Virus record (IMG/VR): IMGVR_UViG_3300035034_002228
Coordinates: 17,796-81,795 of that record
Source of the DNA: a virus
DNA length: 64,000 nucleotides
Reading direction: 5' to 3' (one strand)
In this document: one piece after another, positions 1 through 64,000 of the stretch
How positions within the stretch are numbered: the first letter of the stretch is position 1
Layout: every line of letters starts with the position of its first letter
The notes under the pieces: generated by a model
Told to the model about the DNA's origin: nothing
Seen by the model: only the letters and a program-made list of their open reading frames with translations
Databases searched by the model: none
Made by a program: the position numbers and the translations under genes

Positions 1-989
1 GCAGTTCTACCAGCATTACCGACAACAAAACCGATGTATTAAACCTAGACTACATTGCCCGTTTTCTAGACCGGTTCCCGGAAACTAACACCATCATTGT
101 CAATGGCGGCGACCCATTGATGCTCAAGCCGGATTATTACTGGGACATCCTTAAGCTATTGGAAGAACGGAACATGACGGAAACCATCGTTGGTTTTACC
201 ACCAACCTCTGGGATTTCTACAAGCGCCCTGACAAATGGACCGAACTATTCCGTCATCCCCAGTTCTCTGTGTGCACCTCCTTCAACTACGGCGACAGTC
301 GACGTATCAGTAAGAATCGTGTTTTCACCGAAGCCGATTTCTTGGCCATCAGCGACTTGTTTCTTGAACGTGTGGGTTACCGGCCAGACTTTATTTCCGT
401 CATTGACGAAGACAATCGCGATACCGCCATTGACAATGTCCGATTGGCTAAACGTCTTGGGGTGGAATGCAAACTGAATTTGGCCATGGTCAGTGGTCGC
501 CAAAAAGAACCGTTCTTGATCTCCGACGTACACGAACTTTACCTTGAGATCTACGACGAGGGGCTCATGCCGTGGGAGTACAACACCAAACAGATGGTGA
601 ACGCCCTTAATAGTTACCACACCACTTGCCCAATCAGCCGTGACTGTGACACCGGTATCCGTAATATTCACCCCAATGGCGAGTACTACAGTTGCGGTTC
701 CTTTGGGGACGATCGGAAGTTCCCCATCGATTTCAATAAAGAGATGGAAAGTGACACCATCGCCACGCCCTTGTCCAAAGAGATCACCATGCGGTCCATG
801 CATGACGGCTGTTTTGGGTGTGAGTTGTTTGCTCTGTGTAACGGCTGTCGAAAAACCATCCGTGACACGCAACAAGCAGGGCTGGTTGAAAAACATTGCA
901 CCACAATGACCGCACTCAAACCAAGACTGTTGGAAGCGGCGGAGAAAGAACCATACGCGGTGGGAGGACTGAGTGATAGTATCGATTAA
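1..989 (+). CDS. Radical SAM/SPASM-domain protein, 5' end beyond window
   Basis: The reading frame is open from the left edge (first full codon at base 3), so the start and the expected CxxxCxxC cluster motif lie outside the window. The visible part holds INGGDPL-like sequence (VNGGDPLM, about bases 93-122), which matches the second conserved motif of radical SAM barrels. The C-terminal third is cysteine rich: CPISRDC, a lone CG, then CFGCELFALCNGC, which is the pattern of a SPASM auxiliary Fe-S domain. SPASM enzymes usually modify peptides or proteins, but no substrate is visible. It overlaps the next radical SAM gene by 17 bases, so the two are translationally coupled. Fold is well supported; function is inferred. 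Confidence 0.8.
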   Translation, partial: SSTSITDNKTDVLNLDYIARFLDRFPETNTIIVNGGDPLMLKPDYYWDILKLLEERNMTETIVGFTTNLWDFYKRPDKWTELFRHPQFSVCTSFNYGDSRRISKNRVFTEADFLAISDLFLERVGYRPDFISVIDEDNRDTAIDNVRLAKRLGVECKLNLAMVSGRQKEPFLISDVHELYLEIYDEGLMPWEYNTKQMVNALNSYHTTCPISRDCDTGIRNIHPNGEYYSCGSFGDDRKFPIDFNKEMESDTIATPLSKEITMRSMHDGCFGCELFALCNGCRKTIRDTQQAGLVEKHCTTMTALKPRLLEAAEKEPYAVGGLSDSID

Positions 990-1872
990 CCCGTTGTACC
1001 GGTGTAACTTCCGGTGCAGTAACTGTTACCTAACTGAGGAACAGCTTCGGTCACGCGCTTTGTTGGACTTAGAGCAGTTAGACCGACGCTTGGCGGACAT
1101 ACCCGAGATTGACGCGGTTGAACTTTATGGAGGCGAAGTCACTTTATTAGACGAGAGCTATGTTAACGACCTTAAAGGTGTGGTACGTCGGTATTACGAC
1201 GGTCCGATCTCCGTGACCACCAATAGTTACCAGATGCCGGAATGGATTTATCACGACGACATCGACGTCAACGTCTCTTACGATTTCAATCATCGACCAC
1301 ACCACGAACAGGTGTTCACGAATCTGTTGGTTTTCTCCAGGCCGGTGAACGTTATTGTGTTGGCCACGCCAGAAGTAATGGCCGACGATGTAGACCAACA
1401 GATCGAACTAATACGCTCTCTGGTGAATTTGAACTCGGTTGAAATCAAACCTTACAGTCCAAACCAAGCCAACGATCGCGGGAACCGTAACCAAGACTAC
1501 GTAGAGTACGTCAAACGCTGGATACGCGGTTTCCCTAATAATCGCTTGCGTAACAGCGCCTTGTTGAATGAGGTGGCTGACGGGGTCCGTAATGCCTTCT
1601 CCGACGACCACGTGTACATCACGCCCGAAGGAAAGTTCGGGGTGTTGGAATTCGACGAATTCGACCGCGAATACTTTCTCCAGTTGCCGGATTTTAAAGC
1701 CTACCAGCAATGGACCAAGAACGAAAAACACAAATTGCTATCAGAAATATGTCGGGCGTGTGAGTTTAAAGGTAGGTGTTTGACCGAACATTATCGACGG
1801 AAGGAAGGTCTGGATGGGGAATGTAGTGGGTACAAATCGCTCATCGAGTGGTGGTTGGGTCGAGCGGCTTAA
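973..1872 (+). CDS. Radical SAM protein with C-terminal cysteine cluster
   Basis: This 299-residue protein begins at GTG 973, five bases after a GGAGGA ribosome site inside the upstream gene. It has the complete radical SAM signature CNFRCSNC (C11, C15, C18), which binds the 4Fe-4S cluster, followed by LYGGEVTLL near residue 52 as the GGE motif. The C-terminus carries CRACEFKGRC and a final cysteine, resembling a SPASM or twitch domain. It is a second, divergent radical SAM enzyme in tandem with the first; both probably act on one substrate. No leader-binding RRE domain was recognised. Ribosomal peptide maturation is one possibility, nucleotide or protein modification another. Confidence 0.85.
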   Translation: MIVSINPLYRCNFRCSNCYLTEEQLRSRALLDLEQLDRRLADIPEIDAVELYGGEVTLLDESYVNDLKGVVRRYYDGPISVTTNSYQMPEWIYHDDIDVNVSYDFNHRPHHEQVFTNLLVFSRPVNVIVLATPEVMADDVDQQIELIRSLVNLNSVEIKPYSPNQANDRGNRNQDYVEYVKRWIRGFPNNRLRNSALLNEVADGVRNAFSDDHVYITPEGKFGVLEFDEFDREYFLQLPDFKAYQQWTKNEKHKLLSEICRACEFKGRCLTEHYRRKEGLDGECSGYKSLIEWWLGRAA

Positions 1873-2236
1873 ACGCTTTCATCTCAACGGTGTTAAAACA
1901 GACTACTTTGGGGGACACTACAACCCATGTGTCATAGTCAGCGCGGTAAAAATGATCAATGGCGACTGTGAGGCCCTTGAATTCCCCGCCAAGAGTTATT
2001 TGGTGGGGATCTGCTACGCCGACTACATCGCGCGGTATTTCAACGTGGATTTTTACGAGGTACTTTCCCACCCAACGTTGTTGCACGACGATGAGCATTT
2101 CGTTCCATATAACGAGGCGACAGCCCCGGTTTATGAGACGCTACTCCCAATGGTGTTGTCAAACGACTTCCGCACTACGGAGTTGTACGGTGTCATCATC
2201 GGGTACTGTGAAGAAGAACTGGGACTGACTGAATGA
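1814..2236 (+). CDS. Hypothetical protein in radical SAM cassette
   Basis: A 140-residue protein that I do not recognise. The ATG at 1814 follows AAGGAAGG by about seven bases and lies 59 bases inside the upstream radical SAM gene, so translation is coupled. The sequence is mixed alpha/beta with three cysteines and a run of tyrosines, and shows no membrane segment or signal peptide. It ends eight bases before the next start. Its position between the radical SAM and oxygenase genes suggests an accessory or substrate-binding protein of the same pathway, but no motif proves this. It is too long and too globular to look like a typical ribosomal peptide precursor. Confidence 0.65.
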   Translation: MGNVVGTNRSSSGGWVERLKRFHLNGVKTDYFGGHYNPCVIVSAVKMINGDCEALEFPAKSYLVGICYADYIARYFNVDFYEVLSHPTLLHDDEHFVPYNEATAPVYETLLPMVLSNDFRTTELYGVIIGYCEEELGLTE

Positions 2237-2244
2237 GGTGATGT

Positions 2245-2814
2245 ATGAGCAGTGAGGCAATGTGGCCAACTTTTATCGAAACCCACGATCTTAGTGATGA
2301 TTGCGACTTGGATCAGGCCGTGACTGAATGCTTAATGGTGTCCAATACACTTCAGGACAAAAACAACCTACCCTTAAAAGACTGAGGTACACCCGAACTC
2401 CACCGTATCCACGAAGAGTTAATCATGCCGTTGTTCTACCAACACTTGGAAAGGCGTTACCAATTCAAACCGGAAGGGGTGTCGGTGGCCAATTGGATCT
2501 TCGGTGGGAACGACGGCAGTGGCCTGGAACCCCACATCCATTCGGGTTCGCATTTTACGGCTGTTTTTTACCCAATGGTCGTCGGTGGTAGTATTGTCAT
2601 GGTGGACCCGCGATACAGTGCACAACGTGGATATCCTCGGGATTTCATCGACGGTCATTTTGGGAAGAAGAAGATCAACCCAACCGCCGGTCAATTGGTA
2701 ATCATGCCCAGTTTCCTTGAGCATTACGTCACCGGCTTTAAACAGGGACTGCGTTTGTCATTTGTAAACGACATCATTTTACGCACCGACGACGGTGATG
2801 TCCATTTCGATTGA
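2245..2814 (+). pseudogene. 2OG-Fe(II) oxygenase gene interrupted by in-frame TGA
   Basis: The only well-placed ribosome site (GAGGTGAT) precedes ATG 2245. That frame runs 46 codons to TGA at 2383-2385, then continues in the same frame without a gap into the oxygenase body and ends at 2814. Read through, the product would be 189 residues, a normal size for small phage oxygenases of the 2OG-FeII_Oxy_5 type. Sequence on both sides of the stop looks coding (LPLKD, then GTPELHRIHEE). A TGG to TGA change is the simplest explanation; readthrough, reinitiation at 2425, or a sequencing error are alternatives. Other genes here use TGA as a normal stop, so a changed genetic code is unlikely. Confidence 0.6.
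2425..2814 (+). CDS. 2OG-Fe(II) oxygenase, C-terminal fragment
   Basis: A 129-residue frame downstream of the TGA. It contains the catalytic half of the family: EPHIHSGSHFTAVFYPM (H37, H39), VMVDPRY, then PTAGQLVIMPSFLEHYV with H100 as distal iron ligand, and R110 followed by LSFVN, the usual 2-oxoglutarate salt-bridge region. This matches the short phage/cyanobacterial 2OG-FeII_Oxy_5 families. A weak GAAGAG lies eight bases before ATG 2425, so reinitiation could make a fragment, but it would lack the N-terminal strand region. Substrate unknown; its place in the radical SAM cassette suggests a joint modification pathway. Confidence 0.7.
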   Translation: MPLFYQHLERRYQFKPEGVSVANWIFGGNDGSGLEPHIHSGSHFTAVFYPMVVGGSIVMVDPRYSAQRGYPRDFIDGHFGKKKINPTAGQLVIMPSFLEHYVTGFKQGLRLSFVNDIILRTDDGDVHFD

Positions 2815-2819
2815 CGCTT

Positions 2820-2844
2820 GGCGGACCTTAGGGTCCGTCTTTAT
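2820..2844 (+). terminator. Terminator after oxygenase cassette
   Basis: GCGGACC and GGTCCGT form a seven-pair stem (one G-T pair) around loop TTAG, followed by CTTTAT. It sits six bases after the oxygenase stop and separates the cassette from the virion/lysis genes. Confidence 0.7.
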
Positions 2845-3044
2845 AACGTCGTTCCAGACGCATTGACGTGTCTTATCTTATGACAAATTTTATTCATTGG
2901 AAGGTAAGCGACGTGAGTGGTATGTCCGTTTCTTTTAATTCTTGATGTCCTGACCTTGGCCCAACCGATTTCATTACGCACATAGTAGTAATACCAAACA
3001 CCATAATTGTCTGTGAACGTTCATTAACCAGGGAGCTTTACCCA

Positions 3045-3932
3045 ATGGCCGCAATCGATCAGGAGATTATTGGCGTCAGTCGTACCGTCTACGGGACGTA
3101 CCTTCAGACCATCAAGAATCTCGGACTTCCGTTTACCCTCATTCAAAACACCACGTTGAACGAACGCTTTGACGTCCAGTCGGGTGTTGCACCAGAGTCA
3201 CATCAAACCCCAAGCATGCGTTATTTGGCCATCGGTAACCTGGGCCACGCCACCGTCAAAGCCGACGACGGTAGCGATGAAACCGTACCGCTGGTTCACC
3301 GCGCAACTGACGCCGGTATGTACGGTCAGATCCCGTTTGTGTTGCGTGAGTTGACAAACGATCTGCCGGCGCACGAACGTAGTCGCTACGGTCTACGGGT
3401 GTTGGAATCACACAATGGTCGTCAGTACATCGCTTATTACCTGCGTCGGATCAACATGACTCAGGTTACCCCACAGCTCCAGCGAGTTGAAATCATCGAC
3501 GGTGTTTCAACCGTGGTTCCGTTTGTGCCAAGTACAGACAATCTAAACCCAGCCCGTCCAAAGATCCCCAACAGCGGTATGGTGGTGGGTTCTAACTCGT
3601 CCGAGTCCGCATCGGCGGTGGTTACCATCAGCCTTACGCCAAGTGACGTGGCTGAGATCTTGAACGCCCACCGCATCCGAACTGGATCGACTCGTTCACC
3701 GGTTATCTCTGAATTGGCGCTGGTCTCCGGGGTGGATAAAGAAGTGTCGGGTAGCAGTGGTGGTTCGGGTAACTTCACGTACCGCGAGGTTATTGCCGCG
3801 CAGATCAATGTACACATCTCCACGTACCACGCTTTGGGGTATTCAACCAACGGTGCTGAATTCACCCTTGACGTGGGTGGCGTTGAACCAACCTTGGGTG
3901 AAGACGACGTCAATGGTGCCACCATTATCTAA
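3045..3932 (+). CDS. Putative virion structural protein
   Basis: A 295-residue soluble protein with an AGGGAG ribosome site before ATG 3045. It begins with a helix (DQEIIGVSRTVYGTYLQ), then has mostly beta-type sequence and a serine/glycine-rich linker near residue 245 (SGSSGGSGN). There are no membrane segments or enzyme motifs. It is the first gene after a terminator and lies 12 bases from the resolvase gene. The composition and the mention of a repeated ALSRYGLRVLE-like beta region suit a tail or baseplate component, but I do not recognise the family. The intergenic 230 bases upstream hold the previous terminator and a TTATG at 2878-2882 that could be a late promoter. Confidence 0.6.
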   Translation: MAAIDQEIIGVSRTVYGTYLQTIKNLGLPFTLIQNTTLNERFDVQSGVAPESHQTPSMRYLAIGNLGHATVKADDGSDETVPLVHRATDAGMYGQIPFVLRELTNDLPAHERSRYGLRVLESHNGRQYIAYYLRRINMTQVTPQLQRVEIIDGVSTVVPFVPSTDNLNPARPKIPNSGMVVGSNSSESASAVVTISLTPSDVAEILNAHRIRTGSTRSPVISELALVSGVDKEVSGSSGGSGNFTYREVIAAQINVHISTYHALGYSTNGAEFTLDVGGVEPTLGEDDVNGATII

Positions 3933-3943
3933 GGAGGCGTTCT

Positions 3944-4507
3944 ATGTTGGTCATGCCACCACAACAAACGCCGTTTCGGGTGCTGGGCATTGATCCCGGC
4001 ACCACCACCTTGGGTGTCGCGGTACTGACGTGGGACTTTCGGTCTCAAAAATACCGGGTTGAAAACGCGTTTACGTTACAGGCCAACGATCGCCTATTGG
4101 GATACCAATCGATCACCGAAGTTCACGGTGGTCGAATCTCGCGCTTTTACCAACAAGCCGACGAACTCAGTTGCATCTTGGCCAATGTCCGTCCCCATGC
4201 GGTCATTGCAGAGTCGCCCTACATGGGCCGGTTCGCACAATCGTTCGGGGCGTTAACCGAATGCGTGTTGAACCTCCGGCAAATCGTTTACACCTACGAC
4301 TGTTTCATGCCGTTGGAACAGATCGACCCAACCCGTGTTAAGAAGAAGGTAGGGGTTCACAAGGGCAAGATGTCCGATAAAGAGGACGTGCGCCGCGCTT
4401 TGCGCGAACGCTCCGACTTGATTTGGGACGTGGACCTTGAGGCATTGGACGAACACAGTGTGGATGCCGTTGCCATCGCTCTGTATTACTTACTGATCCT
4501 ACTGTGA
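3944..4507 (+). CDS. ruvC: RuvC-like Holliday junction resolvase
   Basis: A 187-residue RNase H-fold nuclease expected to cut branched DNA, as needed before packaging of replicating concatemers. The RuvC acidic set is present: GIDPGTTTLG with D17, VIAESPYMG with E90, and DEHSVDAVAIAL with D169 and D174. Size matches bacterial RuvC. ATG 3944 follows a strong TAAGGAGG. It stands alone among virion and lysis genes, without RuvA or RuvB, as usual for phage resolvases. Catalytic residues are all in place, so activity is expected; the exact substrate (four-way junction or flap) cannot be read from sequence. Confidence 0.9.
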   Translation: MLVMPPQQTPFRVLGIDPGTTTLGVAVLTWDFRSQKYRVENAFTLQANDRLLGYQSITEVHGGRISRFYQQADELSCILANVRPHAVIAESPYMGRFAQSFGALTECVLNLRQIVYTYDCFMPLEQIDPTRVKKKVGVHKGKMSDKEDVRRALRERSDLIWDVDLEALDEHSVDAVAIALYYLLILL

Positions 4508-4516
4508 GGAACGGTT

Positions 4517-5107
4517 ATGTTTACAATGATTAAAGGCCTGTTTGGCAAGCTAGGGCTTCGTTGGTTTGAATGGCTGTTCATCGGAGTGCTGGTGGCGGTG
4601 TCGATCATCGGGTACGTTCTGTATCAAAAACTGGACGCCTTGAAAGAAGACATGGCCAAAGCCGAAGTGGTCATGCAGCTCAACGAACAGAAAGAAAAGC
4701 AGTTGGAAGACACCATGGAGTTAGACCGCGCCATTGGGTACGCCTTCCATAACGAACAGATGGCAGCGGTTCGAGACCAGTACCGGGAACGGGAAACGGT
4801 GATCGACACGTACTTGGCCACACGCCAATACGTGCCGAAAGAACTGGATCTGTCGTCGCAAGGTAAGAAGAACGTAGCTGACCCACCACCGGAGCTTCAG
4901 GAGAAGCCCTCAGAGCCTCCTGAACGCGATCGTAAGGAGGTTGTCGACTCAGAACCCGTTACCGTAGAGGAGCCCCGTCATGATACTCAAAAGCCTTCGC
5001 CTGACGATCTTGATGGTCTGCAGCATTTGGTTGACAGCATGCAGCTCGCTTACTGTCGAGCCGACCACGCCGGAGTCGATTGCCCCACCGCCGGCCATTC
5101 TGGCTAA
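4517..5107 (+). CDS. Inner-membrane spanin (Rz-like)
   Basis: A 196-residue protein with a single N-terminal membrane segment (about residues 15-37, EWLFIGVLVAVSIIGYVLY) followed by a charged coiled-coil region (DALKEDMAKAEVV onward) and a proline/acid-rich tail. This is the layout of an Rz-type i-spanin, which spans the periplasm and joins an outer-membrane lipoprotein to fuse the membranes at the last step of lysis. It starts nine bases after the resolvase stop, with TGAGGAA as ribosome site. Its last 128 bases overlap the Rz1-like gene in another frame, a typical spanin arrangement. Identification rests on topology and context, not on sequence similarity. Confidence 0.85.
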   Translation: MFTMIKGLFGKLGLRWFEWLFIGVLVAVSIIGYVLYQKLDALKEDMAKAEVVMQLNEQKEKQLEDTMELDRAIGYAFHNEQMAAVRDQYRERETVIDTYLATRQYVPKELDLSSQGKKNVADPPPELQEKPSEPPERDRKEVVDSEPVTVEEPRHDTQKPSPDDLDGLQHLVDSMQLAYCRADHAGVDCPTAGHSG

Positions 5108-5339
5108 ATGCCACGTTCCCCAACCCCCGACCATGGACGAACTCCGTGATCCGCGACCACGGTACCCGGGTGTGGACGATATATGGGAAGCACGTTTCCT
5201 TGTACTCACCAAACACCACTTAGAACAGATCGACGCTATCGGGAACTGCAACCGACAGCTTACTGGAGCGCGAGAATGGGTCGATCGTCATACCCAGATG
5301 GAGGAGAAGTATGATGAACGTCGAAGAAGCATTGATTGA
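4980..5339 (+). CDS. Outer-membrane spanin lipoprotein (Rz1-like)
   Basis: A 119-residue lipoprotein with a lipobox LTAC at residues 18-21, so the mature protein would be anchored at C21 in the outer membrane. The next 20 residues are proline rich, as in Rz1. The rest contains two further cysteines and a charged helix ending EEKYDERRRSID, longer than lambda Rz1. ATG 4980 follows GAGGAG and lies in the +1 frame inside the i-spanin gene; the last part overlaps the start of the holin candidate. The pair should form the spanin complex that completes lysis. Confidence 0.85.
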   Translation: MILKSLRLTILMVCSIWLTACSSLTVEPTTPESIAPPPAILAKCHVPQPPTMDELRDPRPRYPGVDDIWEARFLVLTKHHLEQIDAIGNCNRQLTGAREWVDRHTQMEEKYDERRRSID

Positions 5340-5646
5340 CCTTGGGGACAAGCCATTGTACAAGAGCACTTACTCAAAAGTGCTTAAAGCAATGTTGAAC
5401 GCTTTGATCCCGACGGATACGACGATTACAATGAACCACACCGGTCAAGAACTACTGACTGAAGTTTACCAAATCAGCGACCCTGAGTTGCAAGAAAAGA
5501 TCTTGGAGAAGTCGGTAGGGTCAGTTCGAAACAGTGACACGTACCGTTCATCCATCCTGACGTTGTCGGGAATGATCGGCCTGGGTGTGATTGTTTTGAC
5601 CTTGATGGAATTGACCGGCAACAGCATTTTTGCCTTTTTCAAATGA
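5311..5646 (+). CDS. Small membrane protein, holin or antiholin candidate
   Basis: A 111-residue protein with a soluble N-terminal part and one C-terminal membrane segment (about residues 80-105, ILTLSGMIGLGVIVLTLMEL). ATG 5311 follows GGAGGAGAAG and overlaps the spanin gene by 29 bases, so it belongs to the lysis operon. A single C-terminal anchor is unlike classical class I or II holins, though tail-anchored holins exist. The role as holin or regulator is inferred from location between spanins and endolysin. A hairpin terminator follows 20 bases later. Confidence 0.6.
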   Translation: MMNVEEALIDLGDKPLYKSTYSKVLKAMLNALIPTDTTITMNHTGQELLTEVYQISDPELQEKILEKSVGSVRNSDTYRSSILTLSGMIGLGVIVLTLMELTGNSIFAFFK

Positions 5647-5665
5647 TACAATCGATTAACCACGT

Positions 5666-5693
5666 CCGCTAACCACAATGGTTGGCGGGCTTT
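5666..5693 (+). terminator. Terminator after lysis genes
   Basis: CCGCTAACC pairs with GGTTGGCGG (one T-G pair) around loop ACAAT, followed by GCTTTATGCCG. The TTTATG(C/T)CG tail recurs after several terminators in this window. Confidence 0.7.
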
Positions 5694-5714
5694 ATGCCGT
5701 TACTCCCTGAAAAA

Positions 5715-5722
5715 TTATTATG
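5715..5722 (+). promoter_or_regulatory. Candidate late promoter box TTATTATG
   Basis: An AT-rich stretch AAAAATTATTATGC lies just after a terminator and about 50 bases before the start at 5773. It resembles the TATG core described for phiKZ late promoters. Short motif, so only suggestive. Confidence 0.35.
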
Positions 5723-5772
5723 CTATGGGTTGTCACCTCAGTATTTTACCCATTGACACCGAGGATACTACA

Positions 5773-6306
5773 ATGGCTGATATCGTATTCCCGTACAACC
5801 TGCCTTCACGGCTTGCGTTGATTCGGCTGATCCAAGAAACGCACCCGCGTTTCAACCTGAAAGATGAATACACCCAGTTTGACGAACCGTACTTTGCCCC
5901 GACGGAGTCTATCCCCGGCCGTACGTTCATCGAAGTGGAACAAACCGACCTGAATGTCAAACGACAGTATGTTTACCGTCGGTTGGACTTGGACATCACG
6001 TTCAAGGGTGGCATTACCATCCGACTGGAAGCCCCGGTCACACCCCGAAAGATTGTTGAGGAAATCAACCGCACCCGTGGGATGAAACTGGGCGCGGACG
6101 ATGTGGAAATCAGTGATCGCGAAATCGGTAACCCAGGTATGCCGGTTAACTACATGTTGCAGGCCAAACCCAAGAGTCTGGTGTGGTTTGGGTCCGTACC
6201 CGTGTATGTGGAACCCATGGACCGTCCGCAAGACATCCGCATTTTGGAAGACGGTTCTTCCCGACTTGTTGAGTCTGGCGGCTACCGTATGCTGGAAGTG
6301 GTCTGA
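5773..6306 (+). CDS. Modular virion-family paralog, N-domain only
   Basis: A 177-residue protein. ATG 5773 is preferred over an upstream ATG at 5725 because GAGGA lies seven bases before it. It is the most divergent member of a 14-gene family in this window: it shows LALIRLIQETHP, a central VYRRLDLD strand, an RGMKLGADDVEI loop and a final SLVWFGSVPVYVE strand, the same order as the other N-domains. It lacks the C-terminal domain. There is no enzyme motif. Its place between lysis genes and the DUF1353 gene suggests a virion accessory protein expressed late. Confidence 0.65.
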   Translation: MADIVFPYNLPSRLALIRLIQETHPRFNLKDEYTQFDEPYFAPTESIPGRTFIEVEQTDLNVKRQYVYRRLDLDITFKGGITIRLEAPVTPRKIVEEINRTRGMKLGADDVEISDREIGNPGMPVNYMLQAKPKSLVWFGSVPVYVEPMDRPQDIRILEDGSSRLVESGGYRMLEVV

Positions 6307-6325
6307 CACCGTCGAGGTAATGTAA

Positions 6326-6706
6326 ATGAACATTCATCCCTTGGATAATTACCCCGTCCAAATCATCCTTCCCACGCGTTGGCACCTGCAGTCTCGTTAC
6401 CGATTAATGGAAGACGTGACCGTTGGTCAGGTGGTCGTGCCTAAAGGCTTCGTCACCGACGGCGCGACCGTGCCCTTGTTCCTCCGGTGGGCGTTCCCAC
6501 CGGTGGGTCGGTACTTCCCGGCCGCTATGGCCCACGACTACCTGTTGGTTAAAGGGGTTAAATGGTCCACTGCCAACCGGGTGTTCCGTCGAACGTTGCG
6601 TCAGTGTCGAGTACCGACTTGGCGGTATTGGTTGATGGCATCGACCACAAGCCTGTACGGAACCTTCAAAGAACTCGGGAAGCGACTGAAAGACCTTTGT
6701 TGGTAA
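6326..6706 (+). CDS. DUF1353-like phage protein
   Basis: A 126-residue protein matching the DUF1353 pattern: a strand region with a polar start, VPKGFVTDGATVP in place of the usual VPxGFxTDxxSVP, a proline/glycine-rich PPVGRYFPAAMAHDYLL with the conserved HD, and a basic aromatic C-terminal helix. DUF1353 proteins are common near phage lysis or tail genes and have no established activity. It lies 19 bases after the preceding gene and 48 before the endolysin. Family call is from motif memory; function remains unknown. Confidence 0.7.
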   Translation: MNIHPLDNYPVQIILPTRWHLQSRYRLMEDVTVGQVVVPKGFVTDGATVPLFLRWAFPPVGRYFPAAMAHDYLLVKGVKWSTANRVFRRTLRQCRVPTWRYWLMASTTSLYGTFKELGKRLKDLCW

Positions 6707-6754
6707 AGGTAAACCAACGTCATTCACACGCAGTAACAAGGAGTTTGGTTTTCA

Positions 6755-7606
6755 ATGACCATCTACAAAGATTTGATCGACCAGGATTTTGATCCCGAGT
6801 ACGATAAGGTTCTCCAACGTGGGGACCACGGTCCTGAGGTTGCCGCTCTTCAAAATCAATTGAAATCCCTCGGCGCCGCTATTATAGCCGATGGAAAATT
6901 TGGCAGAAATACCCGTTACGCCGTATTGGCCTTTCAACGTCAGCACGACTTGGTGGTCGATGGCATCGTCGGTCCTAAAACGTACGCGGTCATGGACGGC
7001 GTTCCCACGGTAACGCGTCGCAATCTTCGCCAAGTTGATCTGGAGGAAGCTGCGGATGAACTGGACGTTCCTTTGCCGGCCGTCATGGCGGTCAACGCTG
7101 TCGAATCGCGCGGCAGTGGTTTCTTTGCAAATGGCCAACCGGCCATTTTGTTCGAACGCCACATCATGTATCGCCGCCTGGGCGAACACGGCATTGACGC
7201 TCGGGTCTATCGCAAAGAAATGCCGTCATTGGTAAACACCGTCACTGGTGGGTATCAAGGTGGGATTTCCGAACACGCCCGCCTGGGTCGTGCTAAGCTG
7301 ATCCACACGGAAGCGGCCCTAGAGTCTGCATCGTGGGGTGCGTTTCAGATTATGGGTTATCACTGGCAACGTCTTGGGTACGACAGTGTCCATGAGTTCG
7401 TGGCTGGTATGTACGACCATGAGAAGTACCACCTTACCGCCTTCGTTCAGTTCGTAAAAGCCGACGATACCCTGTGGACCGCGTTGCGTGAACAGGACTG
7501 GGCAACTTTCGCACGACGGTACAACGGACCGGCGTACCGTAAGAATCAGTACGACGTGAAAATGGCGAACGCCTTCAAACGTTTCACTGAAGACACCATT
7601 GCTTAA
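6755..7606 (+). CDS. Endolysin: peptidoglycan-binding plus N-acetylmuramidase
   Basis: A 283-residue lysin. Residues about 15-85 form a PG_binding_1 domain ([42 protein letters not shown]). Residues about 95-280 match the N-acetylmuramidase family formerly DUF3380 (PF11860): [16 protein letters not shown] with E117 as likely catalytic acid, [27 protein letters not shown], and [15 protein letters not shown]. It should hydrolyse the glycan strand of peptidoglycan. There is no signal peptide, so export would depend on the holin. An AACAAGGAG site precedes ATG 6755. The N-terminal binding domain with a C-terminal catalytic domain is the usual order for Gram-negative jumbo phage lysins. Confidence 0.93.
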
Positions 7607-7623
7607 CACGTAGGAAGTTCATC

Positions 7624-9681
7624 ATGACTACACCGCAAAAGATTTCTGATCTGCAAATCGCCGGTCAGGTTAAGAACGACGATTACGTTGAAGTAATCCA
7701 ACGCAATGCCGAGGGCGACTACGTCAACATGCGTTTGGCGATCAATAACCTCAAAGGCAAAGACGGCAAGTCGGCGTTTCAATTGGCCAAGGACGACGGG
7801 TTTACCGGCACCTTTAACGAATGGCTTCTGTCCCTGCGTGGCCCGGAAGGCAAAAACCCGTTTGACATGGCTCAAGCCGGTGGGTTCACCGGTACTCAAG
7901 AAGAGTGGTTGGCGTCTTTGGTAGGGCCTCAGGGCGCTCCGGGTCCCCAAGGTGAAGCAGGTCCGCAAGGCCCGGAAGGTTCTGTGGGACCGACCGGCCC
8001 TGCCGGTCCGAAAGGCGAAGCCGGTGATGCGGGTCCCGTCGGTCCCAAAGGCGAGGTTGGTGACGCTGGCCCAGCGGGCCCGAAAGGCGACGTAGGTCCT
8101 GCGGGACCGGAAGGCCCTCAGGGTGAAACGGGTCCGGCTGGTCCCATCGGACCTGAAGGCCCAGAAGGCCCCCAGGGCACTCAAGGTCTCAAAGGGGACC
8201 AAGGGGAACCTGGCCCGACGGGTCCGACGGGTCCAGTTGGCCCCAAAGGGGATCGTGGTCTGGAAGGTCCAGCAGGTCCGGAAGGTCCGCAAGGCGAACA
8301 GGGCGAAATGGGTCCAGGCATTAGCATTGTCGGGACACTGACGGCTGAATCCGAACTACCCGACACCGGCACGCTGGGTGAAGGTTATTTGGTCAACGGC
8401 GAGTTCTGGGGTTGGACCGGCACTCAGTACGAAAACCTAGGACCCATTCGTGGTCCTAAGGGTGAACAGGGTGTTCAAGGACCCGCTGGACCGGAAGGGC
8501 CCGAAGGCCCGCAAGGCGACATGGGACCCGAAGGTCCGGCTGGCGCTACCGGTCCCAAGGGTGATAAGGGTGACGCTGGCACAGTCGGGCCGAAAGGCGA
8601 CGTAGGCCCTGCCGGCCCTGAGGGTCCCCAGGGTGAACAGGGTGTTCAAGGTGAGAAAGGTGACAGTGGTGACCCCATTCAAATCCTGGGTACCGTCGCC
8701 GATCAATCTCAGCTTCCCTCCACCGGTGTTTCTGCCGGCCAGGGTTACGTCATTGGCACCAATCTGTGGGTGTGGGACGGTGCGGCGTGGTTTAACGCCG
8801 GCAGCTTGAAAGGTCCTCAAGGTGAACAAGGTCCGATGGGCCCTGCCGGTGTCAAGGGTGACGACGGTGCTCCAGGTCCTCAGGGTCCTGAAGGTGCTCA
8901 GGGTCCCCAAGGTAACACCGGCCCTGCCGGTCCGACTGGTCCTAAAGGTGATACTGGCGACGCCGGTCCCGCCGGCCCTGAAGGCCCTGCCGGATCACAA
9001 GGCCCTGCTGGCTTTGATGGCGCCGATGGTCAGTCCGCGTATCAGATTGCCGTGGACAATGGTTTCACAGGCACTGAGGCCGAATGGTTGACCTCACTGG
9101 AAGGCGAAGACGGTGTCGGGTCGGCACTGTCCATCGCGAATAACGGCACGGCTGTTACCGCCGAGGCGAAATCCATCAACTTCAAGGGCGCCACGGTTTC
9201 TGAAACCAACGGTGACGTTACGGTTGAAGTGTCGGCCAGTAGCGGTGGGTCAACAGGCGGTGTAAGCCTCGTACGCAAACGCGCGGTGTTGATGCGCGGG
9301 TCCCTGGAGGCGATTGTCATTGTGGTTGGGTTTGGTTCTCAGACCGACATGGACGCCCTGACCATTGAAAAACTGAACAGCGGCAGTGTGGTACGTCTGG
9401 ACAACAAAGCCGCTGCGCTCCACTTACATTCTGTGACCATATTTTATGATGCAGGATGGAACACCGGTAGCTCGTTCAATCTTCAATTCCCGGACAACTG
9501 GGGTGATGATTTCATGGGCGACATGGTGATCCCCACGTTCCAGCAGTTCTCTCGGTTGAATCCGCCGACACTGCAACCGACGACTTACCAGAACTACGAA
9601 GTCGTTGATGGTTACGTGAATGTTGGTAAAGCCAACGTTAACTCCAGCTACGGATATCACTGGAAGTACAACTTGTCGTAA
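7624..9681 (+). CDS. Collagen-like tail fibre protein
   Basis: A 685-residue fibre. The N-terminus ([20 protein letters not shown]...) resembles the capping domain of other phage collagen-like fibres. Two copies of a [19 protein letters not shown]-type motif follow, then long Gly-X-Y repeats expected to form a triple helix. Two beta modules interrupt the helix ([14 protein letters not shown]..., [14 protein letters not shown]...). A third [19 protein letters not shown] motif precedes a globular C-terminal head from about residue 505, the probable receptor-binding part. AGGAAG precedes ATG 7624. It is the first of three collagen-like genes in this strand-coherent block. Confidence 0.88.
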
Positions 9682-9691
9682 ACACCAGCGT

Positions 9692-9729
9692 CATTGGGGT
9701 AGTGATCTTCAATGAATGCTACCTCAATG
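9692..9729 (+). promoter_or_regulatory. Hairpin in front of next fibre gene
   Basis: CATTGGGGTAG (9692-9702) pairs with CTACCTCAATG (9719-9729), ten of eleven bases, and ends directly before AAAAAAGGA, the ribosome site for 9746. There is no downstream T run, so it is not a classic terminator on this strand. Confidence 0.5.
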
Positions 9730-9745
9730 AAAAAAGGATTGTCAA

Positions 9746-10459
9746 ATGTCAAAACTACATTTTCAGGCCACCATTGACCTGAAGAGTGCAATCCCGGATG
9801 GTGAGGCGTGGGTAGTCCAAATTGGCTTTCGGGACGGCGAAGGGTACTTCCGTCCCAGTCAACTCCAGGCGAGCGATGTCATTGTACTGAACACGGGGGC
9901 ACTTGAGCCCGGAACGTACACCCAGTACAAGATCAACGAAGTGATCAATGTCAGCTGGACCGGTGAGATCGAGTTATCGATTCAATACCTAGACGGCAAC
10001 AACAACGACATTGCTAACCCACAACTGGATTACCTGGTTGGCGCGGTAGGTATCGTATCACGTCCCAGCGAACACTTGGGGCTTTTACCAGTCGTGTCGC
10101 CCGATGTTCAGGACATGAGCGACGCGTTCAGTATTTACACGTTGAACCACAACATCGTGAAACTGCTGGACGCACCTCGGTCTGACGGTGGGGGTGGTGG
10201 TGTTGTCCTTAAAACAGCCCAATGGTTGCCCGTTATGGCTGACGGTCGAGCCCCACTCCCAACCGAGCCTCTGGGGGACTTCGTACTGGACATGGGCATG
10301 GCGCATCTGTTGGATGGGTCGGTGGTTGAGTTGTCTGGAGTAAAACCCCAGTTCAATGCCGAAACATCCACATGGTATGCAGTGATCCCCGCAGCAGACA
10401 TTGCTGAACTCCAAGGAATGGTGGGTGCTATCACTGTGTCTTACCTAACCGGTTCTTAA
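9746..10459 (+). CDS. Tail-fibre-associated protein
   Basis: A 237-residue protein lying between a collagen-like fibre gene and the 10492 gene. ATG 9746 follows AAAAAAGGATTG. The first 150 residues are beta-type with a repeated pattern of extended strands (AWVVQIGFRDGEGYF, GEIELSIQYLDGNN). A glycine run, DGGGGGV, near residue 150 links to a smaller C-terminal domain ending GAITVSYLTG. No enzyme motif or membrane segment is visible and I do not recognise the family. Its position and beta composition suggest a fibre tip, adaptor or chaperone. Confidence 0.6.
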   Translation: MSKLHFQATIDLKSAIPDGEAWVVQIGFRDGEGYFRPSQLQASDVIVLNTGALEPGTYTQYKINEVINVSWTGEIELSIQYLDGNNNDIANPQLDYLVGAVGIVSRPSEHLGLLPVVSPDVQDMSDAFSIYTLNHNIVKLLDAPRSDGGGGGVVLKTAQWLPVMADGRAPLPTEPLGDFVLDMGMAHLLDGSVVELSGVKPQFNAETSTWYAVIPAADIAELQGMVGAITVSYLTGS

Positions 10460-10491
10460 AACACAATCTTTGATATTTCAGGAGCAATAGC

Positions 10492-11487
10492 ATGGCTATT
10501 ATCAAGCGTAATAAATCCACGATTTACGGCCTCGTGAACGACCTCGGTCAAATCAACCAGTCCATCCTGGACGAAGCCGAAGCCCGTAGTAACGCCGACG
10601 GTGATCTGGCGGCACTGACCACCACTGAAAAGACTAACCTCGTTGCGGCTATCAATGAAGTCAAGGGTGCAGCGGATCAGGTCTCCAGTGACGCACTGAC
10701 CAAAGCCGACAACCTCGCCAGCGTAGCTGACGCAGCGGCGGCCCGTACCAACCTGGACGTGATGTCCGGTGGTGAAATCGATCAGGCGATCTCTGACGCG
10801 CAGCTGAACTTCGGTAAGAGTTACAACGTTGCCGACATCGCGTCCCGTGATGCCCTGACCGGTCTGACCAACGTTGACCGTGTCCTGGTTACCGACGACG
10901 GCGATAGCAAATGGGCCCTGTACCAGCCGGAAGCGATCGATGGCGATACCGGTGCAGTTACCAGCTGGGTCAAGCTGTCGGATCAAGACACCCTGGAAAA
11001 CGCCATCAGTGCGTCCACCATCAAGCAGTCTTACGAGTCCAACGCTGACACCAACGCGTTCACCGACGCTGAGCAGACCAAAGTTGGTCACGTCACCGTC
11101 ACCCAGGCGATTGACCTGGACGACGCGGTCCTCAAGGCCAACCTGGCACAAGACCTCGCGTCGTCCAGCGCCACCGACGCGGCACCTTCGGTCCAGTCCG
11201 TTAAGAACTACGCGGACACCGCAGCCCGTGCTGGCGGTGCCATTCCGTTCATGGAAACCGTTGTAATCTCCGGCGATGACATCACACTGACCCATCAACC
11301 ACGTGGTGGTGTTAATGGCATCATGAACTTCGCCACCGTGCGTTACACCCATACTAGCGGTGTGGCATGGGATGCACCGGTTGTTGCCACAGCTGACCCG
11401 AAAGTGTTCACGGTTAACGCCGACCGCGCTGGTCAGTGGGACACTGAGAGCGTTCGTGTTCAGTACCTGTACAGCCCGCAGGCTTAA
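10492..11487 (+). CDS. Fibre-type protein, paralog of 19494 gene
   Basis: A 331-residue protein with the N-terminal signature MAIIKRNKSTIYGL and a C-terminal domain containing GVNGIMNFATVRYTH and VRVQYLYSP. The gene at 19494 shares both ends (MATVKRDKASIFGL; GVHGIMNYSTVQFD; VQVQYLYHH) but lacks most of the middle. The middle here is helical and alanine rich, likely a coiled-coil shaft. Codons are strongly biased towards CTG, CGT, GTT and ACC, like the major capsid gene, which suggests high expression. CAGGAGCAATAGC precedes ATG 10492. Probable trimeric short fibre or spike; function not proven. Confidence 0.65.
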   Translation: MAIIKRNKSTIYGLVNDLGQINQSILDEAEARSNADGDLAALTTTEKTNLVAAINEVKGAADQVSSDALTKADNLASVADAAAARTNLDVMSGGEIDQAISDAQLNFGKSYNVADIASRDALTGLTNVDRVLVTDDGDSKWALYQPEAIDGDTGAVTSWVKLSDQDTLENAISASTIKQSYESNADTNAFTDAEQTKVGHVTVTQAIDLDDAVLKANLAQDLASSSATDAAPSVQSVKNYADTAARAGGAIPFMETVVISGDDITLTHQPRGGVNGIMNFATVRYTHTSGVAWDAPVVATADPKVFTVNADRAGQWDTESVRVQYLYSPQA

Positions 11488-11494
11488 TGGGTAC

Positions 11495-11517
11495 TAGCGG
11501 TATCGAGGGTACCGCTA
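11495..11517 (+). terminator. Hairpin after 10492 gene
   Basis: TAGCGGTA and TACCGCTA form a perfect eight-pair stem around TCGAGGG, eight bases after the stop. It lacks a T run, so it may be a weak terminator, processing site or 3' end stabiliser. Confidence 0.4.
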
Positions 11518-11534
11518 AACTGTAGTTAAAATCT

Positions 11535-11587
11535 CCTGAAGCTAACGTGGGAAAGGCATCTAAATGGCCTCCTGCGTTAGCTTCAGG
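11535..11587 (+). promoter_or_regulatory. Perfect 13-base inverted repeat between fibre genes
   Basis: CCTGAAGCTAACG (11535-11547) is exactly repeated in reverse complement at 11575-11587. The 27-base loop holds a second small hairpin (AGGCAT/ATGGCCT). A short T run, GGTTTATG, follows, so it may terminate transcription, or act as an mRNA processing or recombination site between fibre genes. Confidence 0.6.
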
Positions 11588-11615
11588 TTTATGTGTTCAT
11601 TAGTGGAGAGATACC

Positions 11616-12383
11616 ATGGCTAAGCGTATTACGGAAATGGGCCCGATTGAACTTCCACTCTCCGGAGAAGAGCTGTTGGAAGTGGTTCAGAACGGTGTCA
11701 ACAAGCGGTTCCCGATCGGGGAACTGACGGTTCAAGGTAACGACGGGCTATCGGCATTCGATGTCGCGGTCCGTGAAGGCTTTGAAGGTACTTTGGAAGA
11801 CTGGTTGGCATCATTGCGCGGCCCAGAAGGACCAGTGGGTCCACGGGGACCACAGGGCGTTGAGGGACCGAAAGGGCCCAAGGGTGACACTGGCAACGAT
11901 GGTCCGGCTGGACCCAAAGGAGACGCAGGGCCGGAAGGACCCCAAGGGGAACCAGGACCCGAAGGACCTGAGGGGCCCAAAGGTGAGAAAGGCGATACCG
12001 GTGATACTGGCCCAACCGGACCTAAGGGCGACAAAGGTGATAAGGGTGATACGGGTGACCCCGGCCCAGTTGGACCTGAGGGACCATCAGGTGGAGGTGG
12101 TGGTAGTAACTTTGTAACCATCCAAGCCACCAGCTGGAGTGCGGGACAGTTTACCTTGCCTGAAGGAGTAACGGTCGAGAAGATCTACTCGGACAGCTCC
12201 CTGCAAATCAACCATGGGCAGAACAAATACCCGAAGGGTTGGTTTGGGTTCATTCGAGAGTCGGACCCTTGGGTAGGTATCATCCCAACCAACGTTCGGA
12301 ACATTCAAATCGTCGATGCGAATACGATCATTATCACAAACGTGTCCAGCTTCGAAATCTTTGATATTTCCATTCAGTTTTAA
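11616..12383 (+). CDS. Short collagen-like tail fibre
   Basis: A 255-residue protein. The N-terminus ([25 protein letters not shown]) is the common capping domain of phage collagen-like fibres. One [19 protein letters not shown] motif leads into about 85 residues of Gly-X-Y repeats rich in [11 protein letters not shown] triplets, then a GGGG hinge and an 85-residue beta domain. GGAGAGATACC precedes ATG 11616. It is a shortened version of the 685-residue fibre with a different head, consistent with an additional host-range fibre. Confidence 0.85.
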
Positions 12384-12399
12384 CACGAGGGACTGATTT

Positions 12400-12912
12400 A
12401 TGATCAACGCGGGGATAAAGATTGCTTCTTTTAATGGCAAGCAGTCATTCAACAGCGAAACCCAGCTTTGGGAAGGCATTGAAGTCAGTGTCAACTACCC
12501 TGGAAAGCAAACGCCGGTGGACAACCCAATACAGATCGGTGACCTGCTCATTGAACCGGGTGGGAGCATCTGGCAAGTTGAGGCGGCGACGGTTCTGGAT
12601 GATGTCGCCGGCGTATTCGAGCTGTCGCTGTCAATGCTGGAAGAAGAAACCACGGACGCGGTCTCACCGGGTCTGGGTACGGTCAACCGAGGTGGTATTG
12701 TAACTCCCAAACAAGGGTATGTGGCACCACATTGGGATTCAACCATCGTCGACGCGAACGTGTCTCGAATTGCCTCCATGATCACCATGGAAAACTACGA
12801 CAAACTGTTTGGTGGTGGTGACGGTAGCGATGCGGGGGATGGATCGACCGATACTGGGCCAGTATGGCTTGGTGTGGTGGACGGCGGTGAACTGGGCAAC
12901 TCAGGAGCATAA
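12400..12912 (+). CDS. Fibre-locus hypothetical protein
   Basis: A 170-residue protein sixteen bases after the short fibre gene and three bases before the giant fibre gene, with GAGGGACTGATTT before ATG 12400. It has a beta-rich N-terminal half (TQLWEGIEVSVNY, IQIGDLLIEPGGSIWQVEA) and a glycine/aspartate-rich linker near residue 140. I do not recognise it. The tight spacing suggests that it is made with the giant fibre and may cap, anchor or fold it. Confidence 0.6.
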   Translation: MINAGIKIASFNGKQSFNSETQLWEGIEVSVNYPGKQTPVDNPIQIGDLLIEPGGSIWQVEAATVLDDVAGVFELSLSMLEEETTDAVSPGLGTVNRGGIVTPKQGYVAPHWDSTIVDANVSRIASMITMENYDKLFGGGDGSDAGDGSTDTGPVWLGVVDGGELGNSGA

Positions 12913-12915
12913 CCC

Positions 12916-15900
12916 ATGTCAGGAAACGAAAGAAGGTATCGGTTCCCTCGCGGTAATACCGAACAAAACAACAGTTATACCGGGTACGATGGGGAAGTCA
13001 CCATCGATACCGAACTCAATCAACTGCGTCGTCACGACGGCGTAACCCCCGGTGGTTTTGTCATCGCCTCCGGCGGTGGCGGTGAGATTGGGGATGTCAG
13101 CGAACTGATCGACACCGGCATTCTTGTCGTTGGTACGCTGTCCACCCCCGACAATCTTCCGGAAGCGTGGGAACATTCCACCGGTGATACATACATCATA
13201 GACACCCACTACTACACCCTGATCGGCAACACCTGGGAAAACCTCGGGTCGTTCCGTGGGGAAGACGGCCTGAACGCGTACGAACTGGCCGTGACCCGTG
13301 ATGGGTATACCGGCACGTATGGTCAGTGGAAAGAAAGCCTGCGTGGACAAGACGGCATTGGCATCAACGTCCGTGGCTCGCTGCCGAATCTTGAAACACT
13401 GGATTTGGTGGAACCGGTCCGGGGTCACGCGTACGTGATCGATCGGAAGATGTACGTTTGGGACACCCAGAAATGGGCCGAGGTGGGGCAAGTTGGTCCC
13501 CCCGGGATGAGCACTTACGAGTTGGCCAAGGTCACCGGTCAAATCGAAGAGTCCACCACCCTGACGCAGTACCTCAACTCCCTCAAAGGGCAAAGTGCGT
13601 TTCAGCTGGCGCGGGAGATTGAAGAAATCCCGTCGAACTGGGGCCTTGAAGATTACCTCGAATCCCTGCAAGGCAAAAGCGCGTACGACATGGCCGTGGA
13701 AAACGGCTACGTTGGGACGATTGACGACTACCTTGCCTCGCTGGTAGGACCTGAGGGTCCCCAGGGTCCCCGTGGTCTACGCGGTGATAAGGGTGAACAA
13801 GCCAACGCCATTCAGGTGTTGGGTAAGGTGGTGTCTTATCTGGACCTTCCAACCGAGGGCGTGTCTCCAGGTGACGCGTATTTCATCCAGAAGAACCTCT
13901 GGGTCTATACAGGCTCGCGTTTTGAAGACCTGGGTGAGATTGTAGGGCCACAAGGTGAACAGGGCTTACAAGGACCCTCAGGCCCTCCTGGGGACCAAGG
14001 TCCCGAAGGGCTGAGCGCGTACGAAGTGGCCATCAACAACTACCTGTTCGACGGCGACGAAGAAGCGTGGATTGCGTCCCTGGAAGGGAAGAGCGCCTAC
14101 GAGATTGCCAAAGAGTTCGACTACGGTAATGAGATCGAAAGCGAGGAACAGTGGCTGGAGTCATTGAAAGGCAAGAACTCGTATGAGACCGCCATTGAAC
14201 TTGGCTTGGTGGCTACGGTTGAAGAGTGGAATGAGAAGATGCGTGGTCCGGAAGGGCCGATGGGTCCTCAGGGTCCCATGGGTCGCAGTCTGGAGATTTC
14301 CGGCTACGTTCAAGACCCCGATGCCCAACCACTGCCAACAGACGTCTCCCCGTACACCGCGTACGTGGTTCAAGATCACCTACACATGTTCACCGGCACC
14401 GAATGGGTCGACCTTGGACGCTTTGAAGGTCCCAAGGGGGACAAAGGCGATAAGGGTGACAAGGGCGATACCGGTGAGAAAGGCGAGGTTGGTACCGGCA
14501 TTCAGGTAAAAGGCGCCGTAGCCTCTGAATTGGCCCTACCCAACATCCAAGACTACGTCGACGGTGACTGTTTCTTCGTTGAGAAGAACCTCTACGTGAA
14601 AACCGGCGGTCTGTGGTTGAACGTTGGGGAAGTGAAAGGCGATCAAGGGGAAAAGGGCGAACAAGGTGACCAAGGTCTGACTGGCGACCGTGGACCACGT
14701 GGCACCAACGGTCGAAACGGTCGCAGTGGTCGGAACGGCCGCAACGGCTTGCATGGTTGGAACGGGCGTAATGGCCGGACTGGTCGTCAAGGTCCCATGG
14801 GCGCGCCCGGTCCGCGTGGGTTTACCGGTTCGCCGGGCGCGTCCATTAAAGTGAAAGGGTCGGTACCGGCGGTGAGCTTCTTGACCGACCAAGGGAACGA
14901 GGTCGGTGATGCGTACATCGTCGAGAACGAGTTCCATGTGTGGGATGGCACACAGTGGACCAACGTAGGATTCCTACAGGGCCCTCGCGGTGTGGACGGC
15001 CCCCGTGGTCTGCAGGGTCCCGTTGGACCGATGGGGGTGAAAGGCGACCAAGGCGTTCCTGGCCCACAAGGCATCGAAGGGGTGCAAGGCTCGGACGGTC
15101 GTCAAGGTCCCATGGGCCTGTCTATCAATGTCCTGGGTCGTGTCTCTACCTTTGCGAGTCTGGACGCCAAGTCCCGACCGTCGTTTGGCGACGCGTACAT
15201 CGTCGACGATACCGAGGGTGAGGTTTACGCGTGGGACGGCGAAGCGTGGCAGGGTCTGGGTCCGGTCCAAGGTCCCGAAGGACCTCCTGGTCCAATCCCT
15301 ACCCCACGTGGTGTAGCGGTTGACCCGGATTACCTGTTCAATCAAATCCTGAACCCGAAGAAAGGCGATTTCTACACCATCGCGGGTGAAGCCTGGATTC
15401 ATGACGGTGAGACGTTCATCAACGTCGGTCAGTGGACCGGACCCGAAGGTCCCAAGGGCGACAAAGGTGATCAAGGCGAAAAGGGTGACGCGGGGGATGA
15501 CGGCCACGGCATCATCGTTCTTGGCGAACTGGGTGATGTAAACGACCTACCCTTGACCTCCAGCCGTGGGGATTTCTACGTGGTCACCGGTGACCTGTGG
15601 GGCTGGGACGGCGCCCGTTGGGTTAACTACGGTCCTTTCCGTGGTCCCACCGGACCGGCTGGACCAAAAGGCATTGATGGCATCGACGGTGTGGATGGCA
15701 TCGACGGTGAACAAGGCCCGCAGGGTGAACGCGGTCTGCAAGGCGAAACCGCCGCCAGCATCAAGGTACTGGGCTCGAAAGCCACCGTGGGCGAACTGCC
15801 GGACGGCAGCACCAGCGAGGTCGGTGATGCGTACATCGTCGGTGACCGATTCTACGTGTGGAACAGTGCCATTTGGGAAGACGTTGGCTTCCTGCAAGGC

Positions 15901-17502
15901 CCTCGTGGCATTCAGGGCGAACAAGGTCCTCGTGGTCCCACAGGTCCGCAAGGTCGGGCTGGTGAGCAGGGACCGCAAGGTTCTACCGGCGCACAAGGCC
16001 CTGTGGGTGCGGAAGGTCCTCAGGGTGAGAAGGGCGATACCGAAGCGGCCATCTACGTCATCGGTAGCCTGGAAAGCAGCGTTGCCCTGCCCACCACGGG
16101 CAATGAACGCGGCGACGCGTACATCATCGACCAGAGCTTCTGGGTCTGGGACGGTGCTGAATGGAGCGATGTCGGTTTCATTCACGGTCCGAAAGGGGAT
16201 CGGGGGGATACCGGTCCTGCCGGTCCGCAAGGTCCGTTAGGCCCACGTGGGATTCAAGGTCCTCAGGGTGAACAAGGCCCAGAAGGTGAGAAAGGTCTCC
16301 AGGGTCCCATGGGCATTTCCATCCGAATCATCGGCAGTCAGCCGACCATCTCGGACATTCCGGACCGTCAGCACCAAGTTGGTGACGCGTACATCATCGA
16401 TGGGGTTGTGTACACCTACGATGGGTACAGCTGGATCGACATTGGCCAGTTCCAGGGTCAGCGTGGTCCTCAGGGCCCCAGTGGTCTGGACGCCTACGAA
16501 ATGGCGGTCAATAAAGGATTCACTGGCACCTTTGAAGACTGGGTGGAATCCCTGCGCGGTCCACAAGGCGATGCCGGTGCGGGACTCACGTTCCTAGGCA
16601 TCCTGGGTGACGCTGAGGAATTGCCGACCACCAACAACATGAACGGGGACATGTACCGCAAAGGTCCACACCTGTATGTTTGGGTCGACACCGCCTGGAA
16701 GAACATGGGCATCATACAAGGCCCCCGTGGTGACGAAGGTCCCGAAGGTCCTGCCGGCCCCGAGGGTCCGCAAGGGATGCGTGGCCCACAGGGTACCGCC
16801 TGGCTGTCGTTCGAACGTGATCCGGACACCCTGGACGGTTTGAAGGGCGACTACGCGATCAACACCATCACCAACGACTACTTCCTCAAGGTGGACGAGT
16901 TCCTCTGGGTGAAGCTCGGCCGGATGGGCGGCGGTACCGTGGAAGAAGCCCCGACCTCCGGTGGGCGTTACGTTCGTGCCGAAGGTGGCTGGAAGCCACT
17001 CAAGGAAGGTGTGACCGAAGCGCCAGTGAACGGCGAAGCGTACATGCGTATCGACGGGACGTGGACGCTGTACAGACCACCGATCGTTGACGTAGAAACC
17101 AGCACCCCGCATCACCGTGTGAAGGGTTCTTGGGTCCCGGTTGAGCTGACGGACGCCCCGGTGGACGATCAAACCTACTTCCGTCGTAATAAGAAGTGGG
17201 TGCCGTTCAACCGGTACACGTTGAAGAACGAAAGTGTCGATACGGTGATGGACCTGTCCATTGCCCAGACCTTCAACATCGCAGCCACTCGCGATAAGGC
17301 ATTGTCGTTTACCAACGCGCCGGGCGCGGATCGCACCATGACGGTGGTAGTGACCATCGCCGGAGACGGCGGTATCATCACATGGCCGGACAGTGTGTTC
17401 TTTAAGGACGAAGTACCGCCAACATTGGGCACCAACTACACCGTGGTGGTCATGTATTGGACGGGCTCGATCTGGATCGGGAAACTGATGGAAGCCATTT
17501 AA
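12916..17502 (+). CDS. Giant collagen-like fibre with repeated beta modules
   Basis: A 1528-residue fibre. The N-terminal 60 residues ([18 protein letters not shown]..., [12 protein letters not shown]) resemble the Mtd-type N-terminal domain of phage receptor-binding proteins. The body alternates short Gly-X-Y helices with about 13 copies of a module of roughly 48 residues, whose core reads IxVxGS...LP...GDAYIV...YVWDG..W.DVG. Several SAYEIA..EWLESLKG motifs also occur. An unusual Asn-Gly-Arg-rich collagen stretch lies near residue 600. The last 90 residues form a compact beta domain. CAGGAG precedes ATG 12916. Likely a long, jointed fibre with many surface-binding modules. Confidence 0.85.
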
Positions 17503-17514
17503 TCCACCCATAAT

Positions 17515-17540
17515 GGGGAGGGGTGACCCCTCCCCACACT
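17515..17540 (+). terminator. Terminator after giant fibre
   Basis: GGGGAGGGG and CCCCTCCCC form a perfect nine-pair stem around TGA, followed by ACACTTTT, twelve bases after the giant fibre stop. Confidence 0.8.
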
Positions 17541-17556
17541 TTTACAGTGAACGCCT

Positions 17557-18168
17557 ATGGACACTTACATTAATTTGACAACGGGACAATACCCACTGAC
17601 CTTGGAGGAAATACGGCGAGAGCTTTTGACCGTATCCCTACCAAAAGCCCCCACCGAGGAACAGCTTCGACGGTGTGGCTATGGGTTGGTGAAACCGACC
17701 AAACGCCCCGCCGGTACCAACGTGGTGGGAACAGCCCCACGGTATCAGAACGGGCAGTTTTACCAAACTTGGGAGGTGGTGGAGAGTGCGGATTTGGGCG
17801 AGTGGCAACAAGAGCTTAAACGGTTGCTGGATACGACCTACAACACCCTGTTGACTCAGGGATGGACGTACGGTACTCACCAAGTCGACCTTGTCAACAG
17901 TGAGGAACTGAATTGGTTTTTCTTAGAGTGCTTATCGTCACAAGACGATCACTCGGACGAGCCGGTTTTGTTTTATACGCCCAATGGCGATGCGGTGGAG
18001 TTTGACTGGGAGACAGGATTGCAATTCGTCAAGGACGCGGTGCGGTATCGACGTTCGTTGAAACGCGGGTACCACCACGGACTTACGCACATTCGTGAGT
18101 GCGAGTGTGTGGCGGATTGCAAATCTGTTAAACGCAAGTTAGAAACAAAGGAAGTCTTCCAATGTTAG
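17557..18168 (+). CDS. Tail fibre assembly-like protein
   Basis: A 203-residue protein. The N-terminal 80 residues follow the pattern of phage fibre-assembly or DUF4376-type proteins: YINLTTGQYPLTLEEIRREL, then GYGLVKPTKRP, then APRYQNGQFYQTWEVVE. The C-terminal half differs and includes a cysteine-rich end (ECECVADCKSVK), which might bind metal. It follows the giant fibre gene and overlaps the glycine-rich adhesin by seven bases. Such proteins usually help trimerise or fold adjacent fibres. The start at 17557 has only a weak ribosome site. Confidence 0.65.
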   Translation: MDTYINLTTGQYPLTLEEIRRELLTVSLPKAPTEEQLRRCGYGLVKPTKRPAGTNVVGTAPRYQNGQFYQTWEVVESADLGEWQQELKRLLDTTYNTLLTQGWTYGTHQVDLVNSEELNWFFLECLSSQDDHSDEPVLFYTPNGDAVEFDWETGLQFVKDAVRYRRSLKRGYHHGLTHIRECECVADCKSVKRKLETKEVFQC

Positions 18169-19313
18169 AAACGTTACTAGGGGCCGCTGGCAACAGCACA
18201 CCCGGCGTCTCATTCACGGTCACCCCACGGGCAAGTTCGTTCAACGCCGGCAACGCCGTGGAGTTTACCATTCAACCAACGGACCCCATTCCAGGGTTTG
18301 TCTACAGTTGGTCGGTGGGTGGTTCAATCGACCCCGAACTCATCGACGGGCCGACCTCGGGCACGTTCAGTTTTAGTGACACCGAATCGGTCACGGTCTC
18401 GGTCACCACGCTGATTGACGAGTTTAAGGACACGGGGGAAACGCTGATCCTGAACATTCACCCGTCTGAAACCAGCAGTTCGGTGGTGGCGCAATCCATT
18501 CCCGTTAACATCATTTATTCCAGTCACCCCACTGGGAGTCACCTTCAAGTGGCTACCGGTACACGCCAATGGGTCGTCCCAACGGACGTCACTAAGATCA
18601 GTGCGGTGTGTATCGGTGGTGGTCAAGGGGCGAACTATACCCGGCGTGGACCAGGTGGTGACGGCGGTGATTTACGCTGGCGGAACGACATCCCGGTGGT
18701 GCCAGGGGAAACCCTGACGCTGGAAGTCGGCGCCGGTGGTTTAAACAGTGCCGATTTGGCCACCCGCCAAGGCGGTACGACCCTCATCAAACGGGGCGAC
18801 AGTGTACTGCTCGCCGCTGGTGGGGGCGGCACTACCGACAGTGTTGATTTCACCGACACCATTGGTGGTGGTAATGGAGGTCAGGGTGCCGACGGTGGCG
18901 AGAACGGTCCTGGCGGCGGTGGCGGTGCCGGCGGATACTCCGGCGACGGTGGTGATGGCGGTAACGCGGTCATTGACGCTCTGCCTGGGGAAGGCGGTGC
19001 TGGCGGTGGCGGTGCCTACTACTTTACCGAAAGCAACAACAGCCATCACGCTACGCCAGGTGGGGGTGTTGGTCTTTATGGTCAAGGCAGTAGTGGTACG
19101 GCCGGTACCCGTAACGACACCATGACTGCCGGTGGTGGCGGTGGCTCCGGTGGCGACGACGGGACCTGGATCGTGACGGGTCTCTACGGGGCCGGGGCAC
19201 GCGGTAACTCCTCCAACAACTACTTCGGGGCCGTAAACGGAGCCAACGGGGCGGTTCGTTTAATCTGGGGACCCGCCCGAGAATTCCCGAACAACAACAC
19301 AGCCGACCTCTGA
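18162..19313 (+). CDS. Glycine-rich adhesin-like protein
   Basis: A 383-residue protein with an Ig/PKD-like N-terminal part (about residues 15-115, VSFTVTPRASSF..., FVYSWSVGGS...) and a C-terminal glycine-rich domain from about residue 125 (GGGQGANYTRRGPGGDGGD, GPGGGGGAGGYSGDGGDGG). Runs of this kind form the polyglycine sandwich known from T-even-like adhesins such as phage S16 gp38. AAGGAAG precedes ATG 18162. Probably a receptor-binding adhesin placed on a fibre tip. A second glycine-rich domain of the same style is inserted in the 23808 gene. Confidence 0.75.
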   Translation: MLETLLGAAGNSTPGVSFTVTPRASSFNAGNAVEFTIQPTDPIPGFVYSWSVGGSIDPELIDGPTSGTFSFSDTESVTVSVTTLIDEFKDTGETLILNIHPSETSSSVVAQSIPVNIIYSSHPTGSHLQVATGTRQWVVPTDVTKISAVCIGGGQGANYTRRGPGGDGGDLRWRNDIPVVPGETLTLEVGAGGLNSADLATRQGGTTLIKRGDSVLLAAGGGGTTDSVDFTDTIGGGNGGQGADGGENGPGGGGGAGGYSGDGGDGGNAVIDALPGEGGAGGGGAYYFTESNNSHHATPGGGVGLYGQGSSGTAGTRNDTMTAGGGGGSGGDDGTWIVTGLYGAGARGNSSNNYFGAVNGANGAVRLIWGPAREFPNNNTADL

Positions 19314-19493
19314 TGCCAATATTATAGATTCAAGCACCTCTCTACTCAGCACACTGCATAAGTTCACCACGGGGGTGTCCCTGTGGATGATCCCTGTTTT
19401 TGGTCCAACAGTCCCGTTGACCACACGTAGGTTACTGACGGAGATTGGGAGGGTGTAATATAAACAATTTTTGACGCATTGGAGTTCAGACCC

Positions 19494-20078
19494 ATGGCTA
19501 CGGTTAAACGGGATAAAGCCAGTATATTCGGACTGAAGATTCAACTGGGTGAGATCGAAACTCGGGTGCAGGAACTGTTTGACAGTGGTCTGCTCACGGT
19601 GGAAGACCGGGACCTGTTGAACAAGTTGACGACTTCCGAAGCGGTTAATTTGGACAACGCGGTGACCACCGAGCGCTTGGCCGCAAACATTTCCGACCTT
19701 CAGTCCGATGCCCTGGCGGCGAACGTCACCGCCATCCGAGAGTACGTTTTGGGCGCCCTGCAGATGGGTGGTCCCAGTGTCATGGTGGAAACCCGACCCA
19801 TTTACAACGGTCGGGTGACCTTGACGTACAAACCCCACTCCGGGGTCCATGGCATCATGAATTACAGTACGGTCCAGTTCGATCTGGATGGTCAGTTGCA
19901 TCAGTTAAAGCTGACCGCCACGGCCGATCCGTACCAGTTCCTCGTTGATCCAAAAGGGTTGGACATCGAGGGGTACAACGTTCAGGTTCAGTACCTGTAC
20001 CACCACGACGCTCGGGATCTCAATGCCTTGATTGGCGAGATGATTCTCGACGGGTTGGTGTTAATCGAACCTGAATAA
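19494..20078 (+). CDS. Fibre-type protein, short paralog of 10492 gene
   Basis: A 194-residue protein. ATG 19494 is chosen over 19479 because GGAG lies ten bases before it and because MATVKRDKASIFGL then aligns with MAIIKRNKSTIYGL of the 10492 gene. The C-terminal domain (GVHGIMNYSTVQFD, VQVQYLYHH) is also shared; the alanine-rich central shaft is absent. It ends before a candidate late promoter. The 180 bases upstream contain no convincing gene. Likely a virion accessory fibre or spike. Confidence 0.65.
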   Translation: MATVKRDKASIFGLKIQLGEIETRVQELFDSGLLTVEDRDLLNKLTTSEAVNLDNAVTTERLAANISDLQSDALAANVTAIREYVLGALQMGGPSVMVETRPIYNGRVTLTYKPHSGVHGIMNYSTVQFDLDGQLHQLKLTATADPYQFLVDPKGLDIEGYNVQVQYLYHHDARDLNALIGEMILDGLVLIEPE

Positions 20079-20083
20079 CTACC

Positions 20084-20092
20084 AATATTATG
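20084..20092 (+). promoter_or_regulatory. Candidate late promoter box AATATTATG
   Basis: AATATTATG lies just after the 19494 gene and 84 bases before the highly codon-biased 20176 gene. It contains the TATG core described for phiKZ late promoters. Confidence 0.4.
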
Positions 20093-20175
20093 TGAGTTAA
20101 CACTCACACTGAACATGGCCGAGCCTTGAGATTTTCTCTTCGGTCATTCACAACATGCAATTGGAGTTTTACCCC

Positions 20176-20727
20176 ATGCTGATTAATACTTCGAAGTCTG
20201 CCGAAAAGAACTTGATCGACCTGATCAACGCTGACAACGGCACTGCACTGACTTCCGCTGAAATCTCCATCGGCGTTCCTGCCGTATGGGACGAGCTGAC
20301 CGACACTGGCAGCGACACTGGTAACGACCGTAACACCAAAGTAACTGTTTCTGCTGTCGCTAACAGCGGTTACAAGGACTCTGTTGACATCCGTTACTAC
20401 CGTCTGGACCTGGACACTCTGCGTGGCGGTGTTTCCCTGGAGCACACCAAGTCTGAGGCGTCAACTGTTCAGTCCGTTATCGATGCGATCGCCACTCAGG
20501 TTGATCTGATCGAAACTGAACTGGCCCTGTTCGACGAAACCGGTACAGAGCTCAGCTCGCTGGTGGCTCTGAGCGAGCCCAAGGTATACACTGTTCGCGC
20601 CAAAGCGGACAGCGTGTGCTACATCGGTCAGATGGACGTTACCATCAACCCGATCCCGGTACCTGAAGTTCCGGTCGGTGATGAAGTGACCACCACTGAC
20701 ATGAGTGGTTTCGAATACCCGGCGTAA
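20176..20727 (+). CDS. Modular virion-family paralog, highly expressed type
   Basis: A 183-residue protein. ATG 20176 follows TTGGAG by about nine bases and is preferred over 20155. It shows the family N-domain: KNLIDLINADNGTALT, GYKDSVDIRYYRLDLDTL, then a helical segment and SVCYIGQMDVTI. It ends with a short tail containing TTDMSGFEYP; the facing gene at 20801 has three copies of this motif. Codons are strongly biased (CTG, CGT, GTT, GAA), similar to the capsid gene, suggesting an abundant virion protein. A bidirectional terminator follows. Confidence 0.75.
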   Translation: MLINTSKSAEKNLIDLINADNGTALTSAEISIGVPAVWDELTDTGSDTGNDRNTKVTVSAVANSGYKDSVDIRYYRLDLDTLRGGVSLEHTKSEASTVQSVIDAIATQVDLIETELALFDETGTELSSLVALSEPKVYTVRAKADSVCYIGQMDVTINPIPVPEVPVGDEVTTTDMSGFEYPA

Positions 20728-20765
20728 TGTCTGATCCCTGATTTCGATTAGGGAAACGACATAAT

Positions 20766-20793
20766 AAAACCCCTCCCGTTTGGGAGGGGTTTT
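20766..20793. terminator. Bidirectional terminator between convergent genes
   Basis: AAAACCCCTCCC and GGGAGGGGTTTT form a perfect twelve-pair stem around GTTT. It serves the 20176 gene on the + strand and the 20801 gene on the - strand. Flanks CGACATAA and TTATGCCG extend the symmetry. Confidence 0.9.
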
Positions 20794-20800
20794 ATGCCGT

Positions 20801-21538
20801 CTACAGGTCGGATTTGAGCATGCCAAACAAACTGACGGGCTCGGGTGCTTCGTCGGAGAACCCACTCAAGTCGGTCACGGTGATCAGTGACGACAAAGGT
20901 TCTACCGGTTCGTTGAACCCGGTGAGATCGGTCACCGTAATCGCCGGTATCAAACTGAACACCGGTGCACTGAACCCCGAGAGGTCGGTGGTGGTGATTC
21001 TTAGATTGACCGGGATCAGGTCGCTGTCTTCTGGCTCGTACAGGTAGCTGGTCTCTTTGACCCGCAACGTGATCCAACTGCCATCGGTGGGCACGGGATC
21101 GTCGTAAACGTCGTCCTCTGTTAAGGCGACTCCGTACCGGTAGTTAATGTCTACCAGCAAGTCGTGAACCGTGGTGGTGTCCGTCACGGTGGGACTGTAG
21201 TCCACCAACTCTTTACTCGGCAGGGCATTCAACAATCGAAAACGGTTGTATTGAACGTCCACGTACCGGGTCAATCCCGAGGCGGCTTTGGCAAAGATCC
21301 GTACCCGAGTGTTGTAGGGTTGGTTGTACTGTATTTCAGGAGATCCGAACTCCAAGTCGTTAAAGGTAAACCGCGTCTGGTTCAGGTCGTTGATGCGTTC
21401 CAACAACAACTGTTTACCGTACTTCGTAAAGTCCGGTAATCGTTTTCGACGCTTGAGGTATTTACCTTGAATGTAAGTGACCTTACCTCTGACGTTACTG
21501 GGTACAATCGGATCTTCTGAGGTCGTCGTATCCGACAT
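20801..21538 (-). CDS. Modular virion-family paralog with triple TDLSGF tail
   Basis: A 245-residue protein. ATG 21538 is preferred over 21598 because GAGGT lies six bases before it. The family N-domain covers about residues 30-185 (LLLERINDLNQTRFT, RYVDVQYNRFRLLN, INYRYGVALTEDDVYD). The C-terminus carries three repeats of a short motif (TTDLSGFSAPV, TVTDLTGFNEPV, TVTDLSGFSDEAP), where the paralog at 20176 has one. The repeats may be a binding tag for another virion part. It is the last gene of a minus-strand run of family members. Confidence 0.72.
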   Translation of the reverse strand: MSDTTTSEDPIVPSNVRGKVTYIQGKYLKRRKRLPDFTKYGKQLLLERINDLNQTRFTFNDLEFGSPEIQYNQPYNTRVRIFAKAASGLTRYVDVQYNRFRLLNALPSKELVDYSPTVTDTTTVHDLLVDINYRYGVALTEDDVYDDPVPTDGSWITLRVKETSYLYEPEDSDLIPVNLRITTTDLSGFSAPVFSLIPAITVTDLTGFNEPVEPLSSLITVTDLSGFSDEAPEPVSLFGMLKSDL

Positions 21539-21609
21539 GGTGACCTCACAGAGTGCATCGGTTGATTGTTCGTTTGTGTGGTGCTCAGTGAACACCACAC
21601 AAACCCCAG

Positions 21610-21942
21610 TTACGCGTTGTACTGCAGGTACACTCGACCGTCCGGTTGGTCACACTCGGTGTCCGCAAAATCCAAGATCAGTACGTGACTGAACTTAGCG
21701 TTGGTCGCCATCATGTCGTTGTTCGGCCCGTGGTACACGACCTCGGCGTTCAGCAGACTGTAGTCGTGTTCCGGGTTCACGTTCCAGTTCTGGCGCTTGG
21801 AGGGGCGAGGGTCGTTGTTCTGAAACACCCCGGCCATGAACTCGGCGTCTTGTCCAGTTAACACGTCACCGACGTCAAACCGTTTGAGGAATTCGGCGTC
21901 GGCAGTGAAGTCGACCGTGAAGAAGTAGTTTTTCCAAATCAT
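21610..21942 (-). CDS. Modular virion-family paralog, C-domain only
   Basis: A 110-residue protein starting at ATG 21942, after an AAGGA site; an upstream ATG at 21975 has none. It corresponds to the C-terminal domain of the two-domain paralogs: YFFTVDFT at the start, then LLNAEVVYHGPNND, ATNAKFSHVLILDF and a final GRVYLQYNA. The same order occurs in the 25644, 26577, 28389 and 36168 genes. It shows that the C-domain folds or acts alone, and is useful for setting domain limits. Confidence 0.7.
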   Translation of the reverse strand: MIWKNYFFTVDFTADAEFLKRFDVGDVLTGQDAEFMAGVFQNNDPRPSKRQNWNVNPEHDYSLLNAEVVYHGPNNDMMATNAKFSHVLILDFADTECDQPDGRVYLQYNA

Positions 21943-21955
21943 GGTTGTGTCCTTA

Positions 21956-23308
21956 TTACTCGACGTGGGGTTCAATGAACCCCAGTTTGAATTGCAAACG
22001 GTTTAAGACCGTGGATTCCAACGAATCCCCAGTCGGACTGGATTCCTGACGGAACACCTGATAGTGCGCTGCCGGTTCGAACGTGGTGCTGGCAGGGAGT
22101 GTGATGTTGACGTCCGGTAGGGCCTCTTGTCCCACCCACGGCGTCAGTTTCATCTCTAAGGGCGCTGAGGCGTCCTCAGGTGCTCCCCACGCGTAGATCT
22201 CCGAGTAGATGATCTCTTCCCCTAACTCGTAAGTCGGGGGCTCTATGAGCACCGTAGCGTCTTCTGCGTTGGTGTCCCCGAGAACCCCCTGTACCGGCAC
22301 GCTGGGTGAGATTTTCAACCGGTTCATGGTACCAGCTGGGTTTTCACCCGAGTACGGTGTCCAATACTGACCGATCAAAAAGTTAGACACGTTCAGGTCC
22401 CGAACTTCCACATCACCAAGTTTGTCACTATGGGTAGATAACTCATCCAAATGTGAGGTATCCGCTACAAAGTAAAAGTCCGTCATTGAGAACTCTTGGT
22501 CCTGCGGCGCTCCCGCGTCGTAGTCATACTGGGACGTACGGCTAGCAGGACACCCGTATTTACTCCGTTGATCGTGCCGGCTGTAACGCTGTCCTTCGGT
22601 GGAGCGGGATTTTTCACCGAATTGGAAACGTAAATTTTCAAAATCAACGAGGACGTCTTTCGATAATATCAATGAAGTGACTTCGGTTTCATTTATCCAA
22701 CGACGCACCTTACCGGTTCGTCGATCCACCGAGACTTCAATGTACACGGCATTCCGAACCAAAGCGTTGTTGATTTCTTCTTTGGTGAAGATCGTCAGGT
22801 TTGAATCGGTGTAACGATTAACCCCATCCCCACCGGGTCGAAGTGCAATACTGGTCATCGCCGACCCTTCAAGAAACCCAGTCGGCAGATAGAGCCGACT
22901 GCCCATGTAGAACGTAGTCACTGATGGATCAGGAAAATACGCCCCCCACACTCGATCAAAATCCACTCCCAAACAGGGTGACCGAAGGCTAGAATCCGCC
23001 AGTCGTTTTCTGTTGGTCACCGTGGTGTCATGTTTCCGGGTGCGAACATAACAGCGATAGCTTGGGCGGATATAATAATCACTACAGTAACAGTAGGACA
23101 AAGGCTGACGTGACGAGTGATGAGGGTGTGTCGATAACCACCCTCTCTGATCGTACAATGTCAGTTTGAAATACGAGTTCTGCGTTGCGTTATTCTGGTT
23201 GTCTTCTAGGGCGATAAACGGTACGTTTTCAATCGCACTCAAGTCCACAAGGTTGTTGTGTTGCAATTGGGCCACCTCATCAAACCCGACAATACTTGTA
23301 ATAGCCAT
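21956..23308 (-). CDS. Large virion-type protein within paralog cluster
   Basis: A 450-residue soluble protein between family members but not clearly part of the family. It is beta rich, with aromatic stretches (YFKLTLYDQRGWL, NSNYCYCSDYY-type region around residue 75 with several cysteines and tyrosines) and a long middle with VWGAYFPDPSVTTFYMG and EVSVDRRTGKVRRWIN. The first 250 residues vaguely suggest a LamG/concanavalin-like fold, but I cannot confirm it. AGGTAAAAC precedes ATG 23308. The location among fibre-associated genes suggests a tail or fibre component. Confidence 0.6.
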   Translation of the reverse strand: MAITSIVGFDEVAQLQHNNLVDLSAIENVPFIALEDNQNNATQNSYFKLTLYDQRGWLSTHPHHSSRQPLSYCYCSDYYIRPSYRCYVRTRKHDTTVTNRKRLADSSLRSPCLGVDFDRVWGAYFPDPSVTTFYMGSRLYLPTGFLEGSAMTSIALRPGGDGVNRYTDSNLTIFTKEEINNALVRNAVYIEVSVDRRTGKVRRWINETEVTSLILSKDVLVDFENLRFQFGEKSRSTEGQRYSRHDQRSKYGCPASRTSQYDYDAGAPQDQEFSMTDFYFVADTSHLDELSTHSDKLGDVEVRDLNVSNFLIGQYWTPYSGENPAGTMNRLKISPSVPVQGVLGDTNAEDATVLIEPPTYELGEEIIYSEIYAWGAPEDASAPLEMKLTPWVGQEALPDVNITLPASTTFEPAAHYQVFRQESSPTGDSLESTVLNRLQFKLGFIEPHVE

Positions 23309-23319
23309 GTTTTACCTAC

Positions 23320-23796
23320 TTACCACAAGAGGTTGAGTCGGGTGAGTGTGGTTGACAAGGCCGGCAGGTTCTCAAAGTACAACCGATAAATCCCGTACCA
23401 GCGGTACGACTCCGGTCGCGCTTTGAGTTCCATGTTCCAACCTCGGACTGGGTCGTACACCAAGCCGCTGTCATAAACATCTGCCACCGTCAGTAAAATC
23501 CCGAGGCCTTGGGTGACCTCGTCCAACACGTGGTACAACCGCTGAGCCGCTGGATCGATGTTCGGTTTCACTGGTAACATGGTTTCCAGATCGGCCAGAT
23601 TCAAACGGTTGTAAGTAACAATGCCGGTACCGCGATACCGATACTCATCCTTCAGGGTCAACCGCAGTTTGTTGACTCCCGGTTCGGCGGTTGGGTACGT
23701 CGGACTTAGGATGGCATCCTCCACCGACAGGTACACTTTGGTTTGTCGGTTGACGTTCTTGTTGAAATCCACCAAGGGCGAATCACATAATGCCAT
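23320..23796 (-). CDS. Modular virion-family paralog, N-domain only
   Basis: A 158-residue protein with the family N-domain: LVDFNKNVN, a GTGIVTYNRLNLADLETML core, LYHVLDEVTQGLGILLTVADVYD, and SYRWYGIYRLYFENL at the end. It lacks the C-domain and has a short leucine-rich end. AAGGAGAGTC precedes ATG 23796. It lies 11 bases from both neighbours, so it is part of one long minus-strand operon of related genes. Confidence 0.72.
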   Translation of the reverse strand: MALCDSPLVDFNKNVNRQTKVYLSVEDAILSPTYPTAEPGVNKLRLTLKDEYRYRGTGIVTYNRLNLADLETMLPVKPNIDPAAQRLYHVLDEVTQGLGILLTVADVYDSGLVYDPVRGWNMELKARPESYRWYGIYRLYFENLPALSTTLTRLNLLW

Positions 23797-23807
23797 GACG
23801 ACTCTCC

Positions 23808-25592
23808 TTATTTAGGGTCGTAGTGGAACAGAACCGTGCCGGTAAACCACGAGTCTGGGTTTGCCCGGATGGCGTACACCCGTGAGAAGCGTAAGGCGTT
23901 GGCCTCGTCCACCGTGTCGTTGGGTAAGACGTACCGCATCACCGTCAGACCTTTCAAGCCGTTGGGTTCAGTATGTGGGATGGACGTGTCCAACTGCATG
24001 TCGTGAACGCGGTTGTAGTGGTCCACCAAAGCGTTCAGTACTGGGGTGTGTTTGTCCACCACCGCCCCACTGGGCAGGTCTTCAATCTGGTTCTCGTAAT
24101 GTCGACCGTAGTCAAACCCCCAACCAGTGAAGGTCAGGTACGGCTTGGTGTCCACTGGTTCGGATACAAAGCGTGGGTCCCACACGTAACCGTCGATCGC
24201 ATCGGTTTCAAGTACTTGATCGAGTTCTCGCTCACCAGGGTTCCAAATGAATTCCAGATGCCCCAAATACGTGAGTGATGTGTCCAGTACATTCAGTCGT
24301 TGTGGGTTGGATGACGGACTGAAGGTTTTCGTTTCGAAATCTTCCGGAATAAACTGGGTACCGAACTCTTCGTTGTAGAGATCCAACAACTGATCGCTGG
24401 TTAACCGGTTATTTTCGGTCCAGCGACGGAATACCACCTGACGGTGCTTGAAGAAGTTCTCCAGCACGATCCGACGGTAGTATAGGGTAAGCTTGCCTTT
24501 AAGACCGGAGTCGCGGCCGTGCCAGATGTCGATTTCGGTATTGACCGTTTGGTACTTGAAGTCCGGTTGATTCACCCGAGGGTTATCGTAGGCGATTAGA
24601 ACAATACCGGAACCACCCGACTGTCCTCTAGTGTACTTACTGGTGCTTTTACCGGCACCACCACCACCGGTGCCGGCAGTGCCTGCGCTCACGGAGTTGA
24701 CCGTTCGACCGTCACCCCCGCCACCTTTACCGCCGTATTTTTTAGTATGAACATACCCTGACGCACCGCCACCGGCAAACCACGCGTCGTCATTGATGAT
24801 TTCACCGTGGTCCAAACCGAAGACATCGGAAAAACGGTACTCATGGCCGTAAGGACCCATGTCGGGGGTCATACAACATAAACCGTCGCCACCGTTCCCG
24901 CTTTCAGGGCCTGTTTTATACCCGTCTTCTCCGGCGCCACCACCACCTAACGATTCATTGGCGTTACCCGTTGGGTCGAAGCCCCCGGGGTTACCAAAAC
25001 CGTAAAGCCCGCTCAAGCCAAATTGACGGGGTTGGAGTTCACGGCCCTGTCGGTAACCAACAACACTTGTTGAATGGTCGTGTGCAAAACCACCACTAGA
25101 CCCACCTGGGTGTCCTTGTGGGTCTACGAAATCACTGTCCCCACCGGTACCGCCGCCGAGACCCACCAGGCTGTTACCAAATTTGGAGGGCTGTCCTTGC
25201 GGTTCGGGGTTGTCACCGCCATTGGCGCCACGCCCAACTGCTATTTGGTTGAGACTTTCAACGGGGTGATTCGGGACAAACACCAAACCACCGGCACCAC
25301 CACCACCACCATCATGGTTGATAGTTCTTAGCGGCCCGCCACCGGCACCACCACCGCCAACAACGAGAACATCGACGTTCGTGACGCCCCGTGGGGGCAC
25401 CCAAACATGGTCTCCGATGTCAGTGAATGCCTTAACTACCCGATGCGACTGATTGTAACGAAGCGACGGGTACGGCTTTGGAGTACCCAACCGGGTGTTT
25501 TCAAGGGTGCGAAGGTCAATCCCAGTGTTGGGGTTCGCTTGGTTGATCAAATCGATCAATAATTGATTGGGTTTCTTTTCATAAAAGGCCAT
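23808..25592 (-). CDS. Modular paralog carrying inserted glycine-rich adhesin domain
   Basis: A 594-residue protein. ATG 25592 follows GAAGGG; an ATG six codons upstream lacks a site. The start (MAFYEKKPNQLLIDLINQAN) is the family N-domain, but after about residue 50 a glycine-rich domain of roughly 290 residues intervenes (VVGGGGAGGGP, GGGGGAGGLVFV, GGGGAGKSTSKYTRG). The family sequence then resumes (KGKLTLYYRRIVLENFF, EEFGTQFIPEDF, SLTYLGHLEFIW) and ends with the C-domain (VLFHYD). The insert resembles the polyglycine domains of T-even-like adhesins, so this paralog probably displays a receptor-binding domain on the common scaffold. Confidence 0.75.
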   Translation of the reverse strand: MAFYEKKPNQLLIDLINQANPNTGIDLRTLENTRLGTPKPYPSLRYNQSHRVVKAFTDIGDHVWVPPRGVTNVDVLVVGGGGAGGGPLRTINHDGGGGGAGGLVFVPNHPVESLNQIAVGRGANGGDNPEPQGQPSKFGNSLVGLGGGTGGDSDFVDPQGHPGGSSGGFAHDHSTSVVGYRQGRELQPRQFGLSGLYGFGNPGGFDPTGNANESLGGGGAGEDGYKTGPESGNGGDGLCCMTPDMGPYGHEYRFSDVFGLDHGEIINDDAWFAGGGASGYVHTKKYGGKGGGGDGRTVNSVSAGTAGTGGGGAGKSTSKYTRGQSGGSGIVLIAYDNPRVNQPDFKYQTVNTEIDIWHGRDSGLKGKLTLYYRRIVLENFFKHRQVVFRRWTENNRLTSDQLLDLYNEEFGTQFIPEDFETKTFSPSSNPQRLNVLDTSLTYLGHLEFIWNPGERELDQVLETDAIDGYVWDPRFVSEPVDTKPYLTFTGWGFDYGRHYENQIEDLPSGAVVDKHTPVLNALVDHYNRVHDMQLDTSIPHTEPNGLKGLTVMRYVLPNDTVDEANALRFSRVYAIRANPDSWFTGTVLFHYDPK

Positions 25593-25643
25593 GCCTAATA
25601 CCCTTCGCATTCGTGGGGGTGGTTTGACCCACCCCCGTGTGAA

Positions 25644-26567
25644 TTACTGAACCAGCTTGGTCGGATCGAACACATCGTTGTAGTGCAGGTACATATCACC
25701 CGGCGGTGTGTCCACATCCGAACGCAGACGAATGCCCAAGACGTACTTATGCGACTTGTTGGTTGGTAACGCCTCGTCGTTGATACCACTGGCAATGATT
25801 TCGGCACCATGCAGACTCCACGCGGTGGCAACCGGGTCCAGGTTCCACAGCATCTTACCACTGCCGGTATCGATTTGCTGAATGGCGTCCAACAACGCCG
25901 TGTCGGTTTCGTCCACCACGTACTCGACTGGGTACGTTTCCAGCACGTCTTTCACTTCAGTGAAATCCAAAGAGTACATGTAAACAATGGCCGAGCCACG
26001 GGTACCGTCGTCGTTCTCAACCGGGTAGTCCAGACCTGGTAGAACGTCTTCGGTCATGAAATCCTTAAACTCGCCACGCCCTTCCTTGTGGGTCAACTGC
26101 AACGTACCGTACCAACGCAGTGACGTGTCTGTCGCGTGGATCTCGTAGATCGGGTCTTCGAGTTCGTTATCGTTGATGCGCACCAGTGGTTCATCGATGA
26201 TGTCTTCGGGGTCGATGATGATCCCGAACCGCAGCCAAATGGCCCGAATGAAATCATGCGTTGTCTGTGGCTGGTACACCTCTACCGTCATATCCACCAA
26301 CTTGGCCAGATCCGCCAAATTCAGACGGTCGTAAACCACAATCACCGTACCGTTGTAGTCTAGGCTGTCTTCGGTAGTGGTCATGCGAATGATTGTGTTC
26401 TTGTCGGTTGTCCCGGCTCGCCACGTATCCACCACCCGGGCCGGGGGTGAAAACATCACGTGATTGGAATTCATGTTAACGTTATTCGTGTGGGCAATGA
26501 ACTCCACCAACGCCTGATGGGAACTTCGATGTAAAGCCGCAAGGTTGTGAAACTGAGTGTCTTTCAT
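25644..26567 (-). CDS. Modular virion-family paralog, two domains
   Basis: A 307-residue member with both domains. N-domain: HQALVEFIAHTNNVNMN, NGTVIVVYDRLNLADLAKLV, AIWLRFGIIIDPEDIID, SLRWYGTLQLT. C-domain from about residue 190: YMYSLDFTEVKDVLE, then WNLDPVATAWSLHGAEII, LPTNKSHKYVLGIRLR and GDMYLHYND. A TAAGGAC site precedes ATG 26567. There are no membrane segments or catalytic motifs. It is one of five consecutive two-domain copies that have diverged strongly, which points to old duplications or selection for difference. Confidence 0.72.
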   Translation of the reverse strand: MKDTQFHNLAALHRSSHQALVEFIAHTNNVNMNSNHVMFSPPARVVDTWRAGTTDKNTIIRMTTTEDSLDYNGTVIVVYDRLNLADLAKLVDMTVEVYQPQTTHDFIRAIWLRFGIIIDPEDIIDEPLVRINDNELEDPIYEIHATDTSLRWYGTLQLTHKEGRGEFKDFMTEDVLPGLDYPVENDDGTRGSAIVYMYSLDFTEVKDVLETYPVEYVVDETDTALLDAIQQIDTGSGKMLWNLDPVATAWSLHGAEIIASGINDEALPTNKSHKYVLGIRLRSDVDTPPGDMYLHYNDVFDPTKLVQ

Positions 26568-26576
26568 GCTAAGTCC

Positions 26577-27536
26577 TTACCGGTTGTAGTGGAAGTAAAG
26601 GTTACCAACGCCCCACGGACAGTCGGGTGGACATTCCAGAATGATCACGTAATTATAGAACTCCGCGTTGGCTTCTGGGTAGTTGCCGTTTGGCAGCGAT
26701 GTGTGAACGATGCCGAAGCCACTGAAATTGAACGGCGTGGTGCGATAGTCGTCAGCGTCGTTCCATGTCATGGTTGGAGTAACTCCCAACACCTCTTCGA
26801 ACACATGAGCGACGTCCTGTAAGAACCGATCATGAAATTCGTCGTCCCAGTTGTAGCCGATGTGATACCGACGGGTTTGCTGCCAGTCGTATGTATTGTT
26901 GAAATATTCCAGTGAGAAGTCCCGATCGTAGGTTACCGGTGTTAGGTACACCTTACGCTGTTCCGGGTCGGTGAAATCACTACCGCCAGGATAGTAGATA
27001 CCCACGGTTTCGTCTTCGGTAACGACGTCTTCCAATCCACGACGCCCAGACATCCAGTTGTACGCAACGCTTCCAACGTAAATGTAAGAATCAGTGAAGG
27101 CCCGCATGGTGTACAGTCGACCTTCATTGGCACCGTAGTAAGCGGTCATGTTCAGGTTCTGGATCTGTGTCTCATCCAACAGCAACCCGTACTGTTTAGA
27201 AAACAGTGGGAGAATATCGTAGAGAGTCGCAATTACTTGCCCGTTGTCGCCGGTGCCGTCGCTGCCTGGGAACCATTTCTGAATCCGAGGTGTGATGCCC
27301 CAGAACAGACGACCCAGGTCCAATCTGCGGTACGTCAGTACGATGTTGCCAAAGTACGGCGCCGTTGGGTGGGCGAACAATCGGATTTCGCTGTTGTGTC
27401 CCTCAGGGGTTTCAGTAATCGCAACCGGGTCCATGAACTCGTAATCGGTAGCGTTAATCGGGAACGGCAACTGCGGGTTTGCTTCGTTGATCAAATCAAC
27501 AAGCATTTGCTTGGGTGTTTTATCGTAGAAAAACAT
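26577..27536 (-). CDS. Modular virion-family paralog, two domains
   Basis: A 319-residue two-domain member. The N-domain has KQMLVDLINEANPQLPF, YFGNIVLTYRRLDLGRLFWG, an expanded loop (WFPGSDGTGDNGQV), LFSKQYGLLLDETQI and SYIYVGSVAYNWM. The C-domain has DRDFSLEYFNNTYDW, FNFSGFGIVHTSLP, ANAEFYNYVIILE and GNLYFHYNR. Start at ATG 27536, with AAGGACA upstream. The C-terminal YFHYN ending is nearly invariant in the family. Likely a virion adaptor or fibre component, by context only. Confidence 0.72.
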   Translation of the reverse strand: MFFYDKTPKQMLVDLINEANPQLPFPINATDYEFMDPVAITETPEGHNSEIRLFAHPTAPYFGNIVLTYRRLDLGRLFWGITPRIQKWFPGSDGTGDNGQVIATLYDILPLFSKQYGLLLDETQIQNLNMTAYYGANEGRLYTMRAFTDSYIYVGSVAYNWMSGRRGLEDVVTEDETVGIYYPGGSDFTDPEQRKVYLTPVTYDRDFSLEYFNNTYDWQQTRRYHIGYNWDDEFHDRFLQDVAHVFEEVLGVTPTMTWNDADDYRTTPFNFSGFGIVHTSLPNGNYPEANAEFYNYVIILECPPDCPWGVGNLYFHYNR

Positions 27537-27557
27537 GAGATGTCCTTCGAAATTGGG

Positions 27558-28376
27558 TTACCAGTTAACGTCGTAATGGAAGTACAGTGGGCCTTTCACA
27601 GAACCCAAGGGCGTGCTTTGCACCAGAACGCGTTCAAAGGTGGGATTCGCCCCCGCCACTTGATCGGTCGGCAGATCCACCACGGTGGAGTTGTACCAGT
27701 ACGACAAGCGAGCCGCTTCTTGGCCCACCGTTTGCACGTCGGCGAAGTTATGCCACTGACCGCTCTCAGGATCGATCTGAAGGCGGTCTTTCCACGCAGT
27801 GAAGTCAACCCCCCAGGTCTGCATTCGACCCGACAGACGGCCGTTGAGAAACTCTATGTCGTCCGGGTGTTCCAACATGGGAAGCAGCTGAACCAACACC
27901 GAGCTGGCTAACAGCGGATTCCCATACGTGGTGGTGATCGTGACGGTACCCACCCACCGGTACGAGTTGTCGATCACTCGCAATTCCACCGGATGGATGG
28001 TTTCCAATGGAGCACCCTCAAACGCGCTCAAATCGGGTGTATCCAGGTCCCGCAATTCCAACTTCAACCCGTACTTGTGGTTGACCTTCGCCAGAAGCTT
28101 GTCCACCGTGAGGTCGTTTTCCCGAATGTTGGGGTTCATGCCTTCAAACAGACTGACCAGATCCCCACGCTTGTAGTAGACGTCGGTCTGACCGTCGTAG
28201 CCTTTGTAGGGAATCCCCTGAAGGGTAACGGCGGTGTTACGAGGCCCTTGGTCGGCGACGGAAAACGGCATCAAGACGCGGGGGTACTTGAAGACCACGT
28301 TGTCCTGTGTGATGACCCGAGGCAGGTCGTTTTGGGTATTGACCAAGTCAATGAGTTCGTCCAAACCGTTGATCAT
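27558..28376 (-). CDS. Modular virion-family paralog, two domains
   Basis: A 272-residue two-domain member. N-domain: LDELIDLVNTQNDLPRV, GYDGQTDVYYKRGDLVSLFEG, KVNHKYGLKLELRDLD, SYRWVGTVTITT. C-domain: TWGVDFTAWKDRLQI, RLSYWYNSTVVDLP, NPTFERVLVQS and GPLYFHYDV. Start ATG 28376 has GGAGGTATTCC upstream. The spacing to its neighbours is 12 to 21 bases. The VLVQ sequence before the final strand is shared with the 29250 gene, suggesting these two are closer relatives within the set. Confidence 0.72.
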   Translation of the reverse strand: MINGLDELIDLVNTQNDLPRVITQDNVVFKYPRVLMPFSVADQGPRNTAVTLQGIPYKGYDGQTDVYYKRGDLVSLFEGMNPNIRENDLTVDKLLAKVNHKYGLKLELRDLDTPDLSAFEGAPLETIHPVELRVIDNSYRWVGTVTITTTYGNPLLASSVLVQLLPMLEHPDDIEFLNGRLSGRMQTWGVDFTAWKDRLQIDPESGQWHNFADVQTVGQEAARLSYWYNSTVVDLPTDQVAGANPTFERVLVQSTPLGSVKGPLYFHYDVNW

Positions 28377-28388
28377 GGAATACCTCCG

Positions 28389-29240
28389 TTAGTAGCCCAG
28401 CGTGGCATGGGGGTCTGGACCGTGGTGAATCACCAAGTCGCCGTCCAGTGCCAAACATTGCGTTGGGTCAAGCCGTACGACGATCACCATGGGGTAGTCG
28501 TCGTTGGTGTTCGGGTAATCGGAAGTTGATCCGGAGAAGACGATCTGCGCATCCTTCAACGAATAATCCGAGGGACCGGAACCCAGCCAAGGATCGCCCG
28601 TGACGTCGTCCAGAACGGTCACCAACTCCAAACCAATGGGGTCACCTGTTTGAATGGTCTTCAGCGTTTCATGGTGATCGGTGAAGTCCTGCCAGAAACT
28701 GTAGAAATGGGCGAACACCCGATCCGTGGACTCGGTGGGGTAGTTCAAACCACCCAACGTGGTGGTCAGAACGTGTTCCTCCAACACCAAGTCGCCTTCG
28801 GTGGCGTTGATGTCCAACTGCCCAATCCACCCCAAGCTACCCGGTGTGGCTTCCAGCGTCACCGTTTTGTACGTGGTGTTGTCCACCACTGGGTGATCCA
28901 CCAGATCGCTGGGCGCGAAGTTCAACCCGTACCGTCGATTCAGTGAATCGATCACGTCATGGGTGGTGTTCAAGGTGGGTGCTTGAACGTAGATGTCCGC
29001 CAGCACGTCCAGATCGGCAATGTCCAGTCGGTTGTAATAAATGTCCACCGACCCCACGTACGGGGCGGCTGGGTTATTGGCCGTCAGGGTGATCTTGGAG
29101 TTGTAACTGGCCGTTGACCCTTCCGGCGGTGACGCCGGTAAGGGGTTTTCAAAGTCGTAGTCGCTTGGGTCGAGCTGGATGTTGTTTTCCGCTTCCACCA
29201 AACTCAATAGCGTTGACCGTGGGTCTTTATACAGAGACAT
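28389..29240 (-). CDS. Modular virion-family paralog, two domains
   Basis: A 283-residue two-domain member. N-domain: STLLSLVEAENNIQLD, YVGSVDIYYNRLDIADLDVL, SLNRRYGLNFAPSDLVD, SLGWIGQLDINA. C-domain: FYSFWQDFTDHHETLKT, SLKDAQIVFSGSTSD, YPMVVIVRLDP and a final DLVIHHG in place of the usual YFHYN. AGAGGTCCAC precedes ATG 29240. It shows the family core very clearly and would be a good seed for a profile search. Confidence 0.72.
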   Translation of the reverse strand: MSLYKDPRSTLLSLVEAENNIQLDPSDYDFENPLPASPPEGSTASYNSKITLTANNPAAPYVGSVDIYYNRLDIADLDVLADIYVQAPTLNTTHDVIDSLNRRYGLNFAPSDLVDHPVVDNTTYKTVTLEATPGSLGWIGQLDINATEGDLVLEEHVLTTTLGGLNYPTESTDRVFAHFYSFWQDFTDHHETLKTIQTGDPIGLELVTVLDDVTGDPWLGSGPSDYSLKDAQIVFSGSTSDYPNTNDDYPMVIVVRLDPTQCLALDGDLVIHHGPDPHATLGY

Positions 29241-29249
29241 GTGGACCTC

Positions 29250-30086
29250 TTATGACAAATTGTAGTGGAAGTAAGCCGTGCCGATGTAGCCCCGTTCGTC
29301 GATTTGGGTCTGCACCACCACCCTCTGAAAATCCGAATTGGCCCGCTCAACGTCGCTGGTCGGATGGTCCGTCAGTGTCCCCGTTACCACTGGGGATTCG
29401 GCGTTGGATGGCCAAAGGGAAATCCCATACCGGTCTTCCAGTGCAATACACAGTGCCCCTAGGTTCACGAAGTCCCCACGGAAGTTGGCAGCGGTTGGAT
29501 CAACCGCCAACAGGTCAACGATGGGGGTGAAATCGAGTCCCCACGTCAACATGCCTGCGGAGGTCCGATTCGCCAGTAAGGGGTCGGGGTGTGTGAACGC
29601 CGCGATTAACGGATCGACCACTTCTTCCAACAACAACCAATGACGGTTAAAGGTCAGGGTAAACGATCCCGCGTAGAATCGGGAATCGGGTTTCGCAGTA
29701 ACCGTAAACTCCACCACCGCGTTGTTGCCTTCGGTGGTGAAATCCACGTCTTCGATGTCGTCGGTGGTGAACCGGGTCCCCAGGATTTTATTCAAACGCG
29801 GGAGTAGTCGATGCAACGACGACTGACTCAACGTCCGAATCGAGGGGTTGGCCACACCGCCGAACAACCGGTTCAATTCCAAACGACTGTACGCCACACG
29901 GACAGGGTCTTTTCGGTACCCCTGCCCGTGAACGCCCCGGACACCGACTTCCACCAACCCGGTTTCTGCATTAGGAGTTGCGCTGCCCAAAAGAACAGTC
30001 TCTTCTCCCAACGGGATGGGCAAGTCGTTCAGGGTGTTGATGGTGTCCAGTAACTGTTTTTTGGTGTCTTTATAAAACGCATCCAT
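29250..30086 (-). CDS. Modular virion-family paralog, two domains
   Basis: A 278-residue two-domain member. N-domain: KKQLLDTINTLNDLPI, GYRKDPVRVAYSRLELNRLFGG, RLNKILGTRFTTDDIED, SRFYAGSFTLTF. C-domain: TWGLDFTPIVDLLAV, LEDRYGISLWPSNAES, ERANSDFQRVVVQT and GTAYFHYNL. ATG 30086 has a weak upstream site (GAGAATC before the start). It begins the run of five consecutive two-domain copies that continues to 25644. Confidence 0.72.
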   Translation of the reverse strand: MDAFYKDTKKQLLDTINTLNDLPIPLGEETVLLGSATPNAETGLVEVGVRGVHGQGYRKDPVRVAYSRLELNRLFGGVANPSIRTLSQSSLHRLLPRLNKILGTRFTTDDIEDVDFTTEGNNAVVEFTVTAKPDSRFYAGSFTLTFNRHWLLLEEVVDPLIAAFTHPDPLLANRTSAGMLTWGLDFTPIVDLLAVDPTAANFRGDFVNLGALCIALEDRYGISLWPSNAESPVVTGTLTDHPTSDVERANSDFQRVVVQTQIDERGYIGTAYFHYNLS

Positions 30087-30104
30087 AATGAGAATCCCGG
30101 ATTA

Positions 30105-30644
30105 TTACGGTGTCGGTTCAGTCAAGACCAGGCCGTCGAGGAGTTTGTTCTCAACGGCGACGTCGATGTCAACGTCCAGCGGTCGTACAACGAAGCTCAC
30201 GTTACCCCGGTAAGCGTAGGACCACGCACTGGCTTCCATGGTGAATGACTCACCATCGGCCCAATTGGTGGGCAGTACGTACGAGTCGGCGATGTCTTCA
30301 ATGACTAGGGCTGATCCGAAGTAGGCGTTAAACCCGTCCAGAATGTCTTGCAGGGTCAGTGTGCCGGTGTCGGGGTCCACATCCACCTGCACCACAAACG
30401 GGTTGCGGGCGATGGCGACAAACTCAGACAGGTCGATCCGGTTGTAGTAGATCGACGCGCTGCCTTTGTACCCGAAATCGGGAATACCGGAAATCACCAG
30501 TTCGGTGTTCCGTTCGTAAGTAGGGTTGGTGTTAATCGCCGGAACGTCGAACTCAACCTGTTCCCACGTCAGCGACAACCCAGCGCTTTGGTTCAACAAC
30601 GCAAGGACTTGGTCCTTGGATGTCATGGAAATATCGTAAGCCAT
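30105..30644 (-). CDS. Modular virion-family paralog, N-domain only
   Basis: A 179-residue protein. ATG 30644 follows TTGGAGTAAC; an upstream ATG at 30692 lacks a site. It has the N-domain (QVLALLNQSAGLSLTWEQV, GYKGSASIYYNRIDLSEFV, FNAYFGSALVIEDIAD, SYAYRGNVSFVV) with the GYKGS core closest to the 20176 gene. It ends with a short tail, KLLDGLVLTEP, close to the LDGLVLIEPE end of the 19494 product. It opens the minus-strand paralog operon. Confidence 0.72.
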   Translation of the reverse strand: MAYDISMTSKDQVLALLNQSAGLSLTWEQVEFDVPAINTNPTYERNTELVISGIPDFGYKGSASIYYNRIDLSEFVAIARNPFVVQVDVDPDTGTLTLQDILDGFNAYFGSALVIEDIADSYVLPTNWADGESFTMEASAWSYAYRGNVSFVVRPLDVDIDVAVENKLLDGLVLTEPTP

Positions 30645-30743
30645 TTTGGTTACTCCAATTGTCTTTGGTAACGCACCTTTGGGGTTGTCCAATCCCGAAA
30701 GTACATAGAATTACGAGCCCGCCACCGATTATCGACATAGACA

Positions 30744-30761
30744 GCGCCCCGTCAAGGGCGC
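30744..30761 (-). terminator. Weak terminator-like hairpin after macrodomain gene
   Basis: GCGCCC and GGGCGC form a six-pair stem, followed on the minus strand by TGTCTATG rather than a clear T run. It lies just beyond the macrodomain stop. Confidence 0.35.
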
Positions 30762-30763
30762 CG

Positions 30764-31213
30764 TCAGTCCGGGACATAGAAATCCACGCGCAATGGGTGG
30801 TTATCGAAGGTGTGATGGATCAACTGGGCGACGGTGGGGCAGTCCAATCCACCCAAACCGGCACCGACGGGTGGGATGGCCAAGCTGGTGATCTCCAACA
30901 TTCGCCACACGTCCCCCGCCAACGCGGTCAGGTTGTCTTGTACCCACGTCAGTTGACTGGGGTCACGCCAATGGTCCTTGGTCGGGAAGAACAACACCTG
31001 CCGACCACTGCCTTCCCCTAACGGGGCCGTGAGCAATCGATCAACTGCTAACCAGTCACTGTTGTAGAACTGGCGGTACGCACGGTACGTGTCTGGGTAA
31101 CGTCGTTTAAACGCCAGAGCCAGACCCGCCCCCATGGCACCGTGGCAATTCGTCGGACACACCAACGTCTGGCGATCACTGTCCAACAAATTGCCCCAGT
31201 ATTCCACTATCAC
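30764..31213 (-). CDS. DarG-like macrodomain protein
   Basis: A 149-residue single macrodomain starting at GTG 31213, with GGGTGAT upstream. Conserved ADP-ribose-binding loops are present: NCHGAMGAGLALAF (residues 22-35) and IPPVGAGLGGLD (113-124). The PTKDHWR stretch (77-83) closely follows the DarG/TARG1-type pattern in which the lysine is catalytic (K79 here). DarG removes ADP-ribose that DarT adds to thymidine in DNA. No DarT-like gene is adjacent; instead it sits 12 bases after the portal gene, probably in the same transcript. A role in undoing host DarT or other ADP-ribosylation is inferred. Confidence 0.85.
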   Translation of the reverse strand: MIVEYWGNLLDSDRQTLVCPTNCHGAMGAGLALAFKRRYPDTYRAYRQFYNSDWLAVDRLLTAPLGEGSGRQVLFFPTKDHWRDPSQLTWVQDNLTALAGDVWRMLEITSLAIPPVGAGLGGLDCPTVAQLIHHTFDNHPLRVDFYVPD

Positions 31214-31225
31214 CGCATCACCCGA

Positions 31226-33979
31226 TCATTTCTTATCCTTGTCTTCATCCTCTTCGGGCTCCTCTTCCTCCTCGGGGTCGGTCTCTTCTTCGGCTTCGGG
31301 ATCTTCCTCTTCGTCAAGAGTCTCCTCTTCCGTGTCCTCCTCGGTGGTTTCAGACTCCTCTTCTGAGTCGGTGGTGTCTTCCTCTGTCCCCTCTTCGGTT
31401 TCAGTGGATTCTTCCTCTTCGTCTAACGCGAAGTCGTCTTCACCGCCGAACTCGTCCTCATCGCCGGAGGCTTCACCGGATTCATCGTCGGTGGTTTCTT
31501 CACCCTCGCCATCACCGGTTTCCTCACCGGACTCTTCTTCCTCTTCCGGTTGGTTCTTCTCTTCCCACACCTTGCGTTTCTCTTCGATGCCGTCCAAGTA
31601 TTTCTGAATGGCCTCACCCAAGCTGCTGAACTGACCTTCCTGAATGTCCAGCAAACTGAACACGGGGTTCTTGCCGTCCATCTCAGTGAGCTTGTCCAAT
31701 TCCGGCATGATGTTGTTCCGGTCCAGCCATGTGCGTTGGTAGTACGCCTTGATCACCGCAATGACGTGATCCACGGTGTTGGGCTCACGTGCCAATACTT
31801 CGGCCGGGAACAAGTCCGGGGTGATGTACGCCTCTAGCGCCCGTTCCAGCAGTGTGGTGTACTGCTCAAACATTTGCTGTTGTAGATCCACGCGGGTGGT
31901 GTCCGGCATGGGCAGATCGGTCTGGATCGAGTCGATGAACAGGTCGATCAACTCCTCGGTTTCCATCTTCTTCTGTTCTTTGGTGAGTTTGGTTTTCTGT
32001 TCGGTCAGGACCTCTTCCAACTTCGCCTTCAGTCGAGCGGAATGACGGGTAACCAACTGTGAGTGCTTAGTCAAGTACCGCGTGAGTTTCTTCTGGTGGC
32101 GAATCACTCGGCGGGTCATCAACAGGTTGTTGTTCACCACACTGGTAGCAAAGTCCGGGCTGGAGGTGGGGTCCACCAGTTCCGGGTTGATACCAAAGCC
32201 TGAGATGTGCATCCGACGCAGTCGATCCTGCAGTTCCGGATTCCCGCCCTGAATGTTGGTGTTGTAATCGTCAAACTCCACCTTGGTGGTGGGGTAGTTG
32301 TCCGACTCCACGTTGATCGAGAAATCAAACCCAGCGCGGTTGAGGTAATCCAGGGTTTGGCCCGGATCGGGAGACGCCAACGGGAACCCCCGATGGGAGC
32401 TTTCCAGTACTGCCGCCTGCACATCCGAAATGGTTTTCTCCGGATCAGGGTCTTCGGCGTCCACACTGATGCTGGCCCGCTTGCGACCCACGGCGTTACG
32501 AACACCGGCCATGGTTTCAGCAAACAGCAACACACTCCGCATCGAGGACAAGATCTTCGACTGTGTCAACAACGTTTGTCCAATGCCGTGTTTGTTGTAC
32601 GCGAAGGCCATGTAAGTGACCAGTTCGGCGGGGATGTACAGTAACTGGGTGTTCTGGTTCTTGAGGGACCGGTACAGCATGATCCGGTAGATGTCCTCTT
32701 CAGTGCCCAGCTCAAAGTCTTCCCCATACAGACCGTTACGCAAACGGTTGATCAGATCGTTCTCGATGATGCCCGCGTACGCCTGCTGGATCTGATCGAA
32801 CTCAGCGGACGAATCGGTATTGGTAGCGCCCATGGCTTCCTTGGTACGCTTGACCAACTCGGACGTGTTGTCTTTGGAGTTCGCACTGAAATTGCTGCGC
32901 AGTTCCCCGTAATAGTCCTTCCCTTCTTCGCGCACCACCGGGCGACCGTTCTGGTCGATCATCACAAAGTACCCCACGTGTTCTTCGGGGGAACCGGGTA
33001 CGTACACGGGAATCACACTTTCAATCGGCAGTTTCATCACCAGCGGGTGACCGGCCGACGGTTTGTTGATGTATTCCTGTGTGGGCAATACTTGGGTGTG
33101 AACCGCCGGTTGCTGACCGCGTTGGGTGTATAGCTTGTCAATGTCTTCAGGACTCAGGCCTTTGCTGGCGGATTCCATGGACACTTGGTGACGGTTCAAC
33201 AAGGAATTGATCTTCAGTTGTCGTCCTTTATTACGGATCGCTGTGTTCTTCAGCACATCGAAGTTATCGGTTACTTGCACGCCTGGAATGCTGACGTGAT
33301 TCCGATCGGTGCGTGCACCACCAACATTAAGCTGACCGGAGATCCCACTGGCGGCTTCCTGACCGCCCCGGAACGTTTCCATGGAGACACGCGGTTCACG
33401 CGGATGACCCAAGAACCCCATGGGGAGTCCTTTGTTGATCCGACTCACTACTTTGTTGTAACTTTCCATGGACAGCTGCTGAGACCCGTTGATAATCACG
33501 TCCAGGTTGTTCTCAGGCAGCACCGCCAGGATGTGCGCGCCCTTGGTAAACAGGATCTCTTCGAGGATACCGTCCAGCCGGTCATCAATTTTATAGTCGT
33601 TTTTGAAGTATTCCTGCACCACGGACAGGAGCGGGCGAGCCACTTCACTGTCGAATACCCGTTCATCCGCCGTAAAATTCAAGTCCACTGAGGACATGTC
33701 CTTCGGAGACAGAATCGACCCGATGAGGATCTGTTCGGTCAGTTCGACGTCCGGCAGCAGTTGGAATACCGAATCCGCATCAATGGCGTCCTGACCCGTG
33801 GCCTGGGAAATCTGTTCAAACAGATCACGTGAGACCGTGATGTTACGTGGATCACTGGGTCGGTCACTGGTTTGGGTTTGGTCTCGAACCAGTTTTGTCA
33901 ACAACGCGTCCACGTTGTCTTTTGCGTTGCGGGTGTACGCCAACTTGGGGTACTTTCGACTCCCATCTTGAACAGCCAT
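31226..33979 (-). CDS. Portal protein with long acidic tail
   Basis: A 917-residue protein. The region around residues 430-560 is T4 gp20-like: IPAELVTYMAFAYNKHGIG, then a helix with SKILSSMRSVLLFAETMAGVRNA, as in portal cores. The large size resembles the phiKZ-group portal. Three SME motifs (residues 170-172, 199-201, 267-269) match the [SAG]-x-E rule for jumbo-phage prohead protease, so the N-terminus may be trimmed. The last 110 residues are almost all D, E, S, T and G, an extreme acidic tail. AAGGAGGGCGG precedes ATG 33979. It shares a 55-base divergent region with the 34035 gene. Confidence 0.8.
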   Translation of the reverse strand: MAVQDGSRKYPKLAYTRNAKDNVDALLTKLVRDQTQTSDRPSDPRNITVSRDLFEQISQATGQDAIDADSVFQLLPDVELTEQILIGSILSPKDMSSVDLNFTADERVFDSEVARPLLSVVQEYFKNDYKIDDRLDGILEEILFTKGAHILAVLPENNLDVIINGSQQLSMESYNKVVSRINKGLPMGFLGHPREPRVSMETFRGGQEAASGISGQLNVGGARTDRNHVSIPGVQVTDNFDVLKNTAIRNKGRQLKINSLLNRHQVSMESASKGLSPEDIDKLYTQRGQQPAVHTQVLPTQEYINKPSAGHPLVMKLPIESVIPVYVPGSPEEHVGYFVMIDQNGRPVVREEGKDYYGELRSNFSANSKDNTSELVKRTKEAMGATNTDSSAEFDQIQQAYAGIIENDLINRLRNGLYGEDFELGTEEDIYRIMLYRSLKNQNTQLLYIPAELVTYMAFAYNKHGIGQTLLTQSKILSSMRSVLLFAETMAGVRNAVGRKRASISVDAEDPDPEKTISDVQAAVLESSHRGFPLASPDPGQTLDYLNRAGFDFSINVESDNYPTTKVEFDDYNTNIQGGNPELQDRLRRMHISGFGINPELVDPTSSPDFATSVVNNNLLMTRRVIRHQKKLTRYLTKHSQLVTRHSARLKAKLEEVLTEQKTKLTKEQKKMETEELIDLFIDSIQTDLPMPDTTRVDLQQQMFEQYTTLLERALEAYITPDLFPAEVLAREPNTVDHVIAVIKAYYQRTWLDRNNIMPELDKLTEMDGKNPVFSLLDIQEGQFSSLGEAIQKYLDGIEEKRKVWEEKNQPEEEEESGEETGDGEGEETTDDESGEASGDEDEFGGEDDFALDEEEESTETEEGTEEDTTDSEEESETTEEDTEEETLDEEEDPEAEEETDPEEEEEPEEDEDKDKK

Positions 33980-34034
33980 GGGCCGCCCTCCTTATTTTGG
34001 GTGTGTTACAAACTAAACAATAGAAGGTCAAACA

Positions 34035-36158
34035 ATGAGTAACGTCTATTACAAGCTATATCGTGACAGCGTTTTGGCGTTTGCAAAAACACTGGTTATC
34101 AAATGCTCAGGCGTTGCTGAGACCATCAACAACGAATTGGAGCTGATGGGTCACCCCGTAGAACGGGACCGACCCACCACGTGGAAATACTATTTGAACC
34201 TAGCCGGTCACTACCATCCGTCCGACACGATGATGCGGGTGCGGTCGTTGGACACGTTGGAAGACATTGATTTCACCAAAGAAAACCTTCGTATCCATCG
34301 AGCCACGGCGCGGGAGTACAAGCCCGGAGGTGTTTTCCACAACGCGCTTTTGAACTCCTACCCCAACCAAACGGCGTTGATTCGCGGGATACTGTTTCCC
34401 GTGGACCTACACACCGCGATCGACGCCGAAGACGGTACCCTGTTGTATCACGACCAAGAACACATTGAGAGCAATGAGTTGTCACTGGTCACAGATCTAC
34501 AACATTGGTTAAGCGCGTTTTTTGCCCGGTGGCACAACAAACAGTACATGCTCACCGACGACCTTTACCTGCCAAGCTTTTTGGGCACACTGTATATGCA
34601 GTTGCCGTTGGTCATTCAGAACCTACGCTTGCGCCGTGCGAAAACCCCCGAAGCGCACAGTTTTCACGTGCGGGAATATCTGGCCTCAAACGGGGAGTTG
34701 GACACGTACCTGCCGTATCTGACGAAAGAACAGCAGTTGTTCTTGTATCGTAACCTGAGGTACCTGAAACGCAATCTGGGTAAACAAGCGGTCTTCGACA
34801 CCCTGGTAGACCAAATGTTGACTCCCCGTGGTATTCCTTTGAACTGGTACAAACTTGAACACAATACCAGTAAACTGCCCGACAACATGTACCCCGAAGT
34901 CGATGCGGTGGAATACCCGATCAACCAGCCGCTGGCCCAGACTGGTCGGAAACACAGCGATGTTCATACAATACTTCGTAAAGAGCGCTCCATCGCTCGG
35001 GACAATGTTAATGTGGAAGGGGAAGCGGCTACGGCAATTGTTGATAATGTGCGCAGTGGTCAATTTAATCAACTGCCCACCAAGGTACTGGAATCCACCG
35101 TGGTAGATCGAAGCAATTCTTCGGTCCGGTCATTAATGAGTGTGTTGTTAAACCAATGGGTGTACATGGCAGCCAACGGTCGATACCGATCGTACATCAC
35201 CATCACACACCCGGTAACCGACGAACTCATCAGCCTTTCTGTGAAGGACGCGTTCATTCTGGCGTATTACACCTTCCACAAAGCGAGGGGTATCGAGGTT
35301 GAAAACATACCGAGGGTTTTGGCCTACTCGGTCTTGCGGGACCGTTTACCCGACTTCGCCGAACTGAATTCCATCGTGGACCAGTGCTATGTACCGGAGC
35401 GGTTGATCACAGCGGTCATGGACCGAATCTCCCCGCTGGGTGAATACATCACGGTGGGGCGGTTCAATGAAGGCTGCAGTCGTCTGCACCGGGAGTACCT
35501 AAAACTCTGGGAGCTGTATTCGTTCCAAGAAAACTACATGACGCGCGGCTTGACGCAGCAGGTGGTTGACCGACACTTCCAACACGCGTGGTGTGAATTG
35601 AGTGACGGACCTACGCGTTACGAGGACTGGTTAACCGAAAGCGGTCTGGATCTCAGTAACTTCTCGACCGTGGATCTGGAACAGGTCATGTTGGAGTGTG
35701 TAAACTCGGCCACGGGAACAAACCTTACCAATCAGGTGTCGTTCTCAGAAATCCAAAAGGCCATGCTCCAACTGATGCAGCAAATGAGCTCGTACAGTGT
35801 TCAGTACCTCCGAAGCATTAACAATTCGGACTTCGTGTATGTTGGGATACCAACGATTCGGGTGGGTGATGTTGGCGCCAACATTCAGAGTGGGAACAGC
35901 ATCAACCAAGGTCGAATCACGGTTCTGCACAAACACGGAAAGCATCGGACCGAGTACGACATACGTCGAACCCATCTCAACCCCCCGATCACATCCGAGG
36001 CAAAAGAAAAGGTCCGGTTACACATACCGGTCGGCGTCTCCATGCGAATGAGACTCCAAACGATTGCCTACGTCCCGATTGATGTTTCCAACGTTAACGT
36101 CCGGCGGCTTGAGATGACGGTTGCCAACGACGCACCGGATAACGGTGAGATAACTTAA
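34035..36158 (+). CDS. Large virion-type protein divergent from portal
   Basis: A 707-residue soluble protein without recognised motifs. It is helix rich over the first 500 residues (SNVYYKLYRDSVLAFAKTL, LTKEQQLFLYRNLRYLKRN) and ends with a beta region (VRLHIPVGVSMRMRLQTIAY). Five bases after a ribosome site AGAAGG comes ATG 34035. Divergent from the portal and upstream of two modular paralogs, it is probably a baseplate, tail or neck protein, but this rests on position and size. No signal peptide or membrane segment. Confidence 0.6.
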   Translation: MSNVYYKLYRDSVLAFAKTLVIKCSGVAETINNELELMGHPVERDRPTTWKYYLNLAGHYHPSDTMMRVRSLDTLEDIDFTKENLRIHRATAREYKPGGVFHNALLNSYPNQTALIRGILFPVDLHTAIDAEDGTLLYHDQEHIESNELSLVTDLQHWLSAFFARWHNKQYMLTDDLYLPSFLGTLYMQLPLVIQNLRLRRAKTPEAHSFHVREYLASNGELDTYLPYLTKEQQLFLYRNLRYLKRNLGKQAVFDTLVDQMLTPRGIPLNWYKLEHNTSKLPDNMYPEVDAVEYPINQPLAQTGRKHSDVHTILRKERSIARDNVNVEGEAATAIVDNVRSGQFNQLPTKVLESTVVDRSNSSVRSLMSVLLNQWVYMAANGRYRSYITITHPVTDELISLSVKDAFILAYYTFHKARGIEVENIPRVLAYSVLRDRLPDFAELNSIVDQCYVPERLITAVMDRISPLGEYITVGRFNEGCSRLHREYLKLWELYSFQENYMTRGLTQQVVDRHFQHAWCELSDGPTRYEDWLTESGLDLSNFSTVDLEQVMLECVNSATGTNLTNQVSFSEIQKAMLQLMQQMSSYSVQYLRSINNSDFVYVGIPTIRVGDVGANIQSGNSINQGRITVLHKHGKHRTEYDIRRTHLNPPITSEAKEKVRLHIPVGVSMRMRLQTIAYVPIDVSNVNVRRLEMTVANDAPDNGEIT

Positions 36159-36167
36159 GGACACCTT

Positions 36168-37055
36168 ATGAAACTGGAAGACTACCTCCATCTCCCTCCT
36201 TTTGAGGGGCTGGTGGGGGCCATCAATACCCAATACGTGTTCAATCTAAACGCTAATTGGACCACCATTACTCGATTGGTTCCAGACATCGACGACCCAC
36301 ACCGACTGTTTGTTACGTTACAGGTACACCGTAGCAGTAGCGAATCGAATCAGGACCCGGTACCACCCCCATTGGATTTCCATTACACGCGGTTTGATTT
36401 AGCCACTTACGTGACCCCAACTCAGCCGTTTGTGGTCAGAGACCGCACGCTTCCATTGTCTACGGCCGATCTGGTTGAGTTACTGTCCGAAGAGACGGGG
36501 TATCGGTTTACGTACGACGATTTCCTTCCGATGCAGTGGGACACGCCTACAGCGGACGGCGTGTATACGGTGAAGGCACACCCACTGTCGTTACGGTGGG
36601 TTGGGGAGTTCCAATTCGTTCTGGATGACGTGAAAGCGTCTGTTTCAAGTAAGGTACAAAAAACCAAGCTGGCCAACGCCATGCAGTGGGCCCAAGACCG
36701 TCGAAGCCCTGGACCGTATCAGGTTATGGACATCGACTTCACAAACGACCGAGACGAGTTAATTTGGCTCACCCGTGGGGATCAACGGCTCCCCACTGAC
36801 AAACTGATAGAAATACTTCGTCGCAATAGTCGACAGTCCTGGCAGATGTCCCTCGCACCGTCGGTTTTTAATCTGACGTGGGATGTGGTAACGGGCGACA
36901 CCGGCGTTGCTTATCCAGTCTACAACGTCCTTTACAACGGACCAGTCCGAAGCCAATGGACCCCCGTTACCGATAAACGGTACGTTTTGGTTCTTGGGTT
37001 GTCGCAAGAACTGTGTCTCAATCTAACCGGAATGGTTCTTTTACACTACGATTAA
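36168..37055 (+). CDS. Modular virion-family paralog, two domains
   Basis: A 295-residue two-domain member on the + strand. N-domain: LVGAINTQYVFNLNANW, LDFHYTRFDLATYVT, LSEETGYRFTYDDFLP, SLRWVGEFQFVLDD. C-domain: YQVMDIDFTNDRDELIW, LTWDVVTGDTGVAYPVYNVLYNGPV, KRYVLVLGLS and a final GMVLLHYD. ATG 36168 has TTAAGGACACC upstream. It lies nine bases after the 707-residue gene, so at least one family member is transcribed with a large structural gene; this supports a virion role. Confidence 0.72.
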   Translation: MKLEDYLHLPPFEGLVGAINTQYVFNLNANWTTITRLVPDIDDPHRLFVTLQVHRSSSESNQDPVPPPLDFHYTRFDLATYVTPTQPFVVRDRTLPLSTADLVELLSEETGYRFTYDDFLPMQWDTPTADGVYTVKAHPLSLRWVGEFQFVLDDVKASVSSKVQKTKLANAMQWAQDRRSPGPYQVMDIDFTNDRDELIWLTRGDQRLPTDKLIEILRRNSRQSWQMSLAPSVFNLTWDVVTGDTGVAYPVYNVLYNGPVRSQWTPVTDKRYVLVLGLSQELCLNLTGMVLLHYD

Positions 37056-37068
37056 ATGGAGTTGCCAC

Positions 37069-37503
37069 ATGTATTACGAACCACCGAAACTGCAAATCGT
37101 CCGTGCGCTCAACTCGGCAAATCCCGAGCTATCACCACCGTTGAGTCCGGAGTCGGTTACACTCGGTACACCCCGTGTCAATGTCGGGGATTACGAACAT
37201 AACACACGGGTTACCCTTACCGTGGCTGACGACCATTCTTATTTCTCGGGATCGATCGACCTTGATTATAACCGGTGGGATCTGGACGACCTGTTGGGTG
37301 GGTTGAGCGTACCCGGTGTCATTGGTCAGTACGGATCGAGCCATGAAACATTGGCGGCGTTGCTGGAACAGTACCAGTTGCCGTTAACACCAGCGGACAT
37401 TGTCAACCAACCGATTCCCGTTGACAGTAACCAATTGGTGTTTGAGGCCACCGGCCAATCCCTGGCAGTCATTGGGTCGATAACCCTTCGGTACCGAGGA
37501 TAA
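37069..37503 (+). CDS. Modular virion-family paralog, N-domain only
   Basis: A 144-residue protein with only the N-domain: KLQIVRALNSANPELSPPL, SYFSGSIDLDYNRWDLDDLLGG, LLEQYQLPLTPADIVN, SLAVIGSITLRYRG. ATG 37069 follows ATGGAGTTGCC, 13 bases after the preceding paralog. This is the shortest clean copy of the domain and sets its length at about 140 residues. A palindromic terminator follows. Confidence 0.72.
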   Translation: MYYEPPKLQIVRALNSANPELSPPLSPESVTLGTPRVNVGDYEHNTRVTLTVADDHSYFSGSIDLDYNRWDLDDLLGGLSVPGVIGQYGSSHETLAALLEQYQLPLTPADIVNQPIPVDSNQLVFEATGQSLAVIGSITLRYRG

Positions 37504-37518
37504 AAAAAAAAGAAAGAA

Positions 37519-37557
37519 CGACATAAGACCCTCCCTGAATGGGAGGGCTTTATGTCG
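37519..37557. terminator. Extended palindromic terminator
   Basis: CCCTCCC and GGGAGGG pair around TGAAT, and the flanks CGACATAA and TTATGTCG are exact reverse complements, giving a near-perfect 17-base palindrome arm. A run of ten A precedes it, so it may work on both strands. Confidence 0.85.
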
Positions 37558-37616
37558 ATTAATGCGTTGTTGCGGTCAGTCATGACCGTCTCCCGATGTT
37601 TGTTGGAATGTGAAAA

Positions 37617-37648
37617 GCACCCCCAGACAACGTGCCTAGGGGTGTGCC
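37617..37648 (-). terminator. Minus-strand terminator after 37732 gene
   Basis: On the minus strand GCACACCCC and GGGGGTGC can pair and are followed by TTTTC. The 80 bases between this hairpin and the 37732 stop contain further small hairpins (for example CATGGGG/CCCCATG), so the 3' end is highly structured. Confidence 0.6.
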
Positions 37649-37731
37649 GCAAGGTCTATGGGCGTGTGGAACTCCCACAGGTTTCGGCCAGCATGGGGCA
37701 GTCCCAGGCCAGTCCTACCCCATGGGTGTTT

Positions 37732-39885
37732 TTATCCCAGATCCTTAAGCAGGATCGAGCCTTCGACCAACCAGCCCCGGATCACTTCGTAGTAGTGACC
37801 GTCCACACTGATGATGCGCAGACGCGTGCCGGGCAGGTTACCGTTGTCCAGGTGACGTTCCACCATGGTCTTCAGTACCTGATACAGTTTGGCGTGGGCG
37901 GATTGACTGATGAGCACCGGCTCTTTCGGGGTGAGATTCAGTGACGAGATCTCTTCGGTGGTCCAGCGGGTTTGCAGGTTCACCACTTCCTCGAACAGGT
38001 TCAGCTGCCCTTGGGCTTCGTCCCCTTCGGTCTGCTCATAGGCCAGATTGAACCAACGCTTCATGACCGCCGAGGTCTGACTGTCGAGCACCTTAACGTA
38101 CGCCGGGTCGTACTTGGTGCCGTGCTGCAGCACGTCGTACAACTCATCCACATCGTCCACAAAGCTGTCCACGTTCAGGTTGGGCAGGGCCAGATTGTCC
38201 GCCAGTACGCTGTTCAACCCTTTGGTCAGACGCTCGTTGAAGAACCGGTAGTACCGGATCGGCAATCCACCATCGACCATCAACTTGTGCAGACGCCGTG
38301 CCACACTCACCAGCCCCCTGGATTCGGTTGCGGAGAACAGTTTGTCCTCAACGTCCTTATCCAGTTCGATCGGGTACAGGCAGCCACTGATGTACTCGTA
38401 CGCCGGCAGTGTCTTGGTGTCTTTAGGCAGGCCCAAGTCCTCGATCAACTGGACACGCGCCATCAACTCGTTTTCCAGGTCGCTGGAGGCACTGAACAGC
38501 GTGGTGACTGCCACCGGGTTCAGTTCCGCTGCCACATCCAACGGACCACTGACCTTGGCCTCCAGATCTTCGGCGGGGATGTCCAGCTCGTCGTAGTCGG
38601 TGATCTTGTGCTGACTGGCGATGACCTTACCTTCCGGCTTGATCTTCATACCACGCAGTTTGTCGTTGATCTCATGTTTGAGATAATCCATGTCTGAGCT
38701 CCATTTAACAACTTTCTCATGAACCACCCCATCCGGCCAGTGCACGTGGAACAGCACGAACTGTTGTGGGTCGTGTCCGATTGGGTACGGGGTTTCCGAC
38801 CCTTTGGTCCGCGTCCACTTTGACAAGTGGGCGGGGGCAATTTCCACACCACCGGGGTTGTAGAAGTGATCGTACGGGCGATCGTGGTCGATGTCCTGAC
38901 CCCGAGGGATAAAGAAGAACGGGTCCATGACCACGTCTTCAATGGACTTCGGTGCATCGCCTTCATCAACCTGCTGAACCGGGGCTGGTTCGACCGGTGC
39001 GGCAGTTGGTTGTGCAGGCTGGCTCGGTTGAGTGAAGCCACCGTTGGACGACCAACCACTCGGGGTGGCAGGTTCCGGTTCGTCCATGTACCGACCGGCG
39101 GCCGGGGTGGCGCTGGTCGCCGTGGGGCTTGGTTGAGTACCGTGTTGAGTACCGTACCCTGGAGGCGCTGCTTGGGGCATTTGCTGTGGCCGTGGGGCCG
39201 CACCCACTGGGGGTAGTTGAGAGCCCTGTGAAGGACCGCCCATTGGCTGACCCCCATAACCCTGCGGGGCATTGTAACCACCGCCACCGTAGCCCTGAGG
39301 GGTCGCTGGTTGACCACCCATCGGTTGACCACCCATTGGTTGTCCGCCGTAACCACCTTGTTGGCTGTAGCCTTGGGGTTGGCGTCCGGCCATGTGGAAC
39401 GCCTTAATGTCGTTCATGATGTCTTCGAACTCTTTACCCGCACCCAGCAACTGGTTGTACGTTGCTTGATCCAGCATCTGACCAACTTGCGGGTACTCAC
39501 CCGCAGTCACCGCCAAAATACCGTAGTAGATCTTGGCAACGGCTTTGCTGATCGCAACGCCGGGGTTGTTGTACTGGGCGACGACCAGGAACTCCACAAA
39601 GTCCACGGTCCGTTGGCACCAGTTGGTAAACATCTGGTTATTGAAACGGTTCTGTGACAGGAGATTGTAAGCAAACGTGTGCAGTGGGGTGCGTCCCAGA
39701 CGGCTCTGCATCATGGCGCGAAGCTCACACACGATCTGACCGACGGCTTCACCGCCGACCGATTGGGGAATGTTCAGTTGCGGCCACACGTCATTACCTT
39801 GTGGCAGTGCATTGTTAACGGTTGATTGGTCCCAAGTGTCAAAGGGCACTGGGAGTTGTTGCTGGTTGGCCTGGGTTTGGTACAT
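37732..39885 (-). CDS. Virion-type protein with low-complexity Gln/Gly/Pro region
   Basis: A 717-residue protein in three parts. Residues 1-165 are a folded helical domain (LRAMMQSRLGRTPLHTFAYN, AVAKIYYGILAVTAGEYP). Residues about 170-315 are a disordered, prion-like stretch of Gly, Gln, Pro, Tyr and Met with repeats of GGQPMGG and PQGYGG. Residues 330-717 form a large mixed domain with ISGCLYPIELDKDVEDKLFS and LVSVARRLHKLM. AAGAGGACTTAGGTT precedes ATG 39885. The family is not recognised. It sits next to the polymerase fragment and upstream of the portal group, so a packaged or scaffold role is possible. Confidence 0.6.
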   Translation of the reverse strand: MYQTQANQQQLPVPFDTWDQSTVNNALPQGNDVWPQLNIPQSVGGEAVGQIVCELRAMMQSRLGRTPLHTFAYNLLSQNRFNNQMFTNWCQRTVDFVEFLVVAQYNNPGVAISKAVAKIYYGILAVTAGEYPQVGQMLDQATYNQLLGAGKEFEDIMNDIKAFHMAGRQPQGYSQQGGYGGQPMGGQPMGGQPATPQGYGGGGYNAPQGYGGQPMGGPSQGSQLPPVGAAPRPQQMPQAAPPGYGTQHGTQPSPTATSATPAAGRYMDEPEPATPSGWSSNGGFTQPSQPAQPTAAPVEPAPVQQVDEGDAPKSIEDVVMDPFFFIPRGQDIDHDRPYDHFYNPGGVEIAPAHLSKWTRTKGSETPYPIGHDPQQFVLFHVHWPDGVVHEKVVKWSSDMDYLKHEINDKLRGMKIKPEGKVIASQHKITDYDELDIPAEDLEAKVSGPLDVAAELNPVAVTTLFSASSDLENELMARVQLIEDLGLPKDTKTLPAYEYISGCLYPIELDKDVEDKLFSATESRGLVSVARRLHKLMVDGGLPIRYYRFFNERLTKGLNSVLADNLALPNLNVDSFVDDVDELYDVLQHGTKYDPAYVKVLDSQTSAVMKRWFNLAYEQTEGDEAQGQLNLFEEVVNLQTRWTTEEISSLNLTPKEPVLISQSAHAKLYQVLKTMVERHLDNGNLPGTRLRIISVDGHYYEVIRGWLVEGSILLKDLG

Positions 39886-39922
39886 AACCTAAGTCCTCTT
39901 TTTCAGGTTCGAGTTTAACAGT

Positions 39923-41548
39923 TTATCGTTGGTAGCGCTTTTGCGTACGGTCAACCAATTCTTCTCGTTCCGGGTTCCGAAGAATGGTCCCGTCGATCTC
40001 GGTCCGGATGTTTGGATTGATCCGGGCGCGACCATCAGGGTTGGTCTTCGGCTGGTTGTTGAATTGACCGACCTCCGCGATGGAGGCGTGCAGTAAGCGA
40101 CTGGTATCGGAAATCAAGCCTTTACCAAAGCCTTTCCCACGGCGGGCTTTGTCTTGTGGGATCAACATCGAGGTGATCCGGAAGATCTTGTTATCACCGG
40201 GGTAGCTGACCGTGTTCACTTCGCCGTGATCCACCGTCAGTCGTTTGGTGCAGGTGTTGAGCTTGAACAACCGTTTCAAGGCATCGTTCAGCTCATCGGC
40301 AGTCCACTCTTTGTCGTGGCGGCTTTGGAAGCCATACCCAAACAATGAGATTGCCGAGTTGAACTCCTCCGTGATGTAACGCAGAACCATCAGCTTCTTA
40401 TTGTACATCGAAGTTTCTTCGGTGTTGGTTTGGTAGAAGTGATGGGACAGGTCCGTCATGATTGTGTAGAAGAGGTCCCAGATGTTGTCCACGTAAATCT
40501 GTCGCTGTCGCAACTCTTCACGGGTCATTTCATCCAGTGACACTTCCTGGGAGCGCATGTGCGTGTCGATGTTCTCCAACACTTTCCCGGCGTGTTCGTA
40601 ATCCCCAAACACCATGTGTCCCAGAATGATCCGCCACTGACTAATGTCGTCAGCGTAGCTCACTTCCTGGAAACGGTCGGGGAAGGTATCGACGACGTAA
40701 AAGAAACCACCCACCAACATTCGGACGAAGTCGGTGTCGTTCTCTTTGGGAACCACCAGACACATCTCACCCGTGGGGTGTTTTCCTTTCAACGTCAGTG
40801 ATTCGAACACCGTGAACTGATCGCGCGGGTATTCCTTTTCACCGAAGTTATCACGCAGTCCCAATTGCACCTGAGTGCCCGCCCACTTCTCGAACGTTCC
40901 GGTGACTCCGAAGCGACAGAAGAAGTAATGTGCCAGACTGGTGTGAATGGGTTTGCGGTTATCCAAGTCCCGGTTACCACGGTTGCTCATCTCGTTGTGA
41001 ATCATCGACCAGATGACGTACACGATGCACCGTGCGCCGTTGGCGACGAAGTGGTGATCCGTACGTTTGAAGTTCAGACGCGTGCGTCGGAAGGGAATGA
41101 AGATCCCACCGTTGACCACCGAGAACCCTACGTCGGTCAACACCGGCGATACGTTGTACGTTGCGCCATTGAGTGTCATCAACCCACCGTCACGTACGAA
41201 CGGTAGTTGAATGAACCGTGGCATCAACGATTCACCGTGGTACGAGAACTGGTATTTCACCAAGTAAGTATCAAACTGAGCGATGTTGGCAATGCGCTTT
41301 GAATTGTACTCCCTTGTCAGTTCTTCGAAATGTTTTACCGGCGAACAGATTTGACTACCATCGTAAGTCAATCCTTCCGGGAACAACTCCTGGTTGATTC
41401 GGATCAAACGATCAATGTACGCCATAGTGCTGTTGACCCCAGTATCGGGATTCACAGACATCATGTGTTCAACCGCCAGTCCGTTTGTAATAGTCTTATT
41501 GAACGTGGGGGTTCGTTCTTTGATCCGTTCTAACAGTACGTTATCCAT
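39923..41548 (-). CDS. RNA polymerase beta subunit, N-terminal fragment (phiKZ gp123-like)
   Basis: A 541-residue protein from ATG 41548 (GAGAG upstream; a GTG eight codons earlier at 41572 is possible). LPFVRDGGLMTLNGA followed by IFIPFRRTRLNFK reproduces the order and spacing of the bacterial beta-subunit stretch LPLMTDNGTFIINGT ... ARIIPYRGSWLDFE, part of the beta protrusion region. Total length fits the N-terminal half only. In phiKZ relatives beta is split, and the non-virion fragment gp123 lies near the capsid gene, as here. It should join other split subunits elsewhere in the genome to form the late, host-independent polymerase. Catalytic residues are not expected in this half. Confidence 0.75.
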   Translation of the reverse strand: MDNVLLERIKERTPTFNKTITNGLAVEHMMSVNPDTGVNSTMAYIDRLIRINQELFPEGLTYDGSQICSPVKHFEELTREYNSKRIANIAQFDTYLVKYQFSYHGESLMPRFIQLPFVRDGGLMTLNGATYNVSPVLTDVGFSVVNGGIFIPFRRTRLNFKRTDHHFVANGARCIVYVIWSMIHNEMSNRGNRDLDNRKPIHTSLAHYFFCRFGVTGTFEKWAGTQVQLGLRDNFGEKEYPRDQFTVFESLTLKGKHPTGEMCLVVPKENDTDFVRMLVGGFFYVVDTFPDRFQEVSYADDISQWRIILGHMVFGDYEHAGKVLENIDTHMRSQEVSLDEMTREELRQRQIYVDNIWDLFYTIMTDLSHHFYQTNTEETSMYNKKLMVLRYITEEFNSAISLFGYGFQSRHDKEWTADELNDALKRLFKLNTCTKRLTVDHGEVNTVSYPGDNKIFRITSMLIPQDKARRGKGFGKGLISDTSRLLHASIAEVGQFNNQPKTNPDGRARINPNIRTEIDGTILRNPEREELVDRTQKRYQR

Positions 41549-41594
41549 CCAGACTCTCGCTTTGATCGTCACCGACTTACACCAGAGTCAGTGA

Positions 41595-42809
41595 CTACTT
41601 TTGTCGTTTCACGATCAAGGCCGCTAAGCCGAGACCGACCCCTACAACGCTAAGGAACAGTTTCCCAACTTCCACGGCGGACTTCCATTGATCGGTTTCA
41701 TCCTTCCGATCGCGGGAGCGCATGTCGTATTCAAACTTCTGACGTTCCGAGTACGTCTGTCGTTCAAACTCGATCCGATTGCGTTCCATTTCCATCCGTT
41801 CGCGTTGTCGTTCAACGTCCTCTTTATGGCGTCGGACCTCCTGGTCTAAACGTTCCTGTTCTCTTTTTCTTCGCGCGTCTTCTTCTTTATAGTAGTCGTC
41901 TTGACGCTTGCGTTCGGCATCCAGTTCGTGTTGTTCACGAGTGATCTCCTGTTTGTGTTTCTGAACGGCGATCTTCTCCAGACTCAAATCGTGTTCGGCT
42001 TCTTTCAGTTCAGCCTTGAATCGAGCTTCCGGAGACCCAAACGATTCCGCCTCGGCCCGGTTGCGGTATAAACCCAATGCTTTTTCAGCATCGGCGTACT
42101 CGTAAAATACCGTCTCCGGTTCGGAATTAATGGAGGATCGCGTGGTGACATAAACGCCGTCGCGCAGCTGTGGGTCGGATACAGATTTCAGTTCAAAGAC
42201 ATCGTAACCCGTATTGACCCATCGCTGGCCGTAGATACCTGAGTTGTCAACCATCAGGTACCGTTGTGTCAGCCCTTCTTCCAACGCGAACGATTCGTTT
42301 AACCGCTGTCGTTGTCCGGGTTGACTGAACGGATGTGCCACCGCGTCTCGGTGTTTCTCAAACCCGATAACGAGGTCCACGTCGTTCAAATAAACAACCC
42401 CACCTACCTTCTCTAGGTCTTCACGGGAAATACCCAAAGTGTAGGAGAATTTACGCTGATTGTACCACATTGGTTCATGTTCGAGCGTATACAATGCATC
42501 AACGATGCCTTTGCGCTCAACGTGGTTGTCCGGTAACTCTAACTCAGACAATAATTCACGTGCGTCAATTTTTACACCGGGATCGAATTCGTACTCGATC
42601 TTAATGTAAAAATACTCGTCTGCCGTTGTAGACACGGTCGATGGTTCGCACACCACAATCCCCAGCGCGTTGCGCCAAAAGATCGGAGTCCGCATGGTAC
42701 TACTCATTTGGTAGTTGACGCTGGTGTGTTTGGAATTAAGGTCTTTGTTGTTCGGTCCCGGCACCACATCTGAAATGAGCGACGGAAAAATGTGGTTTAA
42801 CCGTCCCAT
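41595..42809 (-). CDS. Coiled-coil protein with C-terminal membrane segment
   Basis: A 404-residue protein. Residues 1-250 look globular. Residues about 260-370 are a very charged coiled coil (EHDLSLEKIAVQKHKQEI, RKREQERLDQEVRRHKEDV). Residues about 382-400 form one membrane segment (LFLSVVGVGLGLAALIV) followed by KRQK. The topology resembles a tail-anchored stalk. AAGGAGCACGTC precedes ATG 42809. The neighbours are the polymerase fragment and an unknown basic protein. It could be a membrane-associated host-takeover protein or a virion component; the sequence does not decide. Confidence 0.65.
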   Translation of the reverse strand: MGRLNHIFPSLISDVVPGPNNKDLNSKHTSVNYQMSSTMRTPIFWRNALGIVVCEPSTVSTTADEYFYIKIEYEFDPGVKIDARELLSELELPDNHVERKGIVDALYTLEHEPMWYNQRKFSYTLGISREDLEKVGGVVYLNDVDLVIGFEKHRDAVAHPFSQPGQRQRLNESFALEEGLTQRYLMVDNSGIYGQRWVNTGYDVFELKSVSDPQLRDGVYVTTRSSINSEPETVFYEYADAEKALGLYRNRAEAESFGSPEARFKAELKEAEHDLSLEKIAVQKHKQEITREQHELDAERKRQDDYYKEEDARRKREQERLDQEVRRHKEDVERQRERMEMERNRIEFERQTYSERQKFEYDMRSRDRKDETDQWKSAVEVGKLFLSVVGVGLGLAALIVKRQK

Positions 42810-42820
42810 TGACGTGCTCC

Positions 42821-43459
42821 TTAATGCGTGGTGCTGATCTCCACCGACACCACGCCTAGACTCATGCGCGGTATCTCATGGGGTTTCGGATGATCGTTCG
42901 GCCTTGTTGCCGACCGGTCTGTCGGATTCGACCTCTGACTCTTCTCACCGGAATGGTCTCCTTGTTGCTGCCCTGTGGTTTTGACGACGTACAGCGGACG
43001 GGGTCCGGGGCGTTTGGTTCTCCCCGCCCGCTGTGAAAATTTTTGCCGAGGGGCTCCTTTCGGCGTCTTGGCTTTTTGCAGTGCCAAACGTAACGCCGTC
43101 ATGGGCGGTTCCTCGTCTTTGTCCGTACAGTGTACCGAACCACTGAACTCACGAGCGACCGGTCCAATGGGATCAACCTGTATGGGTTCAGGGATTTCTT
43201 CCACAATGGCAATACTGCGAACCAACCCTTCTTGGTTCAGCCATTCTTCCTTTACCCACTCTTCCACATCGGGCATGAATGCGATGAGGGTTTCAATGGC
43301 ATCGTGATCGGTGAATCGTACACTGTGCGTGGTCACCAGTGTGTGGCAACCGTTTCGTTCAATTCGTTTTTGAGTCTTCGTGACTTCCGGAAAAGTCAGC
43401 TCATGGAGGTAGGACGTCTGCCCTTGTTCCTCCCAGGTGTTTATATCGAGATAATCCAT
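42821..43459 (-). CDS. Hypothetical protein with basic disordered tail
   Basis: A 212-residue protein. ATG 43459 is chosen over the far upstream 43573 because GGAG lies 11 bases before it and because 43573 would run through a strong terminator at 43531-43560. Residues 1-100 are folded and acidic (DAIETLIAFMPDVEEWVKEEW). From about residue 130 it becomes basic and disordered (KTPKGAPRQKFSQRAGRTKR), suggesting nucleic acid or protein binding. It is the first gene downstream of that terminator. An AT-rich stretch at 43493-43525 may hold its promoter. No recognised family. Confidence 0.6.
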   Translation of the reverse strand: MDYLDINTWEEQGQTSYLHELTFPEVTKTQKRIERNGCHTLVTTHSVRFTDHDAIETLIAFMPDVEEWVKEEWLNQEGLVRSIAIVEEIPEPIQVDPIGPVAREFSGSVHCTDKDEEPPMTALRLALQKAKTPKGAPRQKFSQRAGRTKRPGPRPLYVVKTTGQQQGDHSGEKSQRSNPTDRSATRPNDHPKPHEIPRMSLGVVSVEISTTH

Positions 43460-43530
43460 AGCGCTATTAACTCCACGTGGTTTCTTGGCCACGTTTATAA
43501 TGTAGATTTGAAATAAAATGGATTCTCGAC

Positions 43531-43560
43531 AAAAAAAAGAGTGCGGCACACACCGCACTC
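43531..43560 (-). terminator. Strong minus-strand terminator
   Basis: GAGTGCGG and CCGCACTC form a perfect eight-pair stem and are followed on the minus strand by eight T. No full gene ends directly upstream; a 31-codon open remnant at 43570-43665 does. Confidence 0.9.
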
Positions 43561-43569
43561 CCCGCACTG

Positions 43570-43665
43570 TCACCGCAGTGTGGGTATCATTGACTCATCA
43601 AACGTGGTGTAGTCAAGGTCTTCTTGGGGTAGGTCGATGTAGAATTCGTCTGAGTAATATAGATG
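43570..43665 (-). other. Short open remnant or small RNA region
   Basis: A 31-codon open stretch without a usable start codon follows a TAA and ends in TGA just before the terminator at 43531-43560. The translation is protein-like (YYSDEFYIDLPQEDLDYTTF), as if it were the end of a lost gene. The same bases contain TATATTAC (43661 to 43654, minus), so a short RNA from there to the terminator is an alternative. Confidence 0.3.
43654..43661 (-). promoter_or_regulatory. TATATTAC box, early-promoter-like
   Basis: Exact match on the minus strand to the TATATTAC element described for phiKZ early promoters, about 95 bases before a strong terminator. It overlaps the codons of the remnant, so it may be chance. 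Confidence 0.3.
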
Positions 43666-43683
43666 TTACTTTAATTGGGACGG

Positions 43684-43710
43684 CATAAAGCCCGTCCCGA
43701 AGGACGGACC
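43684..43710 (-). terminator. UUCG-type terminator
   Basis: On the minus strand GTCCGTCC, TTCG, GGACGGGC forms a tetraloop hairpin followed by TTTATGCCG. It would end the small gene at 43728. Confidence 0.75.
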
Positions 43711-43727
43711 TTATTGGTGTAGGTGCC

Positions 43728-43958
43728 TCACGCACGGGCTGTGCACCGATTGCTCGGCGACATTGGGTCAGCTCCCAACTCGTGAGACTGCCACCGGATA
43801 CACGTTCGCTGGGGGGCAGGTACCCAGATAAGAACAAAACCGATGACTGCTTTGTGGTGGTACTCCAACACTTCCACCGTTTGACTCGCAGGCTGTGGTT
43901 GGAACACAGTGAACAGTAAACGCTTCGGGGCCAACAATGCAAACGCGTTTACTGGCAT
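43728..43958 (-). CDS. Small hypothetical protein
   Basis: A 76-residue frame between two minus-strand genes, ending 18 bases before a terminator. ATG 43958 lies in CATATGCC without a ribosome site, so the start is uncertain and translation might be leaderless. The middle is hydrophobic (VEVLEYHHKAVIGFVLIWV) and could cross a membrane once. The rest is polar with no known motif. The terminator behind it argues for transcription, but the codon pattern does not exclude a chance frame. Confidence 0.4.
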   Translation of the reverse strand: MPVNAFALLAPKRLLFTVFQPQPASQTVEVLEYHHKAVIGFVLIWVPAPQRTCIRWQSHELGADPMSPSNRCTARA

Positions 43959-43978
43959 ATGATACTACACTCAGTAAA

Positions 43979-44626
43979 TTAAACGAGGGTTAACGGACCG
44001 TCGTAGTCTTCGGCCGGTACCCAGTACTCCCCATCGTGTACCCAATGTTCGTCCTTGTGTTTGAACTCACTACCTTTGACGGGGTTTTCGGGAATCACGT
44101 CCTGAGGTGGGTTATGTTGGTACTCGGGTTGAGACGGCGGCATGTAGGGGAACTGAATGTCCCGGATACTATCCCTGGAAGTAAACCGTGTCCCATTTGG
44201 ATCAATGAACACCACCGCATCCAACGTGTACGCGGTACCATCCGCGCGTTGGAAGATCTTACTGCAACGCAGGTTCTGTCGGACGTCCCCTTCGTACCAT
44301 TCCGACCATTCTTTTTCGTTCCCAGTCAGTGGGGTGAGGGGTTCACCTTCCACGAGACGAATGAACGCCGAAGCCGCCAACGCGGAGGAGAACCCGCTGT
44401 GGTTCTCTTTGGCGTGAGTCTGGACCAGTCGATACGCCGCCGGACCCAACATTCCATCGTAGTCACTGTCGGAATCAAACAAGCCAGCAGCTGTCAACTC
44501 ACGCATGGCGTGCGAGGTCATCTCGGAGCCGTTATCACGGCGGGTAAGTATACGGCGACACCAATCCCCGAAACGCTCTTTCCAGGTAGGGGTATGGGCT
44601 TCAACGGTGCAATCTTGTTCAGTCAT
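43979..44626 (-). CDS. Conserved-type phage hypothetical protein
   Basis: A 215-residue soluble protein with a compact centre (SGFSSALAASAFIRLVEG, LTPLTGNEKEWSEW, LRCSKIFQRADGTAYTLDAV, FTSRDSIRDIQFPY). This string of motifs is one I associate with a widespread phage protein of unknown function, but I cannot verify it. The C-terminal 50 residues are acidic and rich in H, P, W and Y (EHWVHDGEYWVPAEDYD). ATG 44626 has AAAAGGATAG upstream. It lies between a terminator downstream of the capsid gene and small genes; no promoter box is clear. Confidence 0.65.
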   Translation of the reverse strand: MTEQDCTVEAHTPTWKERFGDWCRRILTRRDNGSEMTSHAMRELTAAGLFDSDSDYDGMLGPAAYRLVQTHAKENHSGFSSALAASAFIRLVEGEPLTPLTGNEKEWSEWYEGDVRQNLRCSKIFQRADGTAYTLDAVVFIDPNGTRFTSRDSIRDIQFPYMPPSQPEYQHNPPQDVIPENPVKGSEFKHKDEHWVHDGEYWVPAEDYDGPLTLV

Positions 44627-44695
44627 GATTCTATCCTTTTTGGTGTGGGCTTGCAGTGTATTGTTGGGACTCCCAGTAATTCCCTAGACGACATA

Positions 44696-44721
44696 AAAGG
44701 CGCCCCGAAGGGCGCCTTTTG
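44696..44721. terminator. Capsid gene terminator
   Basis: AAAAGGCGCC and GGCGCCTTTT form a perfect stem around CCGAAG, 27 bases beyond the capsid stop, with CGACATAA on one side. It can act on both strands. Confidence 0.9.
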
Positions 44722-44747
44722 TTACACTGGTCTCAGCAAGCGTTCGC

Positions 44748-47009
44748 TTACGGAGTAGTGGTACCACCAGTGGTGCCAGAGCCGTCTGTGTCAAGCTTGT
44801 TGAGGAAGACAGACTCACCCATGACGTCACGCAGACCGGATACGTCGATTTCGATCGCAAACGGAATGTTGTTAACGTGCAGGTTGAATGGCACGGCTGC
44901 AATCTCGCGAGAGATCTGACCGTTACGAGAGATCGGCAGGTCCGCAACGATGGTCGGAACGTAGTAGAACTGACCGAAGTTGAGGATGTCGTTCTCAACC
45001 GGGTTTTCACGGGTCGGGATGACCACGATCTTACCGTCGAAACGCTCGTTGTTGGTGGATACGATGTCGTACTTCAGGTAAGCACCCAGAGTACGGTCGT
45101 CGCCCTGCATCATCAGGTAGTGAGCGATTTCTTTATCGGTCGCGATGATGAACTTCGGACGCTCGTCTGCGTTACCAGTAACAGTCTGGTAAGCCGCTTC
45201 GATGTTGGAGTCGCGGTAAGCCGGGAACAGGATGGATTTCACCGTGTTCAGGATGGCTTGACACACGTCTTCCCAACGCTGGCCAGAGCGTGTGGAGTCG
45301 ATGACTTCACGCAGGTCCAGTTCAGCGTGACGATACGTCGGACGGATCATCGCAGACAGGGCACCTTCAACCGCACCGAACTTCGGACGATCATAGCCTG
45401 AGGAAGTCACTTCACGCAGCTGAGCCAGGTAGTTGAGCAGGCGAGTTACTGCGTTGTTGCTGTTACGGATGTTGGTCGCAACAGTCAGTGTCTTCACAAC
45501 GTCACCCGGGCCGTTCTCATCCATAGTGGACATCGGCAGAGTGATCGGGCTGTGCATCGGTACCGGGTAGCGGAACTGCAGGGTACGAGTCTGTACCAGC
45601 TGACCACGCTCACGACGGTTGGTGTTGGTGAAGCGGCTGTCGAGGTCGTAACCAACCACGTTCAGTTCACCCAGGGCGTTCAGCAGCGTTGCCACGTCAC
45701 CGGAAGTCTTGTCCAGTGCTTGACCTTCGGCGTCCAGTACTTTCTCAACCACAACCGGAGTTGAGTTGATCCAGGTGTCACCTTTGGAGAGGCTCACGGA
45801 ACCGGATACACCAACGCTCAGACGCATGGTCCATTCGCGAGAAGCGATTTCGTCCAGCTCTGCGCCAGTAGAACCGTCAACCGCCTTGGTACCGGCCTTA
45901 ACAACCAGATCTTCAGTGGTGAAGTTCAGTTGGGCGATACGGGTGTCGTTGGTCAGGCTCGGCTGGAAGACCGCAGTCGGCATGCGCTCAACAGTGAAGC
46001 GGATAACCTTCTTGTTGGTACCGCCAGTCTGAACGTACAGGTTCTTCAGACGTATGGCCGGATCGATGGTGTCGGAGGTGTCCAGCAGGTTGCCAGCGAT
46101 CAGCTGCTGACGGTTGGAAACACCGATCAGGTCGAACTTGTGGCCAACCTTCAGCGGAGCAGTCTTAACCACACCACCACGGTCCAGTTCGATACTCTTC
46201 GGAGCAACAACGGCCGGGTCAACGAAGACGTCAGAGTTCTTGCCTTTCTCGTCCACAACTGGGACCAGCTTGGTGCTGGCGTCTTCCAGAACGGACGGGT
46301 CACGGAACGCTTCAACCATGTTCACTTCACGGGTGTCGAACAGAGCACCAGTCACTTCGTGGAACACGTCTTTCAGAACGGCTGCGTAAGTCAGGTTCTG
46401 GGTAACGCCACCTTCAGTCGGGTTAACAACCACGGTTGGGTAGATGGCTTCACCAAACGCATCCTGACGGGAAGCGGCGAGGTTGTAAGCAACGGAGATG
46501 ACACGGAAGTCACGCTGGGACTTCTCGTTGTAGTTCTCCAGACCAGTGCTGCCAGACAGTACCGGCATGTGACCAGCAGGGCCTTCAGTCATCGGTGAGA
46601 AGTTCACCACGTTCGGGTTGTTGGTAGCCGGAGCATTGGTCATGCCGCGCAGGGCTTTCTTGTACCGTACTTCGTCGCCGGAAGCGAGGTTAGCAACGGT
46701 TGCTGCCAGGATCTGGTTTTCGCCGATGCGGGATGCGTCAGCGCCACGCTTGGCGTTGAAGCTTTCAAAGCCGAGCTTTTCCAGAGTGTCTTCCAGGGAA
46801 GTGTACAGTTCGCGACAAGCGTGAACGGATTCGTGATCCATTTCACCGAAAGATTCGGTGGAAACACGGGAAGCCAGTTCGCGCGAAACGCTCATCGGAC
46901 CACCGACGACATCGCCAGCGGATTCCAGGGAGGCTACAAATTCTTTCAGTTCGAAATCGCCTTTCATTGCATCGTGGCGATCCGAAAACAGTTTCTTCAG
47001 ATTATCCAT
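44748..47009 (-). CDS. Major capsid protein, phiKZ type
   Basis: A 753-residue protein; the phiKZ capsid protein is of nearly equal length (747). The first 160 residues are helical and acidic, a delta-like propeptide. GLE at residues 156-158 fits [SAG]-x-E and is close to the processing site known in phiKZ (about residue 163), so maturation after E158 is likely. The rest has HK97-like features, including a long beta-rich E-loop region and a C-terminal P-domain-like stretch (FIIATDKEIAHYLMMQG). Codons are strongly biased to CTG, CGT, ACC and GTT, as expected for the most abundant virion protein. TAGGGTATTTCAA precedes ATG 47009. Confidence 0.8.
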   Translation of the reverse strand: MDNLKKLFSDRHDAMKGDFELKEFVASLESAGDVVGGPMSVSRELASRVSTESFGEMDHESVHACRELYTSLEDTLEKLGFESFNAKRGADASRIGENQILAATVANLASGDEVRYKKALRGMTNAPATNNPNVVNFSPMTEGPAGHMPVLSGSTGLENYNEKSQRDFRVISVAYNLAASRQDAFGEAIYPTVVVNPTEGGVTQNLTYAAVLKDVFHEVTGALFDTREVNMVEAFRDPSVLEDASTKLVPVVDEKGKNSDVFVDPAVVAPKSIELDRGGVVKTAPLKVGHKFDLIGVSNRQQLIAGNLLDTSDTIDPAIRLKNLYVQTGGTNKKVIRFTVERMPTAVFQPSLTNDTRIAQLNFTTEDLVVKAGTKAVDGSTGAELDEIASREWTMRLSVGVSGSVSLSKGDTWINSTPVVVEKVLDAEGQALDKTSGDVATLLNALGELNVVGYDLDSRFTNTNRRERGQLVQTRTLQFRYPVPMHSPITLPMSTMDENGPGDVVKTLTVATNIRNSNNAVTRLLNYLAQLREVTSSGYDRPKFGAVEGALSAMIRPTYRHAELDLREVIDSTRSGQRWEDVCQAILNTVKSILFPAYRDSNIEAAYQTVTGNADERPKFIIATDKEIAHYLMMQGDDRTLGAYLKYDIVSTNNERFDGKIVVIPTRENPVENDILNFGQFYYVPTIVADLPISRNGQISREIAAVPFNLHVNNIPFAIEIDVSGLRDVMGESVFLNKLDTDGSGTTGGTTTP

Positions 47010-47072
47010 TTGAAATACCCTACGTAGGAGAAACGGAATGTTTGCTTAGTAAGCATATCATCAGGTACACAC

Positions 47073-47603
47073 TCACGCAACTTTACGTTGCGGAAGCGAT
47101 CCCAGATAATAACGGAATATGTTGCTGGCGCTCACTTTCTCGAAGGAGTGCACATGCAACGCTTGGGCGATCAGTTCATCAAAGAATCCCTGATTGGACG
47201 AGAGCAGTCGGTTTGAAGGATCGGTACCAGAATCGTGCAACCTCTGCTGCACCGCGACCCAAGTATTCTCGTCTACAGGATTGAGGGTGTATACAGGAGT
47301 AAACTTTTCTCCAGCGGCCGTTTCCTTGAGTTTTTCGGTCTCTACACGCTCAGAAACACGGGTCATCAAAGACTCGTGTTCACCGCTGACCGCAAGGCGT
47401 GCCAACGGCGGTGGTGCCAACTCAATCCCGAGTTCGGCATCAAACTGGAAGGGGAACGCTTTGAAAGCTAACTCCATCTCAGCCATGTTCAACGGCGAAA
47501 GCTGTTGAGACATCGTATCGACATTGGTCAGTATTTTCAAAGATTGTCCTTCGGCTTCCAGCATGGCCACCGTTTCCGGTGTTGTGATGTACAGGACAGG
47601 CAT
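47073..47603 (-). CDS. Hypothetical protein upstream of capsid gene
   Basis: A 176-residue protein directly upstream of the capsid gene (63-base gap). It opens with a small beta unit (VLYITTPETVAMLEAEGQSL) and then a helical, acidic region (VSERVETEKLKETAAGEK) and a C-terminal NIFRYYLGSLPQRKVA. ATAGGTAAAG lies before ATG 47603. No family is recognised. Its place suggests a capsid assembly helper or decoration protein. The gap to the helicase gene (106 bases) must hold divergent promoters; ATTATG and CATAATG boxes occur there. Confidence 0.6.
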   Translation of the reverse strand: MPVLYITTPETVAMLEAEGQSLKILTNVDTMSQQLSPLNMAEMELAFKAFPFQFDAELGIELAPPPLARLAVSGEHESLMTRVSERVETEKLKETAAGEKFTPVYTLNPVDENTWVAVQQRLHDSGTDPSNRLLSSNQGFFDELIAQALHVHSFEKVSASNIFRYYLGSLPQRKVA

Positions 47604-47729
47604 AGTCTTTACCTATAGCATGTAAGTGTAAAGGAATGTGGGCATGCATCTCATAGAAATAGGGACACCAAAAATTACGCAACGAATAGATAGTACGACA
47701 ACTTCATAATGCGCTTAGGATACCCACCC

Positions 47730-49268
47730 ATGTTTTCACCTAAACAATTACTGATCAATTGCGCGACACTGCTGTGTTTAGAGCACCGCGAAGGGGTGGC
47801 TACCTCTCCTTCCAATGAGTTGGTTTCCAATATACTCAACAGTCTGCCGATTCCAGAAACCACCATCGATCACGATCACGGTCGGCAAACCTTCTTGGAA
47901 CTGCGCTCGGCAGTGATGTGGTTGAACACTCGGACCGAGGACAACTTTCCCACCGACGCGGAAGTGCTACAACAGATTCAAGTGGCGTGCCGGGAAGAGA
48001 ACTTTCTGTACGAAGCGTTGATGACGGCGTTGATGGAAAAGTACCCAGACGTTAAGAGTGTGGTTAAGATCATCCAGTCGTATCGAGCGAATCTGAACCA
48101 ACATCTGAACGACGAACGCATCCTGGCGATCCTTAAAGAGTACAGTCACAAGTTTACTTTCAAGCGCAACGCGATTCATGACATCGCCGCCGAGGTCACG
48201 GAGATGGGCTCGAAGCTCGAACCGTTCTTGGAAGCTCGCACCAATCAGAAACACCCGGCGATGATGGGGTCAATGGACTTCGGTGATCCCGAAGGACTGG
48301 CACAACATTTCAAGGACGTGAAAGTAGCATTGTCCACAGACGGTGCCATCAAGTTCGGTTGGAAAGGCTTGAATCGGATGCTCGGTCGAGTGGGGGCGGT
48401 CCGTCGTGGGGAGTTCGTCACGGTCGCCGGTCTGCAACATAACTTCAAATCCGGGTTTATGCTGTCACTGTTCACCCACGCGGCTCTGTTCAACAAACCG
48501 CAACTGCGTGATGAGACTCGGACACCGCTGTTGTTGTTCGTCACGTATGAGAACGAGATCCCCGATAACCTGATGTGGATCTACAAGTACCTCAAAGAGA
48601 ACGAAACCGGGGAAGCGGTCGTCAACGTTGAGGTTGACGTCGAGGAAGCGGCGCGGTACGTCTCCGAGCGACTGCGGGAGACTGGGTTTGAAATCCGGAT
48701 GCATCGGTTTGACCCCAGTGACTTTACCGTGGCTTCCCTGATTGGGTTTCTCGACGGTATCTATGCGGATGGGTACGAGATCGTTGGGTTGCTCATCGAT
48801 TACCTGAACATGATGTCCAAGTCGGGCATTGACGCCAAGGTGGCGGGCGATGACATTCGTCTGTTGTTCCGTCGACTTCGAAATTACTGCGCCCCACGCG
48901 GGATTGCATGCATCACCCCACACCAGCTTTCCTCTGACGCACTGCAACTAACCCGTGAAAACGTGGAGGACTTTGTTAAGGTGGTGGCCAACAAAGGTTA
49001 CTACGACGGCTGTAAGCGGTTGGGACAGGAGCCCGATCTGGAGATGTTCATCCACATTCTGAAAGTCAACGGGTCCAGTTACCTCACGGTTCAGCGTGGT
49101 AAGCATCGGAACACTGTGACCTCTGAGAAAGACTTGTATGTGTGTCTGCCCTTCAAGGACATCGGTACGATTCCTTGGGATGTAGACAAAGACGAAGAGA
49201 TCACGCTGGGCATGCCCGGCGGGGGTGCATTGGGCACCGAAAACGAAGTGGCCTGGTGGGCCGAGTAA
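47730..49268 (+). CDS. DnaB-like replicative helicase/RecA-fold ATPase
   Basis: A 512-residue protein from ATG 47730 (AGGAT nine bases upstream; ATG 47709 is an alternative adding seven residues). The N-terminal 190 residues are helical, like a DnaB N-domain. The ATPase core starts with GEFVTVAGLQHNFKSGFML, where Walker A reads GxxxxFKS rather than GxxxxGKS. EIVGLLIDYLNMMSK gives Walker B, ITPHQLSSDALQ the DnaB-type motif 3/Q-loop region, and TVQRGKHR a C-terminal arginine-rich end. It should unwind DNA at the phage fork. The changed Walker A glycine is unusual. A palindromic terminator follows. Confidence 0.75.
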   Translation: MFSPKQLLINCATLLCLEHREGVATSPSNELVSNILNSLPIPETTIDHDHGRQTFLELRSAVMWLNTRTEDNFPTDAEVLQQIQVACREENFLYEALMTALMEKYPDVKSVVKIIQSYRANLNQHLNDERILAILKEYSHKFTFKRNAIHDIAAEVTEMGSKLEPFLEARTNQKHPAMMGSMDFGDPEGLAQHFKDVKVALSTDGAIKFGWKGLNRMLGRVGAVRRGEFVTVAGLQHNFKSGFMLSLFTHAALFNKPQLRDETRTPLLLFVTYENEIPDNLMWIYKYLKENETGEAVVNVEVDVEEAARYVSERLRETGFEIRMHRFDPSDFTVASLIGFLDGIYADGYEIVGLLIDYLNMMSKSGIDAKVAGDDIRLLFRRLRNYCAPRGIACITPHQLSSDALQLTRENVEDFVKVVANKGYYDGCKRLGQEPDLEMFIHILKVNGSSYLTVQRGKHRNTVTSEKDLYVCLPFKDIGTIPWDVDKDEEITLGMPGGGALGTENEVAWWAE

Positions 49269-49282
49269 CCAAAAAAAAAAGA

Positions 49283-49320
49283 CGTTATAAAAGCCCTCCC
49301 CAGCGGGAGGGCTTTATGTC
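49283..49320. terminator. Palindromic terminator after helicase
   Basis: GCCCTCCC and GGGAGGGC pair around CAGC, with TTATAAAA and TTTATGTC flanks extending the stem. It also faces the small minus-strand genes ending at 49325, so it may be shared. Confidence 0.85.
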
Positions 49321-49324
49321 GGGT

Positions 49325-49432
49325 TTACTTAGTGGCGCGACTCGCCACCCAGACGTAAGTAGCGCCCATGGCGGTGAAGAAAGCAACGGTACAGGCACGG
49401 CGATAATACTTCTGTTTTTTAGCGTCGGTCAT
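49325..49432 (-). CDS. 35-residue membrane peptide
   Basis: A 35-residue frame from ATG 49432 with CAAGGAG upstream. The start is basic (MTDAKKQKYYRRA) and is followed by one membrane segment (VAFFTAMGATYVWVA). It begins 14 bases after the preceding 54-residue gene and ends next to the shared terminator. Size, ribosome site and topology support a real small protein; function unknown. Confidence 0.6.
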   Translation of the reverse strand: MTDAKKQKYYRRACTVAFFTAMGATYVWVASRATK

Positions 49433-49446
49433 GACAGACTCCTTGA

Positions 49447-49611
49447 TTAGTTCAGTTGGCCGGTGAGGGCGCGGGATACCAAGATGGTACCACCGACCAA
49501 AGCGCCGGCGACCAGTCCGAAAACAGCGCCATAGGCTGCGCCCTTAGCAACGGATTTCATACCCAGTTTGGATTCGTTGTTTGTGGTTTCGTTGTTTGTT
49601 TCGGCGCTCAT
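49447..49611 (-). CDS. 54-residue glycine-zipper membrane protein
   Basis: A 54-residue frame whose ATG (49611-49609) overlaps the TGA of the upstream gene (ATGA), with GAAGGAG as ribosome site. The first 16 residues are polar and asparagine rich; then follows one segment with spaced glycines (GAAYGAVFGLVAGALVGG), a glycine zipper that usually makes membrane helices pack together. Same overall plan as the 50540 gene. Possibly an early membrane-modifying or superinfection-exclusion protein; inferred only. Confidence 0.65.
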   Translation of the reverse strand: MSAETNNETTNNESKLGMKSVAKGAAYGAVFGLVAGALVGGTILVSRALTGQLN

Positions 49612-50024
49612 GAGACCGCTCCTTCTTTTTCGTAGTTAAGGTATTTGGACACTTCGGTTCGACGGCGTCTGGCCCAACGTTCTGGTGGGGCCTTTTGACT
49701 GATCGCCTCTGCAGCGATCCGACGCTCGTCTGGTGATGCGAAGATCAAGGGGAGGGGGTAGTAGGCGTACCCTGTAAAGAACCCGTTAGAGTGTCCCTTA
49801 CGGCGGACCAGTGCATGATGAAACGCGTTGGTCTCCACCCCGAACAATCCCGCTCGAACGTCTTCGTAGTGACGGCGGTTGTCGTCAACACTCACGTAAT
49901 AAATATCGCCTTGGTATTTGACGCGCAGGAACACGATCCCTTCGGTGGCGTGAAAGGTGCGCGTCCCGTCGGACCAGGTTTCTTCTTCCCAATCCCCTTC
50001 GGGTTGTTCGGTGACCTCAATCAT
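49608..50024 (-). CDS. Early-region hypothetical protein
   Basis: A 138-residue protein coupled at both ends by ATGA-type overlaps (with 50021 upstream and 49447 downstream). It is mixed alpha/beta: GIVFLRVKYQGDIYYVSVDD in the centre, and a basic end (ERWARRRRTEVSKYLNY). The first half reads as a small beta sheet. I recognise no family. Tight coupling indicates one translation unit of early genes. Confidence 0.6.
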   Translation of the reverse strand: MIEVTEQPEGDWEEETWSDGTRTFHATEGIVFLRVKYQGDIYYVSVDDNRRHYEDVRAGLFGVETNAFHHALVRRKGHSNGFFTGYAYYPLPLIFASPDERRIAAEAISQKAPPERWARRRRTEVSKYLNYEKEGAVS

Positions 50025-50470
50025 GACGCCTCCTTGAAGTTCTCCACGATGTGCATAAAACGTTCTGCTACCGTATCACTGGGCATCGCCTGATCCAGAC
50101 TCAGGTGGTCAATGATGTCGAGCATCAACTGCATTGGGTAGCCACCCACGAACAGTTTGACCAGTGCGTTACGAACCCGCTCAATGGCCACGGGGGATTC
50201 GTTCAGTGCGTAAGCGCCGGTAGTCCCTAAGTACCCGTCTTCGGTGAAGATGATTTCACCGGCGATCCCGGGTATGACCACAAAGGTCTTTCCGGCTTCG
50301 GTGGTGGCCGCATGCCGTATCCCGAAATTCCCGAAACGCTTTTCCGCAAGGCGGTCCTTCAAGATACGGGTCAATTGTTCAATGGACCCGAAGTGGTGTT
50401 GTTCGGCGTGGCTGAACTGTTTGGCGAACGGGCGCGTGTAATCGGTGTTATTGATGTCGTACTTTTTCAT
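50021..50470 (-). CDS. Early-region hypothetical protein
   Basis: A 149-residue protein; ATG 50470 has GAAGGAAACTGG upstream. It starts with histidine- and acid-rich sequence (FAKQFSHAEQHHFGS), has a beta region (GKTFVVIPGIAGEIIFTEDG) and ends with a helical LDIIDHLSLDQAMPS...FMHIVENFK. No catalytic motif is evident. It is the first gene of a four-gene coupled unit after the terminator at 50511. The 40 bases upstream show no obvious promoter box. Confidence 0.6.
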   Translation of the reverse strand: MKKYDINNTDYTRPFAKQFSHAEQHHFGSIEQLTRILKDRLAEKRFGNFGIRHAATTEAGKTFVVIPGIAGEIIFTEDGYLGTTGAYALNESPVAIERVRNALVKLFVGGYPMQLMLDIIDHLSLDQAMPSDTVAERFMHIVENFKEAS

Positions 50471-50510
50471 GGTCCAGTTTCCTTCAACTTGGGAGATAAA
50501 AATAAAGGTT

Positions 50511-50527
50511 GGGGAGCAGTGCTCCCC
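50511..50527 (-). terminator. Terminator after 50540 gene
   Basis: GGGGAGC and GCTCCCC pair around AGT and are followed on the minus strand by AACCTTTATTTTT, a clear terminator tail. Confidence 0.8.
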
Positions 50528-50539
50528 CAGGGCCGTCGC

Positions 50540-50791
50540 TTACATGAAACGACGGAACGCGTTTTCGACGGCCTCACCGACCGCGTCACCCGCGCCTGTG
50601 CTACCGCTGCTTGCACCGGTGCACCGTTTGACGCCGGCGTAGACGGCACCGCCTATGACACCGACGCCGAAGCCAATCGCCATTTTCTTACCGTGGCGAC
50701 GGAAGAAGCCCTTGGCCTTAGTTTTGGTTTCAGTTGCCTGAGCTTCGTTGGTGTTGTTTTCGTTGGCCTGAGTTTGGTTTTCTTCGGTCAT
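50540..50791 (-). CDS. Early membrane protein with glycine-zipper segment
   Basis: An 83-residue protein. ATG 50791 follows AAAAGGTGATTATC; an upstream ATG at 50833 has no site. The first 40 residues are polar (N, E, Q, T and K rich), then basic residues RRHGKK lead into one membrane helix, MAIGFGVGVIGGAVYAGV, with glycines spaced for helix packing. It has its own candidate promoter 22 or 66 bases upstream and its own terminator, so it is a single-gene unit. It resembles the 49447 product in plan. Confidence 0.65.
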   Translation of the reverse strand: MTEENQTQANENNTNEAQATETKTKAKGFFRRHGKKMAIGFGVGVIGGAVYAGVKRCTGASSGSTGAGDAVGEAVENAFRRFM

Positions 50792-50812
50792 GATAATCAC
50801 CTTTTTCTTTCG

Positions 50813-50822
50813 GTTTATATAG
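50813..50822 (-). promoter_or_regulatory. Early-promoter-like box CTATATAAAC
   Basis: Variant of the box seen at 50857, 52911 and 53763, 22 bases before the start of the 50540 gene. Confidence 0.35.
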
Positions 50823-50856
50823 TGGTTGAGCAACCTTTCTTGGGTTTACTCACATT

Positions 50857-50866
50857 GGTTATATAG
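50857..50866 (-). promoter_or_regulatory. Early-promoter-like box CTATATAACC
   Basis: Matches the shared consensus CTATAT(A/C)ACC, 66 bases before ATG 50791. Compare with TATATTAC of phiKZ early promoters. Confidence 0.5.
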
Positions 50867-50884
50867 TCTTCAAATTCGTTTCAA

Positions 50885-51511
50885 TCAAGCATAGCGCCGC
50901 CGAAACGGGAATCGCGACTTCATCTTCTTGGCTTTACTGGGTGGTAGCACGGTGTCTTCTTTAACCATCGTACTTTGGTGGGCCATGAAGTGGACTTTAT
51001 CGCCCTTGAGCTTCCCAGCGCGTTTGGCGTCGATGAAGATCGAGAACCACGCCCGGCATTCCTCGCCGTCGGTGGGCTGGTCATAATCACTGCCAAAGGC
51101 GTGAACCGCTCCTTCCTGTCGATGTACCTTCACCGGTGTGTGTTGCGCGGTGGGTGATCGTGGGTGTATCTCAATCACCACCACTGACGAGGGACAGGGA
51201 ACGATAACCCGAGTCCGGGACTTGGCCTCAATCTTCCGAGCCACGGCCATGCAGTCGTCTACGGTCAAGAGCCGTTCATCAAAGGACGCGGTGGTCATCA
51301 CCTCTAAGAGCTTTTCATAAAAGGCCCAAAACGCCTGTGCGTCCCCGGTGAAGGTGATGGTGTTGAAACTGAAGTCGTCTTTGAACTCGATGGGGCGCGG
51401 GAGGACTTGGATTTTCTGGTAGTCCTGTACCGTGACCTCACCGTGTTCGTCAGTGACTTCGGCGTATGCGTCCGCAGTGGTGCGGAATTGATCCACAACG
51501 ATTAGAGTCAT
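50885..51511 (-). CDS. Proteasome/HslV-like Ntn-hydrolase candidate
   Basis: A 208-residue protein. After removal of Met the N-terminus is Thr (MTLIVVDQFRTTADAYAE), and the order Thr1, Asp13, Lys32 (QDYQKIQVL) matches the catalytic Thr, Asp and Lys spacing of proteasome beta/HslV subunits. FTGDAQAFWAFYEKL and AVHAFGSDYDQP fit the later AGS and GSG regions of that fold. The C-terminal basic tail (SKAKKMKSRFPFRRRY) is extra. AAAGGAGAACACC precedes ATG 51511. The link is by eye and moderate. If true, the protein may be a peptidase-like complex or a decoy; some phage homologues may be inactive. Confidence 0.55.
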   Translation of the reverse strand: MTLIVVDQFRTTADAYAEVTDEHGEVTVQDYQKIQVLPRPIEFKDDFSFNTITFTGDAQAFWAFYEKLLEVMTTASFDERLLTVDDCMAVARKIEAKSRTRVIVPCPSSVVVIEIHPRSPTAQHTPVKVHRQEGAVHAFGSDYDQPTDGEECRAWFSIFIDAKRAGKLKGDKVHFMAHQSTMVKEDTVLPPSKAKKMKSRFPFRRRYA

Positions 51512-51556
51512 GGTGTTCTCCTTTTATAATTCTTTCGTTTTGTTTATTGAAACCAA

Positions 51557-52381
51557 TCAACCAATATATTCAAGGTTGTATAGTTTTAGGGTGTGGGGAT
51601 CGAATATACAGTAGATCACCCCGCCATCAACAAGCATTGAGGCGTTCATTCTAACCACTACTGTATCCTCTCCATCGTCGCCCGCCGTGGTGTATGTCTC
51701 TTCCTTTAAAATTATGTTTTCAGTGAGTAGAGCATGATCAAAACCTGGGATTTTTGAGAATTCCGAAAGAACCCGTGACAAAACTCTATCGTCCAGACGA
51801 ATTGAATTCGAGGCGGGTAGTTGATCGTAAGGATTTTGCATTGGACGCGGTGCCGATGGGTCACGGACACCCGTCATGGCTTTATGAACATGAACTTTAC
51901 GTTCCATCAAGTGACGGATGAATTTAGCTTTCTCGCAAAGTTGTGTTTCAGTGTGTTTGGTCGTCTGTTCCATTGCAGGTACCTCGATGCTTAGTGGTTG
52001 TTCTTTGGTCAATCTTTCCGTATATTGCTTAACAGTATCGCTCTTTATAGCAAGGCTAATTATACAACCCGGTGTTTGAACCATCGATAGTTTGTCGATG
52101 TATTCAATGCCGTTTTCTCGGAGTCTTTTTCTCCGGGTTGGGTCGTTGAAAATATGACCAATTCGGTCTTTGATCACCTCACTATCGTGTTGATTTAAGC
52201 TTGGGCCGAACAGTGCCGTTACATCAACTTCAAGGCGCTCATGCGGACCAACCTTGTTTTTAGAACTGTAGAGGTCTTTTTCTGCAAGTGGATCTACAAG
52301 TGCCCGAATAACAGGACTATTTCTAAATTTGTATTTCAAGTAAGAGTTTGTCAGTTCGCTGACGTTTATTTTTCGTGACAT
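51557..52381 (-). CDS. AT-richer hypothetical protein in early region
   Basis: A 274-residue protein. ATG 52381 follows GAGGAACC; the longer frame to 52498 would run back over the neighbouring gene. The N-terminus (SRKINVSELTNSYLKYKFR) is basic and helical, the rest is mixed with repeated hydrophobic strands, for example GGVIYCIFDPHTLKLYNLEY at the end. No known domain. Base composition is visibly more AT rich, with codons such as TTT, ATA and AAA more frequent than in its neighbours, which may mark recent acquisition. Confidence 0.6.
   Translation of the reverse strand: MSRKINVSELTNSYLKYKFRNSPVIRALVDPLAEKDLYSSKNKVGPHERLEVDVTALFGPSLNQHDSEVIKDRIGHIFNDPTRRKRLRENGIEYIDKLSMVQTPGCIISLAIKSDTVKQYTERLTKEQPLSIEVPAMEQTTKHTETQLCEKAKFIRHLMERKVHVHKAMTGVRDPSAPRPMQNPYDQLPASNSIRLDDRVLSRVLSEFSKIPGFDHALLTENIILKEETYTTAGDDGEDTVVVRMNASMLVDGGVIYCIFDPHTLKLYNLEYIG
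51574..51583 (-). promoter_or_regulatory. Early-promoter-like box CTATACAACC
   Basis: One mismatch from CTATATAACC, 63 bases before the start of the 50885 gene and inside the last codons of the 51557 gene. Confidence 0.4.
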
Positions 52382-52424
52382 GGGAGGTTCCTCGTTGTTT
52401 TTTCGTTTTATGGATTCACGGCAT

Positions 52425-52444
52425 AGTGGGGGCGTGCCCCCACT
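52425..52444 (-). terminator. Terminator overlapping end of 52443 gene
   Basis: AGTGGGGGC and GCCCCCACT form a perfect nine-pair stem with a two-base spacer. It overlaps the stop codon of the 52443 gene. The tail is ATGCCG rather than a T run, so strength is uncertain. Confidence 0.5.
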
Positions 52445-52865
52445 AGCTGTAAACCGGTTCGTCGTCTTCTTTGGCCTTGGGGGTAAACCCCACGGCATGC
52501 GTCGGGGTCATCAGAACGTGCGTGAAACGCTCTGAGATCCACTCAGGCGCGTTTTTACCCACTTTCCGTACACGGAGTCGATAGGTCGGAAGTTTCCACC
52601 GTAGATCGTACTTGGCGGTCAGCTCCTCGATCATCTCGGTGAGCACGGGGTTGTCCACGTAGGTGATGTCCTCGTCCCTAAGCCGTGACCGTCCGTAATA
52701 CCCTTCGTTGCGCAGCGTCAGGATCAACGCCCGCAGTTCGGGATTGCTGGGGAGTTTGTCGCCTTTGGGTTTGGCAACGGGTTTATCGGTGAAGGGTCCT
52801 GCCAGCTTGGACATGCCCAACGCAATGATGGCAAAGATGAACACAACGATTAAAAAAGCAGCCAT
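52443..52865 (-). CDS. Early membrane-anchored hypothetical protein
   Basis: A 140-residue protein. ATG 52865 has GAAGGAGGG upstream; a GTG at 52907 has none. It starts with a membrane anchor or uncleaved signal (MAAFLIVVFIFAIIALGMSK), followed by a basic cytosolic-type domain (PTYRLRVRKVGK, ISERFTHVLMTPTHAV). Charge distribution suggests the bulk faces the cytoplasm. A CTATATCACC box lies 46 bases upstream, and a hairpin overlaps the stop, so it looks like an independent unit. Function unknown; early membrane proteins often modify host transport or defence. Confidence 0.6.
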   Translation of the reverse strand: MAAFLIVVFIFAIIALGMSKLAGPFTDKPVAKPKGDKLPSNPELRALILTLRNEGYYGRSRLRDEDITYVDNPVLTEMIEELTAKYDLRWKLPTYRLRVRKVGKNAPEWISERFTHVLMTPTHAVGFTPKAKEDDEPVYS

Positions 52866-52910
52866 GAGTATACCCTCCTTCGAGTATAGGTGGTAACTGT
52901 TCTTCACAGA

Positions 52911-52920
52911 GGTGATATAG
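52911..52920 (-). promoter_or_regulatory. Early-promoter-like box CTATATCACC
   Basis: Identical ten bases to the box at 53763. It lies 46 bases before ATG 52865 and directly after the end of the 52924 gene. Confidence 0.5.
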
Positions 52921-52923
52921 GTG

Positions 52924-53322
52924 TTAATTCTTTTCTATTCGGTGAGCGAACGCGGCTCCAGAAACACCCTGCAAGGTTCCCCCCATGTAGTCGATACTAA
53001 TGAAGTGAACGCGGTATTGATGTCGGACTTCATTGATGGCGGGGGCGAGCTGGCACCACAGTACATCCAGGAGTTCGTCGTACCGCTCTACCTTCGCCTG
53101 TGGCAATCCCTCCATCTCCAAAATGGAACGGACCAAGGCGGTTCGTTTTTCCCGAGTTTCAAAGAAAGCGGGGTTAAGATCGCGGCGGTAGTTGACGTAA
53201 GCTTCGATCACCGCCATGATGCAGTCGATGGTGTCCGGGGACCGATCGAGGTTTTCCACAAACCCCGACAGCAAGACTTCTCGCCAAAACACCGGATCGA
53301 CGTGGATGAAAAAGTTTTTCAT
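52924..53322 (-). CDS. Early paralog family member A
   Basis: A 132-residue protein; ATG 53322 follows GTGAGGTACTT. It aligns with the 53330 product over its length (same 132 residues): KNFFIHVDPVFW versus RTFFIQVDVNQW, and DRSPDTIDCIMAVIEAYV versus DAPDTVDHLMEIVSEYV. Mostly helical, acidic, without membrane segment or known motif. The two genes are seven bases apart and probably arose by tandem duplication. The 53824 product looks like a third, more distant copy. Confidence 0.65.
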   Translation of the reverse strand: MKNFFIHVDPVFWREVLLSGFVENLDRSPDTIDCIMAVIEAYVNYRRDLNPAFFETREKRTALVRSILEMEGLPQAKVERYDELLDVLWCQLAPAINEVRHQYRVHFISIDYMGGTLQGVSGAAFAHRIEKN

Positions 53323-53329
53323 AAGTACC

Positions 53330-53728
53330 TCACTGGAGTACTTGGTACCCACTGAACCCAAACAGGGTTTCGTTCTTCACGTGGGCGACAAAGTCACGAA
53401 CGCCCTCGGGGGGTCCGCACTCGATTAAGCATCCATGAATCGATTGGTAGAAGTCGTTCAGCAGTCGGGCGAAAGCTGACACATCCACGTACGTGATGTT
53501 TTCATTGGACAGTATTAACCCGGTCATCTCTTCGGGGGTTTCCTGAGCGCCATCGACGATCCCGGAGGCAATGTTCGCCGTCACCTCGTAACGGAACTGG
53601 ACGTACTCCGAAACAATCTCCATCAAGTGGTCGACGGTATCGGGTGCGTCCTCCAGATGCTCTAAGAACGCTGGGAGGAAATGGTGGTGCCATTGGTTGA
53701 CATCCACTTGAATAAAAAACGTGCGCAT
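53330..53728 (-). CDS. Early paralog family member B
   Basis: A 132-residue protein. ATG 53728 is chosen over 53953 because homology to the 52924 product starts there and because the longer frame crosses the terminator at 53797. The ribosome site is weak. Helical, with ENITYVDVSAFARLLNDFY in the middle and GVRDFVAHVKNETLFGF near the end. It has its own CTATATCACC box 35 bases upstream. No known domain; a small host-takeover protein is a reasonable guess. Confidence 0.65.
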   Translation of the reverse strand: MRTFFIQVDVNQWHHHFLPAFLEHLEDAPDTVDHLMEIVSEYVQFRYEVTANIASGIVDGAQETPEEMTGLILSNENITYVDVSAFARLLNDFYQSIHGCLIECGPPEGVRDFVAHVKNETLFGFSGYQVLQ

Positions 53729-53762
53729 GATGAATACCGTTTGGTTCGGTGGGCTACACAAA

Positions 53763-53772
53763 GGTGATATAG
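53763..53772 (-). promoter_or_regulatory. Early-promoter-like box CTATATCACC
   Basis: Lies between a terminator (53797-53826) and ATG 53728, exactly where a promoter is expected; identical to the box at 52911. Confidence 0.55.
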
Positions 53773-53796
53773 ACGTATAACGCGGTCGGATGCATA

Positions 53797-53826
53797 AAAA
53801 CGAGTCCCTTATCGGGGACTCGTTTA
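53797..53826 (-). terminator. Terminator after 53824 gene
   Basis: AACGAGTCCC and GGGACTCGTT form a perfect ten-pair stem around TTATCG, followed on the minus strand by TTTATGC. It overlaps the stop of the 53824 gene. Confidence 0.85.
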
Positions 53827-54192
53827 TGTGAACACCACCAACCCCAACAAATGTTGGTTTTCTTTCAGGATGAGTGTGACCCCCTTCAGGTTTCCGGACA
53901 ATTGAACGAAATCCCGAAACGAGGGCACCACCGCCTGATAGATGTCGTCCCAACAGCGGAGAATCTGTTGGCGGGGAATGTGGGTTAACAAGGCCGCCTC
54001 TAGCAAGTCCTCGACGTAGATGTCCATGTGGTGGGCTTGGTTCTTACATTCCAAATGCCACCGCAGGTACAAATACGACCCCAGGGATTCCCCCAACATC
54101 ATCGCCAAGTCTGGGTCGATGTAGTAGTCCTTGGACAGCCGTTGCCACATTTCGTCCAAGGCGGTCCGCTCTGAGGCAATGAAACTGCGCAT
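53824..54192 (-). CDS. Early paralog-like family member C
   Basis: A 122-residue helical protein. ATG 54192 has AAGGGGGTG upstream. It shares general plan with the 132-residue pair: an MRSF start, a helix with a YLYLRWHLE stretch where the pair has YVQFRYEV or YVNYRRDL, then IYVEDLLEAALL and FRDFVQLSGNLKGVTLIL at the end. The similarity is weak but in the same order. It ends inside a strong terminator and is the last gene of its unit. Confidence 0.55.
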   Translation of the reverse strand: MRSFIASERTALDEMWQRLSKDYYIDPDLAMMLGESLGSYLYLRWHLECKNQAHHMDIYVEDLLEAALLTHIPRQQILRCWDDIYQAVVPSFRDFVQLSGNLKGVTLILKENQHLLGLVVFT

Positions 54193-54201
54193 GACACCCC
54201 C

Positions 54202-54480
54202 TTAATGCGTGGGGGTAAAGATTTGCAACCACTCACCTTTACCGGGTCGTTTGAAAAAACTGTGACGACGACGCTCGGTGTCCAGCTTGCCCCGCAGGCT
54301 GTCGATCTCACGATTCGACCGCATCAGTTCACCTCGAACGTAATCCAACCGCTTGTCTTTCAAGTACAGCTCGGCCACGGCTTTGTTGTGACATTCCCGG
54401 CTGACCTTCAGAGACTCCTCCAAAAGTTGATTGTCAAAGCGCAGTCGTTCCAGTTCTTTTCTCGTTTTTCGTCCGAACAT
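54202..54480 (-). CDS. Small coiled-coil protein
   Basis: A 92-residue protein. ATG 54480 has AAGGAAAG upstream. Residues 5-75 are an uninterrupted charged helix with heptad-like leucines (LERLRFDNQLLEESLKV, LDYVRGELMRSNREIDSL), so it should form a coiled-coil dimer. The end is basic with RPGKGEW. It starts 15 bases after the 54496 structural gene and may be transcribed with it. Possible roles are a scaffold or a regulator; not determined. Confidence 0.6.
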   Translation of the reverse strand: MFGRKTRKELERLRFDNQLLEESLKVSRECHNKAVAELYLKDKRLDYVRGELMRSNREIDSLRGKLDTERRRHSFFKRPGKGEWLQIFTPTH

Positions 54481-54495
54481 ACTCTTTCCTTACAG

Positions 54496-55848
54496 CTATA
54501 CGGTGTCGTGCCCGCGTTCGATGAATATTTTCAGTGTGATGATGGAGGGGAACCGGTTGTTCACCACCCCCACTTCTTGTGGCATTCGTTGTTCATGTAC
54601 CCCAAGCAGCACACCGTGGTAAGTCCTCAACTCATTGTCGGCGTTAGTTAAAAATTTCACCGGCATTCCAGGGTATAATAGGGCCGAATCGCCGTGCTGC
54701 CACTGAACCGTCAAGTACCGACCCCGACGTTGGGCCATCTTGGCGTAGTGCTGGAAGGGATTGGCGGTGGCGCGTTGCTCGGCCCAGCGGGTGTTGGAGA
54801 ACCCCGATGGCATTTTAACCCCTTCCACTTCGTACATGTTGGTTTCCCGTTTGGCCACGGCTTTGTTCCCACCGTGTTCCACGGGGTTGAGCAGCTGGTT
54901 GGCGTCCATGAACCGGACCGCACTGCCCTCGTTCAATTGCCCAAACTGACCCCGGTCAAACGCCGTCGCGTTACCGGTGGCTACCACGACCACCTGGTTG
55001 TTGGTTTTCCGGTACGTGCGTTCCGCCCCGTGATAACGGTTCGGGGGTATGTTGAGGATGGTCAACACCCTAGGGGTTTCCTTGTACCGGGTCACGTGGT
55101 ACATCGGGAACAGATACCAGATCCGATCTTGCAGGTAGCACCCTAAGCCAGACGGGTACACCCCACCCTCTTCGTTTTGAAACACCTTGGGTGCTTTGAG
55201 TAGGGGCAAACCGTGCGGTAGGATCAGATGCTCCCGAACGTCGGTATTGAACCCCGGAGCCAAGTCCACCCCATCGATCAGTTGTTTGTTGGAACCCGTC
55301 ACCAGTTGAGTGGTTTCGGTCAACAGCGAGCGTAACGCGTGGGCGGGCGTTTGTTGACGATACATGCGTCCCACGGTGATCATCCGAGTTTGATAGAACC
55401 CCTCGTCCATCAATTGGAACAACACGGTTTTGGGCTGCGTCCGGTTCATGTCGTCCCGCGACCCCGCTTGAGGACTGCGGGTGGCAGATGCGGTTTCGTC
55501 CTGGTCCACAAGGATGGCGCGGTAACGTCGGGTATTGCTGCCCACATCGCCGCGTTGGCTGTCGGTGTTCTCATACATTGGAATGGCCGTCACATCGACC
55601 CAAACCTCGTCCCGGTTGGGGATGATGAGGTACGAGTAATCCCCCTTACCCATCATCACTTCCAGACTTACCCCGTCCCCGTTGTTGTTCTCGTAATCCC
55701 GCTCGATGGAGAAGTTGATGAGTCGCATCGGACTGATCCACTGGTTCCCAACCCGGAACCGGCATGTCAGTTTGTAGTTGACCAACCCATCGCCCCGAGA
55801 AGCGATGGCTTCAACTTCACGCATGAGCAGTGTGGAATCTACAGCCAT
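54496..55848 (-). CDS. Virion structural-type protein
   Basis: A 450-residue soluble protein, beta rich in its first 180 residues (YKLTCRFRVGNQWISPMRL, YSYLIIPNRDEVWVDVTAI) and with an interior KTNNQVVVVATGNATAF. The first 100 residues look like a domain of phage tail-hub or baseplate type (conserved FSIERDYENN), but I cannot assign it. GGAGAATAACCC precedes ATG 55848 and the gene overlaps its upstream neighbour by ten bases. Four such genes in a row (54496, 55839, 56431, 57837) suggest a baseplate or tail-tip operon. Confidence 0.6.
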   Translation of the reverse strand: MAVDSTLLMREVEAIASRGDGLVNYKLTCRFRVGNQWISPMRLINFSIERDYENNNGDGVSLEVMMGKGDYSYLIIPNRDEVWVDVTAIPMYENTDSQRGDVGSNTRRYRAILVDQDETASATRSPQAGSRDDMNRTQPKTVLFQLMDEGFYQTRMITVGRMYRQQTPAHALRSLLTETTQLVTGSNKQLIDGVDLAPGFNTDVREHLILPHGLPLLKAPKVFQNEEGGVYPSGLGCYLQDRIWYLFPMYHVTRYKETPRVLTILNIPPNRYHGAERTYRKTNNQVVVVATGNATAFDRGQFGQLNEGSAVRFMDANQLLNPVEHGGNKAVAKRETNMYEVEGVKMPSGFSNTRWAEQRATANPFQHYAKMAQRRGRYLTVQWQHGDSALLYPGMPVKFLTNADNELRTYHGVLLGVHEQRMPQEVGVVNNRFPSIITLKIFIERGHDTV

Positions 55849-56426
55849 GGGTTATTCTCCACTAACGCTTTCTCGATCCGGTCCACGATGGACACGTACG
55901 GTTTCAGTTCGCCTTGATCCGTGGTGATCTTATCCCGTAAGTACCGCTCGGTGCGGACGGGGTTCCGACGACGGTTCATCTGCATCAATTGATCACGCAA
56001 CGGGTCCGCCGACCGTTCGTCCGGTTCGTAGAACTTGGAGGTGGAGTACAACGCGATGGCGATGGCTTCGAGTTGTCGGAACTCCTCGATGCTGGGGGCG
56101 TCTTCGGGATGAATGCCTTGGAACGCCACCCGCTCCCAATCGTGCAGGTGTTCTTGAATGTCGTCGTAGACCTCCACTGCGTCGCGTTCGTCCACAAAGT
56201 CGATAGGGGCACCGTCGTCGTGCAGAAGCGCCAAGCCAGCCGCAGTTTGACGCATGACGGAGGGTTCCATCAACCGCTGACGGTCGAGCGCGGAGTCGCC
56301 GCTCACGTGGTATCCGTTCTTCTCCAAGTAATCCAAGCCGTACAAGAAGATTTGAGGAATGCGCATTTCGTATTTAAAATGAAACAGTCGATACGCCGCC
56401 GTGTGCGGCTTTTTCTCCGTGCTCAT
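55839..56426 (-). CDS. Virion operon protein, acidic helical
   Basis: A 195-residue, mostly helical acidic protein (AVEVYDDIQEHLHDWERV, IEEFRQLEAIAIALYSTS). It overlaps the 54496 gene by ten bases and lies four bases after the 56431 gene, so the three are coupled. ATG 56426 has GAGCAAAGTAACGTC upstream, a weak site, consistent with coupled translation. No recognised domain; a chaperone or small tail component is possible. Confidence 0.6.
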   Translation of the reverse strand: MSTEKKPHTAAYRLFHFKYEMRIPQIFLYGLDYLEKNGYHVSGDSALDRQRLMEPSVMRQTAAGLALLHDDGAPIDFVDERDAVEVYDDIQEHLHDWERVAFQGIHPEDAPSIEEFRQLEAIAIALYSTSKFYEPDERSADPLRDQLMQMNRRRNPVRTERYLRDKITTDQGELKPYVSIVDRIEKALVENNPWL

Positions 56427-56430
56427 GACG

Positions 56431-57831
56431 TTACTTTGCTCCTGCTCGTTTCAACAAACACCAGACGGCCGGGTAATAATAGAACCGTTCCAGGTTGTCC
56501 CAATCGTAAATGTGGTTCACCAGCCCATCCAACGCATCCAAGTTCAGCGCTTCACGGCGTAACGCTTGACCGATCAGCAATTCCAACTTGGACTGTGTTT
56601 CGCGGTCGTCTGTATAGAACGCTTCGCTGAAGGCGTAGTAATCGTCCACCGCCACCGGGTGAATGTCCGGGGGCAGGCGCCACGGGTCCACGCCTTCCAT
56701 CATGGGCGTCGGTTGGAAGAACCGAAGACCGCGCTCGGCTTGGGTCTTATTGGGCCCAGCCAACGGACGTCGAGGACGCCCTTCCCGGAAAGGAAGGCCG
56801 GCACGATCGGCGTAGTTGTTGTCGTACTGGGTATCGACGTCGGTGGGGGCGTCGATGGGGAAGACCAGTCGATCTATGCCGGTGTACCCCAACGCCTGTA
56901 ACGTAGGACGGCCTTTGAAGTAACTGGTGGTCACCAAATTGGCTTTCTGCGTTGCCCCGTACAGGCGGGTGTCGTCCATGCGCACGATCGCGTCCCACAC
57001 CGTGGGTTGGTTCATCACCGGTTCGGCCGAGACGTTCATCTCCCGGACACGGCGCAGGCGTGGGTCCAGTGACGTGTCCACGGTTTGCAATACCGCTTTG
57101 GTGACAAAATGGTCGTAGGTCTTGCGCAGTTGATCTGGTACCAGTAGTGTGCTGTGTTCGGTGCTGAAGAAATCCGTCAGGTACCGCTTGATCAATTCCA
57201 AGTACAGTTCTTGGTACCGTTCGCCTCGGGCTTTCTCTTCCCCAGTGACAAAGGGACCGCAACCACTGACCAAGGATGCTTGGGAGTAATGGAACGTTTC
57301 AATGGTCTTGCGTTCCAGATCCGCCAACCGCTGGTTGTCCAGTTCTGCCACTAGGGCGTACTCGATATTGTACACCGAGTCTTTCAGAATGGTGGCGCGG
57401 GTGGATTCGGTCACCGTGAATGCCCCCACACGCCCGTCGCCGATGTCCGCAACAAACATGTCGCCTTTGTTGGGCACCAAGAACGGGTACGTGATCCCGC
57501 TCCCACGAACGTCCATGGTTTTCAGACTGGGGTCTTGACTGAAACTCAGTGGCGTGGTGACCTTCAAGTGCATCGCTTTCAAGCGACGATACTGTTGGTA
57601 CACCGGGTCCCGGTTCAGGTCTTGTACCGTCGGCTCATTACTGGCTCCCAATACCTGAGAGAAGTAATCCACCGTCCAGTTCGACCCTTCCACCCACGTC
57701 AACAACGCGGAACTTGGCGTGTACTGGGTATCAACCGTGATGCCGTCGAACTTCTCGTGTTGGATCTTCGGCTTCACCGTTGGGGGTGGTTCGGGCAATG
57801 ACCCTTCATTGTCATCTTCAAACAACGCCAT
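56431..57831 (-). CDS. Virion structural-type protein
   Basis: A 466-residue soluble protein. The N-terminal 30 residues are acidic and proline rich. A beta region (GITYPFLVPNKGDMFVADI, GRVGAFTVTEST) suggests a small barrel, followed by helices (TIETFHYSQASLVSG, YQELYLELIKRYLTDFF). GAGGTAAATGTC precedes ATG 57831, five bases after the 57837 gene. The combination of a barrel-like centre and helical C-terminus resembles phage baseplate wedge proteins in general, but no family can be named. Confidence 0.6.
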   Translation of the reverse strand: MALFEDDNEGSLPEPPPTVKPKIQHEKFDGITVDTQYTPSSALLTWVEGSNWTVDYFSQVLGASNEPTVQDLNRDPVYQQYRRLKAMHLKVTTPLSFSQDPSLKTMDVRGSGITYPFLVPNKGDMFVADIGDGRVGAFTVTESTRATILKDSVYNIEYALVAELDNQRLADLERKTIETFHYSQASLVSGCGPFVTGEEKARGERYQELYLELIKRYLTDFFSTEHSTLLVPDQLRKTYDHFVTKAVLQTVDTSLDPRLRRVREMNVSAEPVMNQPTVWDAIVRMDDTRLYGATQKANLVTTSYFKGRPTLQALGYTGIDRLVFPIDAPTDVDTQYDNNYADRAGLPFREGRPRRPLAGPNKTQAERGLRFFQPTPMMEGVDPWRLPPDIHPVAVDDYYAFSEAFYTDDRETQSKLELLIGQALRREALNLDALDGLVNHIYDWDNLERFYYYPAVWCLLKRAGAK

Positions 57832-57836
57832 GACAT

Positions 57837-59531
57837 TTACCTCACGTTTGATTTGATGGTTAGAATTTCACCGTAGAGGACCGTTAGGGGACCAACGCGG
57901 ACACGGTCCAATGGGTCGCCCGCTTTGTTGTCGGTGATTTGAACGGCCTTGAACAAGTCTTTGTCCTTCACCACGCCGGTGTGGTACGGGCTTTCCCACT
58001 CACCGCTTTGCCACGGGGTCTCGCCCCATTCAGTGCCCAACCACGGCCATGGCCATTGGCCGCCGTCCTCGGGGTCGCTGAGGGTGGACCCTTCACCCGG
58101 TGCGTCGGGGTTGGAATGGCGTTTGGTGCCCGATCCAACCAATGGTAACTCGTTATACGACTGCTCGGCCAGTGGGACTCCCAGCGACAGTAACGTGTTG
58201 TACAACACGGTTGGGTACCGGCGCAGGTGTTCGAGGTTGGCGTACGGGATGGTCATCCAGTTCCGAACGATGGAGATTTGGATGTGGTAGTACTTGTCCA
58301 GGTCCAACGGACGGTCAGCTTCGATGGTCACGGTCCCCGGTTTCATCGTCAGTTGCACATCGGTCCGGCGCTTCCGGTTCTCGTACAGTTGGAAGTCAAA
58401 AATCCCCGATCCGTCCAAGGCTTTGGCACCTCGGTGGTGGAAATACTCCAGAAAGTAAGGCGTGAAGGTAAAATCCCCCAGATTGGACAAGTCCATCAAG
58501 GTGGTGCGGTCGTTCTTTTTCAACTGCAACAACCCGGTGAAGAACGTCAGTCGTCCTTTGGGTTTGTGGTCCGGGACCCAGTCGTCGATGTCGGGGTACT
58601 GCACGTACGGGATGTTGTCTTTGGCCATCAACTCCATCAATCCATCAAAACTGCCTTTGGTGGTGCTGACTTTCCGATCCAAGCGTCGGAACGTTTGGTA
58701 CGGGAGTTCCGGACGGTACTTCTTCCCGATGGCTTTGTTATGCACCAACATGGGCCAACGACAATACACCTGCATTGGTCGGTTGTACTGTAGGGTGTAG
58801 GTAATGGTGCTTTGGTAGTTGCCTTGTTCTTGGGTTTCTGGATTCGGGGGCGAGGTGGTAAAATCAAACCACCCGAGCACTTCGCGTTGGTGTTCGGTGA
58901 CCACCCGCGTTGGCGACGTATTCGTCAACGTATCCGCCACGGTGGTGGGTACCATAAGGTATTCCAGTAGGTAATCTTCGAATCCCTGACCCGTAGGTAG
59001 CGCAGAAGCCTCTCTGGTCTCGTGTAGATGCTTTAACACGTGAAGGACGGGGGTTGGTAGGGCGTAGTGATATTCAAGGTCCTGGTACAGCTCAGCGCGT
59101 CCCATGGAGATGCGTGAGCGCATCTCGTCCACCCACCGTTGCGCGAGGGTGACGTTCGGAGCGTTGTACTCCAGGGTCATTGTTAAGGTTACGTACCGAT
59201 ACACCGGACGAAACACGATGTCGCGAGGCTCGTCCCAAAAAAGCGGCATATGCTCGGGCTTGGCAATCGGGGTGATGAGCGTGGTGTTTTCGTCCACCTC
59301 TTCGTTAAAACGGATAACCAGCCGGGCCTCGGCGGGGAACCGTACACCGGTATCGGTGCATTCCCCAAAGCTCCCCCCGTTCATGGGCACCGATTCGGTG
59401 TTGCCGGGCAGGTAAACTTGGGTTTCGCCAGGGAGGCGCATAATCCGGGCCAGCTGGGCGGTCACCGCCACGGCCACCCGTCGAGTCACGGACTCGTAAA
59501 CGTCTGGGATACTGATCAATGCGTGGGGCAT
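57837..59531 (-). CDS. Large virion structural-type protein
   Basis: A 564-residue protein. ATG 59531 follows GAGGTGG by five bases and is preferred over 59543. The N-terminal domain is beta rich (AVAVTAQLARIM, YLPGNTESVPMNGG, VTLTMTLEYNAPNVTLAQRW), the centre has YTLQYNRPMQVYCRWPML, and the C-terminal 90 residues are tryptophan and glycine rich (DGGQWPWPWLGTEW, GETPWQSGEW). It begins the minus-strand structural operon, with a candidate late promoter box 29 bases upstream. Probably a baseplate or tail component by context. Confidence 0.6.
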   Translation of the reverse strand: MPHALISIPDVYESVTRRVAVAVTAQLARIMRLPGETQVYLPGNTESVPMNGGSFGECTDTGVRFPAEARLVIRFNEEVDENTTLITPIAKPEHMPLFWDEPRDIVFRPVYRYVTLTMTLEYNAPNVTLAQRWVDEMRSRISMGRAELYQDLEYHYALPTPVLHVLKHLHETREASALPTGQGFEDYLLEYLMVPTTVADTLTNTSPTRVVTEHQREVLGWFDFTTSPPNPETQEQGNYQSTITYTLQYNRPMQVYCRWPMLVHNKAIGKKYRPELPYQTFRRLDRKVSTTKGSFDGLMELMAKDNIPYVQYPDIDDWVPDHKPKGRLTFFTGLLQLKKNDRTTLMDLSNLGDFTFTPYFLEYFHHRGAKALDGSGIFDFQLYENRKRRTDVQLTMKPGTVTIEADRPLDLDKYYHIQISIVRNWMTIPYANLEHLRRYPTVLYNTLLSLGVPLAEQSYNELPLVGSGTKRHSNPDAPGEGSTLSDPEDGGQWPWPWLGTEWGETPWQSGEWESPYHTGVVKDKDLFKAVQITDNKAGDPLDRVRVGPLTVLYGEILTIKSNVR

Positions 59532-59559
59532 GGGCCACCTCATTGGCTGTTAGTTTAGT

Positions 59560-59567
59560 CATAATAT
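59560..59567 (-). promoter_or_regulatory. Candidate late promoter box ATATTATG
   Basis: ATATTATG on the minus strand lies between a terminator (59584-59607) and the 57837 gene start, the right place for a late promoter of the structural operon. Confidence 0.45.
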
Positions 59568-59583
59568 CGGCCAGACGCGTCAT

Positions 59584-59607
59584 AAAGGGCACCCGAAGGC
59601 GCCCTTT
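59584..59607 (-). terminator. Terminator after 59626 gene
   Basis: On the minus strand AAAGGGCGCC, TTCG, GGTGCCCTTT forms a stem with one G-T mismatch and a TTCG loop, followed by ATGACGC. Confidence 0.85.
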
Positions 59608-59625
59608 AATCGTACACTCAAAAGA

Positions 59626-60987
59626 TCAGTCTTCGGACTTCTCTTCTTTCTTACCGGCTTTCTTGGCAGCACGTTCGCCGATCTTGATGAGTGATTTAGC
59701 CACGTCGTGCGCGTGACCGAAAGTCTCATTGGCCACACCGATACCTACCTTGCCGTAGCTGGTCGATAGTTTACGGAGTGCTTGGATGTCCTTGTTCTTA
59801 CGGAACACTTTGAAAGACCGATCACCCTCATTCTTGGTGTAGCGTTTTTGCATGAAACTGGCTTTAACGCCAGCTTTCAGCTTCTCACCGAGGTCGTCTC
59901 CGGATTTCTCAATAACAACTGCGTACGCCTTGGCTGTAGTGAGTAGGGTCCGGATATCACTCACCTTCAGTTCAACTTCGTTGGGGAGGTCACCGACCTT
60001 ACCAACACTTTCAAACTTGATCTTGCCCGCTTTAGCTTCAGCAAGGAGGGTCGCGGCGGTATCTTCTCCTTTCTCAACCGACGGAACTGCAAGTTTGACA
60101 CCACCTAGTAGTGCCGAACCGTCCTTAATACCGGCCGGGATTTTCGACTCAGGAGTTGGTTCGGTTGCAAACTTCGAAACACGCTTGGATGCTTCTTCAT
60201 CCTTTTTGGAGCGGATGTCTTTAACAGCCTCCATCATTGCTTTGGTAATTTCCTGCTGACGTGTTACTGACGCAGGTGCGTACTTACCCAAGAGAAACTC
60301 AACGGACTTCTGGTCTTGCTTGACCGCGTTGACCAGGTTGCTCGGGAAGGAACCACCTTGTGACAGTTTCTTGTTAACCCCTTTGACTGAAACAGTGACC
60401 GTCTCAGAAGAACCGGCACCTGACAGCTTCTCCAGAACTGCGTCGGCTTTCTTATTGATCGCTCTGGCAGCATCCCGGCGCTTGTTGGTAGCTTTGTCGC
60501 CCATGAACTTATCGTTCATTGCACCGTTGACCCGTTCGGGGGCGTAACCGACGCGGTACAACGCTTCGGTGGTTGCTTCCAGTGCTACCGTGTAAAACTC
60601 TTCCAGATTACCACTGTTGTAGTTTTCCAGACCAAGTTCGAAATGCTCAAGGCCCAAAATGTCCTTGTAGTTTTCCAGAGAAGCACTAACCACGGCCGCA
60701 AACTGCGGGGAGTACTGGTTGTTCTCCAAACCGTGACTCAAAATGTCATGGAAGTTTTCTAGAGATTCCATGGTCTCTTCGGTTTCGTCGATGAGCGCTT
60801 CACGACGACCACTCTCGTGATATTCAGCACGCTGATCGTGTTCGGCTTCTTCAAGGATTTCTTCCGCCTCGTACTCTTCTTCTTCGGTCACCGGCGCCAC
60901 TTCAGGCACTTCGATCGGGGCTTCGTCTTCACCAACCGGCGCTTCGCTGTGCTCTTCCATGGACAGGTACTGTTTCAGTAGACTCAT
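59626..60987 (-). CDS. Internal-head-type protein with propeptide
   Basis: A 453-residue protein. ATG 60987 follows TTGGAG; 61050 lacks a site. The first 90 residues are extremely acidic (EVAPVTEEEEYEAEEILEE), then several [SAG]-x-E sites occur (HGLEN, ASLENY, GLEHFE, GLENYN, YLSME). The mature part is basic and lysine rich, ending KKAGKKEEK. Acidic propeptide, repeated cleavage sites and basic DNA-facing body are features of jumbo-phage internal or inner-body proteins. It is a paralog of the 61081 product over the GLEN-rich region. Confidence 0.65.
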   Translation of the reverse strand: MSLLKQYLSMEEHSEAPVGEDEAPIEVPEVAPVTEEEEYEAEEILEEAEHDQRAEYHESGRREALIDETEETMESLENFHDILSHGLENNQYSPQFAAVVSASLENYKDILGLEHFELGLENYNSGNLEEFYTVALEATTEALYRVGYAPERVNGAMNDKFMGDKATNKRRDAARAINKKADAVLEKLSGAGSSETVTVSVKGVNKKLSQGGSFPSNLVNAVKQDQKSVEFLLGKYAPASVTRQQEITKAMMEAVKDIRSKKDEEASKRVSKFATEPTPESKIPAGIKDGSALLGGVKLAVPSVEKGEDTAATLLAEAKAGKIKFESVGKVGDLPNEVELKVSDIRTLLTTAKAYAVVIEKSGDDLGEKLKAGVKASFMQKRYTKNEGDRSFKVFRKNKDIQALRKLSTSYGKVGIGVANETFGHAHDVAKSLIKIGERAAKKAGKKEEKSED

Positions 60988-61030
60988 GTGTGTTGCTCCA
61001 AAATCACGTGATTGTTTAAGGATTAGCAAA

Positions 61031-61074
61031 AACCCGGAATTTCTGCTCATAAAGTAGAGCGGTCTTTCCGGGTT
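61031..61074 (-). terminator. Terminator after 61081 gene
   Basis: AACCCGGAA and TTCCGGGTT form a perfect nine-pair outer stem with an inner hairpin in the 26-base loop, followed on the minus strand by TTTGC. Confidence 0.75.
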
Positions 61075-61080
61075 AGCGTT

Positions 61081-62394
61081 TTATTCTGCCGGTTCGTTGG
61101 TCTTCGCCAGCGCGGTTTCGATCAGTTCAAACACCCCATCGGCGACCTTACCAATGTGTCGGTACGTGCCCGTCATGGCGTACGAGATAAACTCCGGAGC
61201 GAACATCAACAGCGACAGCAGGCGCTCTACGATGTATTCATCAGCACCGCTCCACGGAGCGCTCTGACTTTCCGGGTAATACAGTTTCACGTCGGCCTGG
61301 AGCTTCTTCATCACACCGCGCGTGTCACGACTGGACAGCGACAGCATTTTGGCGTACTGATGAATCACTTTCAAAAGACCGGCCAGTTCGGCCTTGGTGA
61401 CGGTTATCTCACCCTTCTTGGGTGCTTTTACCGCCGTGTTATGCATGAACGGTGGGATGGTGTTGACCTGACTGTCGATGATGTCGGCGGTGTCGGTACC
61501 GCGACGTTCGTGGGGTTCGTAGGACATGCGTTCGTTGTTGATGAACCCACTGCCATCCAACAGTTCTCGGGTCAAGGCCTCGCCAGGGTATGGGCGGTTC
61601 TTGAAGAACTTCTCGACTTCCTCTTTGGCCTGACCAATGTCTCCGTTCGGAGAGATTGACGCTGCGCCCAGTGCCTGTACGGACACTGACCGCATGCCTT
61701 CCAGCCATTTGAGGGTGCTGGGTACGTAACTCTTCAGGATGAATTCCACGGACTTTGCGTCCCGCTCAGCCGCCTTATCCAAATTCTTCACCAGCGAGCC
61801 TTGGGATGTGAACACTCGGAACGACTTCTCCAAATGCACCGTAACCTTACCGCTGGGCAACTCGTTGAGACGCTGTTGCAAGGCGTTGGCTTTGGTGATC
61901 ATGGCCCGTGCCCGTGCTTGGCGACGATCGTCACGATCGGACTCGCGGTAGTCGGACAACGACAGCTCAAACCGGTCGTTCAGACCTTTCTTGAATTTCT
62001 GCCACATCTTCCCGAAGAATTCGTTGGAGACTTGGTAATACTGCTCCAGATCGTTCGGACTGTAATGCTCCAGGGACAGGTTGTCACTGCCAGCCACACC
62101 AGCGGCTTCAAAGCGGCGGGCGTAGGCACTGGCAGCCGCGACCATGTGGCGATGGAACTCGCCGTTTTCTAGACCGTGGGTCAAGATACCGCAGAAGTTT
62201 TCCAGGGCCTCGGTCTCATCCTTGGCCACTTGCTTGTTCTCGTACTCGTCGTGTGTCTGTGCGTACTCCACATCGTCGGCGTGGTGTTCCGCTTCAAGCA
62301 CCGCTTCGGCTTCGCGTTCTTGTTCGTCAGTGACAGGCTCATCCGACACCGTGTCGATACCTTCCAATGCCAGATAATTTACCAGATTTCTCAT
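61081..62394 (-). CDS. Internal-head-type protein, paralog of 59626 product
   Basis: A 437-residue protein; AGGAGCAGTATCC precedes ATG 62394. It starts with an acidic region (VTDEQEREAEAVLEAEH) after NYLALEG, then has LENFCGILTHGLENGEF and LSLEHYSPNDLEQYY, aligning with LENFHDILSHGLENNQY and GLENYNSGNLEEFY of the 59626 product. The C-terminal half has long helices (ITVTKAELAGLLKVIHQYA). Cleavage sites of the [SAG]-x-E type (ALE, GLE, SLE) indicate maturation in the head. Probable inner-body or ejected protein. Confidence 0.65.
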   Translation of the reverse strand: MRNLVNYLALEGIDTVSDEPVTDEQEREAEAVLEAEHHADDVEYAQTHDEYENKQVAKDETEALENFCGILTHGLENGEFHRHMVAAASAYARRFEAAGVAGSDNLSLEHYSPNDLEQYYQVSNEFFGKMWQKFKKGLNDRFELSLSDYRESDRDDRRQARARAMITKANALQQRLNELPSGKVTVHLEKSFRVFTSQGSLVKNLDKAAERDAKSVEFILKSYVPSTLKWLEGMRSVSVQALGAASISPNGDIGQAKEEVEKFFKNRPYPGEALTRELLDGSGFINNERMSYEPHERRGTDTADIIDSQVNTIPPFMHNTAVKAPKKGEITVTKAELAGLLKVIHQYAKMLSLSSRDTRGVMKKLQADVKLYYPESQSAPWSGADEYIVERLLSLLMFAPEFISYAMTGTYRHIGKVADGVFELIETALAKTNEPAE

Positions 62395-62408
62395 GAGGAT
62401 ACTGCTCC

Positions 62409-63575
62409 TTATTCAATGTTTCGACGACACACCAATAGGGCCCCGCGCATGGAGCGTAACGCATTGGTTGTGAGGCCGTTATATGGGTTATTGATCCAAC
62501 CGGTGGTTGCCCGTACGGCGTTGGCGATGGCCTGTGCCTCTTCTTTCTCTTGGCGGCGACCGTCTTCCAACTCAGCGGCACGCTCCACGAATCGGGACGT
62601 GGCGTGCATCAAATCGTTGATGGCTCGTTCCCGTTTGGCGGTGGCGTTCCCATCCAAGCTGCTTTGCAACAACTTGGCCAGTTTCAAGACCTGATCCAGA
62701 CACTGATCCGACCCCAACAAGTTGAACTTGGGTAAGGCGATGCGATCCGGCATCTTACGGGGGGTCAGCTCAGAGTGGCGCAAGAAGAGACGACTCTGAA
62801 CCACTTCGTTGAGCGATGGGCGGGGTGGTACACCCACGGCTTTCAATCGAACGTTACCCAGCAAATGCGGGCCGACCATGTCTTTGGGGTTGCGGCCCTC
62901 GAAGTGGTGTTTCAAAACCACACTGGGAGAGAGGCGTTCCAGTTCGCTTTGAATGCGACGGGTGTCGGAGACAAAGCTTTCGGCTAAGGGATCTATACCC
63001 CGAACCAGTGTCGCCAGCCGTGCCAATCCCGGAGTGAGGGTCCGATCGATGTAGTCGTAATACTCCCCCAAAATCCGTTCCAGGTTTTTCAAGCCCGCCA
63101 CAACGTCACCGATCTTCCCCGGTGGACGGTAAAACACCGACAGCGCGGTGATGTGTGATTGCACCATTACCTTACCGTCTTTCTGTTGAGGTTTCAGCAA
63201 TGCCGACCGCGATTCCATTTTCAGGTTTTCGACCTGGAAACGCAGGACCCGACACGACGCCAACGCGAGCTTGTTTTCATTGGTCAGGCCATTGATCACC
63301 GAACGAACGAACCGTTGAATGGCTTCCCAGACGTTCTTTAAGACGTCGTCAAACCCTTCCACACCTATCCGGGGTAGAAGGTAGTCGGTACCGACTGAAG
63401 CCTCAGTGGAATCGGTGTAGTCCTCGGTACCGTCCAACAACCTGAGCACCGAATCGGCGGCTTCGTGGTCGCCGTCCAACAACTCCGCCAGCTGTTCGGG
63501 TTCGGTTTGTGGCTCGTCCCCGTCGGCTTCGGTCGTGTCGATCTCTTCATGGAAGAATTCTTTGAGTCTGCCCAT
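62409..63575 (-). CDS. Internal-head-type protein
   Basis: A 388-residue protein; the start at ATG 63575 lacks a strong ribosome site (AGTACGATC). The first 60 residues are acidic with STEA and GVEG sites near residues 57 and 73; the rest is basic and helical (NLKMESRSALLKPQQKDGK, RIQSELERLSPSVVLKHHFEG). It has the same plan as its two downstream neighbours (acidic propeptide, cleavage sites, basic body) but no clear sequence match to them. Probably packaged with the DNA. Confidence 0.6.
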   Translation of the reverse strand: MGRLKEFFHEEIDTTEADGDEPQTEPEQLAELLDGDHEAADSVLRLLDGTEDYTDSTEASVGTDYLLPRIGVEGFDDVLKNVWEAIQRFVRSVINGLTNENKLALASCRVLRFQVENLKMESRSALLKPQQKDGKVMVQSHITALSVFYRPPGKIGDVVAGLKNLERILGEYYDYIDRTLTPGLARLATLVRGIDPLAESFVSDTRRIQSELERLSPSVVLKHHFEGRNPKDMVGPHLLGNVRLKAVGVPPRPSLNEVVQSRLFLRHSELTPRKMPDRIALPKFNLLGSDQCLDQVLKLAKLLQSSLDGNATAKRERAINDLMHATSRFVERAAELEDGRRQEKEEAQAIANAVRATTGWINNPYNGLTTNALRSMRGALLVCRRNIE

Positions 63576-63592
63576 GATCGTACTCCAAAATA

Positions 63593-63618
63593 AAAAGGAG
63601 CCCTTTGGGGCTCCTTTT
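63593..63618 (-). terminator. Terminator before internal-protein genes
   Basis: AAAAGGAGCCC and GGGCTCCTTTT form a perfect eleven-pair stem around TTTG. It ends the gene running in from the right edge and can act on both strands. Confidence 0.9.
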
Positions 63619-63642
63619 GTGGGGTTGTTAACTGACGAGCAC

Positions 63643-64000
63643 TTACTCGCTTTCGGCTTCGGCTTTGCCGTAAGCGGCGATCTGACGTTCCACTACCGCC
63701 AGCTGAGCATTCAGTGTGCTCACGCCGTACGACAGTGCACCGTTGAGACCGGTGCCCAGCAGTTTCTGAACCGCCACCAGACCACGCAACATGGCGTCGA
63801 CGGTCTTGCGCTGTTCGTCGTTCAGTTCGGCCTTGTCGGCTTTCTCCTTCAGCGTGTCGCCCGCTTTGACCAGTTCGTCGATGGCTTTCTTGATCTTCTC
63901 ATCGTCTTTCTGGACCTTGCTGACCATGGCTGCAGCGGAGGCAATCTTCGACGCACTTTGAACCAGATCCAGCGGTTTGGCCACTTTCAGCTCGTAAGTT
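63643..64000 (-). CDS. Internal-head-type protein, 5' end beyond window
   Basis: The minus-strand frame is open to the right edge (reading TYELKVAKPLDLVQ at the border), so GTG 63984 is probably an internal codon and the gene starts outside. The visible 118 residues are helical and alanine/lysine rich (SKIASAAAMVSKVQKDDEK, NDEQRKTVDAMLRGLVAV), ending KAEAESE. The composition fits the C-terminal part of a packaged internal head protein like the neighbours. Exact family unknown. Confidence 0.65.
   Translation of the reverse strand, partial: TYELKVAKPLDLVQSASKIASAAAMVSKVQKDDEKIKKAIDELVKAGDTLKEKADKAELNDEQRKTVDAMLRGLVAVQKLLGTGLNGALSYGVSTLNAQLAVVERQIAAYGKAEAESE

Follow-up and report, generated by a model that had tools for sequence, protein, structure and literature searches.

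A multi-enzyme radical SAM and oxygenase cassette in jumbo phages and predatory bacteria, with a Cys-His-tailed candidate substrate encoded beside fibre genes

The radical SAM (rSAM) enzyme anSME oxidises the cysteine or serine in the motif C/S-x-[AP]-x-R. Ranthipeptides carry CX3D repeats, and in proteusin clusters such as that of polytheonamide several rSAM enzymes and an oxygenase tailor one ribosomal product. Phage rSAM genes mostly appear in annotations as single auxiliary genes, each on its own, and we know of no cassette like the one described here in the core gene content of phiKZ. According to one report, two related pelagimyophages differ by rSAM cassettes in their host-recognition clusters (PMC7029224). 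In Bdellovibrio, fibres with an S74 domain are prey-recognition adhesins (PMC10769870). Searches of the open literature for phage RiPPs or for the tail motif reported below found no description of the system; they found these pelagimyophage cassettes and, here and there, annotations of the individual enzymes (PMC8066314, PMC11898562, PMC5468394).

The window analysed here is a stretch of 64,000 bases, positions 17796-81795 of a virus record of 81,795 bases (G000:C1); window coordinates equal record coordinates minus 17795. A first-pass annotation, made from the window alone, had described at its left end a coupled same-strand cassette of two rSAM/SPASM proteins, a small protein and a 2OG-Fe(II) oxygenase, closed by a terminator and lacking a visible precursor. 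Reading of the ORFs confirmed four same-strand ORFs at this cassette end. As the annotation had advised, the sequence left of base 1 was obtained. These 17,795 bases contain three more rSAM genes and a likely substrate gene (PREC), and a search of the whole record found five rSAM genes. The features are as follows.

Record 7439-9127, plus strand: tail protein (PHROG match, 1.6e-117)
Record 9141-10070, plus strand: virion structural protein (PHROG match, 4e-97)
Record about 10057-10090, plus strand: hairpin with a T-run (fold analysis)
Record 10149-11285, plus strand: S1, rSAM/SPASM protein, 378 aa
Record 11287-11829, plus strand: PREC, candidate substrate, 180 aa; tail encoded at 11779-11826
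Record 11826-12896, 12871-13917 and 13920-14954, plus strand: U367, three paralogous genes
Record 14964-15656, plus strand: U238
Record 15649-16653, plus strand: S2, rSAM protein
Record 16650-17633, plus strand: S3, rSAM protein
Record about 17640-17672, plus strand: hairpin (fold analysis)
Window 1-989, plus strand: 3' part of the gene of S4, rSAM protein, 346 aa; whole gene at record 17744-18784
Window 973-1872, plus strand: S5, rSAM protein, 299 aa, with CX3CX2C and a reduced auxiliary-cluster site
Window 1814-2236, plus strand: U140, small accessory protein, 140 aa (phrog_20737, 1.6e-14)
Window 2245-2814, plus strand: interrupted 2OG-Fe(II) oxygenase gene (PF13759, 2OG-FeII_Oxy_5, 1.6e-7)
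Window 2820-2839, plus strand: hairpin followed by a T-rich stretch, at the close of the cassette (fold z -3.7)

The window is best read as carrying the last third, at the 3' end, of a cassette for RiPP-like protein maturation, and the impression of two rSAM genes without a precursor is an artefact of the window edge. No precursor is visible inside the window, as had been stated, but PREC lies directly 3' of S1, some 6 kb to the left of base 1. S4 has its start codon 51 bases outside the window on the same side. Because the S4/S5 and S5/U140 ORFs overlap, the coupling of S4, S5 and U140 is real. Both rSAM assignments within the window hold. S4 scored 8e-11 with Pfam Radical_SAM, above the cut-off, and its CX3CX2C site and full SPASM cysteine set are invariant in 12 relatives. 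S5 was barely above the cut-off (8e-7) and does not share the full SPASM set; its reduced CX2CX5C...C auxiliary site is invariant in 14 relatives. The oxygenase also passed its threshold (PF13759, 32.1 against a cut-off of 27 bits), but the ORF at 2425-2814 represents the 3' portion of a gene split by an in-frame TGA at 2383-2385; homologues in relatives, compared with the translation across the stop, are intact and about 187 aa long. As for the closing terminator, none of 200 shuffles was as stable as the hairpin at 2820-2839 (z -3.7), but a generic terminator scan at this hairpin did no better than chance.

Five groups of rSAM proteins can be told apart by their motifs. CX3CX2C is invariant in the family alignments of S1 and S5, and the full SPASM cysteine set in that of S1; S2 and S3 of the window phage contain CX3CX2C, and their SPASM cysteines were judged from one sequence each. 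The nearest characterised models of S1 are anSME (5e-18), DarE (7e-16) and DynA (3e-13), all below the family cut-offs. These models are protein or peptide maturases. The first-pass annotation had named peptide or protein tailoring as typical of SPASM enzymes and oxygenases, and for this cassette such a role is probable. Since every family cut-off was missed, S1 can be said to work like such maturases, not to be one of them. Many cassettes open with a cupin (Cupin_2 and JmjC_2 above cut-offs), which the window phage lacks at the start of its cassette; the JmjC_2/cupin fold includes Arg and His protein hydroxylases. Several cassettes have two or more 2OG oxygenases, and some have an rSAM protein giving a weak B12-binding match.

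The S1 profile aligned full-length, SPASM region included, with anSME (TIGR03942; crystal structures PDB 4k36-4k39), and the last unit of the PREC tail, C-H-x-[SA]-R, can be set against the anSME motif. However, S1 reached only 65 bits where the anSME family cut-off is 349, which leaves it outside that family, and the cassette differs in having a C-terminal tail as candidate substrate, no sulfatase and several rSAM enzymes acting jointly. The DarE, DynA and PapB systems (darobactin, dynobactin, ranthipeptide) likewise place a SPASM rSAM enzyme beside a ribosomally made substrate in which one short segment is invariant, and the PREC cysteines at i, i+4 and i+8 have a spacing similar to that of the CX3D repeats. 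Scores with these models were far under the cut-offs, however, and the present cassette has a folded substrate, linkage to fibres and no export or protease genes. With the proteusins it shares the set of several rSAM enzymes and an oxygenase on one candidate product; it differs in that no leader or protease was found and in its setting among virions and predator fibres. In general, the PREC tail corresponds to the conserved core segment of an adjacent ribosomal substrate in RiPP systems, whereas PREC has a predicted folded domain where a short leader would be expected, neither Pfam nor NCBIfam gave a match to a RiPP recognition element (RRE/PqqD) in the cassette, and no dedicated protease, transporter or exporter, or immunity gene occurred among the recurrent cassette families. 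The cassette is therefore described as working like these systems and not as a member.

PREC of the window phage ends in CHSKCHGNCHSSRNRR-COOH. Among 131 non-redundant proteins the tail has the consensus [VIY]CH[SAT]SCH[ST]SCH[GST]SRGRR, with three CHxS units of which the last runs into SRGRR, and the rest of the protein is variable. The tail was searched for in DNA with a pattern blind to neighbouring genes, which had no SAM requirement and did not enforce the Ser and Gly positions; these positions were nevertheless 77-89% conserved in the 131 proteins. The pattern was found in at least 119 viral stretches, and it gave 19 matches in 11.3 million genome contigs, three of which were set aside as not lying at an ORF end. 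By our own estimate, assuming uniform bases, the pattern holds about 43 bits of information, corresponding to less than one chance match in the genome collection. At least 172 ORFs have the exact tail at their end, and almost every locus with such an ORF contains one or more other families of the cassette or of fibres. Searching phages with short tail peptides by tblastn gave no match, which we ascribe to low-complexity filtering.

Viral variants of the tail include CHSNCHGSCHGSI, CHYSCFTSSCHFSRGRR and CHSSCHSSHSSRNRR, and bacterial variants are CHSNHCSHSNHGSRGRR, CHGNFPPPCHGSRGRR and CHSSHSSHSSHSSRGRR. The first CH pair is constant in the variants, while later cysteines can drop out with retention of the histidine; every Cys except the first can be absent (CHSSHSSHSSHSSRGRR, also CHGNFPPPCHGSRGRR). 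Some phage tails finish in CHGSI instead of SRGRR. Because of the Cys-loss variants and the CHGSI tails, a single Cys chemistry cannot cover all cases. Formylglycine formation by S1, with CHxSR as a sulfatase-type motif as for anSME, is possible, and it is not claimed here because the CHGSI variants lack SRGRR.

To assess without bias how often the tail co-occurs with S1, S4 was taken as the search seed. This gave 80 viral loci (among 350 candidate stretches overall), 65 of them with a whole S1. A Cys-His-tailed protein was encoded in 59 of the 65 (46 exact, 13 variant), usually directly 3' of S1, and the median distance from the end of S1 to the end of PREC was 593 bases. Five of the six loci without the tail were fragments with no more than 4.3 kb remaining past S1. 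The comparison of related phages for a conserved partner, which the first-pass annotation had recommended, thus yielded one. The cassette was present in hundreds of viral stretches from the environment and in the cultured phages Atu_ph07, FLC6, FLC8, SURPRISE13, pPa_SNUABM_DT01 and Phosso, and proteins with the same end were found 3' of S1 in Atu_ph07 (gp170), FLC6 (gp72), SURPRISE13 (072), pPa_SNUABM_DT01 (gp65) and Phosso (289). These phages come from unrelated lineages of jumbo phages, Atu_ph07 and Phosso standing apart from the phiKZ-like members. Absence of co-occurrence from related genomes had been named as grounds for abandoning the cassette; instead it recurs in more than 100 IMG/VR contigs, several cultured jumbo-phage lineages and predatory bacteria. 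Where DNA, a phage protein or a host target had been left as substrates, the co-occurrence of PREC with S1 points to the phage protein, and DNA is unsupported. PREC is very probably the substrate of the cassette.

In 99-100% of pairs the body of PREC had diverged more rapidly than S1. In the closest class the identities were 88% for S1, 68% for U238 and 61% for the PREC body, which outpaced S1 and U238 at every distance while the tail was unchanged. Such a fast-changing body is the pattern expected of a recognition part. AlphaFold2, run with a 61-sequence alignment on family member L115 and not on the copy of the window phage, predicted a confident domain at residues 10-174 (mean pLDDT 87.8 overall) and a disordered or flexible Cys-His tail (pLDDT about 54). 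On the strength of this predicted fold, PREC appears to be a folded protein whose flexible end is conserved, and not a leader plus core peptide. Foldseek detected no solved relative of the model in the PDB; its matches among viral models were Atu_ph07 gp170 and, from Myoviridae sp. ctijX18, three proteins of larger size. Structure searches gave no match to known adhesins.

In the phages the cassettes sit 3' of tail-fibre or tail genes: tail and virion proteins lie 5' of the cassette in the window phage, and large tail fibres in marine phages. Pfam S74 had no match in the phage fibre genes tested. The pelagimyophage cassettes likewise stand among tail-fibre genes and differ between relatives, but the available part of that account (PMC7029224) gives no substrate protein, cassette composition or wider distribution. 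For Atu_ph07, mass spectrometry has served to define clusters of virion proteins, one of which spans CDS 170-215 (PMC6102473), and gp170, the PREC of this phage, is the first gene of that published cluster. The gene numbers agree with those of the major capsid (215), portal (198) and prohead core (204) proteins. The putative assignment of gp170 to the detected virion proteins follows from this cluster boundary. For PREC in general, a location on the fibre or virion is probable.

Outside viruses, 13 of the 291 genomes sampled from the predatory Bdellovibrionota encode PREC, and there the cassette is chromosomal with housekeeping genes in its flanks. In the nine genomes with enough flank (G001, G002, G003, G005, G088, G221, G230, G238, and G007 through L157) an S74-domain fibre gene and a second small gene, c79, adjoin it. 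All five neighbouring fibre genes tested with Pfam had S74 above the cut-off, and three of the five also had the N-terminal methylation motif of type IV pilins; other S74 genes showed a prepilin-like start by eye or pattern, and two were cut by the edge of the stretch. Most S74 genes beside the cassette show a type IV pilin N-terminus, that is, a pilin start fused to a phage-type fibre domain. The MAT fibres of Bdellovibrio, prey-recognition fibres of phage-tail-fibre type, have the same S74 domain, which is a chaperone (PMC10769870). The genes found here differ from them by the pilin N-termini and the adjoining rSAM cassette, and the words 'pilin' and 'radical SAM' are absent from the text of that paper.

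Taken together, we favour a RiPP-like pathway that modifies the C-terminal tail of PREC as a fibre-associated recognition protein, and regard it as moderately likely. The strongest rival takes the tail as a device for assembly or anchoring: through its modification, PREC or else the fibre would become cross-linked or anchored to the virion or pilus, with host contact left to the variable body. Conserved ends of fibre proteins are often attachment ends, a role that the conserved end of PREC would fit, and an invariant tail on a variable body is the reverse of what is expected of a tail that contacts the receptor. However, no conserved partner site was found, and the tail goes with fibres as unlike one another as PHROG tail proteins, marine fibres and pilin-S74 proteins, all of which a docking site would need to match; we consider anchoring unlikely. 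Still less probable is a classical RiPP, in which the tail would be cleaved off as a small bioactive peptide against hosts or competing phages or bacteria. The neighbourhood of SPASM rSAM and 2OG enzymes and a gene with a conserved C-terminal core does resemble RiPP clusters, and S1 scores against RiPP maturases, but the lack of recurring peptidase, transporter and immunity genes in the cassette families, the steady association with fibre genes, in phages as in predators, and an N-terminal part of PREC predicted as a folded domain of about 165 residues instead of a short leader argue against it.

It is also conceivable that the tail is an unmodified His/Cys metal site and that the rSAM proteins and oxygenases serve otherwise, for example in cofactor making or fibre modification. 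His-rich metal sites are known in phage spike tips and would be a precedent, and in PREC the histidines are conserved to the same degree as the cysteines and kept where Cys is lost. This explanation leaves aside that S1 and PREC lie directly side by side at almost every locus and that the cassette enzymes co-occur with PREC across phages and bacteria, and we hold it to be very improbable. Modification of DNA or nucleotides, or viperin-like antiviral nucleotide chemistry, is hardly credible. PADLOC gave weak partial pVip matches of the rSAM cores (E 1e-8 to 3e-4), but these were limited to the core, the best models are SPASM protein or peptide maturases, no DNA-modification genes recur in the cassette, and its linkage is to fibres and pilins. 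A viperin or defence assignment was rejected, the match being partial in PADLOC and core-only at 31.6 bits against a cut-off of 180; DNA modification was rejected for lack of support.

For the favoured pathway, maturation of the PREC tail, we infer the modified site (the Cys-His tail), the sequence of the steps and their chemistry, attachment to the fibre and binding to a receptor as follows. S1 most likely engages the tail first, modifying a Cys or His, and S2-S5 with the 2OG and cupin oxygenases would then alter Cys, His and/or Arg side chains; against such a single-substrate scheme, individual rSAM enzymes could serve different substrates. Matured PREC would be carried on the virion beside the tail fibres, and its most likely function there is in recognising or adhering to the host; the chances of a role in host recognition as such seem about even. 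In predatory bacteria this module would work alongside a pilin-S74 fibre. More tentatively, the cassette, with its five or more rSAM and oxygenase enzymes, may define a new class of modified adhesive tail, mounted by phages beside tail fibres and by predators beside pilin-derived fibres, which would bring chemistry beyond the 20 amino acids into the recognition or gripping of host and prey.

On this reading the phage rSAM genes studied here belong to one conserved pathway with an identifiable substrate. If it is true, some host-recognition parts of phages bear elaborate chemistry that cannot be read from sequence, and predatory bacteria share it. The pathway is directly testable by mass spectrometry on existing phage isolates.

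As to the remaining cassette proteins, sequence profiles of PREC, U238 and U367 had no significant match in the PDB, and a profile comparison showed U238 and U367 to be unrelated. The predicted fold of U238 was confident, and Foldseek found no known relative of it in the PDB. In the cassettes of both phages and bacteria, homologues of U140 adjoin S5 or S2, and a U140 homologue is the last gene in many complete cassettes.

In the window phage, PREC (the small folded protein with a C-terminal Cys-His tail, proposed substrate of the cassette) is followed by three tandem, divergent U367 paralogues (L006:11826-14954, in G000:C1), whereas most other cassettes carry a single copy. The 2OG oxygenase gene (window 2245-2814) is broken by an in-frame TGA at 2383-2385; the gene may be truly split or recently lost, or the stop may stem from an error in sequencing. 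The tail-region genes 3' of the cassette include one for a collagen-like (Gly-x-y repeat) protein (window 7624-9681).

Additional genes were found inside other cassettes. Those of the Burkholderia phages FLC6 and SURPRISE13 contain two genes with a dihydrofolate reductase annotation, and some cassettes encode an extra radical SAM protein that weakly matches a B12-binding domain (family c15, 15 loci).

Additional cassette genes and a PREC variant
L016:14216-15429, two genes, annotated dihydrofolate reductase
L019:14001-15178, two genes, annotated dihydrofolate reductase
L242:3672-5411, c15 radical SAM
L261:3569-5281, c15 radical SAM
L049:8108-8878, (-), four-CH-unit form of PREC, CHSNCHSNCHSNCHTNRSRR

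The cassette around the four-unit variant contains seven radical SAM genes, unusual subtypes among them. Marine phages and one Rhodobacteraceae MAG possess two tandem PREC genes of ~127 aa, located immediately 3' of a very large tail-fibre gene and accompanied by S3-type radical SAM genes in place of S1 (L042, L070, L084, L147, L151, L156 and others).

In predatory Bdellovibrionota the cassette adjoins a gene fusing a type IV pilin-like N-terminus to the phage-type S74 fibre chaperone domain. Between this gene and the cassette several predators encode a 100-132 aa protein, whose N-terminus opens with an Arg-Arg (twin-arginine-like) segment.

Predator genes
L240:4056-5243, pilin-S74
L241:12655-13692, pilin-S74
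L244:8548-12216, pilin-S74
L254:18132-19325, pilin-S74
L257:683-1783, pilin-S74
L260:1019-2110, pilin-S74
L240:3673-4071, small Arg-Arg protein
L241:14431-14733, small Arg-Arg protein
L254:17764-18144, small Arg-Arg protein
L257:235-603, small Arg-Arg protein
L258:19000-19368, small Arg-Arg protein
L260:2190-2558, small Arg-Arg protein

Follow-up and report, generated by a model that had tools for sequence, protein, structure and literature searches.

The window, a 64,000-nucleotide stretch taken from an 81.8-kb virus record (bases 17796-81795), contains homologs of the phiKZ-type major head protein, polymerase, DnaB-like helicase and gp119, and a macrodomain gene placed behind the portal protein gene (table 1). 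The reading frame, on the minus strand and with a GTG start, lies at the coordinates given in the initial annotation, and the portal gene stands next to it as described there; the name "portal" for this phiKZ gp129-type gene rests on the annotations of homologs in other phages. The macrodomain gene starts 12 nt past the stop codon of the portal gene, which has a good Shine-Dalgarno sequence ahead of its own ATG. Because a hairpin and a conserved non-coding block separate it from the downstream genes, the macrodomain gene seems to close a unit made up of portal and macrodomain. The hairpin is the probable terminator of this unit; a relative sharing the non-coding block has a comparable hairpin with TTTT after it. 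The block itself is a possible promoter of the head-gene cluster downstream.

Table 1. Positions of the features discussed, numbered within the window.
Feature	Position	Strand	Remarks
Orphan DarG-type macrodomain gene	30764..31213	-	149 aa; GTG start at 31213, in-frame GTG also at 31207
Portal protein gene (phiKZ gp129 homolog, PHROG_3004)	31226..33979	-	917 aa, 45% identity to phiKZ gp129
GC-rich hairpin, starts at the macrodomain stop codon	30740..30765	-	z -2.6 against shuffles
Non-coding block conserved between the window and L005, TATGTCGATAA...CGTAATTCTATGTACTTTCGGGA	30697..30739	-	
Next gene, virion structural protein of the DUF7941/PHROG_1037 cluster	30105..30692	-	
Homologs of phiKZ gp99-gp100-gp101, no macrodomain behind	54496..57831	-	

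The same arrangement of portal and macrodomain is found in G001, a 231.8-kb contig, where the macrodomain is 70% and the portal about 80% identical to those of the window, and where the macrodomain copy, which starts with ATG, occupies the equivalent position. The dN/dS of the macrodomain between the window and G001 is about 0.21, which indicates purifying selection, although the constraint is weaker than that on the neighbours (about 0.07-0.12). This ATG-started copy in a second phage and the purifying selection argue that the reading frame is a real gene. PicA, a core protein of nucleus-forming phages, is present in G001 (E 9e-160), and therefore the window phage very probably belongs to the nucleus-forming family; within its own 81.8-kb fragment no match to PicA was found.

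The fold, the DarG-type family and the active site of the window macrodomain are well supported. The reading frame scores 34.7 bits against Pfam Macro (cut-off 22) and matches PHROG_335 at 1.2e-30. When the PDB was searched by sequence, the DarG macrodomains of M. tuberculosis and T. aquaticus came out best (5m3i, 6.6e-27; 5m31, 1.9e-24), with T. africanus DarTG (3e-12) and TARG1 (about 9e-4) at lower ranks. The DarG models of NCBIfam (128 bits) and PADLOC (135 bits) match residues 1-148 of the protein, and they are themselves matched only over their first 145-148 positions; the NCBIfam antitoxin_DarG model is covered at positions 5-148 of 338, and its 128 bits stay below the cut-off of 250. 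As only the N-terminal part of these models is matched, the half that binds DarT is missing, and the 149-aa protein indeed lacks the C-terminal DarT-binding domain of full-length DarG (about 340-360 aa). The AlphaFold model (pLDDT 95.7, pTM 0.90) gave its four best structural matches with DarG entries (Z 25.1, 24.8, 23.8 and 22.6), about 3-5 Z above TARG1 (19.7), and E. coli YmdB reached 16.9. The model drew on an alignment rich in bacterial DarGs, and therefore the sequence searches are the independent evidence for the DarG placement. By sequence, curated HMMs and structure, the DarG-like macrodomain of the initial annotation is thus of the DarG type rather than a generic one, and the structural comparison proposed there put DarG and then TARG1 at the top, not macrodomains that do not act on DNA.

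The three motifs of the initial annotation are NCHGAMGAGLALAF (residues 22-35), PTKDHWR (residues 77-83) and IPPVGAGLGGLD (residues 113-124). N22, K79, W82, G117 and G121 lie in the ADP-ribose pocket, and the positions K79, N22, G25, G28, G30, G117 and G121 show no variation among 25 phage homologs and 67 DarGs linked to DarT. K79, located in PTKDHWR, is the catalytic lysine that had been predicted; it is equivalent to K80 in T. aquaticus DarG and K84 in TARG1, and N22 is equivalent to N22. In T. aquaticus DarG the K80A change abolishes activity and N22A is the next most damaging; the macrodomain alone rescues cells from DarT, whereas its K80A form neither rescues nor inhibits DarT (PMC5179494). 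The TARG1 pattern, also claimed at first, holds for the lysine but not for D125 of TARG1, which is Gly121 in the window protein and Gly in all aligned DarGs too, and the alignment shows no TARG1-type Lys/Asp catalytic dyad in the window macrodomain. Ala occupies the position of K29, a residue whose change to Glu (K29E) impairs DarG of T. aquaticus. The net charge of the window macrodomain is about -4.7; that of the T. aquaticus DarG macrodomain is +6.5, and the 70% identical relative is near neutral.

It is very improbable that catalysis has been lost and that the protein now serves as an ADP-ribose binder or as a virion or structural factor, as its place in the portal unit, between portal and head genes, and its weaker constraint than that of the neighbours could suggest. 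The lysine and the pocket residues are fully conserved, and the homologs of other phages do not lie beside the portal. What loss looks like is illustrated by Burkholderia phage FLC9 (L012 3977-4898), where two macrodomain genes stand in tandem and the second is probably inactive, since Arg replaces the lysine (PTRQHR) and the glycine motif is altered.

Macrodomain homologs were detected by tblastn in 262 phage records. In a first portal-bearing set all 15 records have one, most of these having been chosen for the macrodomain, and Noxifer, G004 and G005 by portal alone; in a second set, picked by portal, a match was found in 5 of 12. The macrodomain was not found in EL, N1M2, LAh10, VP4B and vB_PQ1, and PicA was not found there either; SURPRISE13 and Yong XC31 possess PicA, and no macrodomain was found in them. 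Among the eight portal-picked records with PicA, six have the macrodomain (Noxifer, G005, LucasX, Eowyn, FBKp24 and Goslar). The gene is frequent, not universal, in phiKZ-like phages. The phage does retain it, as the initial annotation had it, but this is not peculiar to the window phage: given how common the gene is across phiKZ-like phages, retention is a lineage trait.

The homolog in phiKZ is gp104, which matches the DarG model with 137.8 bits, and the same DarG-type domain is present in gp108 of PhiPA3 and gp167 of 201phi2-1. The window protein is 25-29% identical to those of phiKZ and 201phi2-1, and it differs from this group in lying behind the portal gene, not behind gp101. PicA imports the 162-aa phiKZ gp104, published as a macrodomain of unknown function, into the nucleus of the phage, and such import is documented for gp104/gp108 only (PMC11087766). 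Knockdown of phiKZ104 by ASO weakly lowers ChmA and leaves plaque and cell counts without substantial change (PMC12571901). The window macrodomain is of the gp104-group type, a DarG-type homolog whose 70% relative G001 bears PicA, and its protein would also enter the nucleus.

In phiKZ, Noxifer, G003, G004 and G005 the macrodomain lies within a few kb behind gp99-gp100-gp101. The window phage and G001 possess this cluster with no macrodomain there, and their copy is located behind the portal instead. G004 and G005, which are the next closest by portal (62-67%), have other genes behind their portal, and their contigs carry one macrodomain each, away from the portal. The portal-adjacent position looks derived. 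The macrodomain identity is 38-43% between the window and G004/G005 and 42% between G004 and G005, with portal identities of 62-73%, whereas phiKZ and 201phi2-1, with the macrodomain at the same place, share 53% of the portal and 66% of the macrodomain. These values are hard to fit to one rate, which suggests that the macrodomain was replaced. AU tests did not reject a clade with G004/G005 (p 0.14), one with phiKZ/Noxifer (0.31) or one uniting the copies of the phiKZ-like phages (0.19); separate acquisition was thus not demonstrated by the tree, and since vertical descent was not rejected, replacement stays a suggestion.

The DarT of Thermus phage phiMa was the seed of the profile used to look for DarT. 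This phage (L016 2300-4056) carries a complete DarT and full-length DarG pair, which served as positive control. No DarT was seen in the 81.8-kb record or in any of three relatives (231.8, 131.4 and 267.3 kb), and it was missing in 19 of 20 macrodomain phages. The description of the gene as an orphan with no DarT nearby therefore extends to the whole record and three relatives, and the protein is an orphan also in lacking the DarT-binding domain. The candidate explanation that it is part of a phage-borne DarTG pair was ruled out by the absence of DarT. A DarT adjoins 67 of the best 80 among at least 583 bacterial relatives, and in 64 of the 67 the macrodomain is part of a full-length DarG; as these 80 are the top of the bacterial relatives, the DarT-linked fraction applies to the nearest ones only. 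No KptA, the RNA-repair partner, turned up in the window record, in G001-G006, in phiKZ or in most other phages, and RNA repair with a KptA partner was ruled out for the lineage. No complementary pattern was seen for NADAR replacing the macrodomain in phages without one.

Another candidate role is a toggle or housekeeping one, in which the protein would counter an ART of the phage or of the host, for example by resetting modifications in the normal cycle, and would not respond to defence. Such a role would fit the frequency of the gene in phiKZ-like phages and the weak effect of the knockdown on ChmA without a known DarTG challenge. We consider it improbable, as no DarT was present in the phages tested (the ART search being one for the DarT family), and a stable housekeeping gene would not be expected to change its site or to differ so sharply between closely related phages.

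On balance we lean towards the interpretation that the window gene encodes a stand-alone ADP-ribosyl hydrolase of the DarG type (DarTG2-type). This enzyme would strip phage DNA of ADP-ribose and in that way oppose DarTG2-like defence. It would be expressed in infected cells, probably as part of the portal transcription unit, and would bind ADP-ribosylated thymidine in its pocket. K79, together with N22, would then release the ADP-ribose, and phage DNA marked by host DarT would thereby be restored. Because the DarG half that binds DarT is missing, the protein would work solely by erasing the mark. We infer the hydrolase activity, the DNA substrate and the benefit against DarTG; this is the best explanation because the nearest structures are DarG, the active site is conserved, the DarG macrodomain alone suffices against DarT, the bacterial kin are DarT-linked, macrodomain phages are mostly without DarT, gp104 is nuclear and KptA is missing.

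The main alternative, though rather unlikely, is an active ADP-ribosyl hydrolase whose principal substrate is not DNA but ADP-ribosylated protein, ADP-ribosylated RNA, as in mRNA modification of the CmdT type, or a soluble ADP-ribose derivative (such as a Thoeris signal or Appr-1''-P). Macrodomains act on many such substrates, the acidic protein fits such a role, and surveys of viral NAD/ADPr systems favour soluble derivatives for phages (PMC9503650; PMC7824862). The window moreover contains at 43979-44626 (minus strand) a likely second counter-defence gene, with 101 bits to Pfam Tad3 (type I Thoeris inhibitor) and a match to the Tad3 structure 9b7d at 2.8e-6; this Tad3-like gene implies that ADP-ribose signals matter to the phage. 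On the other hand, the DarG family is reported to be without the protein de-modifying activity of SCO6735 and TARG1 (PMC9411070), the absence of KptA from the window record and its relatives argues against RNA, and phiKZ gp104 goes to the site of the DNA.

Several observations were counted against an anti-DarT role. First, the protein is acidic and has Ala at the K29 position; second, it is located within a structural-gene unit, and its place after the portal points to expression late in infection, by which time DarT would have done its damage. Furthermore, the effect of the phiKZ104 knockdown is weak, without a known DarTG challenge, and the macrodomain is missing in the PicA-bearing SURPRISE13 and Yong XC31. 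Moreover, the phage nucleus is believed to keep out those host enzymes that target DNA, in which case a DNA de-ADP-ribosylase would be needed less. More tentatively, it is possible that nucleus-forming phages keep a nucleus-resident DNA de-ADP-ribosylase of the DarG type, which they acquired or replaced on more than one occasion, and that phiKZ gp104 is an anti-DarT factor. If this is true, ADP-ribosylating toxins reach phage DNA despite the nuclear shell.

Phage answers to DarTG are known in other forms. AdfA of T4-like phages is an anti-DarT factor, and the orphan NADAR "AdfN" is an antitoxin-like hydrolase of a different fold that acts on guanosine-ADPr (DarTG1). The window protein would resemble AdfN as an orphan antitoxin-like hydrolase, and differs from it in having the macrodomain fold and in the mark concerned, that of AdfN being of DarTG1. 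AdfB of ICP1, a 77-aa DarT binder, is a phage-borne answer to DarTG, as the window gene would be, but it is unlike DarG (PMC11481870). The DarG macrodomain of DarTG2 (PDB 5m3i, 5m31/5m3e, 7omu) shares with the window protein the fold (Z 23-25), the lysine, N22, the lack of a TARG1-type Asp and 36-38% identity (M. tuberculosis and T. aquaticus domains), whereas the window protein has neither the C-terminal domain nor an adjoining DarT, is acidic and carries Ala at K29. TARG1 (C6orf130) shares the macrodomain class and the lysine at about 20% identity, and differs at Gly121; it is also reported to protect against thymidine-ADPr (PMC8501950).

Macrodomains are reported in 56% of jumbo phages (PMC9503650). 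Their occurrence there, the nuclear import of gp104 and the existence of phage answers to DarTG are already known. A literature search, made mostly outside subscription papers and preprints, found no paper in which the macrodomains of phiKZ-like phages are placed with DarG or assayed against DarT. The DarG placement and the link to nuclear gp104 give a gene of unknown function a testable anti-DarT hypothesis, which bears on whether the phage nucleus truly keeps DNA-modifying toxins out and which, if true, extends the orphan-antitoxin idea from the NADAR/DarTG1 to the macrodomain/DarTG2 branch.

Some minor observations concern related genes. In Proteus phage 10 (L013 3977-4807) the C-terminal part fused to a DarG-type macrodomain resembles the YAcAr SLOG family, with a score just under that family's cut-off. 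Homologs of Streptomyces phages (L015 2980-3435) are annotated as ADP-ribosyltransferase and PHROG_335 as phosphatase, names that are probably wrong for a DarG-type macrodomain. Elsewhere in the window, at 117-1872 on the plus strand, two overlapping reading frames of this phiKZ-like phage each match the radical SAM family PHROG_1802.
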